From Cylindrobasidium torrendii FP15055 ss-10 (Eukaryota; Basidiomycota; Agaricomycetes; Agaricales; Physalacriaceae): 43,267 bases of DNA. Below are positions 1 through 43,267 of this stretch, piece by piece. A program made the translations under genes and the position numbers. Below the pieces are notes generated by a model. The model saw nothing but the letters and a program-made list of their open reading frames with translations, had not been told where the DNA came from and did not search any database. Numbering within the stretch: position 1 is the first letter of the stretch; every line of letters starts with the position of its first letter. The stretch spans positions 1 through 43,267 of the forward strand of contig KN880640.1 in assembly GCA_000934385.1 (NCBI GenBank), read 5' to 3'.

Positions 1-510
1 CCGTACCTTTATGCTCAAGCCGTCCCTTTTCTCTTTCATTGTACCTTTTCAAAAAATAGGATTGCGACACACGAAAAGACAAGGTTTTCCGAAAACGCTG
101 TAAGCTTTCCAGAGCCTAGAGGAGCCAACCAAGAGCCTTTCGGAGGTATACAACAAATGAAAAGCGGAAGGAAATCAGCGAGACTCAAGTGATCGGATCT
201 CCGGACCGGTTGTGCGCTCCTCTCACGTTGACCGCCATGACCCTTGTACAGATACCGACTCCGCTGACGCATGTCGCGCCAGCCTACGCGACATATCTGC
301 CTCCCGACTGCCGCACCTGTGGAGCAAACCAGCCCAAGACTAGAAGCTCCTTGATTTGATGGATGGCGTTGCCCCAACGCTCCGTTCGTATAAAGACTCG
401 GAGTGGGTTCAGGATTCTCTATTCAAGCTACCTGCTACTTGCTACCCGCTACACGCTACCAAGCTACTCCCACACTTTCGCTACACCCCCACATTCTCTA
501 AAACTACAAG
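1..510 (+). promoter_or_regulatory. 5' region and promoter of the first SC15-like gene
   Basis: No gene is supported in the first 510 bases. From about 201 to 242 there is a block, starting CCGGACCGG and ending GACCGCCATGAC, that recurs upstream of the two other SC15-like genes (2362-2404 and 15749-15789). A second shared word, TGTGGAGC, lies near 318. A TATA box (TATAAAG, 389-395) lies 116-122 bases before the start codon. The stretch just before TATAAAG (about 356-395) closely matches 2551-2588 upstream of the second copy, so the promoter was duplicated with the gene. Elements are seen directly; their function is inferred from conservation among paralogues. Confidence 0.6.
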
Positions 511-1230
511 ATGTTCTTCACCCGCTTCGCTGCTGCCTTCACTCTCGGCTCTGCCCTCTTCGCTGCTGCCGCTCCCACTCCCCGTGCGCTCGACGTCGGG
601 AGCGAGGTCACCTCTATCCTCGGCGACCTCCAGGGTATGACCAACGCTGTCCTCCCTGAAATCTGTTCGTCCCCTCTTTTTGGGTATTCACAGTGATATT
701 GACAACATACAGCTGCCCTCACGGAAATCACCGAAGAGACAGCGCTCCCTCTCGTCCAGAAGCTTGCGGACGCACTTACCACCGCGTCGAGCAGCCTCAC
801 TGGTCTCACCTCGTCTGCGAACTCTACCGCTGGAGGACTCCTTGGCCGTGATGGCAAGGAGGAAGTCGCACAGCTTTTGAACACTGTCATCTCCGTGCGT
901 CTCTCTTCTTTCCCTCTTTTCGCAAAATGCTCACACAAAGGCAACTGCAGGACGCAACGAACACCCTGAACCCCATCCTCGGCGAGCTCCAGAAGATCCC
1001 AGCCGTGAAGGAGCTCCTCACCACTCTCAGCCCTGTCCTTAACACCGTCTTGAGCACTGTCGACTCCCTCCTCCCGGGTGTGCTTTCGCTCGTCAGCGGA
1101 CTGTACGTTTCTAACTTTCTTGTGCGATTGCGCGATCCTAATATGATTTCGCAGCCTCGGCCCCGTCCTCGACGTCCTCAAGGGTCTTGGCCTCGGTAAC
1201 CTCCTCGGAGGTCTCCTTGGTGGCCTGTAA
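511..1230 (+). CDS. SC15-like small secreted hydrophobic protein, copy 1
   Basis: Four exons (511-664, 713-894, 951-1102, 1155-1230) encode 187 residues. The N-terminus MFFTRFAAAFTLGSALFAAA followed by AAPTP is a typical signal peptide with cleavage near residue 20. The mature part is leucine- and glycine-rich and has a conserved middle (DGKEEVAQLLN, LNPILGELQKIP) and the C-terminal repeats LGNLLGGLLGGL. Length, secretion signal and composition resemble SC15 of Schizophyllum commune, a secreted protein that helps aerial hyphae and attachment form when hydrophobin is missing. That family name is from memory of its architecture and is tentative. The first intron uses GTTCGT as donor; the paralogues use GTACG. 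The gene belongs to a three-copy family with copies at 2699 and 16055. Confidence 0.8.
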
Positions 1231-2698
1231 TTACCATTGCTACTTCTGTAATGTAATTTGCTAGCAGCTAGTCTAGCATTTCCGTATATATCTGTTCGAG
1301 TGCCACGCATATATACCCTTCGAATCAGTTCGTGTCCGTCTCTGCTCGTTCACCGTGTGCTCTCCCATCTTTTTCACGAAGTGTCTTCTCACCGTGCCGT
1401 CCATGCTTGGTAACTTAGGATTGCGTGGACCCACATCCTAGCGGCTGCAACTAGGATGAAGTGGGCCAAACCGAGCGCGCGCTCTTTACTGAAGCTTTGA
1501 GGAGTGACGATGCAGTCAAGTAGGCTTAGAATTTTGGACCTGCTGGCCGTGATTGTGGCTCGAGGCCATGGAAAGCCATCGTCCGCGCGCAAGGGGACGA
1601 GGTGAATGCACTTCAACACCCTCTCAATGAGCTTAGCATCACATCGAATAGGTGGGGAGGGCGGGAATGGCTGTAGGAACAAGACGGCGTCCGGGTCGTT
1701 TTCAGTGGCGCTGAATTCACTGTAAATTCCAAAAGCCAAACTAAAAAAATGAAGAGGTACTCGTCAGGTACGGTACATGGATGCATATAAATATTGTAGA
1801 CAGGATGGCCGTCGCTTCTCATGCCAATTACACATGTCATAGGTGTCGAAGATCCAGTTATAGGCCTGGCCTCGCCACTTAGTCGACATTGATAGCTATA
1901 ATCGTATCTTCATCTCCCAGTTTCTATGCTATGTCTGCTCAAGAGAAGCGCAATCCGACCGTGACTATAGTACCACCAAGCCGCATTGCTCGAGAAACCC
2001 AGCGCTCCAGTGCTCACTCGAGTTGGACGTTTTGGATCATCAGTGCGGTGCTCAGTTATTCGAATACCTGCTCGGACATGTATTCCTAATACACACTGTA
2101 TCACTGTCATGTGTGCAGCGTGTGTTCCCTGTCAATGTCGCTTCGCTAAGTCATACGAGGCGGAAATCCTGCAAGGAAGTGCTTGCTTTTCCGGCTACTA
2201 AGAGAACTGTAGGTTGGATGTTCGATGCTAGTCGTTGCTACGTAGCCCCAGATACATTAGATACAATTTTCCGACGCTCAGTCTTGGGAGCGCATCATCA
2301 TTCCGGTTGGAAGTTCGCAGAACCAACGAACAAAACTGAGAAGGATGCCGATGACAGGAAACCGGGCCGATCGTCCGCTCCTCTGACACTGACCGCGACC
2401 ATCCAAAGATCGTCGGCAATAAACTCGATTCCAACTCCGTCCACGCGCAATTTGTCGCTCTATGCACCTTTTTTCACCACCGACGCGACATTTATCCCAA
2501 CTGCTGCATCTGTGGAGCGAATAGGCGCACGCCGCGACTGCTAGCAGCTCGTTGATGGATGGCGTCGCCCTGACTGCGTTCGTATAAAGAGTGGGAGAGT
2601 TTGATGAGAGTTCTTCACTACAGCGACCTGCTATTCCTTGCCACCCGCGTCAAGCTACTCCCACCGACACTTTCACTACAACCCACCTTCACTCAGAG
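1231..2698. other. Intergenic stretch ending in the promoter of SC15-like copy 2
   Basis: Bases 1231-2340 hold no gene I can support. Open frames on the minus strand (1389-1840) have no recognisable domain. The block at 2362-2404 (starts CCGGGCCGATCG) matches the upstream element of copy 1. TGTGGAGC lies near 2511 and a TATA box at 2583-2588, again about 115 bases before the start codon. Confidence 0.6.
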
Positions 2699-3427
2699 AT
2701 GTTCTTCACTCGCTTCGCTGCTGCCTTCACTCTCGGCTCCGCCGTCTTCGCCGCTGGCTCCCCCTCCCCCTCTCCTCGTGCCCTCGACGTTGGGAGCGAG
2801 GTCGCCAATATCCTTGAGGGCTTGCACAACGTGACCGACACGGTCCTGCCTGCGATTGGTACGTTCTCATCCTTCCAGGATTCGCGCTCGTATTGACGAT
2901 TGTGGAATTTCAAGCTGCCCTCGTGGATATCACCGAAGCAACGGTCTTCCCGCTCATCCAGGATCTCGCCGACGCGCTCACCACCGCGTCCGACGACCTC
3001 GACAATCTCACTTCCACTCCCACCGAAGGACTCGTGGGACGTGACGGCAAAGAAGAAGTCGCACAGCTCTTGAACATAATCATCTCCGTGCGTTCTCTTC
3101 TTCCCTCCTCTTCTGCGCGCGCATTGCTGAATACGCGTAGGACGTAGCGAACACATTGAACCCCATCCTCGGCGACCTCCAGCAGATCCCTGCTGTTTCT
3201 GAGCTCCTCACGACACTCGGCCCTGTCCTGAACACCGCACTGAAGGCACTGGACTTCCTGATTCCTGGCGTGGTCGCGCTTGTCAGTGGAACGTACGTCT
3301 CTTCTCCATTTCCCGCTTGGTAGTACGATGCTAATGAATGTGCTTTCGTAGGCTCGGCCCTGTCCTCGACATCCTCAAGAACCTCGGCCTCGGGGACGTC
3401 CTTGGAAATCTCCTTGGAGGCTTGTAG
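2699..3427 (+). CDS. SC15-like small secreted hydrophobic protein, copy 2
   Basis: Four exons (2699-2858, 2915-3087, 3141-3292, 3352-3427) encode 186 residues, with all three introns at the same positions and phases as copy 1. It begins with the same MFFTRFAAAFTLGSA signal peptide, then AGSPSPSPRALDVGSEV. The conserved block DGKEEVAQLLN and the C-terminal LGPVLDILKNLGLGD segment are present. Exon 3 has exactly the length it has in copies 1 and 3 (152 nt). It is probably an extracellular or cell-wall-associated structural protein, by analogy with SC15. The shared promoter and gene body point to a tandem duplication of about 2.2 kb that produced this copy and copy 1. Confidence 0.8.
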
Positions 3428-3863
3428 TTGCAATTTCCCTTCATCACGACTTGAGTAATATACCGCGACAGCAGACTAGTCCAACAATACATTCCTATGC
3501 CACTTGTAACTTTCAATTATTCGAATTTTGGTGTTCGTCCTTGTTCTTTAGACCCGTGAGCCGCTCTGCGAGTGTTCAGCAATGTGGGTCGTGTGTGAGT
3601 TATATGAATTTGACGGCGAAGGAAAATGTTTCAATGAGTTGCTCATGCTAATGCTGTGCATTCCAGCCATGTCTGCAAGTCCAAAGCAGAAAGATCGTCG
3701 ACGCCTCGGGCGTCTAAGTGTCACTATTGGCAGTATTCTGAAGCATAATTTCAACGGCCTTACGTACACAAGAAGAGTTCTCACGCTCCCTTGAGCACAA
3801 TATAAAAAGCTGCCCATTCACACCTCGAGGCCTCAGACGCTCTCCCTGTCACCCCCATCACTC
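3428..3863 (+). promoter_or_regulatory. Intergenic region with core promoter of ISG12-like gene A
   Basis: No gene is seen in 3428-3760. A TTACGT word (about 3760) and a TATA box (TATAAAAA, 3801-3808) precede a 5' leader that contains GACGCTCTCCCTGTCACC. The same leader occurs before genes B, C and E, at a nearly constant distance from the start codon. Confidence 0.55.
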
Positions 3864-4403
3864 ATGGGTGAGTCAAGGAGGCGTTCATCTCGTCGCATAG
3901 TACACTGAACATTCGCAGCACCTAGCTCGTTGTTCTACACCATCGCTGGCGCTACGGGCGCCGCCATCATCGCACCCATCGCCGCCCCCGCCATCCTTGG
4001 CGGCATCTTCGGCATCGCCGCCGCCGGGCCCGTCGCTGGAGGTCTTTTCGCTGGAATCCAAGCAGGAGGCGCGATCGCCGCCGGAAGCTCGCTGGCCGTC
4101 GTGCAGAGCATTGCGATGGGCGGCGCACTACCCCTCGTTGGCTCGTTGGGCGCTGCAGCAATCGGCGGGGCTGCGGGGGCGGTTGCAGCGGGCGCACAAC
4201 GCCTTAGAGAAAGAGAAATTATCTTGGAGAGGTTGAGGGCGGAGACGTATGTGGATAAGCCAGCGCTTGAGGGTGAGAAGATCAAAGTGGTGTGCACGCG
4301 TTGCAGGACGGTTGTTTGGGATGAAGAAAAGGTTGAAGAAGAAAACGCGGAGGAGGGAATTGAGGCTGCGTGGGATAGCTGGGTCGCTCATCGCCATGCG
4401 TGA
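3864..4403 (+). CDS. ISG12/IFI6-16-like membrane protein with C-terminal Cys/His module, copy A
   Basis: Exon 1 is only ATGG (3864-3867). After a phase-1 intron (GTGAGT...CAG, 3868-3918), exon 2 (3919-4403) gives 162 residues in total. Residues about 10-95 are a run of small hydrophobic residues with the motif AGSSLAVVQSIAMGG. This is the Ala/Gly-rich core of the interferon-induced 6-16/ISG12 family, small proteins of mitochondrial or ER membranes in animals. The last 60 residues are different: a charged helix, then CTRC, VVW, a Glu-rich stretch and WVAHRHA, which could bind a metal through two Cys and two His. The start codon is chosen because the same 4-nt exon and intron start occur in all five copies. 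Function in fungi is not established. Confidence 0.78.
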
Positions 4404-5117
4404 GATTAGATTCAGAGTGTGACTCTCTCAAGTTCTCATTTTACAATACACAATCTCGCAGAACGGAAGAGAATGGAAGAGCCTGGGCCGTGACACGTGA
4501 TGTCTGTGATGCAGAAAGCGCACTGGTGAAATACAAATTGAAAGGATGATGGAGTCGTAGCGTGAAGGTCGGCAATCGGCCCGCACATCAGTCAATGGCC
4601 TGCAATTCACATCAACAGTGTATTCCCATCGATTTTCATCATGTCCTCTTGACACCCGTAGTATCATCGTACCAATATGCATATGTTTAGGCTCAAATTA
4701 AGTGCTCCTCGTTTCTCACCACCACCAACTTGTGGATCTCGATGCAAAGGAGAGTGTTGACACTGTCGAGCTGCCTCGAGCATCCAAATAGACTCTTCCG
4801 CGCACTTAAAGAGAGGAGGAAGGCTTTTTCTGAAACTATTGTGGGTCACCACGCACTTGAGAGCTTGAGCCGTCACTTGGCTATCCCACACAATCCAGCC
4901 GGACGCTTTTCCTGCTTGAGAGTGCGCCAAGTTATGGGATGGTTGTCTAATGTTAATTCCTAAGACCCTAAATGTCATTGTTATTCTTTCAGTACTGCAG
5001 TCGCTCGAGGAAGCTTATAACTCTTACGTACACCCGAACCCTTCCCCGTGCCATATAAACCCGGCTCATTCACGCGAGTCGAGGCCTGAGACGCTCTCCC
5101 TGTCACCCCCATCACTC
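4404..5117 (+). promoter_or_regulatory. Intergenic region with promoter of ISG12-like gene B
   Basis: The first part (about 4543-4655) matches the sequence after gene B (see the repeat entry). The rest has no supported gene. A TTACGT word (about 5025), a TATA box (TATAAAC, 5054-5060) and the leader GACGCTCTCCCTGTCACC just before the start match gene A. Confidence 0.5.
4543..4655 (+). repeat. Duplicated 3' flank, copy 1
   Basis: This stretch after gene A and 5742-5850 after gene B share GATGGAGTCGT, GTCGGCAATCGGCCCG and TTTCATCATGTCCTCT in the same order. Genes A and B were therefore duplicated together with about 250 bp of 3' sequence. No coding potential is evident. Confidence 0.7.
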
Positions 5118-5616
5118 ATGGGTGAGTCAAGGAGTAGCCGAACTCAACCTCTTGTACTTTTCATGAACTAATCACGTCGTTTCAGCACCAAACTCATTGC
5201 TCTACAACGTCGCTGGCGCTACCGCGGCCGCCATTATCGCGCCCATCGCTGCACCCGCCATCCTGGGCGGTATAGTCGGCACTGCGGCTGCTGGACCCAT
5301 CGCTGGCGGCCTCTTCGCTGGAATTCATACAGGCACACTACCTGTTGTTGGGTCCTTGGGCGCACTGGCAATCGGCGGCGCGGCGAGCGTTTTGGCGGCG
5401 ATGGTGAATGCTCGACGCCAGAAGGCGAGAAATATTATCTTGGAGCGTTTGAGAGGGGAGAGGTATGTGAATAAGGCAGCGCTAAAGGGTGAGAAGATCA
5501 AAGTTGTATGTGAGCGGTGTTGGGACATTGTTTGGGACGAAGAGAAGGAGCAGGACGAAAGTTTATCGGGAATCGAGACTGCGTGGGACGCCTGGGTAGC
5601 TCATCGTCATCGATAA
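5118..5616 (+). CDS. ISG12/IFI6-16-like protein with deleted core, copy B
   Basis: Exon 1 is ATGG (5118-5121), exon 2 is 5186-5616; 144 residues. The N-terminal MAPNSLLYNVAGATAAA and the C-terminal module (VVCERC, IVW, WVAHRHR) match copy A closely. About 19 residues are missing in the middle: copy A has AGSSLAVVQSIAMGG where this copy passes from FAGIHTGT directly to LPVVGSLG. The deletion is in frame and removes the most conserved ISG12 segment, so the membrane part is shorter by about one helix. The protein may be altered in function, or may depend mainly on the Cys/His module. Confidence 0.72.
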
Positions 5617-6058
5617 AATTCCCCGAGTGTTGAACAAAATTCCATTGGCTTGCTGAGCTATCGATCCAAATATGCGCCGGTTTGAAAACAAGAGACCGGG
5701 CCGTTGCAGAAGATGTAACTTGAATGGTGTGAATTCGGTGAATGCTTGATGGAGTCGTTGTAAGAAAGTCGGCAATCGGCCCGTGAATCCATATCAGTGC
5801 ATTCCCATGAACTTTCATCATGTCCTCTCGCCATCCATGACACCCTGCTCGTACAGAGATGCCTATGCTCAGCCCTTTGGGTTCATAACGTGCATCCGCT
5901 GCGCCCGTCCACTTGCTATCTGACAGCATATCCACTTTACTATTCTCAAATAACGCGTTCTCGGATTAGTACATACGTAACTCATCGTACGCCAAAGTGA
6001 AAATCAGTATAATTATGCTGAATACTCCAGAGTCCGTCACGGCCCCATTGCTACAAAC
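5617..6058. other. Intergenic region between convergent ISG12-like genes B and C
   Basis: It contains the second copy of the duplicated 3' flank (5742-5850). No gene, RNA or promoter signal is otherwise seen. Confidence 0.5.
5742..5850 (+). repeat. Duplicated 3' flank, copy 2
   Basis: Matches 4543-4655 after gene A, with the shared word GTCGGCAATCGGCCCG at about 5766-5781. Confidence 0.7.
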
Positions 6059-6669
6059 TCACTTATCATGGCGATGTTCCACCCACGCATCCCACGCCCT
6101 TTCAATTCCCAACTCCTCGTCCCCGTCCCTTTCCTTCCCATCCTTCTCCCCCTCCGCCTCATCCCAAACAACCGTCCCACACCACATACACACCACCTTC
6201 ACCTTCTCACCCTCAAGCACGCGCTTATCCACATACTTCTCCGCCCTCAACCTCTCCGAAATAACTTCTCTCTCCTCCTCCTCCTCCTCCTCCTCCTACT
6301 CCTTACTCCTCTTAATCTTCTTTCGCTAAACCAAAGCACCAGCCGCACCACCAATCGCCGCCGCACCCACCGACCCAACAAGCGGCAACGCGCCTCCCAT
6401 CGCAATACTCTGAACAACAGCCAGAGAACTCCCAGCGGCAACGGCACCGCCTGCTTGTATCCCAGCGAAAAGACCTCCAGCGACGGGCCCGGCAGCGGCA
6501 ATGCCGAAGATGCCGCCAAGGACGACGGGGGCGGCGATGGGCGCGATAACCGCGGCGCCTGCAGCACCAGCAATAGCGTATACCCACGAATTCGGTGCTA
6601 CAAACGATGTGATCAGTCGAGTAAATATGGAAGAGGATACGACAGTCGACGGCTCCTTGACTCACCCAT
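6059..6669 (-). pseudogene. ISG12/IFI6-16-like gene copy C, interrupted by two in-frame TAG codons (or by an unusually short intron)
   Basis: The start is the family 4-nt exon (6669-6666, ATGG), then a phase-1 intron to 6598. Exon 2 begins at 6597 with the usual ISG12 core, AGSSLAVVQSIAMGGALPLV, up to GGAAGALV. There the frame meets TAG at 6328-6326 and again at 6298-6296, then continues with no frameshift into eight GAG codons and the C-terminal module (VVCMWC, VVW, WVEHRHDK, stop at 6059). The 36 nt holding both stops begin with GT and end with AG, and splicing them out would restore an open frame. Such an intron would be shorter than any other in the window. Pseudogene is the safer call, but the C-terminal half shows no other damage. 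Confidence 0.6.
6272..6295 (-). repeat. (GAG)8 microsatellite inside ISG12-like copy C
   Basis: Eight perfect CTC units on the plus strand read as eight Glu codons in the frame of copy C. They sit directly beside the second TAG (6298-6296). The other copies have only two or three acidic residues here, so this is a triplet expansion. Confidence 0.85.
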
Positions 6670-7067
6670 GCTAGATGGAGGTGACAGGGAGAGCGTCTAA
6701 CGTCACGAGGTGTGAATGAACGAGTTTTTATATTCGCCAACGGAAGCGTGGGAAATTCCGTTATATTACCTAAGACACCTAAGTCTACCCCTCAGAAGCG
6801 TCGAAGATTACAATGGCCTTCTCGCGCAGGAATTAAAGCTGAATGCTCAAGCGCTCACCCAAATAGAAACTTGAGACCGTAAGAGCCCTACACACAAGCG
6901 AGTGCACAAGCCTCACAGTTTTCGTTGCCATCCTATGCTCTGCGGCCCAGAAATGACCATCCGCTTCATGACTGACATTCAAGATATAATGGAAACTAAA
7001 TTTATCCAATCCGACGTTCTATTCATACCTTCACACATAACCAAACTGTATTCATCCAACAGCCATT
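6670..7067 (-). promoter_or_regulatory. Promoter of ISG12-like copy C and spacer to the GMC gene
   Basis: Reading leftwards, a TATA box (6732-6725, TATAAAAA) and the leader GACGCTCTCCCTGTCACC precede the start at 6669. TTTCCCACGCT lies about 20-30 bases upstream of the TATA box, as in genes D and E. The remainder up to 7067 is featureless 3' sequence of the next gene. Confidence 0.5.
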
Positions 7068-9943
7068 TCACGCCTCCGCACGAATCACCTCAGACGCTGT
7101 GGACACATCAGTACCCATCCTCAAGTTACCTCTCCAACAGCACGTACCATATTGTCCAATGACATACGCCGTCGCTACATGCGTTCGTCAGCATACACTC
7201 CTCCGACAGCGTTGTAGAGATGTACCAAGCGTATGCGCTGCAATATGCAGCGGAACAACAGACAAATCCGCGACACGAATATTCTTCGTCCCGTACACCT
7301 TCAGCTTTGTATCCACCACACCGCCCTTCTCCTTCGGCAACATCGACGTCGCACCGATTGCATCTAGCAGTCTAGCCGTCAGCGTCACATCCCTTATATC
7401 ATATGAGGAGACAGCAAGCTGGTGGAGGGAACGAAGGCAAAAAACCACTCACGCCAAGTTGAACTCAAGCTCCCCTTCACCCACGCATCAATCTCCTCGT
7501 CCGTCTGCACCTTCGCGCCCGGATTCAACTCCACACCAGACAAACACGTCTTCAGCGGGCCCTCAGCGACTGCCTTCCGGATGAACTTTACCATGTCCGT
7601 CATCGCAAGTCGGTCTGTGAAACCCAGGTCAACGAAAAGCAACCACAGGCGCGAGGAGACACTTACCGACATCGTACGCGAAGTATTTCGGGTCACATTC
7701 AGGGTCTACGCCAGCGCTCTTGGACGTAGCATGGATCGTCCCACGGCTGAAGCTGTAATTCGTCGCACAGCAGACACTAAGGTATTTCTTTCCCTTCTCC
7801 GGGAGGTCTGATAATCGACTTGTCAGTGCTCATCGATACGCGATGACCTAGAAAATGCAACGCACTGGGTCCCGACAACGTTCCAGGGACAGCGATGAAC
7901 TCGTAGCCAGGAGCATCACGTCCAAGCTTATCCAGCATCACTTCGTACTGCTCAATCTGCGCCTTGCTGTATGCGCCCTTGAGTATGTCCTGTTCTATCC
8001 TCGTCTTCGTGTCTTGCAGGAGCTGTTCAGCCCGCGTCGAGACAGTCGATAGTGGGCTGTATGACATCGCAGTGATGCCCAGTGTATAGACGCCCTCGTT
8101 CTTCGCACTAAGAGAGGCATTGGTCATCCGGACGAGGTGAACAGAATCCAGCACGTACTAGAGCTCAACCTGGCGCTTCTGCTCATCAGGATCGGAGAGG
8201 ACATCCCAGGTGTCGCTCTGGTCATCGTTCAGTTCTACGCATTGTCTGTAAGCTGCATGACGTGAATAGCGACCCCGCCGACATACCGAAAGACAGAGCA
8301 GCGAACGTGTGGTCCTGAATGTTCTCGCCAACGCCATCGAGCTCAAGCTTTACGGGGACGCCGATTCGGTTCAGAACATCTTGACGACCAATGCCTGAGA
8401 GCTCCAGTATCTGCGCAGACTTGAGTGTACTGCGGAGGACGCGTTAGTACCACAGGCGAAGCCAAAGAACGACAACATACCCAGCACACAGTGTGACCTC
8501 CTTTGTCGCATGCACGACATGTGAAGTTCGCTGTTCGCCTTCGCGGTGGACAAATTCGACGCCTGTCGCCTCCAGACCATCGGCGCCGGAGCGAGTGATG
8601 ATGTTAGAGACCTCTGCAGCCACGAGAAGGCTCAAGTTCGCACGATGCTGGTTTGGATAGAAGAACGCCTGGATAAAGAGTTAAGCTTGGGAAGCACGAA
8701 ATATGAATCGGACGTACTGTGGCTGCATACGACCTGCTACTGTCCGCCGGGTCGAACGTATTCGCGATGAGGTTAGTCCCGTTAGGCTGGTGATGATGAG
8801 CAGACGCTTCGCGAACATATCCATACTCACGCTGCCAGAAATCTGCGATGTCAAGTAAGTATGAGGAAAGAGAAAAAGCGAAGCACGTACGGGGCCCGAA
8901 CTGACTGGAAGACCCTGCTGATGGAGAGACTAGAGAGTACATCAGTATCTCCACTCGCACGAGACCAAAAGAACCTACCTCAAGGAACTTGAAATCAAAC
9001 TCCGGAATACTCTTCGGGTGAGTGACCTTGAGAGGACCTAACATCGGGATGAGGATGGGAACTCGTTAGGGGATGCACGACTCACCATCTCCAGTAGGTT
9101 CGTTCTTCCACACGTCCAAGTTAGCGCGTGGCTCCGCGGCATCAGCACGTATGTCCGATGCAACATTGGGAGGGGAGTATCTGCAAACGTGTAAGCACTC
9201 GAAATAGTAAGAAAAGAGCAAGACGTACGTCGCAACCTTCTTGACGCATCGCTCGTAAAGGTTCCAGTTGATTCCAGGGTTCCCAAGGCGCTCCCAATCT
9301 ATTCGAAGTTTAGTGGGGGCAAGACGGTGTAGAACAGTTTCATACCATCGATATCCTCTTTGGGAGGGACGGTCCAGCACATGAAGTTCATGGCTGACGA
9401 GCCGCCGAGACTTTTGCCTCTGGATGAGCGTGAGTAAGGGTAGAGTCTGTCGGCGTCGAGCAGGACGTACCGGAACCACGGCAGCTGGCGTCCATCGACC
9501 TTTTCCTGCGGTGTCTATTCCAGTATGAGTGACTACCAGACAAGAAAGGCGATCTTCTTCACCGTCTTGAAGCCCCAGTCGTATACTGGATTGGTAAAAG
9601 TATGCCCGTGCTGGCCCGGGCGCACTGGAATCAACAGATGATGAGCGAGGAGCCTCGGCGATGTCGGAAAGACTCACTGATGAGCGGGTCTTTCTCATTG
9701 AGATTTCCAGCGTCGAGAACGAGCACAGAGCGGTCGGCGTCCTCGCTAAGGCGTGAGGCGAGGAGGAGACCAGCGGACTGTAAGGCATGAGAAGACACGG
9801 CGGGCACGGCGAGGAAACACTAACACCACCGCCTAGTCGTAGGTCAGAGCTGCATAAATAACGCTGCGTTGGATGGACGACGTACCAATGATAATATGGT
9901 CAAACGCCTTGTCGGCGACCTCGTTGACAGACACAATGGGCAT
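7068..9943 (-). CDS. GMC-family FAD-dependent oxidoreductase (611 aa, 21 exons)
   Basis: This glucose-methanol-choline oxidoreductase uses FAD to oxidise an alcohol or sugar. It starts MPIVSVNEVADKAFDHIII without a signal peptide, so it is probably intracellular. The dinucleotide-binding motif GGGSAGLLLASRL, the GMC signature RGKSLGGSSAMNF, ILELSGIG and the C-terminal VVDTKLKVYGTKNIRVADLS are present. The two active-site His are in TWHAIGATSM and IAAHTLAT. Exons run from 9943-9886 to 7096-7068. Two are tiny: 9832-9825 (8 nt, coding part of the GGG) and 8842-8831 (12 nt). The last two exons (7174-7148, 7096-7068) supply the usual end ATAYVIGQYASEVI. The 21 exons total 1836 nt. The substrate cannot be read from sequence; aryl-alcohol oxidase-like and sugar dehydrogenase-like enzymes share these motifs. 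TATTAAAG lies about 80 bases upstream (10025-10018). Confidence 0.9.
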
Positions 9944-11379
9944 GATGAATTCCAAGTAAGATATCGATGATGGTAAGAAGGAAAGTTGGACAGAAACAGC
10001 TGACGCAGGCGAGTGGGCTTTAATACCCAAATCCAAACCGTGTGGCGTTAAAGGGGTTGGGTTTTGCAAGGTTCAGAATGCTTCTTTCTCCGCCTGCTCC
10101 GCTCGCGTGCCCAAAGCTACCATCTGAACTGAGATGTTTGGCTTTCGAAAATGCCGATGTCGACCGCTCGGGGCTTCTATGCAGTAATGAGGCGTACGCG
10201 TTCCGATCTTGATAGGATGGGCGTCGAAAACAATGGCGCGAGGGTGCCAAATGGTCAAGCCAATGTTCGAAATCTCGGCGGGTTCCGGGCGGAGTAGGAC
10301 CGTCCTGAGCAAAGGCTGCTACGCGATATATATGTGATACTTCATATATTATGAGTATTTGGCACACGCCCAAACAGCAGCCAGGAGGAAATGAAGACTC
10401 GGAGGGAACGCAAGGCAAAAATCCGAAGCAGAGGCAAAACGAGTGCGTTGTCTAAAGCACCTGGTTAGCGCATATAGAAGAGACTACTCGCTAAACAAGT
10501 CCCGGTCTAGGACTGCTGGCGTCGCCAAATATCGCGTCAATGATTGGAAGAAAAATACCAGCAGTACAAGCAGGTATGAGGAGCCACAGTCGCGCACTTT
10601 GGCCTTCGCAAGGTCTACATCAGTACGAGGTGGAGAGAATAGTCTTAGATTTTGAGAGTGCATGATGGAAGTCAGAGGAAGTGCTTTGATGCGAATTCGC
10701 TATGGCCGGAGGCACGGGCCGCTTACCGATCTCCTCGCTGCGACTGCCATCATGCATTCTCTTCTGCTTACTCGTACAGTCTTCTCAGCTCCAACTGGCC
10801 TGGTATTGAGTGTCACAGCAATACGTATCAAAGACAGCCCAACGACATGCGGTTGACTGCGAAGTGGGGGCTTCCGCATGCGTCTGGTAGTACAGACCCG
10901 TACATGAATACTTACCATATAGCCAACTGGGTGGGAGTCCTACTAGGTGAACGAAATACGCATGAGGGCCTCAGGTTGTCCGCAGAACCGCACCTCTTCG
11001 CAGGATTCGCGATGCTTTTCCCACGCAGGCGCAGCCGACGCGGCCTTGCTCAGTCCCTCCCAAACTATCATCGATTACATCCCGAGCATTCTTCAGTTTG
11101 AACGAGCGCAGCTGGAGATAAGTATACAAGACTGCTCTCTGGACCGATAGACTCACGTTTCTGAGTGTTCGGAAAGAGGTCTCTGCTTAAAATTTCCCTC
11201 TACTACTTCCAGCTTGCTGCCTCAATTTATCATCTCAAACCGACACTTTGTTTTACCAAAGCTTTCCCATCCGATGAGGTAGAAACTCGGCGTGTGTGCG
11301 AAGTTTCCCACGCTCAGCCATCTCACAATATAAACCTCGACACGTGCGCTCGGATCTCTGCATTTCTCCATCATCGACA
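9944..11379. other. Long intergenic region between GMC gene and ISG12-like gene D
   Basis: The left end holds the GMC promoter (TATTAAAG at 10025-10018 on the minus strand). The right end holds the gene D promoter: TTTCCCACGCT near 11305 and a TATA box at 11329-11335. Open frames in 10443-11160 on both strands have no recognisable motif or convincing exon chain. I see no gene here. Confidence 0.5.
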
Positions 11380-12691
11380 ATGGGTGAGTCAAGGAGAAGT
11401 CGGACGGTTCACGCCTAATCGAAATCCTTCTTCGCTGTGTTCAGCATCATCCGAAACTCGCCATTGGTATGCCATTCTAAGTAAGTCCTCGTCGAGATCG
11501 TCCGAGATCTCCCGGCGCGTAGTACGCAAATTCACACCTCCTAAGACGCAGCGCAAGTCTGCGGCGAGAAAGCACAGATGGGCCGTACTGTCGTATCTGG
11601 TGCGTCTTCTGCTACCGTTGTCCGATTGTGATCCCAAGTTGACATCGTCGCAGAACGTGCACGGCAAGGCCATCAAGCAGCTCTAGGTACTACCTCCCTC
11701 CCCTTCCCCATCCATATTCATTGCTCATCATCGTCCAATGTTAGATGGAGGTCGCCGAGCGGGACAATTCATCGACGAAAAGACTCCACCCATCGTAAAG
11801 CAGAGACTGGGCGAGTTTGCTGGTGCGTTGACCAATTCCACACGCTTGACCCCAACCTGATATGTATACCGTACCAGACGCCGCGGACCGCTACGCGCAG
11901 GCCATTGAAGATGCTACCCCACCTGCAGTCAAAGAAAAGCTCGCACAGGCTGGTGCCGCCATCGACAGTGCGTCGTCTTCTTCCCCTGCACCCTTCACAT
12001 GACACATGCTCATATAATCCTCTAGAAATTCCCCAACCTGTTAAGCACGGCATGGCTGGCGCCGCTGCCGCCGCCATCCTCGCACCCATCGCCGCACCAG
12101 CCATCTTGGGCGGTATTTATGGCATCGCCGCCGCTGGGCCCGTCGCCGGCGGCGTCTTTGCCGGCATCCAAGCAGGAGGAGGCGCGATTGCTGCCGGGAG
12201 CTCCTTGGCTGTTGTGCAAAGCATTGCGATGGGCGGGGCGTTGCCGTTGATTGGCGCTATCAGTGCTGGTGGCATTGGAGGCGTGGTGGGAGGTGGCGGG
12301 TCCTGGATCGCCCGGCGTGTGAGAGGTCGCCAGTCGGAGGGTGGCGAGGGCGATGATGGGTCTGGGAACGATGATGACCCCGAGGAAAAGCGCTTTTCAG
12401 TCCCAGAGTGAGTTGTTTGCATTGCCAAGTGACCGCGCACTGATGGAGAACTTTAGTGACACTGATACAAACTCGAAGCTCCCGCGAGACCTCGCCCTTA
12501 AATTCCTTCGCGATGAGGAGTTTGTCGAGAAGAGTACTCTGGACGATACCGCCATCATTACCTGTACCGCATGCAACACTACCGTGTGGACGGAGACAGA
12601 GAAGGACGAGGGTGATTTGGAGCCTGGGCTGGGGGCGTGGATCTACCACGAAGAGAGGTGCGACCACATACATGCTCGGGCCCACCTGTAA
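11380..12691 (+). CDS. ISG12/IFI6-16-like protein with long N-terminal extension, copy D
   Basis: Eight exons: 11380-11383, 11445-11480, 11546-11599, 11654-11686, 11745-11822, 11878-11967, 12026-12407, 12457-12691; 303 residues. All introns but the last are phase 1. After the family ATGG exon come about 95 residues not found in the other copies, with two similar amphipathic segments (DEKTPPIVKQRLGEFADAA and DATPPAVKEKLAQAGAAID). The Ala/Gly-rich core follows with AGSSLAVVQSIAMGGALPLI, then a Gly/Asp-rich linker. Exon 8 holds the C-terminal module: FLRDEEFVEK, ITCTAC, TVW and WIYHEERC, with Cys as the last ligand in place of His. Copy D shows the family can take up new N-terminal exons. The first three small exons are the least certain part, though total length and phases fit. 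Confidence 0.68.
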
Positions 12692-13236
12692 TGTGATGAA
12701 AATATACCCAAGTCATGTATCATAATGTGACGAATATGGAGATGAACTGGAATTCGTTTATCCGATATCGAGTGTCGTGAGCCAGGTTGTCCATTGTTTC
12801 TGAGAATTCGGAGAATCGACGTCCTGTTCACGGTCCCGTCTGTGTACTCGCCTCGTGAGTGTTGCGCTATTCTGGACACTTGACATGCTATCTGAGGCGA
12901 CGAGTGATTGTTCCAAGTCCCGTTGCCAACACTTATGGAGTACAGCGGGACGAAATTCAACGAGCTCGTGATACCGTACCACACTCTCTTCGACAGGATG
13001 ACAGCCCACTTGCCCAACCCCATCGCTGACTGTGGGGCCGCTGAGCAGTTACACGATTATCGGCGTCTCTGCGTAAGACAAGGTGTCTTGCGGGGAAGAA
13101 TGGGGCTGGCCCCAGCGTCTGAATGACTAGCTCTTTGGTGCTGTCCACTCTGTTGCCATTGAGGTGTACCACGCATATATAAGTACGAATCGGAATGGGA
13201 AATATCTCAAAGACCAGGATCCCAGCTCGCCTTGAA
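12692..13236. promoter_or_regulatory. Intergenic region with promoter of the 240-aa gene
   Basis: No gene is seen in 12692-13170. A TATA box (TATATAAG, 13176-13183) lies 54-61 bases before the ATG at 13237. An earlier in-frame ATG at 13195 is only about 12 bases from the TATA box, so transcription should start after it. Confidence 0.5.
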
Positions 13237-14244
13237 ATGTCCGACACCAGCAAAGTCCAGGCTGCCGCACCCAGTATCGTCGACCCCGATGAGAACCCAG
13301 AGGCCGTCGTCTTCAATAACCTTCTTGGTTCTGATGTATCTGCTACAGTCTCTGGCGCCTCGGTTGCGTCTTTCGCCGGCGACGTGTCCGACAACGACAA
13401 GGCAAGTCGACTCATGATTTTTTTTCGTTTGGTGACGCTGACGTGAAGCCCAAAATCAATTGAAGGGTGCTGTCAATCTGAGCATGCTCTTTGCCTGGCG
13501 CGCCGTCCTCGCCAGCGGTCCCACCGGTTTTTCCAAGGAGGCTGCGTCTAACACGTATCGTGATGCCTTGATAACGCTCGGATGGCCCATCCCACCCATG
13601 ACGTGCGTTTCTCAGTCTGTTTTCCTTCCCCTCCGAACCGGCACTAAGCTGTTCGATATAATGCGTAGTATCAGCAAGGTCAGCAACAAGGATCTCCAAG
13701 GACGCTGCGACAAAGTCGTCCTCGGACTCATGCAAGGTTTTATGGACGCCAGCACGCTGAAGCACTTCAGTCATGTTTTTGAGAGCATCGGGAATGACTC
13801 GGACAAGGGCGCAGGCAGCGTGTTCAACTCCGGTGTCAAGAACGGTCCGGGCAGTGGGAGTTTTTCGACTGGGTCTGTGATGTACGTCCTCCGTCCCTCT
13901 TCATCATTCCCTCCCTCTTCATCGATCATTCCTGGACGTGGTCGCTGACTGCATTCGCGCGCGTGAAGAATGGACTCTGGGCTTGTCAAGATTGTGTTTG
14001 GAATGTACTCCATCCAGACGAGCGTGAGCATCGACCAAGTTCTCTGGTTTGAGTTCCGGGATGAGAACGCTACGGTTGACGTCGGTATGTCCTCAGCTTC
14101 CTGTCCAAATTCTCGAAGATCCGACTTTTACTAACGATATGGCCTTGTAAAGCGTACGCAGAAGCGATATTGACCAAGTCCGCGTGGGGGCAGCTCTGTG
14201 CAAGAGTTTGGGAGCGTTTGGGCCCGGTGAAAGCTACTACTTAG
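13237..14244 (+). CDS. Unrecognised 240-aa protein with a GC-AG intron
   Basis: Five exons (13237-13401, 13466-13602, 13669-13881, 13969-14084, 14153-14244) give 240 residues. I do not recognise the family. The first 55 residues are acidic and Ser/Ala-rich. The rest is a compact globular-looking sequence with Trp-rich patches (MLFAWRAVLASG, QVLWFEFRDENATVDV). There is no signal peptide and no membrane segment. Intron 1 starts with GCAAGT instead of GT, the usual form of a GC donor. Intron 2 (13603-13668, 66 nt) is a multiple of three without a stop, so retaining it would add 22 residues. The start at 13237 is preferred over 13195 because of the TATA box position. The neighbours on both sides are ISG12-like genes; no link is evident. 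Confidence 0.65.
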
Positions 14245-14660
14245 CACTTCTTCAACGGCCATGAGTATGTGCTAGCTAAATCTCGTTTTGTCTGCTTTGC
14301 AAGTCTGCAGCTACGTACGACAACAGCAAATATTAGTTATGGAAAGAATCGTTCTGCGGAGAAAAGTGTTGTGTAGGACCCACGGTCATTCATATCCAAG
14401 TCCTTCGTGAGGTTAGTGTGACCACGATCCGCTGTGGAACGTCAAAAGGCCGCGCCGGTCGAACGTTCTTGACCGAAACTCAGAGACTTTTGCTATATGT
14501 AAGTACACCTACAACTTCTCGACTCCGAAGTGAAGCCAATGCGAAGCATACTTAATCCCAACGGCTTTACGTGATTTCCCACGCTCCCACCAGAATAAAA
14601 AGCTCTGAACCTTCACACCTCGAGGCCTTAGACGCTCTCCCTGTCACCCCCATATCACTC
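14245..14660 (+). promoter_or_regulatory. Intergenic region with promoter of ISG12-like gene E
   Basis: Near the right end, TTACGT (about 14569), TTTCCCACGCT (about 14574-14585), AATAAAAA (14594-14601) and the leader GACGCTCTCCCTGTCACC precede the start. No gene is seen in the left part. Confidence 0.5.
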
Positions 14661-15504
14661 ATGGGTGAGTCAAGGAGCCGTTGACCCTCATCTCCCTCCT
14701 TATCTCTTCGTAAGAACGCGAACTGACCGCGTCGTTTTTGCAGCACGGAGACCAAATCCCATCTACCCTATCGCTGGCGCCGCCGCCGCCGCCATTATCG
14801 CGCCCATCGCCGCGCCCGCCATCCTGGGCGGGATCTTCGGCATCACCGCTCTCGGTCCCGTATCTGGCTTGCTCTTTGCTGGTATCCAATCGTCTGGGGC
14901 CGTCGTCGCTCTGAGTGGATGGGCGACCGTTCAGAGCATTGCGATGGGCGGTGCGCTGCCGCTCGCTGGTTACCTCGGCGCGGGGGTTATCGGAGGTGCA
15001 GCTGGCGCGGCCGTTGGCGCTGGGCATGGAAATAACGGAAATGGCAACGATGGCGGAGGAAATGGCGGTGGCGGGGGTGGAAATGGTGGTGGCTGGAATG
15101 GAGGTGGAGGTGGTAATGGAAACAATGGCGGGGGGAACGGCGGTGGTTGGAACGGCGGTGGAGGCTATGGTGGCGGAGGAGGAAATTGCGGTGGAGGTGG
15201 TGAAAATGGTTGCGATGAATACGAAGAGAAGAAAAAAACCCGGCGTGAAGATGGGCTCGACGACATTCGAAAGCACACCCTCTTTGAATATCTCGGCGAG
15301 CAGGAATTCATCGACGCCGGTGTACTCGGCCCACACGGCGAAGACGACGTCCCGGATAACGTCACGATTCTTTGCACAGAGTGCGGGGAGTACGTCTGGA
15401 GTGAGGAGAAAGGGAAGAGGGACGGGTGTGGAGACTTGAAGTATGGGATTCAGTATTGGATGTTCCACGAGAGGCACTGCAGAGCTATTCGTACCAAGTT
15501 GTAG
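14661..15504 (+). CDS. ISG12/IFI6-16-like protein with glycine-rich linker, copy E
   Basis: Exon 1 is ATGG (14661-14664); exon 2 is 14744-15504; 254 residues. Residues about 8-95 are the Ala/Gly-rich core, with FAGIQSSGAVVALSGWATVQ in place of the usual AAGSSLAVVQ and then SIAMGGALPLAGYLG. A linker of about 65 residues follows (roughly 15024-15210), almost only Gly and Asn with two GGGWNGGGG repeats. The C-terminal module is intact: FEYLGEQEFIDAGVL, LCTECGEYVWSEE and WMFHERHC. Two extra Cys (NCGGGG, ENGCDEY) lie in the linker. The Gly repeat is probably a simple-sequence expansion acting as a flexible tether between membrane core and Cys/His module. Confidence 0.78.
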
Positions 15505-16054
15505 CTGTGATCATATTCTCTCTACCGTCTTCGTGCAGACATATGTACGCCTTTGCTTGACATAAAAACCCATCGGCGAACATACTCAACCGAGTTGGCG
15601 TCTGTATACACTCACTCAGATTCGTAGGACTTCTAGACACGTGGTTCCTCTCGTCAAAATGGCTGTATGAAGGAAAAGTAAAATGTACGCAAGTTTGTGT
15701 GGATGAATACTTGCGCGGATTGTGATGGTCTTGTCCAGCACGCGGCAGCCGGACCGATCGCCGAACCTCTCACTGTGACCACCATGGCCAGACCATGGCC
15801 TCGCAATGGGCGCGTGTATGCCGTACCACGGCGGCTCTATCCACTTGCCGCCCCATCCTGCCCGACCTATGTATTCCCTGCGCGCGTTTTGTGGAGCTAG
15901 GCAAAACATAAGGCTGAATTGCACACGACACTCTCTCGTATAAAAGCAACATTCATTCCGAAATTTAATTCTCCATCTCATCCTAGCTTTCCAGCGCACT
16001 CACCAGCACTCTTGCTTTTTTCATTCTCTTCACACCTACATTCTCTTATCAACG
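15505..16054 (+). promoter_or_regulatory. Intergenic region with promoter of SC15-like copy 3
   Basis: The block at 15749-15789 (GGACCGATCGCCGAACCTCT, then CACTGTGACCACCATGG) matches the upstream elements of copies 1 and 2. TGTGGAGC lies at 15890-15897 and the TATA box (TATAAAAG) at 15939-15946, 109-116 bases before the start. Confidence 0.6.
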
Positions 16055-16783
16055 ATGTTCTTCACTCGTATTGCTGCTGTGTTCGCCATTGGCTCTACTC
16101 TTTTCGCCGCTGCTGCGCCCACACCGTGCGCGCGCGACCTTGAGGTCGAGGTTGAAGTTGAGGTCGAGGTGTCGGACATCCTCAACGACCTCCTCGACGT
16201 GACTTCCAGTGTCCTGCCCCAGCTTTGTACGCCGTCGTCGCCCGTTCTTACCACCATTCTGTGCTGACCTTGTTGCAAGCTGCTGTGACCGACATTACAG
16301 AAGGCACCGTCCTCCCGCTCGTCCAAAAGCTCACCGACGCGCTACAAACCGCGTCGGACGACCTCGCAGGACTCAGCGCGCCTAGTTCCGGTGCTGCTCT
16401 CGCTTCGCGCGATGGCCAGGAGGAGGTCGCGCAACTCCTCAACACGATCCTCTCGGTATACTCTCTACCACACACATCTGCTTCAAGCTAATTCGTCTCG
16501 TTCAGGACGTCGGAAACACACTCAACCCAATCCTCGGTGACCTGCAGAAGATACCCGCGGTGGCTGAGCTCCTCAAGACGCTCAGCCCCGTCCTCCACAC
16601 TGTGCTTGGTGCCGTGGAAGCACTGCTCCCCGGTGTTCTCGCGCTCGTCAGTGGACTGTACGTTTGCCATCCTTTCCTCTGTGCTTCGTGTGTAATCCTG
16701 ATTTGATTCGTAGGCTGGGACCCGTCGTCGATGTCCTACACGATCTTGGACTCGGTGGTGTGTTGGGCCTCCTTGGGCTCTAA
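16055..16783 (+). CDS. SC15-like small secreted hydrophobic protein, copy 3
   Basis: Four exons (16055-16226, 16280-16455, 16506-16657, 16714-16783) encode 189 residues with the same intron positions and phases as copies 1 and 2. The signal peptide is MFFTRIAAVFAIGSTLFAAA. An acidic Glu-Val repeat (EVEVEVEVEV) after the signal peptide is specific to this copy. The conserved segments DGQEEVAQLLN, LNPILGDLQKIP and LGPVVDVLHDLGLG are present. It is separated from copies 1 and 2 by the ISG12-like and GMC genes, so it is either the older duplicate or was moved. Role as for copy 1: probable secreted structural protein. Confidence 0.8.
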
Positions 16784-17696
16784 TTCATGCTCGTTTACGA
16801 CGAAGTGATTTGATTCATGGCCTTGACGCCGCGCTTACGATTTCGATGACACTTGATACCCACATATCACGCAATTCGAATGCTTGCTCTTGCTCCGTCC
16901 AATGTGTGCTTGATTGAGAGGTTTGTCAAAGGTGTAATATGGGTGGATATTCCCCGTGAACTGTGTCAGACTCGATTTCGCCTCATGTGAGCTCCGTACT
17001 GCGTTCATATCAGTCCTTGCTCGATACAACCAAGATTTTTCGGTCGAGTTCCTGCCAAAAAGTTAACTTCATCATCGAGCCGCGCTGAGAATTATAGGCT
17101 GCAAATGCAGAGCGACAAATACTCGATACGCCTTGGTGCAGTATGATTTGGCAGAAGGACACCGTTATTAGGCTTGAGGGGCTCCGACTTGAGAAATGGC
17201 TTTACCCAAGTCTACACAGCGGCCGCATATCAGGTGCAATGTAGACTCGTGCTCTTGAAAAAAACTTTCGACTGTTCACATGGTGTCACTTGCAGGGGAA
17301 TCTGGAGTGCATTGTCCCAAAAGCTAGGAAACTAAGATATCAACGGCATACATATCGATTGCAAGGCTCCGTTCCAAACTAATGCTCATCGCTTAGATTT
17401 CCTACGTCAAGTGAACAAGTTGGTCTCAACAGCGCAATTTGTTCCAAGTTAGTAGTTCCCGTCGAGCTCGGTTCTCATATACATACTTGGCCTCCGTTGA
17501 GTGGACATTTAACAGTGCATCCCGGCGCGCGCAGAGGAAACAGGGGTCCAACTTTGTTCAATGGCCATATCTACGACTGCGGCAATCCTGCGAGATTAAG
17601 TATGATAACGCACCGAAGTTTGTATTAGATGAAAGTAGCTAAATGGCCGCCAAATAGTAGAATACAAATGAATATAGTAATATGCACATTGTAAGA
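16784..17696. other. Intergenic region, nothing recognised
   Basis: About 0.9 kb without a supported gene, repeat or RNA. It contains the 3' ends of SC15-like copy 3 and of the minus-strand gene that follows. Confidence 0.5.
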
Positions 17697-19361
17697 TCAA
17701 GGGCTACTCAGGCTACTCATAAACTTCTCATGTTGTACCCTTGCGTCTGACGCCACCTCCTTCAACAGCCCCTTGAACCCATCAGTAAAGTCACCTTCAG
17801 GAGTAGTGAGCTTGAAAATGTTAGTTTTCTCCAGCACAGAACTCAGCTTTTGGGCCAGCTTTGGATCTAAATATTTCCCGTCCGCGAGCTTCTCCAGATC
17901 CAGCTTGAACTTGCCCGACTTAACATCCGACTCCAAGTCCAACTTCATGTTGTCATGCTCCGCAGAACTCGCTGTAGTGTCATTAGAGTCCACCGGGTCC
18001 AAGCCGGGGTTCGATTCCATCTGCTCGCGCCTAAAACGATAGAAAATGCCAAATGTGCCGCAAAGACCAAGTTCCCAGTAGACATCAAGGGAAGGATACT
18101 CATAGAATACAAATTGTGCCTGCTGCGCTATCTGCGGAAAGGCTTTGAGAATTGCTGTACGCGCTAGGCTTTTGCTGATCCGAAAAACTGTGGCATTTTT
18201 CTCCCACTTGGGCACCTTGAGCTCAACTCCGCAGATAGGAAGAGCCGGAATGCGGCCAATAGGGATGGGGGTGGTAGGCGCTTCGGCCGGTGAGGCTGGC
18301 GGCATGGCGTCAACGGGCATGATCATGGGGGATGTCGATAAATGCTCTGACAAGGTGCCAGTGGCAGGCGAGGAGATTTCAGACGAAGTAGAGGCATCAT
18401 CGGGAGAGAGCTCAGACAATGGACTCTCTGGCGAGGATGACTCGGTCAAGGTGTCAACAGACAAGGAGGACGGGGACGAGCTGTCACCCGGCAAGGAAGG
18501 CACAGGCGAGGACCGGGGAGTGGCATCGGGGGAGGAAGGCGCAGTACCAACAGGAGAAGTAGAGGTAGATTGCAAGGGTGATGCGTCGCCGGACAGAGCA
18601 CCAGCCTCCGTAGAAGAAGAATTTGGCACGTCATCTCGCTCCCCGTCGGCTCGTTCTGCGAACGACGATTCCTTTTTCCTCACTATAAACATAGAATCTA
18701 CATAGCGATAGACTCGCCATTGCTTGCGAGTCGGGCCTTGTGATGCAGTGGTCGCTGTAGAATCAGGGGGTTCCGGTGCTGTTGTCGCGCTAGGTGTTGA
18801 ATCTTTGCCGCTGCGCCTGCGGGGACCATCCTGTAATTTCCAATATCGACTTGAAGCAAATGCCTGCGAATCTGGAAATGTTAGATGATGCACTGACTCA
18901 CATGAGTCAAAATACGAGCTTACTAGCTGCAAGAGCTTTGACATCGGCTTTCAGCCTCTCAGCTTGCCCTGCCTCCTCTGTCTCAGATTCATGCGCAGGA
19001 GAAATGTCCTCGTTGGATTCCTCGTCAGATTCCCCTTCATGAACCAGGACGAAGTCCTGATCAAAAAAATCCCTAATAGAGGACTCTTCGAAACAGAGGG
19101 GGAATTGAGGGGAATCCGTGAATCTGATATCCGAGTCTGTGGATAAATCAATGCCAGCCTTCTTGCTAATGGCGCCCAAAAATCCATGATAACTAGCTTC
19201 GAGTCTGGCCCCATCCAAGGCGCTTTGGCGTATGGCTTCTTTCTGATCCGCATCGTCGTATCCCCCATACTTCCAATCGCCTCGCGAAGAATTACTGTCA
19301 ATTATCAAAGCCTATGACAAATCAGAAATATTTGAGCACCAGCAGGCTTAGGGCGCACCAT
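17697..19361 (-). CDS. Unrecognised Ser/Pro-rich 521-aa protein
   Basis: Three exons: 19361-19359 (only the ATG), 19311-18924 and 18871-17697; 521 residues. I do not recognise it. The N-terminal 130 residues are acidic and contain GDWKYGGYDDADQKEA and LEASYHGFLGAISKKAG. A low-complexity Ser/Pro/Thr-rich region of about 150 residues follows (PSSPDATPRSSPVPSLPG). A folded-looking part comes next with FVFYEYPSLDVYWELGLCG and FGIFYRFRREQM, then a charged C-terminus (KFKLDLEKLADGKYLDPKL). No signal peptide or membrane helix is clear. The single-codon first exon is chosen because no ATG lies in frame at the start of exon 2 and GTGCGC follows the ATG directly. The gene could start elsewhere. Confidence 0.6.
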
Positions 19362-20135
19362 GTTCAGGAAAAGAAAAGCGATTTGAAAGTGAGCAATGCC
19401 GATTCTCTGCTTGTCTTTATATATGTGCGTATCTAATTTGTGGCTCGGAAGTATGACTGGCTCATGACTACATGGTTTTATTGTTCATCTTGACGCCTCG
19501 GACGATTGAGCCTTAATCCTGCAAAAGGAAGAGGCGCCTACCGGTGTGTGCCACAAAGTCGCCGCTGTAATGATCAGTGTCAGCAACTGAATACAATGGT
19601 CGATGGCATTCAAGCGCGAAGAAGTGTCAACACATTGAAGAAACTTGTACCAGCAAGGCATAGCTCGACCAATATGGCAAAGGTATAGTTCGAGTATCCA
19701 TAGGAGAGCGTCAAAGAAGAAAAGATTTGACGGTTGTCAGTTACACTGTGCACAGCTTAGTACCACAAAAACATCTCTCAGGATTGTGGACACAGCCATG
19801 ATAGGACAACTTGGAAGAAGTGCAGCATATGGCTGTTATGCGGCTTCGCCTTGCCGGACAGTGGCACTCAGAACTGATAGTACCGCATTGTGAGAATGGC
19901 ATGACAACGTTCAACAAAAGGAAGGTTGCATTCAACCTATTGAGATATCATGAGAGGCTAGTAATAATATAAGAAAGCGTGGGAGCGACAAGCCACAAAG
20001 AAACTGTATTCCAACGAGGCTACCACGTGCCGCTCTGATGATCGAATATGTCAGTATATAAGGGTACTGTCGTGCTTGATTGCGTACTTGCATACTTGAA
20101 CCACAACCACCAGCACAAACCCCGGTAGTTTCGAA
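19362..20135. other. Intergenic region with promoter of the first 200-aa family gene
   Basis: Featureless up to about 20050, where TATATAAG precedes the gene at 20136 by about 80 bases. The sequence just before the start (ACCACAACCACCAGCACAAA) resembles the one before the third family member (ACGACCACTAGCACGAAC). Confidence 0.45.
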
Positions 20136-20830
20136 ATGTCAAAATCTGAAAGCAAACGTAGTAGGCTCTTCGAAGCCCCTAGGAGCAATGGCTACCAACG
20201 GGATGTGCGTAAATTCATTTACACGACGCACCTACGAGTATTAATTCCATGCGGATGACAGGACTTCAGAATTGTGTGCAAAGAAACCCCCATTCCGAAA
20301 GACGAGCTCCCAGACTACCTCGCCAAACGCGTTAACAAAGGTCAATGGATGCCTCCTCTTCTGTGGCTAGGCTGGAGAATGGGAGCCAACGACGCCATTG
20401 TCCTAGACCTCCCCAATGTTCAAACGAGGACCATACTCTACACTGACGGCAGTCCGGACTATGACCCGTATTACGACTTCCGAGACGATCTCGTTACGGC
20501 ACTCCAGCTCTCCGAGGCTGAACAGGAGCTCTTCGAACTCCATGGCATACTGGATGTCGACCAGGATGGCGAAACATCATTGATTCTTGCGGTCGGGAAC
20601 AATAACCCAGGCGACATGCTTTCCAGCGAGCTCATCCAGAGGATTAAGGAGGCGGGGAAGATCAAGGAGGAGCCAAAGTGGTGGCTCGATGAAATAGCTT
20701 GGTATTGGGTACCTGGTCCAAGTAAGTGAAGCACAACCACTGAGGCCTCATTGACTGATGTATTGCAGAGAACCCACGACGTGCCGACTTTCTGAAGGAA
20801 ATCGAGGCTGGCAAGTTGTGGCGTTGGTAG
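20136..20830 (+). CDS. Unrecognised 196-aa protein, family member P1
   Basis: Three exons (20136-20204, 20262-20721, 20769-20830) give 196 residues. I do not recognise the family, but two relatives lie at 37181 and 38362 with the same intron positions. Shared features are a short variable first exon ending in Asp, then D(F/Y)(R/K)(I/V)xCK, PKDELP, WxPPLLWLGWRM, LSEAEQEL, SSELIQRIKEA and a Trp-rich PKWWLDEIAWYW. The protein has no signal peptide or membrane segment and ends in EAGKLWRW. The sequence after it (21270-22745) is related to that after member P3, so gene and flank were duplicated as one unit. Confidence 0.72.
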
Positions 20831-21269
20831 AGCAGTATGTAGTTGTAGATCATCTCTATTCGTTGATTCTCCGGAAGTTAGACGTGCTACATAATGGCAA
20901 TGCCCTTGTGCAAAATATGCTTCTTGAACCTGACGAATACCTCATATTTGAATTGCCTCTCATTAGAAATTTAAGCAGGTGCCTTCACAGCTGGATAGTC
21001 CAAACATGGCACGGAGGGCTGAGGAATTACCGTACACTCCGTTGGGCTGTATATGGATCGAGCGTGTCGAGGGATTTCTTTGTAATGCAAGAGATATGCA
21101 CATTCGACATGGGTCGTGTGGAATACAGTGTGACTAAAGCTACACTTGATTGTACAGCAGAGAGATCTGGGGATGCTAGTCTCAACACGCGAAGAGACGA
21201 GGAAGGCGACATGCCGCGAACCGGCGAGGACAATGGTTTTGTAGCCAAGGGGCCCATCCAGTCTTCTGA
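20831..21269. other. Spacer between P1 and duplicated segment
   Basis: About 440 bp without a supported gene. The equivalent spacer after P3 is about 480 bp. Confidence 0.4.
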
Positions 21270-22745
21270 CCAGGCGCTGCTCGAGTTGCCTTTTGCGACA
21301 CTGGCGCTGATGCGCGTCCGAAAACCCCAATGTCGCTGCCTGATGCGTTCGTCGTCTCCGGTAGAAGGAGGAGGTCAAGCTTGTGTGTGTTCGTCCCCGT
21401 TTTGTGACCTTGCTCGTCCACATAGCTTGCGCGCGGCTCGGCAAGTTCATTCAAGGCTTGGACTATTTAGAGACGCGCTGTCAGCATTAGTATAGAATGA
21501 CATGCGAGGAATGTGCGCACTGTATGTCTGGCATGCAAAGTCGATTGGTATGGCTTCAACCTTCGGGGGTACCAAGAGCTCAAGGAATGGAGAAGACGCA
21601 ACTGGTTGATGGGCGATGGGCGATGGAAGAGAATGTAGTCATTGCCGCGTGGGTTAAGCTTGAGTTTGCGACACAGGTGCGAGTCCACATATCGAGTAGG
21701 GTTGATGATGAACCAGCCACGAGTTGAGCGTACGAGGGGCCAGCGGACGGAAAGAGACGTAGAGCTCGGGCTAAGCCTGCCAAAGCGCGATGTCTTTGGT
21801 TGCGTCGATGGGGATCACTGCGTATGGAGTTCAGCATAGGCTAGGCACAAAAGGGAGGCCGCACAGAGCGATTCGATGAATGTCCGTCCTGAAGACCACG
21901 CATTGCGCGCGGAAGGCGAGCAGGACCGCGCATGGCAAGTGATGCGATGTTCAATCTTTCGCAAATTGGAGATGGGCGGGATATATGCGTTCAAATCGCC
22001 GAGACCTAGCTTCTCCCCGTTGATGGCATCGCTCTTGGATAAGGAGTCCTCGCGATATGGCGGTTTGGCGCCAGAGTAGGTCATTAAAGTTGCAGTCTGG
22101 TATCGTAGCAAGGAGACGAGGATGGCCCTAATCGCAATCATGTTGTGTTTTAAGCGCCCAAGCAGCGTCTAATTCTAGATTAGAATAATACAAAGCAGCG
22201 GGACGGTGGGACGCACCTGGCTATGCGATGCCACAGAACAAATGGGTTCCTCCCAAGCCAAATTCACTCTCACCGCCGTCAAAGAGTCTCCTGGTGTTGC
22301 GGTACATGGTCGAGGCTGATTCTGCGTGATCCAGGCAAACAGACAGCGTATGTGGGACATCGTGCACCCAGAAATCTGGCAAACACCCGACGCGCCTGCT
22401 GGAGATCTACCCCAACAATCATTGCGCAGGCCCTTGACAAGACTTCTGGTCCTCTATTCGTCCGTTCCATATCGAAATGCCGGCCAGAGTATACGAGGAA
22501 CCAGGGTTGCAGCCCCTTTGCTAGTCGCGGTGCTTAGTATCGTTGAAAGAACAGCGCGGGCCGGTGGAGGTTGGGTTGCAAAGGGACGACAGAGCGTAGA
22601 ACAGGGCCAGAGTCATGGCTTTCGTCTTGTACGGGGGTCGAAACAGGAGGCAAACAGAATGCGAACAGTGATCATGATGGTAGGAGGAGAGGACTCAGAG
22701 GAGTGACCGCGAACACCATCCTCGATCGCGTCCTAACCCTAACCA
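21270..22745 (-). repeat. Diverged duplicated segment, copy 1 (remains of a minus-strand gene)
   Basis: Patches of this stretch match 39545-40873 in order: CTCGAGTTGC near 21283, the word GTCAAGCTTG near 21374, the minus-strand peptide ELAEPRASYVD at about 21415-21450, ILVSLLRYQ near 22110 and the terminal CGTCCTAACCCTAACC. Minus-strand reading frames are broken by stops in both copies, so the common ancestor gene has decayed or I cannot splice it. I could not assign a family. The segment follows P1 at the same distance as copy 2 follows P3. Confidence 0.5.
22724..22744 (+). repeat. Shared telomere-like word, copy 1
   Basis: GATCGCGTCC followed by TAACCCTAACC. Two (CCCTAA)-like units resemble the TTAGGG telomere repeat of basidiomycetes. 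Related copies lie at 40852-40872 and 41777-41795, each at the end of a duplicated unit. Confidence 0.65.
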
Positions 22746-23016
22746 GACGCCCAGCTTACCTTTTCACTGCGACAAGCTTGCTCGCAGCTTGCTTCATCGA
22801 TGAACGTTTGAACTGGCAAGGACATGGACGGTGTCATCTTCATTGAGTTGTCTCATTTTTATTCTACTGCATACTGCATCGGCAATGACACGGCGGCGGC
22901 GCCATTTACCACTGTGCACAACCGACTTCGAGAAACGCTGCCGCGGGTCACTCTGAACCAAACACGTAAACGGAAGGGAACTGTGGTAATCAAGTCCAGT
23001 TTCCTCCAACTACGAC
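22746..23016. other. Left outer flank of the putative large transposon
   Basis: No gene is supported. The sequence ends in CGACCGCCGTCAG, next to the inverted terminal word at 23027. Confidence 0.4.
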
Positions 23017-23315
23017 CGCCGTCAGTGTCGGACAAGTTCAAGGTACCTTATACGTCAGTATAAGGTTTCTAAGATGACGAAAGGCCACGTTAACCTGATA
23101 TGGCATAATGAAAAGCTTATATGCCTACCTCCGTGCGTATAAGCGGCCTTCAAGGGACGCCAGAGTCAGACTTGCAAGGCAGCCCTGACGGAGCAGACCG
23201 TCGGCTGATAAGATCCATTAGTAGTAGATAAGGACAGCAATGCCCTTATGCGGTACTATATCAACAGGGTACAACAGTGATTGCCTGCCGGGCCTGATAA
23301 GGGGCTGATCTTATC
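23017..23315 (+). repeat. Left terminal and subterminal repeats of the putative transposon
   Basis: Contains the inverted word GTCGGACAA (23027-23035), GTACCTTATA (23043-23052), TATAAGGTTT (23059-23068), AAGCTTATATGCC (about 23113), GTATAAGCGG (about 23137) and GATAAG or CTTATC words near 23207, 23227, 23296 and 23309. The density of this hexamer is far above its surroundings. Confidence 0.65.
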
Positions 23316-23450
23316 TGATGCAGTTCAGCGCGTTTTCTACAGGCTGAGACGGTGTGCACAGTCAAGGGCGCATACAAACGTTGGCATTTCAAATCACAAC
23401 AATGTACATCATAGGCTATGGGCAAGAAGAAACGACACAATGTAAATATG

Positions 23451-26116
23451 TTAGAGCCCCGGTTGAGCTTTACGAGACGAACGGCGGACACTGGCAACAA
23501 CGGGCGCAGCTTCAACAGGCTTAGCAGCCTTCTTGGCCCTCTTTGCCGGAGCCTTAGGCGCCGCCTGACTGGGCGTAGCAGCAACAGCTGTGGTTCGGTT
23601 TGACTTCACGGGCTTTGGCTTTGGTCGAGATGGCCCAGCCACAGGCCGCTCTTCAGCGGCTATTGCTGGCGCTGCTTTCTTACGCGCCGACGCCTTGACA
23701 GGTCGAGGCGGCAAGGTAGCAACAGGAAGGTCGCTGTCGCCATCCTCCATGTTGCCATCCTCATCTTCGTCGTCGTCATCCAAGTCGACCTCCTCCTCCT
23801 CGAGATCTAATAGCAATGTTTAGTGCATCGAAATAGTGAGTGAAGTTACAAACGTACTCAGCGAGAGCTGACGGACAATTCTCTCGACGGGCTCGTCATC
23901 ACCACTGCTATCAGAATCGACCTCGGTGTCGGCTGGGGAAGCGGAAGCTTGAAAAGTGCTGGTGCGTCCACCACGGGAAGCAAGACGGCCGGAAAGTGGC
24001 GCCTCCGCGACTAGATGATTGTCCTGACGCCTCAATCTGTCTTGACTTGCGCCCGCAAGAATTTCATGCATCTTTTGAGCGCGCTGAGCCTTTGCCTGCC
24101 TGGGATCAACTTTGACTGGGGAGCCTGGAGGAAGCGGCGATGCTGCAGGACTTGGGGTGCGCGGAGGCGATGCCACCGGGCTTGCCGTTTGAGGAGACGC
24201 GGTAGGACGATGAGCCCTCACTGGCTGTCCCTGCGATGCTGCAATAGCAGCCTGTATCATTTGTCGGCGACCTTTGCCCACAGCCTGTTCGATGTTGTCG
24301 TATGTAGGGGCCGAGCAAGCTGGTTGCGCCGGAGAAGCATTGGCGCCAAATACCTCCAAATCGAAGCGCGCCATGACCTTGCGAAGGGGAAGGTCGGGGC
24401 TGGTAGACTCATCAAGCATTCCGGAGATGAGAAGGAGCATATTAGACGCGTTTTTCTCATGGTCAAAGCCGGTTGTGGCTCCAGCAGGGGAGAACTGAGC
24501 ATCGCCCAGTAAGAAATGTACAACCTAAGGATAATGAATACGCATGCAAAAGAGAACAGTTTGATGGTGCTTACGAGGCATGCAATGGACGCAAACATTC
24601 CAATGGTTGACTCTTTCAAACTCCACTTATTTGCAAGGGCCGAACCACCAGCGTCCACCTTGTTGGTCCCTGCCTTGTACCTCAGAGCCATCGTGTGCGA
24701 GGGCCCCCAGACCAACATGCGCCCAATCTGTCCGAACAGAGTTAGAGAAAGTGACGTGGGTCAAAAATCTACGCACTCGAGCAAAGATGTTTGTATCGAA
24801 TAGGTCAGTTACCAACATGTCGCTTGTTGCAAAGAAGACAAGTGGCCACTGGGGTGTGCCTATGCCAAATGTTGCCTCTGGATCGGTCTGTACGTCGCGG
24901 CCAGCCCCAATAGGGCCAATGAAAGCATGATAGGCAATGTCGTCCTTCTCGGTCAAGAGCGGCATGCGCCCTGTTGCCATATTCAGAAGGTCGTCGGTGC
25001 GGCAGGAGGAGAGGAGAGCTGCAGCGCGAGGGCACATCATCATGATGTGCTCCCTGCATTGCTTATTGAGGCACTGGGTTATGGGATCGTGACCGGGTAT
25101 CTCACGCCCATCGAACACATTGGTGAACGCCTCTAGAAATATGTCTTGCTGGCCGTCCTTGACGCGATTTATGAAGTTGGACCGGCCCTCGCCAGCGCCC
25201 GAATGAAGCTGTATGATTGTCAGTTAGATGTGGATGGGCGTGGATGGGGCAACGCACAACGGATGTGTAGGCCTCATCTTCGTTTTGCATCCACGAATAG
25301 TACTGTTCTGGAAGAACAGCATAGGTGTCGCGCGCAATAAGCAGGCGAGTAAGTTCGGTGTCGGTGATGGCCTTGAATTCATTGTCGTACATATGGCTGT
25401 CCGCAAGTGCTTCCTCAATCTTCTCAAGCTCGAGGTCGAAAATAGATTGGTGGCTGAACCACGGGTGGACGGTGAGGGTAAGCCGCTTGGCCAGCACCAT
25501 GATCTTCTTGTTTTCAGCGTCGGTAACAGCCATCCCTGCCTGTTCGATGGCGCGAGCATCGGCAATGGCCTCTGAAGAGGGAGGTACGGAGTCGGATCTG
25601 AATTTTAAACGTCAAGAGGAATGATAATAGTGCTTGGCTGTTTACGCACATGTTTTGAGAGCGCCCAGCTACGGCACGGGAAGAAGGAAAGAATGCGTTG
25701 GCGACAACGGCTGCTGCCTCGGGCGCCTTGGCACGGCCCTTCTTAACCTTCCTCTGCGCCAGCGCCTGCGCCTCAGCCTTCTCGCGCCTAAGTTGGTTGT
25801 TCTCCTCCTGGATCTGCTGAAAGCGGAGATCCCTCTGTCGTTGAATTTCCTGTGTGAGAGTAAGCATCTTTAAAAGTAATAATGATTCTGGTTCGGAGCG
25901 CACCTGTGCAGCCTGTTGCGGGGTGGGTCCACGTTGGTGAGGCATGACAAGGAATACCGGGGGGTGGGGTTGAGAGAGGCCCCAGAGATTGAGGGTATTT
26001 GAGTAGTCGAACGCTGGCTGCACGTGGTTGTGCTCATCATGTAGTTGGTGCACGCTATCCGAGGTTTGATGGTAAAGTCCATGGCCTGTGGACGCAGAGC
26101 TTGATGATAAAGGCAT
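23451..26116 (-). CDS. Transposon-borne 785-aa protein with coiled coil and acidic/basic tail
   Basis: Seven exons: 26116-25904, 25849-25650, 25597-25261, 25208-24777, 24727-24575, 24524-23858, 23806-23451. The N-terminus is low complexity. A coiled coil follows at about residues 75-115 (EIQRQRDLRFQQIQEENNQL) with a basic stretch (RKVKKGRAK). The middle 300 residues look globular, with Cys/His-rich QCLNKQCREH, WPLVFFATSDMLV, FARIGRMLVWGPS and MFASIACLVVHFLLGDA. This layout recalls an uncharacterised domain common in Agaricomycete genomes (DUF6698-like), from memory and unconfirmed. The C-terminus is disordered: Pro/Ser repeats, an acidic run (DLDDDDEDEDG) and a basic Ala/Pro/Lys-rich tail typical of chromatin-binding proteins. 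It is probably nuclear and may assist the transposase. The donor of intron 3 (GTTGTG) is weak. Confidence 0.68.
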
Positions 26117-26411
26117 GCGGGCGGTCACAGGTTGCGTGTATGAAAGTTAGAGGAGGTTTTTGGGTGGAGGTCAAAGTCAAAATGTGCGCGGAGAAGGCAA
26201 GTTCGAACAAGCGATCGAACATTCCGGGGTCTGCGGGCCAGACTAGATCCCACTTTGGAAATCACAGTTCCCCTTCGAACTGAAAGCCTAGTACCCTTTT
26301 CCACCAACCGTTCATGAGGCGTGTGATAGTGAAAGTGAAGGGAGCAGCTATGGCATTGAGCATAGATAAGCATTGAAGGGGGTTATTTATTTAGTATACA
26401 AGGGTTAATAT

Positions 26412-28691
26412 TTATATTTTGGTCATCATATTGAGCGCCCTCTCCCATCGGCGCTCGCGCATGGTCCACCATGCCTGCTGCTGAGCCGCCGACATCCTGT
26501 TATAAACCCGCTCTCGCCATGCTTTATCGGTCATATTGCCGTTTTCTGCGTATCTGAATAGACCACCGGCTGAGAAAAGTACATTGGAGAAGCGCTCTTG
26601 ACCTGGGCCTGTCGTAACATTTGAATGCGTAAGTGTTGCGGATTGAATAAGGATTGTCGACAGAGGAGGAAAGCGAATGACGAGCCCCAGGTCCCACAGG
26701 ATGAGATGGCCACCCAGATCGGGGTCGAAGTTGCCCAGTGCTGTGATGGCGCACCAGGCCCAGGCAAGGTTTCCTTGGTCTGTGTGCGGCCAGCACACAC
26801 CCGGATGGTGTCGGCGCCAGCGACGTTCCCTTCGCGTTGACGACCTGCATCGTTGGCGGCCGCCTTGCGGGGCGTCGCTAGCGGGGGGAAGGCCATGGCC
26901 ATGGCCTTCTGGTTGATGGGGTTGTCCTCGGAGGCGATGCTGTCTGTAGACGGTTTAGCTTGCATGGTTATAGGGAAGAATACATTGCGTACTCATCGTC
27001 CTGCTCCTGCTGCTCTTCCTCCTGCTGCTCTTCCTCATCGGCGTTGGCATTGGCATGGGCATGGGCGTTGGGGTAGACTCCGATTAAATCGAAGTCGTCG
27101 TCATCGAGCTCGAGCTCGGAGTCGTCAAAGTCTTCATCGTCGTCCGAGTCTGAGTCTTCTGGAGGCACATACCAGTTATTCGTCTGGCCGGCCCAGAAGC
27201 CCTCGGGAAATGCACCGGGCCAAGGGTAGGCGGCGTCGGGAATAGCCTGTGCGAGGGACCTCAAGAGATCCATGCCATGGGCATGGATATCTGGTTGGAA
27301 GGCCTTGAAGAGGCCTATAGGTGCTGTTAGCATAGCAGGCGGCGCACGCAGAGAGGTTTCATACTATTGGACCAGCCAGCAATGCGCTGGTGCCCCTCAT
27401 GCTCCAGAATCTCCCGGAGGTACGGGATCTCCGACTTGCGTTGGCAGAGAATGCAGGGTTTAACCTGACCTCCGCCAAATGACGTTCCCGCCGTCCGCTC
27501 CTTGCAGGGGCCGCGCCGGTGCTCATGGTAGGGGAATAGCTCGTTCAGCCGCCGGAGAAGGGCGGTGAAGGACTCCAGCGCCTCCCTGTACGAGTTGCCT
27601 CTCACGGCATTTTTTTCCTCGGGACGACCGCCTAGGAGGGCCACGATGCGGCCAGCAACATCCGTGATAGGGATTTGCTCGCTGCGGAGGACTTAGCATC
27701 CTACTCAGGCAGCATATCAGAGGAAGGACTCACATTCCATCCCACCAAAACAGTCGCAGACCGCCTACTGCAAGCGTACCCTCAAGATCCAGCAAGAAAC
27801 GGGGTATGTTCTGAACTAAGCCAATCCAGCCTGATTTTGTGACCGGGGCGCCGGCTGCATCATGGAGGGTTCGAACGGCCTTCATCATGGCTTTCTGAGC
27901 CCTCCTTGCAATGTGGGGCTTCACAGCAGGCGGCTCGACGGTCCAGGCGCCGCTCGCAATGTTTTCCTCCCGTTGCTTCTGCCGATTGGCGAAGTTTTTC
28001 CGCGACCGGCGGTGAAAGAACTCATCGTTGTCTAAGGGCAAGTTAGCACTAGCATGAGATGGTGAGCGCGAGTACGCACCATCTCCTTTGACCTCCGCCT
28101 CATTATCTCCTTCGACAATCCTCTCAGCCGGCCTGGGAACCTTGCGTGGGGGAGACGCAACACTTGCGGAGATGACCGAGGAGGCTGAGCTGGCGCGCTG
28201 CCGTTTATTGGACCCAGACGTCGACGCCTCCAAGGCCGGGGCCGTGGGCACCGGCGCTGCTGGCCGCACCGAGGATGGGGCCGCTGGCCTCTTCTTGAAC
28301 CGGCGCGGGCAGCGTAGAGGCTCCGAGTCGCCGTCCAGTACGCCTAAGTCGTGGTCGAGGGGCTCGGAGACGCTTGCAGACTCGTCGGTAGCATCGAACC
28401 AGGCGCGATCCTGCGCCTGGTGGACCTTTTCGAGGCGGGGCCCGATGTCAAAGGTTTCATCGACTGGCTTGATAACCCGAGCGATTGTGAAGCTGCCGAA
28501 TTTCGCTCGGCTGCGCGTGGTGTGAAGGGGAAACTCGTATATTGTGTCCACGAGCTTCGACGCTGTGAATGGTCATCAGTTGAGGTCTGATATATCGGGG
28601 GAGGGGAGGTTGGCGGAGGGCAGCGGCGAAGTGTAGTGTAAAAAGGGATGCTAAGGGCTCCTCCGGGACGAGAACCCTTCGAAACATCCAC
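26412..28691 (-). CDS. TET/JBP-like Fe(II)/2-oxoglutarate dioxygenase, transposon-borne
   Basis: Exons 28562-27734, 27681-27365, 27314-26993 and 26943-26412 are well supported. A first exon at 28691-28676 is proposed and uncertain; the total is then 671 aa. The N-terminus (LVDTIYEFPLHTTRSRAKFG) leads to a basic disordered region with a nuclear-signal-like NKRQR. A segment with CILCQ and HEGH follows, then an acidic run (EDSDSDDDEDFDD). The C-terminal 130 residues are the catalytic core: iron ligands His and Asp in PHTDQGN, GWCAITALG-like WCAITALGNFDPDLGGHL, WDLGLVIRFPP, the second His in ATLTHSN, and the 2-oxoglutarate-binding Arg region QERFSN with SAGGLFRY. This family is known from Agaricomycetes, where TET/JBP-type genes ride on KDZ and Plavaka transposons. 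The likely substrate is 5-methylcytosine or a related base. The Arg-rich stretch before HTD is odd (see findings). Confidence 0.66.
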
Positions 28692-29529
28692 TCATCAAGG
28701 CGGGGAGCCAAGCGAGCAATGCAATGGTACAGTAAAAGATGCTGTAGGTAACAGGCGGAGTGGACCGTAAGCTGACTTACTGTTGTGGCTCATATTGGTC
28801 CCTCAGTCCTGCCCTACGTGGCCTGCTATTCCTGGCAGGCGGCGTGGCCGACGCCGCGGCAGTGCGGTGCACGCGTGCGCGGGCTGCGCTTGTCGTCAAT
28901 ACCAAGCGAGGCGGTGTATAAAGGGAACGCACTGGAAAGGGGAGAAGGCGGCCACCACACGTCGCAGCCCGGCGGAAGAGCACCTAGTCGTCGCAGATTA
29001 CGCTGATGGTAGGAGGATGAGGAGCGCGATCGATTTGGGCAACGTGTAAATAGAGCGCCTGCGGCATATCAATCATGCCGATCTGCCTTTCATTCCCGCG
29101 CAGAGCCTCTCTCGAAATCACTGTGTTCACTGTACGCGCATTTTTTTTTTTGCTGACGGTGTTGCGGACTCCCATTAACCAGTTCGCCCCCGCCTGCGGC
29201 TCCACCACCTGCTCTTGCGGTGCATTGTACTTTCTTCCCCCCATTTTAACGTGGATTCCCACCTCTTTTTAGCTGCGCCTGCAAGCCCGGCGACTGCAAG
29301 TGCTAAACGCCTTAAATTCCACCCTTCTGTAGTAGTGCAATGAATTGAATGATTATTGTTGTACAATCCGCAAACGGCGTCTTTCTTCTGTGTGCTCTTT
29401 ATGTGCCTTTGCTCTCCGCCTCCATGGCAGCCACTGAGTGCGATAACGATGGACAAGATAAGCCGCGGCGATGTCATGCCAAAAGAATACGACGCACACA
29501 TGCCCTGGTATTGACTCGTCCGTGTAGGG
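28692..29529. other. Spacer between dioxygenase gene and Rab GGTase-like pseudogene
   Basis: About 0.8 kb with no supported gene. It contains a run of 11-12 T (about 29142-29153). Open frames on both strands are GC-rich shadows without motifs. Confidence 0.45.
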
Positions 29530-30636
29530 TTCTGTTCGACCAGGAGCCATGATAGTTGCCGACAGCCTTCCTTCAGGTCGAGGCCATGCTTCCGGATGAG
29601 AAGGAGCTTGTAGTGGACTAGAGATTCCTTGCACCCTGAGAATATTGTGTAAGGTAAGGCGAAGGATGAACGTGAGCAGACGCACAGATGCTATTTTGCT
29701 CCTCCTCGATACCAGTTATCTCAGCCTCGACGAGCGCACGGTCGCTTCCATCACCCAGTAGCCAGCGATGATATAGCCATATGCTCTGGTTTTCCGGGAC
29801 CGTGTAAATGCCATTCTTGACCAGCTCAAGCTCTGTGCTTTGTTAGCGCCAAGATAGAGGTGAACTGTGACCGCACCTTCGGTTCTCGACTTCGTTTGAT
29901 TCACTGTCCCGTCTGCCCACAATGTGCTCAAGACCTTCGCCCGCTGATGCCACGCGCTAAAGTTGGAAATGTTTGACTCTATCTTCTTCATCGTGTACTC
30001 CAGTTCCTCGGTCTGCGGCCGCTGGATAGGCAAACCCGCGAGCACGAAACGTCGATAGTTCCATGCATGAACTATGATAGGTCAGTTAGGTCTTGGTATA
30101 GTCCACGCACAGTTTTGTGAGTCTAGATCCATCCAACGTTCTCTCAACAACGGCCATCTCCTGTTCCCAGCATGCTCTGCGCCAGAGGAGAGGGTCATCT
30201 CCCTCTGGAGTCTGGGGAATGATGCCCAAACACCAGCGCCGGTGGTTTCATATCCAATACACGTTGGGATGAACCTTGAGCGCGCGTAGCGTCATCGCCA
30301 AGTCGTCCACGAGTAGTCCGTTGATCTCTTCTGGTGTGCTTGAAGGGAATAGGCCATTCAACATGATATTGCGTCGGTAGTTCCAGATGGTGTAGAATTC
30401 GGGGTTATCAGAAAGCATTTAGCATTTGAGTCGTGAGAGCGAACGCGTCTTTGGACCAGTCTGCCGCGCGTTTACGAGTGAGGATATCATCGCAGAGCGC
30501 GTTGAATTTGGTTATTTTGGCCTGGTCGCGTTTGCGTTTCGCTTCCAGAGCCTCGGCCGACTGTTTGAGGCGTTTGGTATTGTGCTAGGCGAGCGATAAG
30601 CGCTTTCCAGAGATGAGAGGTCGAAGAGCTAACCAT
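29530..30636 (-). pseudogene. Broken copy of Rab geranylgeranyltransferase alpha subunit (BET4-like)
   Basis: The peptides fit the Rab geranylgeranyltransferase alpha subunit, which with the beta subunit prenylates Rab GTPases. They include NTKRLKQSAEALEAKRKRD at the start, PEFYTIWNYRRN, NHRRWCLG, HAWNYRRFVLAG, TMKKIESNISNFSAWHQR, QSIWLYHRWLLG and CKESLVHYKLLLIRKHG, in the right order for its prenyltransferase-alpha repeats. The start looks like a lone ATG exon (30636-30634) spliced to 30584. Three lesions break it: a 7-bp tandem duplication (30414-30420 and 30421-30427), a TGA in place of the expected Trp codon of WNHRR (30250-30248) and a 4-bp tandem duplication (30127-30130 and 30131-30134). 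The gene is essential in yeast, so a working copy should exist elsewhere. The 3' end near 29530 is approximate. Confidence 0.82.
30414..30427 (-). repeat. 7-bp tandem duplication causing a frameshift
   Basis: AGCATTT occurs twice in direct succession on the plus strand. With only one copy the Rab GGTase-like frame runs on into PEFYTIWNYRRN; with both the frame is shifted. Confidence 0.8.
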
Positions 30637-31235
30637 GGTGGCTGTCGTAATCCAAGAGCCTGCGAACGCAATGATCAAGTGAGATTCGACGCGCTTGATC
30701 CGCCATCATTCCAACCATATCTACATATCACGATCGAGTCATCCGTTCACATTTCATCTCTGTACTCTCACTTTCACGCGTTATGGCGCCAACCCATCCT
30801 CTGGCCTGCGCCTGCGTGCAATGCTGCTCCGAGCTTTCCGCAACGTCTCGCACAGCGCTCCCGGCTCTCCCTGGGACAATGTATACACGGCGGAATCAGA
30901 CATCCTTGCCCAAACAAAATCATTCCTTATGCAAGCTGACTCCATGGCATGGTGTGCGTTGGCAAGCACATCGCCAGTGGTATACAGAGAGCATTACTTT
31001 ACAGACGGTATCAATAGAATAGCCCAAGCTTTACTGCCGCCACCTTGCAATACGACCAGAAAGAGGCCAGACAACCTGGGCTGTAATCGAGGTCAGCTTG
31101 CCATAATTACACAGTGCACCACATTGGAGAGGACACGTACACGTCCTCCTGGACATCACTGCTTTGGGCGCCGGATGTCGCAGATCGCAGGGTATACCAT
31201 GCTGGATCATAGGCTTATGGCCGCAATCAGCTTAG
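30637..31235. other. Unassigned stretch inside the element
   Basis: A plus-strand frame from about 30823 begins MLLRAFRNVSHSAPG, which looks like a mitochondrial leader. An overlapping minus-strand frame (30969-30781) is also open. Neither joins to a convincing exon chain, so no gene is called. Confidence 0.3.
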
Positions 31236-31853
31236 CTATAAGACGCCTTGGGTTGCACTGAACAACTCACTGGAATACCGAAGCATCCTTCCTTGAGCCT
31301 CCACAGCGTCGATGTCCAACGTCAGTTCGAGACTATCAGACCAAGAAGATAGTCGGCGAGTACGGTCCTCTTTAGCTGCTTGAGGTGACGACGAGACTGG
31401 CGTCAAGTTACAAAAGTTTTGTCCAATATTATGATGACCCAATACGTCCTCAAGATGCGCCCTCAGCAATAGCAGTGTCAGTTTGCTGGGCTTGGAAGGA
31501 CTACCAGTGAATTAGAATTTAGCACTAGAACTGACGCGGGGTAAGCATATGCTCACAGGTAGGAGTCCTCGGCTTCCTCAACGGCGTTAGCGCCGTGACT
31601 GCCTCTCTCATATGCTGAGATTGCATCGAACGCTGCATCCACAGAGTATCTTATTGGTAATCAGTCAAGGGCGTATAGCGTATAGGATACTAAAAACTTA
31701 CTTTACCATTGCACTCGACCTTTTCATCAAGTGCTCGGCCTCTAGATCGCTAGACAACCCTTGATCGTCGTGCACTCCTAACATGCTAGACGCCTGAGCA
31801 TTGGCGGCAAAGCGGGATGGGGTCAGTGTCTCTGCTGACGTGTTGGGTTGCAT
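31236..31853 (-). CDS. Unrecognised 169-aa protein inside the element
   Basis: Three exons (31853-31702, 31649-31557, 31500-31236) form an open 170-codon frame including the stop. I do not recognise it. The protein is mostly helical-looking: a polar N-terminus (MQPNTSAETLTPSRFAANAQ), a helix KYSVDAAFDAISAYERGSHG and LTLLLLRAHLEDVLGHHN, then a Ser/Glu-rich tail. It has no signal peptide or clear membrane segment. The splice sites are good (GTAAGT, GTGAGC donors). The last exon could alternatively be spliced at 31270 (AGTGAGT) to more distant sequence. It may be transposon cargo or captured host DNA. Confidence 0.5.
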
Positions 31854-32243
31854 GGTGGTAAGAGGAAGAGGTCGAACGATAGATAAGGTTTTTCGCTGTT
31901 AAAGAAACTTTGATCGACCACGTGCTGTCCAGAAAAGGAACACAATCGCCGCATCATTGCCCCCATTTATCTTGACCTCCCATAGACATATTGCTAGCTT
32001 ATCCAACAATCTATTGCATTGTAGTTCCATCTGCAATGCTCTGGAATGACAAGTTCATACCTTTCCCGCAGCTAAGGTGCGGTTTGCCTGGTAGATCGAA
32101 CCCGCCGCTGCGTGTCACCACAGCGGCTGGGCACAGGTATGTAGGTTTTCCGCTCATAGACCCACAGCTAGGTTTATAAAATTGCACTATATAAGTTAGA
32201 CCATTGAGGCGGTTCCTTCCAAACTGCCTAAGTCTCTATCAAA
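31854..32243 (+). promoter_or_regulatory. Divergent intergenic region with a TATA box
   Basis: It separates the minus-strand gene at 31853 from the plus-strand gene at 32244. TATATAAG at 32188-32195 lies about 50 bases before the ATG at 32244. Nothing else is recognised. Confidence 0.5.
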
Positions 32244-32813
32244 ATGCAAAGCACAACAATTGTCTCTTCCCAAGGTAAGCGGGCGGCATAATACACTAAT
32301 AGTAGTCATATAACTCTAGGCTTACTTTTGGGTGTAGGAATCATCAACTCAATTTGGATCGTTCAACCGCGTTGGAGGGTTTCAACGAGTCGCTACTGGC
32401 CTCCATTCTGGAATTCTGACTTGAGGCTCTATTTGGTCACATGGTACCACCGCAATGAGCCGGGCTGGGAGTATGTGGCCCGCCTGCCACCCTCAATTTA
32501 TGCTCGCCATGAGTTTGCCGTACGCTACCAATTCAGTGAATATGCAGCAAAGGTGTATCTTGAACTTTTACATGAGGTTTGTGTACATTATTCATTTATT
32601 ATTACATTTTCTTAAAAACCTCAGGATATCGAGCGAGGATTACACTATGAGAGGCGGATGAAGGTCTCCATAACCGTTGGGAGCACAAGGATTTCTCTTG
32701 CTTTGATTGTGGCGGACGTTCCGGAGAAATCCCTTGTCGGGATCCCAAAGTTAGGAGTCTGTTATTACTGCAAACAGAGCGCCGGGAAGAAGAGTTGGTT
32801 CCGACCGCAATAG
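32244..32813 (+). CDS. Unrecognised 158-aa Trp/Tyr-rich protein inside the element
   Basis: Three exons (32244-32274, 32320-32576, 32625-32813) give 158 residues. It is rich in aromatic residues (SIWIVQPRWRVSTSRYWPPF, LVTWYHRNEPGWEYVARLPP) and ends with GVCYYCKQSAGKKSWFRPQ, where CYYC is a possible metal-binding pair. There is no signal peptide. I do not recognise a family. It is transcribed in the same direction as the transposase that follows 277 bases later and may be an accessory gene of the element. Splice sites and reading frame are clean, which supports a real gene. Confidence 0.6.
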
Positions 32814-33089
32814 CGCGAGTCGGTAGTGAACATTTGGATAGATGTTGATTGTTGGACTCGATCTCTCGGTCAATGTATGGAATATGATTGTGGCGTAATT
32901 TAGTAGCTTGATATCTTTGTTAATCAGTGGCCATCAATGTTCCGCTTGAAAAATTTAATGCAACATTTGCGATGAATATTTCCTATAACAATATACCAGT
33001 TGGTTTGTTGGTTATATAAACTAGATAGTCTACCATGTCTAAGTCGGCAACTCTTGAATCGCCATCTGCCTCTATCTGCTATATTTACC
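32814..33089 (+). other. Spacer before the transposase gene
   Basis: No gene is seen. The TTATATAAA sequence at about 33013 could be the TATA box for the start at 33090. Confidence 0.4.
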
Positions 33090-36000
33090 ATGAGCACACC
33101 CCAAGAACTCGAACAACTCAAGGCTCGGAATCGACAGATTGTTGAAGCGTTGGAACGGCGAAAAGCAGCAGCTAAAGGAGGTTAGTTTATATTGTTCTTT
33201 CTTTTTTTGCGTCTCTGTTTCTCAATTTGTATTAGGATTTGTTCTAGCTGCAGCTCCCTCAAGCGTTCATATCTCCTCTTCAACACAGGCTAACCAAACG
33301 CCTGAGAGATCGGCCACTGCGGACTCGGACTCCCTGGACTCAACATCGGAAACTGAGTCAAGTCAAGGCGAGGAAAACCAACGTAGGCCTTAGTAGCTTG
33401 TGTTCAGCGTTCACAGACTAACATCATTGACTCTACTAGCCCTCCAAGAGGAGGATATACGCACAGATGATATACGCACTATATACCATCCCAGCTCAAA
33501 CAAGGCCACGACCACAGAACACTGGAACGACTACAACCCTGGATATGGGCACACAGCGTTGGACATGGCTGTGAACTGGTCACCATGGGCGCCATTCCGG
33601 AATCGCCGCGACTTCGAAATTTCCTCTTTGCCTGTGCACTCTCTACTTTCCAGTGGTAGAATCGACGACTACATTCGAAGCTACCACACCGGTCCCTTTG
33701 GTCGCGATCCTGGTATAAGCGCTTCTGACTTTGCAAGCTGGAAGCGCACAATGGATGCTATGGCTGCGCGTCATGGAAAGGTAGGCTTGACCCTAATGCG
33801 CTTAATGCTACACACTGAACTTGTAATTGGTAGTTCAAAACGGAGACCTTGACGGTAAACGTTGAGAAGGACGTTGATATGGAATATAAAGTCTGGTTCC
33901 GCGACATCTGGGACTGGCTCAGCGAGCTCATGGACGACCCGTCTATTGGACCCAAGATGGAATGGGACGCTGTTCAATTGTGGCGCTATGATGGCAAGAC
34001 TTGGTACCGGTTTTATCACGAACCATGGACAGCAGACGGATTTTGGAAGCGTCAGGTATAGCATCCAAGATATGATCAAGTGCGCGTCTGATTCAACTAC
34101 GCTAGGATCAAGTTCCTCCGGATGGGAAGGTTTTGGCGGTACAAATATATGCCGACAAGACCCGCCTCTCGTCCTTCGCAGGTGTTCAAGGATACCCAGT
34201 AATTGGGCGCGTACTGAACATCCCGGTTACCACACGCAATGGAAGAGGGGTTGGCTCAGGCGAACTGCTCGCCTGGCTTCCATTTGTACGTCGTAACAGG
34301 AAGCCTTTGTGAATACCCAATTGACTTCACTTTTGCACTAGCCCGACCACAATCCTCAAGTCAGCGCCCCTGTATGGGCACTTCACAAGAGGAGGGTGTG
34401 GCATGCGGCTATGGGCGTGTTGCTCAAGCCTTTTGCGGATGCCTCAGAGAGTGGGATATATCGCATCATGGCTGCGTATAACAATGAGGTCTGGAGGATT
34501 TATCCTACCATCCTTACGCTTTCAGCCGATCTGGAGGAGCAGTACGTGTTGAATGACTATGCCATACATGTTCTAACGTTGTACAGGTCAGTGATGGGCC
34601 TCACGCGTGGATCAACCGCGAACAAGCCCTGTCCTGTTTGTATGGCAGATAAAGCTACGCAGCATCACTTCATTGACAATGTGCCTCGACGCAACTCTAC
34701 CGACACAAAGGATCGCTATGTCAAAGCTCAAGACATCTCCAATAAGAAAGAGCGCGACAAGTTTTTCCAGAAATACGGGGAACGTGACATGGAGGTATCC
34801 TTAATGCTGACTTTACTATGTTAATTGGTGTACTCAACGTCTGTCAGAATTGTTTCTGGGTAATCGACGGCTTTGATGTCTATTGCGCCCTCCAGTTTGA
34901 CCGACTGCATGTGTGCCACGACGGCCTACTTGGCCAACATTTTCTGCCCTCCTTTGTTTATCATATACACCTGTTGGAAAGGAAGACCCCTAAGGTTCGT
35001 ATTGGTACTTACGCCGCTATCGCAGACTGTCTGTGCGTATACAACCACATTCTTTCGTATTTTCAGCACTGAATATGTACTACAGGCTGGTTGCCTTTCC
35101 ACGTTGGCGGGATATGACCCACTTTGTTAGTGGCTTCACCAATATGACCTTCAACGACGGCACAAAGTTCTTGCATGTTATGACTGTGCGCAGCCTTACC
35201 ACCGCTAATAAACTGTAATTCTTATCATTTCTTTTAGCAAGTTAACTACACGCTACCCTCGATTTTAACACCCACCGCTGATTTGGCTGGATACACTCTA
35301 CTCCGTGCGCACCGCCACTTCCTTGAGTTCGACATGTTCATTGGCATGGAGGTGCATTCGGAGCGGACTATTGCAGCTGGGCGTCGCGTAGCCCGGCGTT
35401 TCTCTGATATGCTACAAGTGTGTGGATCATTAAATTCCTTTTTGGGAATGTTTTAACAATGATATTAGGAGTATGAAGCTCTGGTCCGACCCAACGGCGA
35501 TGAGGACGAAGACGAAGAGCTCATGGCTGCTCCGCCTACCCAAGCTGTCCAGCAGCCAGGCTTATCCAAAAGTGCCCGGCGCACAGCTGCCAACCGGGCC
35601 AAAGGCGAGAAGCTGAAGCCCCGTACTAAGAACTGGGCATTCCCAAAGGCTCATATGGTTCAGCACGCGTTTGACGATGTTGAAGATGCAGGTGCTAGTC
35701 GGAATAACAACACAAAGCACGGTGAAAAGATGCACGGTTCGTTCAAGAATATTTATCAGCGGACAACAAATTTCAAAGACGTTGAGGAGCAGGTATGTGG
35801 ATCTAGTCTAACTACTACTCATTACGCCAATTAAACGCTGGTCAGATTCTTCGCATGGATCGCTATCAACATGGGGTCAATGTTATCAAGGAGGAAATCG
35901 ACCTGTATGATGCACAAATGGCAGCAATCGTTCAAATTCTCAGTGGCGACGAACAAGCACAAGGGACGGAGGGCTTGGTGGACTCTGCAGTAGACACACA

Positions 36001-36823
36001 TGTTTCTGTGCAGAGTCCCGAAGGCAACGGAGCTGGTATTACAACTCTATCCGGCCTTTCCAACGACTTTCCCAAGGATGCTGCATTCGTCGGCTTTGCA
36101 GCGAAACTTAATGCATGTGTTCGACTTCTCTTTGAAGACAGCACCCTCTCCTTCTCTGCTAATGATACGGTCAGTGCACAGCTCTGCTTGCCCATTTCCC
36201 ATTTTTCTAATCATGCGCAACAGATTCAACGCTACGCATCGATGAAGGTCAACTACGAGCACGAAGTTGATGGGCGCACTGCAGTTGACTACCTCAAATG
36301 CACCCCTCTGTTTTATCGACACCCGCGCTATGACTGTGGCCTCTTCCATGATGAAATGGGTGTGTTTTTTGCGCGTCTAGTCATGATTTTCAGCGCCAAT
36401 GTCGCTGGAAGCGAGGGCCCCGTTCTCCTTGCACTCGTACATCCTTACACTCAGCGCCCCAAGAGCACCAACATCGACCGCGACAACAACAAGAGGGCCG
36501 CAAAGGCTAGACGCACTATTCTCACCGACAAAGAGCTTCGCCGCTACCGCGTTCGACCGGCACCTCGTGGAGAGTCGATTGTTGTGCCATTACGGTCGAT
36601 GATTCGTGGTGCTGTACTTGTTCCCGACTTTGGCGTCAAAATGCTGCCTAAGGAGATCTTACAGGCTAAGGACAGGGGTGCGTTAGACGCGCTGTTAGAT
36701 GACCCTAAGCTGCTCTACAAAGACAGGGAGTATCTCGTCGTGGACCTCATTGACGCCGACATGTTTTTGCGTATGTCACAGATTAAATACATCGGGCAAA
36801 CAGTCACCCATGCACCCTACTAG
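33090..36823 (+). CDS. Plavaka-type DNA transposase (1030 aa, 13 exons)
   Basis: Exons: 33090-33180, 33236-33382, 33440-33780, 33834-34055, 34106-34285, 34342-34541, 34587-34794, 34848-35004, 35067-35185, 35238-35417, 35469-35792, 35846-36169, 36224-36823 (3093 nt, frame kept throughout). A coiled-coil start (LEQLKARNRQIVEALERRK) and a Ser/Thr-rich linker precede the domain typical of Agaricomycete Plavaka transposases: WSPWAPFRNRRDFE, a YADKTRLSSFAG motif with a candidate catalytic Asp, PCPVCMADKA, FDRLHVCHDGLLGQHF, FPRWRDMTHF with FNDGTKFLHV, NWAFPKAHMVQHAFDD, and NNNTKHGEKMHGSFKNIYQR. No stop or frameshift was found, so the enzyme may be active. It would cut and paste DNA at the element ends in the nucleus. 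The assignment to Plavaka rather than another KDZ/CACTA-related group is from memory of these motifs. The last intron (54 nt) is a multiple of three and could be retained. Confidence 0.82.
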
Positions 36824-36899
36824 CTACTCATCTACTACTCATACATATCAGGTGTACCAGACAAGTATCGAATGATTCTTTCCGCCTCCCGATGTCATT

Positions 36900-37166
36900 A
36901 GGTATTGTGGACCTGATAAGACCTTGCTCCGACCTGATAAGACGGATCAAAGTCGTATCCGATCCGACATTTGACAGAGCGGCCAACCCGCCCAACTGGG
37001 ACCCGATACGAAGACACAGACCTCATATAAGGTACAGCTAAGCGTATAAGATCGCCAAAAGAGCGAACGGAGCGGTGATTCGCATCAGGGGTTCCAAAGC
37101 TTATATGCCCCCCATCAGGCGCCAAACCTTATATGCCCACTTTACTTTGTCCGACAAGCAACGGCG
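36900..37166 (+). repeat. Right terminal and subterminal repeats of the putative transposon
   Basis: Contains CTGATAAGAC twice (about 36913 and 36934), ATATAAGGTAC (about 37025), GTATAAGATC (about 37043), AAGCTTATATGCC (about 37097), AAACCTTATA (37124-37133) and TTGTCCGAC (37147-37155). The last three mirror words at the left end. The start codon of P2 lies only 25 bases beyond 37155. Confidence 0.65.
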
Positions 37167-37180
37167 TCCCTTTCCTCAAA

Positions 37181-37908
37181 ATGTCCCATACTGATCACGA
37201 GCGTGCCCTCTTTGAACTACCTGATGGTAGGGAGTACAAGTGGGATGTGCGTATGCTCACTGGCGCAACATACCCATGCATACTTACTCACCTCCCCTTG
37301 CGTGCTATAGGACTACAAAGTCGTCTGCAAAGAAAGCCCCATCGCCAAAGACGAGATACCATGGTACCTCACTAACCGTGCTTTCAAAGGTGACTGGATA
37401 CCTCCCCTTCTGTGGCTTGGCTGGCGCATGGGGCCCGACAACGCCTTCCTTGACTTTGTCAAACGTAATGACCCAGGCTCACTCATTCTCGTTGGCTATG
37501 GCGAGGATAAAAAGCCAGGAACCCCCTCTTTCTTTAACTTTCAAGACAATCTTCATCAAAAACTCCAGCTTTCAGAGGCCGAGCGGGAGATCCTGGATCT
37601 CGAGGCCATAGTGGATGTCGACAGGGATGGGGAAGTGTCGTGGATACTTGTTGTGGGAAATAACAGTCGAAACCACATGCTATCCGACGAGCTCATTCAG
37701 AGAGTCAAAGAGGCGGCCAAATTTGAGGAAGAGCCACAGTGGTGGCTCGATGAAACATCCTGGTATTGGCAGCCGGGTCCAAGTGGGTGTTTCGCGCATT
37801 TCGCACCCGTTGTATCTGTTCACTGACGTACGTACTGCAGGGCACCCGGGACGAGCACAATTTGCGAGGGAAGTCCAGACTGGCAGGTTCTGGCGCCGAC
37901 CGGTGTGA
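37181..37908 (+). CDS. Unrecognised 201-aa protein, family member P2
   Basis: Three exons (37181-37246, 37311-37782, 37841-37908) encode 201 residues with the intron positions of P1. Shared features: exon 1 ending YKWD, DYKVVCKESPIAKDEIP, WIPPLLWLGWRM, LQLSEAEREILDLEAIVDVD, LSDELIQRVKEAAKFEEEPQ, then a WWLDETSWYW segment and an Arg-rich end. It appears intact. The putative transposon ends about 15-35 bases upstream of the start codon, so the original promoter has probably been displaced and expression may now depend on sequence inside the element. Confidence 0.75.
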
Positions 37909-38361
37909 CAGTAATTGTATATCAATCCTTCCTTTTTTCCTCATCAATTCTGCATTTTCAACAATTTATGCTTGTTGCCACCAACTCTCTCATGCCCTGA
38001 GAGTCTGCTCGCGCTGGATGAATATCTTGCGTTTGAGTCCCACTCTCTTTGATATTTGAGAAGACGCATTTGAGGTCCGTCGGTAGATGTTCACAAGCCA
38101 ATTCCATCCTCGCTTGACTAATCGCCAAGCTCTCGACGCCGTCTTTCTCGCCGCCCGCGGGACCCGTTGATCCCTGAAAGGTTATCCCCCGACCACCTGG
38201 CATGGAGGCGCGGGAACGATGCCAAAAGAAACATATGCTGCCCTACGCAAACACCTAAATAAAAGCATTGTAAAGTGAGGTTGCGATCGGTTGAAAATGC
38301 AAATGAAACGTTAGACGACGACCACTAGCACGAACCTCAGTGGTAGCCCCGCCTTTCCGCA
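37909..38361. other. Spacer between P2 and P3
   Basis: A minus-strand open frame (38203-37958, starting MPGGRGITFQGSTGPAGGEK) is protein-like but has no partner exon or family. AATAAAAG near 38260 may be the TATA box of P3. Nothing else is seen. Confidence 0.4.
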
Positions 38362-39068
38362 ATGCCGGAGTCTGACGACGAGCGCTTCCTCTTTATACCA
38401 CCTGGCAAAAACGGATATAGATGGGATGTGCGTAAACTCACGATGTGTTTGCGACTCTGAAGCTCACTGTTCGAATGATAGGACTTCAAGATTTTGTGCA
38501 AGGACTGCCCCATACCCAAAGACGAGCTTCCCGTGTACCTAGCCAACAGCATGGTCAGTGAGAAATGGATACCTCCCCTTCTGCGACTAGGTTGGCGGAT
38601 TGAGTCTACCAACAACACCTTCATTAACTTCATCACACGTAATCACCCGGAATGTATCGCTTACAACAAACCGGGTGGCCCGCCGAGCCATGTCTACTCA
38701 CTTTTGAGATTCCGATATAAACACCGCGAGGAACTCCCCAATGCTGAGCAACAGCTGAGCAAGAGCTTCTAAATATCCGCTGCATAGTGGACGATGGCAA
38801 GGCCAAAACTGTTCTTGCATTTGGAAGCAACATGCTACACGAAATGCTCTCCGACGAGCTCATCCACAAGGTTATTGAGGCGGCGAAATTCGAGGCCGAG
38901 CCAATGTGGTGGCTCGATGTCAAATTCTGGTTTTGGAAAGCTGGTCGAGGTGAGTGAACAGCAAATACTTGGGCTATTGACGTTAACTCGAGCATTGCAG
39001 AGAATCCGGTACAGGATGACTTCATGGACCTGGTCAGATATGGTATCACAATGGCACCTCCAGAGTAA
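38362..39068 (+). pseudogene. Family member P3, frameshifted by an 11-bp tandem duplication
   Basis: Exons 38362-38427, 38482-38949 and 39001-39068 match P1 and P2 (YRWD, DFKILCKDCPIPKDELP, WIPPLLRLGWRI, LSDELIHKVIEAAKFEAEPM, WWLD). In exon 2, CTGAGCAACAG (38744-38754) is followed directly by CTGAGCAAGAG (38755-38765). This 11-bp duplication shifts the frame and leads to TAA at 38770-38772. The coding sum is 602 nt; it is divisible by three only without those 11 bases, and the rest of the gene is open. The lesion may therefore be recent. Confidence 0.8.
38744..38765 (+). repeat. 11-bp tandem duplication causing a frameshift in P3
   Basis: Two adjacent 11-mers differ at one base (CTGAGCAACAG, CTGAGCAAGAG). 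P1 and P2 have a single unit (SEAEQEL, SEAEREI) at this place. Confidence 0.8.
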
Positions 39069-39544
39069 CGTTGCCCTTGTAGATCTCTTCCCGCTTCATT
39101 CTTCTCTAATCTACATATAAGTTCGATGAACAGTCTGCGACGTGCGAGAAATATTTTGTGTGTTCCCATTATCTCTTCATCTGTTCGGGCAGCACCTTGG
39201 CGCTCCATGACCGTCAGGCTTCAGCTCGGCTCTACAGAGGGAGTTACGCCATTCTCTGTCGTCGCAATTCGGTCTGTGATTCGTCAAATGTCTGTATAGG
39301 CAAAGGCGAAGTAAGAGTGGTACGAACCAACATCGCAGTCGAGGTACCGGTGACCGAGCTCGATTCAGTTCAGGATGGAACGTCTCGCAAATGAAGTTGT
39401 AGTGGCCTTCTCTCTCTTTGCCTGGAGGTCTGAGGATGCCCGTCAGCGCTCAGCATATGAAAAGACGAGAAAAAAGCGACGCACAGTGCATTGGCGACGA
39501 AATCATATCCAAGAGCGGCGCGACCGGCTTTCTCCGCCATGACA
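39069..39544. other. Spacer between P3 and duplicated segment
   Basis: About 480 bp without a supported gene, equivalent in position and length to 20831-21269. Confidence 0.4.
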
Positions 39545-40873
39545 GGACATTACTCGAGTTGCTTTTCGCTGTACGCGTATTCCCAAAAGGATGCCAGTCG
39601 GTCATCGCGTCCTGTTCAGCGTCCGCCAACCCCGATTCTCGTTGCCCGCAAGCGTAGACCCGATGCGCTCATCGTCCCCGGTAGGTTGAGGCGAGGCGGT
39701 CAAGCTTGCGCGCGCCCGCCATTATTTGTGACCTCAGTTATCCACATAGTTCGCGCGCTGCTTGGTGAGCTCATTCGAGACTTGAACTACCTGAAGATGC
39801 GGTGTCAGCATTCGTCTGGGGCAGCAACCGGGAAACATACTCATCTGCGAGCTCGCTGGTCGTGGCTTCGAGGATATCAAGAGCTCGAGGAATAGCGGGA
39901 ATGCGATTCGGTGATGGGCAATAGAGGAATATAGTGGTCGCCGCTTTGGCTATGCCCTTGGCTGGATCGATGGGGCTCACTGAGCAAGATGTGAGTCCAG
40001 CATAGGGTGAGCACAAAAGTAGGAACATACAGCGCGATTCGAAAACAGAGTGTGCGCGATAATGGTTGTCCGGCGCGCGTGTGAAAGGAGGACAGGACTG
40101 CGTACGGCAAGTCATACGGTGTTTATGGAGATATCTGGGTGGTCTGTATGCATTGGAATTGTCGAGAGACCGCTTTTGCGAGGGCCTCGTCGTTGATGGC
40201 ATCGTCCTTGGACACGCTGTCCCCGCAACTTGGCGATTTGGTGTTAGAGGTGGTACTCGAGCTGCCAATCTGGTATCGTTGCAAGGAGACGAGGATACTG
40301 AGAGGCATCTCCGAGGCGCGTTGTGTTGTGGTCCCCGCGCGCGGGCGCCATCTGTTTCACAATAAGAATGGCTGGAAGTAGTGCGAAGAGGGAGACGCAC
40401 CTTGGCACAACGCAACAGAGTATCATCCCAAAATTGATCCCCGTTGCCGCCAGATCACCGCATTCAAGGTGGTAGTCGATTCGGCGCAATTCGAGAGAAC
40501 AAGCGGGCTGCGGTATAGCGCTTTGGAGTCTACTTACGTCTGTTAGAAGCTTGGAGACAACCATGCTTGAGCGCTCACCAGGCCTGTAAATGCGTCCCCC
40601 TACGGTCCAAAATGTAGGCCAAATCGTATGAGGCAATAGGATTGCTGCCCGTTCGCTATGTAGTCGCAGTACTTGTTGTCATAGACTGGCCAACGCAGAC
40701 CACGTTCCACACGGCATTGATTTGATTGGCAGTGGGACCCTGCTATGCAAGCTCTATCGTGTGCGAGGTTTGATGCAAGAAGAAATCCGAGGGGAAACAG
40801 AGATCATCACGGTAGGAGGAGAGTGAACTCGAACAATGGCGGTTGGTCCTTGATCGCGTCCTGACCCTAACCA
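39545..40873 (-). repeat. Diverged duplicated segment, copy 2 (remains of a minus-strand gene)
   Basis: Matches 21270-22745 in order: CTCGAGTTGC near 39556, GTCAAGCTTG near 39700, the minus-strand peptide ELTKQRANYVD (about 39738-39775), ILVSLQRYQ near 40290 and the telomere-like end at 40852. Other minus-strand peptides such as AEKAGRAALGYDFVANAL and TIWPTFWTVGGRIY look genuine but lie in different frames. I could not build an intact gene or name the family. Confidence 0.5.
40852..40872 (+). repeat. Shared telomere-like word, copy 2
   Basis: GATCGCGTCC followed by TGACCCTAACC, one base different from copy 1 (22724-22744), and followed in both by ...GCCCAGCTT. Confidence 0.65.
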
Positions 40874-41134
40874 TATGCCCAGCTTGCGGGAGCCAAGTTG
40901 AAGTTGATAACTTACATAAACCACCCGTCGACGCGATGCCATAAACTTAAATAATATTTGGTTTAAATCACGCGTATACTCCTGAAGTATTTGAAAGCTT
41001 ATCCCGAACGATGGGGTGAATGAAAAATCTGGCGTCGTATCTGAGCTCACAGTATGTATGTCGCGAAAAACAGATAAGCACAGTCCGTCAATCAAGCTGT
41101 GTCTTCCACACATAATCTCTCCCTTTCTCCAAGC
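40874..41134. other. Spacer before the tandem 170-aa genes
   Basis: No gene is seen. From about 41025 the sequence (GCGTCGTATCTGAG) is already part of the tandem duplication that recurs from about 42010. Confidence 0.4.
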
Positions 41135-41704
41135 CTACGTATGTTGATTGAGTTCTGCAGTTATTGCGCAAGAGGGAGAAGCAGACGAACCATTTTCTGC
41201 GAGGAACGCTCTCAGCTTCTCCTCAAACTCGCCCTCTACGAACTTTGGCATCTCATCCTCCGGCATCCCGAGATATCCGCCCCTCAAAAACTGTCCTATA
41301 TCGCATCAGCGCCGTCGCATCGACTATGTATCTGAAAGGCCCGGCTTACCTTGTGTGCAAATGAGAAGCTTGAAAAACAGATGATTTTCGCCCGTCAAAG
41401 CCACCTCTATAATCCAATCCTTATCCTTCTTCTCAAGGTGCTTGAAGAACGGATACAAAATGTTTTCTATGCCTGAGCAGTCCAAATGCGGCAGAAGCTC
41501 CCAGAACAAGGGATGGTAGAGGGACTGGAAGAGCTTGTTCGCCACATCCACCGACTCGATGACATATCCTGCGCGGCAGATTTGACGAGGGAAGCGGCGC
41601 TTGAGCTGAGCTTTAGAATAGATAGATAGGTCTCGCTTGTTAGGGTTCACAGACGCGTCGCCTTTGTAGTCGATGACGATGACTTTCTCTGCCCGGCGGC
41701 GCAT
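41135..41704 (-). CDS. Unrecognised 171-aa protein, tandem copy 1
   Basis: Two exons (41704-41350, 41295-41135) give 171 residues. I do not recognise it. The start MRRRAEKVIVIDYKGD looks like a buried beta-strand. Then come KAQLKRRFPRQICRAGY, FQSLYHPLFWELLPHLDCSG, YPFFKHLEKKDKDWIIEVAL and FLRGGYLGMPEDEMPKF. It has no signal peptide. The neighbouring copy at 42682 is about 95 percent identical over exon 1. The C-terminal 18 residues (after FLAENG) differ completely between the copies because of small indels, so either the true end lies before them or an additional short intron is used. The frame is intact in both copies. Confidence 0.65.
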
Positions 41705-42112
41705 GGTGGTTTTTGGTTCAGTTGAGATTCAATTGTCCGATTTCATTATCCTAGAGAACGCGAACGGGCTGTCTTCGATCGCGTCCTAACCCTACAAACC
41801 AGCTGCTCAGAGCTGCTCAAAGCTTCCTCCTCCTCTAAGCGGCGACTACAAGCCAAACGCAAGCGTGAATATTTCAATGTCATCAAGAGTTATATTCCTT
41901 TCGTTCATCAGTTTGAGTTGTTCGCGAAACAAGTAAAGATTTAGAATGATAGCTGCTCGACGACTAAATGTTATGGGCTTACAGGCCCCAGGGTTTGCAT
42001 TATAAAGATGAAAGATTTAGCGTCGTATCTGAGTTTCAGTTGTGTACAGTAGTCGCGGGGAACAGTCAATCAAGCTGTGTCTTCCACACATAATCTCTCC
42101 CTTTCTCCAAGC
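41705..42112. other. Spacer between the tandem 170-aa genes
   Basis: Contains the third telomere-like word (41777-41795) and, from about 42010, the 3' flank shared with copy 1. Otherwise nothing is recognised. Confidence 0.45.
41777..41795 (+). repeat. Shared telomere-like word, copy 3
   Basis: GATCGCGTCCTAACCCTAC. The same core as at 22724 and 40852, here just upstream (5') of the minus-strand gene at 41704. Confidence 0.6.
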
Positions 42113-42682
42113 CTAGTACGTTGATTGAGTCCTGCAGTTATTGCGCAAGAAGAAGAAAAACGGACCATTTTCTGCGAGAAACGCTCTCAGCTTCTCCTCA
42201 AACTCGCCCTCTACAAACTTTGGCATCTCATCCTCCGACATCCCGAGATATCCGCCCCTCAGAAACTGACCTATAGCGCATCAGCGTCGTCGCAATATCG
42301 ACTATGTATCTGAAAGGTTCGGCTAACCTTGGGTGCAAATGAGAAGCTTGAAGAATAGGTGATTTTCGCCCGTCAGAGCCACCTCGATAATCCAATCCTT
42401 ATCCTTCTTCTCAAGGTGCTTGAAGAACGGATACAAAATGTCCTCTATGCCTGGACAGTCCAAATGCGGCAGAAGGTCCCAGAACAAGGGATGGTAGAGG
42501 GACTGAAAGAGCTTGTTTACAACATCCACCGACTCGATGACATATCCTGCGCGGCAGATTTGACGAGGGAAGCGGCGCTTGAGCTCAGCTTTAGAATAGA
42601 GAGATAGGTCTCGCTTGTTAGGGTTCACAGACTCGTCGCCTTTGTAGTCGATGACGATGACTTTTTCTGCCCGGCGGCGCAT
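42113..42682 (-). CDS. Unrecognised 170-aa protein, tandem copy 2
   Basis: Two exons (42682-42328, about 42270-42113) give 170 residues. The protein matches copy 1 almost everywhere up to FLAENG, then diverges. The frame is open a further 27 codons upstream, but conservation with copy 1 begins at the ATG at 42682, where copy 1 has an in-frame stop upstream, so that start is used. The intron donor is GTTAGC here and GTAAGC in copy 1. The function is unknown; the high identity indicates a recent duplication of about 0.7 kb including 3' flank and proximal promoter. Confidence 0.65.
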
Positions 42683-43267
42683 GGTGGTCTTTGGTATAGT
42701 TGAGATTGAATTGTCCGGTTTCAATCGCCGGTCCCGAAGCTGCTTAGGCAAACTGCGGAACACTTCAAGTTACTCAAGAGTCAAACTTACTAGAGGGCTC
42801 GGCGGCGAATCTGAAGCGCGTGTCCGACTACTCTTCATCGGAAGTGCCGCATGCAGTGGAGAGTACGTCCCCATCGAAGGGATGCTCAGGCGTGTTATGG
42901 AATGACTACAATATCTATATATCTATGGCACTCAATCCTGGAAAAAAATCATGCGCAACTTTACAAGTGTGTCTCACATAAACATATGATATGAGCGCAA
43001 CTTTCATAGGTATTGCGGCAGTATTTGGGTTTGTTTTCATAGTGTTTCCTCAAATAGTTTCACAAAAAGGTAGCAAATGCGCAACTTGAACCCGGTATGC
43101 ATCTGCAAAACTTCTGTGTAGCCCTTGCGAAACTATCCCGCGACCTTCGCGAACCTGCCAACACCGTTTTGTGTATAAGTACAAGATAACACGGTCAAAG
43201 TTGCGCGAACGATGCCGCGGTACGGCTTGTAACCCTAAGGACGTTTATTGACTAAGGTTATCAACTT
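42683..43267. other. Right end of window with repeated GCGCAACTT words
   Basis: No gene is supported. GCGCAACTT occurs at 42953, 42995 and 43079, and as its reverse complement AAGTTGCGC at 43198-43206. Such spacing of one word in about 250 bases suggests a subterminal repeat region of another element running off the window. Confidence 0.45.

Follow-up and report, generated by a model that had tools for sequence, protein, structure and literature searches.

Does the Plavaka transposase gene at this locus share one mobile element with an oxygenase gene, and could such an enzyme relieve the element of silencing by DNA methylation? The window, i.e., the whole 43,267-nucleotide stretch of Cylindrobasidium torrendii FP15055 ss-10 contig KN880640.1 analyzed here, had been described in a first-pass annotation as containing a 14-kb Plavaka-type transposon, placed at 23017–37166 and proposed to mobilize its own candidate 5-methylcytosine oxidase together with a chromatin-like 785-aa protein.

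Ends and transposase of the element

Examination of the borders and genes confirmed that positions 23026–37156 of the window (14,131 bp) constitute one Plavaka element with matching ends, with a transposase gene and a TET/JBP-like oxygenase gene inside. The terminal inverted repeats are 10 bp long and perfect: TGTCGGACAA at 23026–23035 (+ strand), which occurs once on the + strand of the window, and TTGTCCGACA at 37147–37156 (− strand), which ends in TCCGACA. Both are flanked on their outer sides by AG, the two copies of the target site duplication (23024–23025 and 37157–37158). The left (23036–23400) and right (36840–37146) subterminal regions carry the same repeated motifs of the CCTTATA/CCTGATA type; counted on both strands, CCTGATA occurs twice in the left border, three times in the right border, and nowhere in the interior, and CCTTATA twice, twice, and nowhere, respectively. 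The matching borders reported earlier were thus borne out, with the exact ends lying about 10 bases further in.

Any 10-bp inverted repeat was found in 334 of 5000 Markov-shuffled border pairs, and one with a TGT start and equal 2-bp flanks in 0 of 5000, by a criterion set only after the real pair had been seen. Four 10-bp inverted pairs are present in the real borders. Besides the terminal pair, two of these are equally flanked: AAGGGACGCC, with its right arm beyond the right end of the element, and GTACCTTATA, which is internal to both ends. The element has the TGT..ACA ends and the 2-bp target duplication that define PlavakaA in the portions of Kojima 2025 (PMC12730594) available to us. It is inserted immediately upstream of a member of a local tandem gene family, and a comparison of its joined flanks with the window, made in search of an empty site, showed only the similarity within this family.

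The transposase gene (33090–36823, + strand) has 13 exons encoding 1033 aa with no internal stop, as had been proposed; this model was adopted in place of a first automatic one with 11 exons and 1066 aa. Its Plavaka identity was established by a Pfam profile search (PF18759, E-value 1.8e−36, 126.5 bits with a cut-off of 26.3). In the alignment, D284 and D390 were constant in the seven rows covering each, C409 in seven rows, and C412 in six, and H680, H684, and E704 aligned in all five covering rows, as judged by eye. The protein therefore has the arrangement D, D, and E, in which CxxC and HxxxH follow the second D and precede the E; E704 is presumably the catalytic E.

A transposase tree based on this genome only showed that the TGTCGGA-ended group splits off with a local support of 0.962, and the TCCGACA end also occurs downstream of the three nearest transposase relatives in the genome. 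One relative (C54:93254–106853, 13.6 kb) has both ends and a GA duplication, and its layout is like that of the window element: the transposase occupies one end, and the reading frames at the opposite end point outward. C437 carries CATCAGGAAA in an 11-bp inverted pair but lacks a matching duplication, and the ends sought on C5, C53, and C296 gave nothing convincing. A border sequence search of the genome, the check proposed for the earlier claim, detected no second copy of the two borders, a search for the end pattern elsewhere in the genome returned none, and the interval 23400–30800 has no further copies in the genome save its host-derived segment. The proposal that one element mobilizes its cargo was accordingly upheld as to its single-unit structure; because the borders are single-copy in this genome, we infer co-mobilization from that structure rather than from demonstrated movement.

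The oxygenase gene and the other cargo

The TET/JBP-like 2OG-Fe(II) oxygenase gene lies at 26412–28572 (− strand), and in one model its exons are 28572–28080, 28031–27734, 27681–27365, 27314–26993, and 26943–26412. The PHTDQGN and LTHSN motifs of the first-pass annotation were recovered within an open stretch at 26415–26954 (− strand), but the frame is doubtful just before HxD, and the protein gave no family match in Pfam, Tet_JBP (PF12851) included. The case for the dioxygenase assignment comes instead from its relatives and from active-site residues. Fifteen loci in the genome make up the family of this gene, and all 15 conserve the HxD, H, and R (iron ligands and 2OG-binding R) and have either N or D at H+5 and an aromatic residue at R+6, as in TET enzymes. 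The residue at H+11 is C, S, N, or A at every locus, gap-free spacing being assumed. The 14 other members read open through the catalytic domain. The N-terminal part of the window protein resembled those of two relatives weakly (z 2.3 and 2.6, values reached by 10 and 7 of 300 shuffles), and an AlphaFold model of the window exon alone had a pLDDT of 39.5.

Eight of the 15 loci are on the 24 contigs with Plavaka (P 4.6e−8), and the oxygenase and transposase genes are divergent in all eight; the other seven have no Plavaka match on the contig. In the same genome, C379:4129–16837 likewise combines a Plavaka transposase with an oxygenase of the same family in divergent order, but it is PlavakaB-like and differs from the window element in its 15-bp CATCT..AGATG ends, its AA duplication, and its possession of gene X. 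Gene X is known from five related loci and had no match in the window.

The 785-aa protein corresponds to a 7-exon gene model at 23451–26116 (− strand) encoding 786 aa. The gene itself could thus be retained, whereas its chromatin-like character could not: the protein is not a recognized chromatin protein, and its similarity to DUF6698 (PF20414) is borderline (23.2 bits, cut-off 23.7, E-value 6.4e−5). DUF6698 is a family of unknown function, of which a literature search found no mention. A protein search detected no relatives of the 786-aa protein elsewhere in the genome. When its core was compared with the outward reading frames at the far ends of C54 and C292, the z-score was 0.1 for C54 (reached by 136 of 300 shuffles) and 4.3 for C292 (2 of 300); with the N-terminus included, the values were 1.6 (23 of 300) and 4.5 (0 of 300).

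Between these genes and the transposase is a segment of host origin (29152–30790, − strand), a copy of C135:20985–22634 with 89.6% identity. It contains a broken copy of the Rab geranylgeranyltransferase alpha (BET4) gene and the adjacent start region of the AsnRS gene. An extra 52-bp piece from the same host locus (C135:20064–20115, 94% identity) follows at 30797–30848.

Interpretation of the element and competing explanations

We consider that the locus is probably an autonomous-looking PlavakaA-type element carrying a 2OG-Fe(II) oxygenase as a putative anti-silencing gene, a DUF6698-like accessory, and a passive piece of host DNA. The transposase would act at the inverted repeats and move all the intervening DNA as a single unit. 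The oxygenase would be, or descend from, an anti-silencing gene that oxidizes 5-methylcytosine or another methylated base, and this oxidation would permit expression of the element. The DUF6698-like protein may serve the element as an accessory, and the BET4/AsnRS piece would be captured DNA carried passively. The observed/expected CpG ratio is 0.92 in the element vs 1.01 in both flanks; by this comparison no CpG depletion or RIP-like decay was seen, so the sequence does not clearly point to decay driven by methylation, and the lifting of DNA methylation silencing suggested earlier stays conjectural.

The chances are about even that the oxygenase of the window copy is a decayed passenger, its frame broken just before the HxD strand, and that the element depends solely on its transposase. 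The codon score over 26939–26800 is 6.9 in another frame vs −7.1 in the HxD frame, the Asn ten residues ahead of the first His, invariant in 14/14 relatives, reads Arg in the HxD frame of the window, and a long acidic stretch (27172–26993) precedes HxD. Nevertheless, two models bring the HxD exon into frame with the upstream exons without an internal stop, and only these two, via an acceptor at 26944 or a 328-nt intron (27172–26845, GT..AG), and the HxD, H, R, N, and aromatic residue are all retained. From sequence, the window copy may be interrupted just before its catalytic HxD; because of this doubtful frame, the element may now move without the oxygenase. It is less probable, and in our view unlikely, that the gene encodes a 2OG-Fe(II) oxygenase outside the TET/JBP kind with a substrate other than methylated DNA. 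Such an enzyme would fit the Pfam results, in which 2OG-FeII_Oxy_3 (3/15 members, best E-value 3.4e−4) outscored Tet_JBP (2/15, best E-value 0.0076), both below cut-off, and two unrelated families were matched by one member each. A whole-genome Tet_JBP search gave no match but is uninformative, since its 14 controls gave none either. A search of solved structures, which are rich in oxygenases, with the window exon, one relative, and two family profiles gave no meaningful match and no TET. Against this stand the shared register of the two Tet_JBP matches (profile positions 88–161 of 164) and the residues at H+5 and R+6, since positions of this kind contact 5mC in hTet2, NgTet1, and CMD1 according to the available part of PMC11040006.

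That the borders come from different elements, with the oxygenase, 786-aa, and transposase genes adjacent by chance or nesting, is very improbable. It would agree with the lack of a second genomic copy proving the unit, with the foreign-origin host segment in mid-element, and with the absence of gene X from the window; the matching 10-bp ends, the equal 2-bp flanks, the subterminal motifs common to both borders, the similar size and layout of the C54 relative, and the recurrent divergent gene order argue for a single element.

Relationship to known TET-carrying Plavaka elements

TET/JBP genes linked to Plavaka in basidiomycetes were reportedly noted by Iyer et al. in 2014, and the window element has the same two-gene association. 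In the part of PMC12730594 available to us, that association is described as implied by gene neighborhood, and TET+ Plavaka families as not recovered in those fungi, A. bisporus excepted. The linkage assumed earlier is nonetheless known, as TET+ Plavaka elements of Agaricus bisporus and Gymnopus confluens have been published with defined ends (Kojima 2025, PMC12730594, as far as available). Like the window element, these combine a Plavaka transposase with a TET/JBP-like gene in one end-defined element. The published families, in the same text, are all PlavakaB with CATCA..TGATG ends and PE-type (HxE) enzymes, whereas the window element has TGT..ACA ends, a 2-bp duplication, and HxD. Section 3.2.2 of that paper and a literature search on Plavaka transposons yielded no report of TET carriage by TGT..ACA-ended Plavaka. 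Although the pairing itself is known, a carrier with ends of this type therefore appears to be new here.

The enzyme family also differs from the AG and PE types. The Gly/Ser at H+5 and Asp at H+11 of the AG type occur at 0/15 loci, and HxD replaces the PE-type HxE in 15/15. CcTET of Coprinopsis cinerea, an AG-type enzyme, resembles the family in H-x-D, in a second H 50 residues on (53 here), in an R a further 9 on (11 here), and in the aromatic residue at R+6, but its residues at H+5 and H+11 are Gly and Asp, where the family has N/D and C/S/N/A with gap-free spacing assumed (PMC11040006, in the part available). Tentatively, and with the balance somewhat against it, these loci might represent an undescribed HxD enzyme type with a TET2-like Asn/Asp contact, neither AG nor PE, that is spread across both Plavaka kinds, including the TGT..ACA-ended element, and forms with the DUF6698-like protein an exchanged anti-silencing cassette.

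The window provides a case of a host-gene copy within a Plavaka element, and adds an end-defined element of a Plavaka branch that reportedly lacks TET carriage (PMC12730594, in the part available). With 15 loci in one genome, all but the window copy open over the catalytic domain, the function of the family is accessible to enzyme assay. If the proposed activity is true, transposons with their own methylcytosine oxidase would possess a direct means of countering their silencing through DNA methylation.

Ends and transposase of the Plavaka element

The Plavaka element in the window is real, and the first-pass annotation was right in outline. It spans 14,131 bp and is bounded by a terminal inverted repeat, TGTCGGACAA at 23026–23035 and its complement at 37147–37156, each with AG, a 2-bp target duplication, on its outer side; several 7-mers are common to both ends, whereas the interior has few or none, which bears out the earlier reading of matching borders. 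Of 5,000 shuffled border pairs, 334 contained a 10-bp pair of any kind and none contained one that begins with TGT and is flanked by equal 2-bp sequences, in a test framed post hoc, once the TGT-starting pair was already known; the real borders contain three further 10-bp pairs, two of which likewise have equal flanks. Across the genome (29.3 Mb, 494 contigs, denoted C, of which the window is C210 in full), ends in TCCGACA follow the three transposases nearest to that of the window, on C292, C54, and C279 (C-terminal identity 46%, 43%, and 40%, respectively), and the C54 element (93254–106853) shows both of its ends together with a GA duplication. The ends of these relatives are independent support for the window's two ends belonging together.

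The transposase (33090–36823, + strand; 13 exons, 1033 aa) reads through, as the first-pass annotation had stated, and its family assignment was confirmed by a match to PF18759 (E 1.8e-36). In the transposase alignment, D284 and D390 are each invariant in 7/7 covering rows, C409 is kept in seven rows and C412 in six, and H680, H684, and E704 are aligned in all five covering rows. The gene looks functional.

Members of a tandem gene family, whose scanned pieces matched nothing in Pfam, lie on both sides of the element (20247–20823, 37296–37895, and 38467–38974), and the element terminates immediately upstream of one of them. The CpG observed/expected ratio is 0.92 within the element and 1.01 in each flank.

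A TET/JBP-like oxygenase family

The PHTDQGN and LTHSN motifs reported earlier are present within the open stretch 26415–26954 (− strand). A genome search with the window oxygenase returned at least 14 related loci, the nearest relative among the matches listed, on C453, sharing 49% identity over 83 residues. In all 15 loci, including the window, HxD is followed by a second H 52–53 residues later and by R 11–13 residues past that; H+5 is N or D, and R+6 is Y or F. The 5mC base is contacted by Asn1387 in hTet2, Asp234 in NgTet1, and Asp350 in CMD1, with Gly331 at the corresponding place in CcTET, and is stacked by the aromatic residues Tyr1902 in hTet2 and Phe391 in CcTET, the latter six past Arg385 (PMC11040006). 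At H+5 and R+6, the family looks like a conventional TET pocket; it lacks both the AG-type signature of CcTET and the HxE of the PE type. Pfam profiles did not confirm the first-pass assignment: no family matched the window oxygenase, and no member exceeded the cut-off for Tet_JBP. Among 15 members (E up to 1), 2OG-FeII_Oxy_3 was hit three times, Tet_JBP twice, and DarP and KRAB once each, and among 10 trimmed domains (E up to 5), 2OG-FeII_Oxy_3 four times and Tet_JBP twice, all below the cut-off; these profile hits speak weakly for TET/JBP. Solved structures searched with two family profiles gave no TET match, and the sole structure model of the oxygenase was useless. We regard the enzyme as TET/JBP-like, with membership in TET/JBP unproven.

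The window copy may equally well be broken or intact. An Asn precedes the first His by ten residues in 14/14 relatives, and the HxD-frame reading of the window has Arg at that place; between 26939 and 26800, codon scoring gives 6.9 in another frame versus −7.1 in the HxD frame. Acceptor 26944 joins the HxD exon in frame to the upstream exons, and four bases from it lies an alternative acceptor that opens the other frame. The HxD exon could also be joined in frame by a 328-nt intron (27172–26845); the segment 27172–26993 is acidic and scores strongly as coding, and the remaining four introns in the first gene model measure 48 to 52 nt.

Captured host segment and other cargo

Between the oxygenase and the transposase, 29152–30790 is a copy of host DNA with 89.6% identity to C135:20985–22634, and 30797–30848 is a further piece of the same locus (52 bp matched). 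This donor, a BET4/AsnRS locus, shows matches to Rab geranylgeranyltransferase alpha and to cytoplasmic asparaginyl-tRNA synthetase. Relative to it, the element's copy is broken, with 7 bp inserted and a premature stop; identity per 150 columns ranges from 0.80 to 0.99, peaking at 30478–30627. Because the match spans both the gene and the shared upstream region with no break, the segment was presumably copied as DNA. The stretch from the host segment to the transposase contains a small two-piece open frame (32292–32813), whose first piece had no Pfam match.

The 786-aa gene (26116–23451, − strand) has a borderline match to DUF6698. A DUF6698 search of the genome returned one locus, C131:20589–21334, 3.1 kb from a Plavaka match (C131:24429–25099); the 786-aa gene itself was absent from the results. 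DUF6698 genes may serve Plavaka elements as accessories. An accessory gene, gene X, has no Pfam match and is common to five Plavaka loci (C54, C292, C279, C379, and C437), among which both end types occur; it was sought in the window without a match.

Linkage, Plavaka branches, and proposed role

The 24 contigs with PF18759 matches carry 8 of the 15 oxygenase loci, including the window (P 4.6e-8, or 5.1e-7 with the window left out, counting contigs alike whatever their length). Oxygenase and transposase are divergent in all eight linked loci, with a gap of 6.2–7.1 kb in seven and 15.7 kb in C244. No Plavaka match was found on the contigs of the other seven loci (C453, C465, C416, C405, C347, C425, and C238). 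On C453, the oxygenase has as its neighbour a different large frame, transposase-like and lacking a convincing match in Pfam; frames related to it occur on five further contigs, all without an oxygenase locus.

Section 3.2.2 of Kojima 2025 (PMC12730594) assigns TGT..ACA ends and 2-bp duplications to PlavakaA, and CATCA..TGATG ends and 2- or 3-bp duplications to PlavakaB. A tree of eight transposases aligned to that of the window, whose seven non-window rows span 52 to 742 of 1033 positions, set the window, C54, C292, and C279 apart from C131, C379, C5, and C437 (local support 0.962). The element at C379:4129–16837 has 15-bp CATCT..AGATG ends, of a type with a chance expectation of about 0.01, and an AA duplication. 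Since the window element is of the TGT..ACA type and that on C379 has CATCT..AGATG ends, TET-like genes in this genome are found in Plavaka elements of both end types.

TET-linked Plavaka of the same kind were reportedly described by Iyer in 2014. TET-carrying Plavaka are also a published kind in PMC12730594. What is new is a TET-carrying Plavaka with TGT..ACA ends, a family of HxD oxygenases common to elements of either end type, and a host segment captured within the element. The whole unit between the ends would be transposed together, with the DUF6698-like protein serving as a putative accessory, and the oxygenase may act as an anti-silencing factor, a role proposed for other TET+ transposons (PMC12730594).
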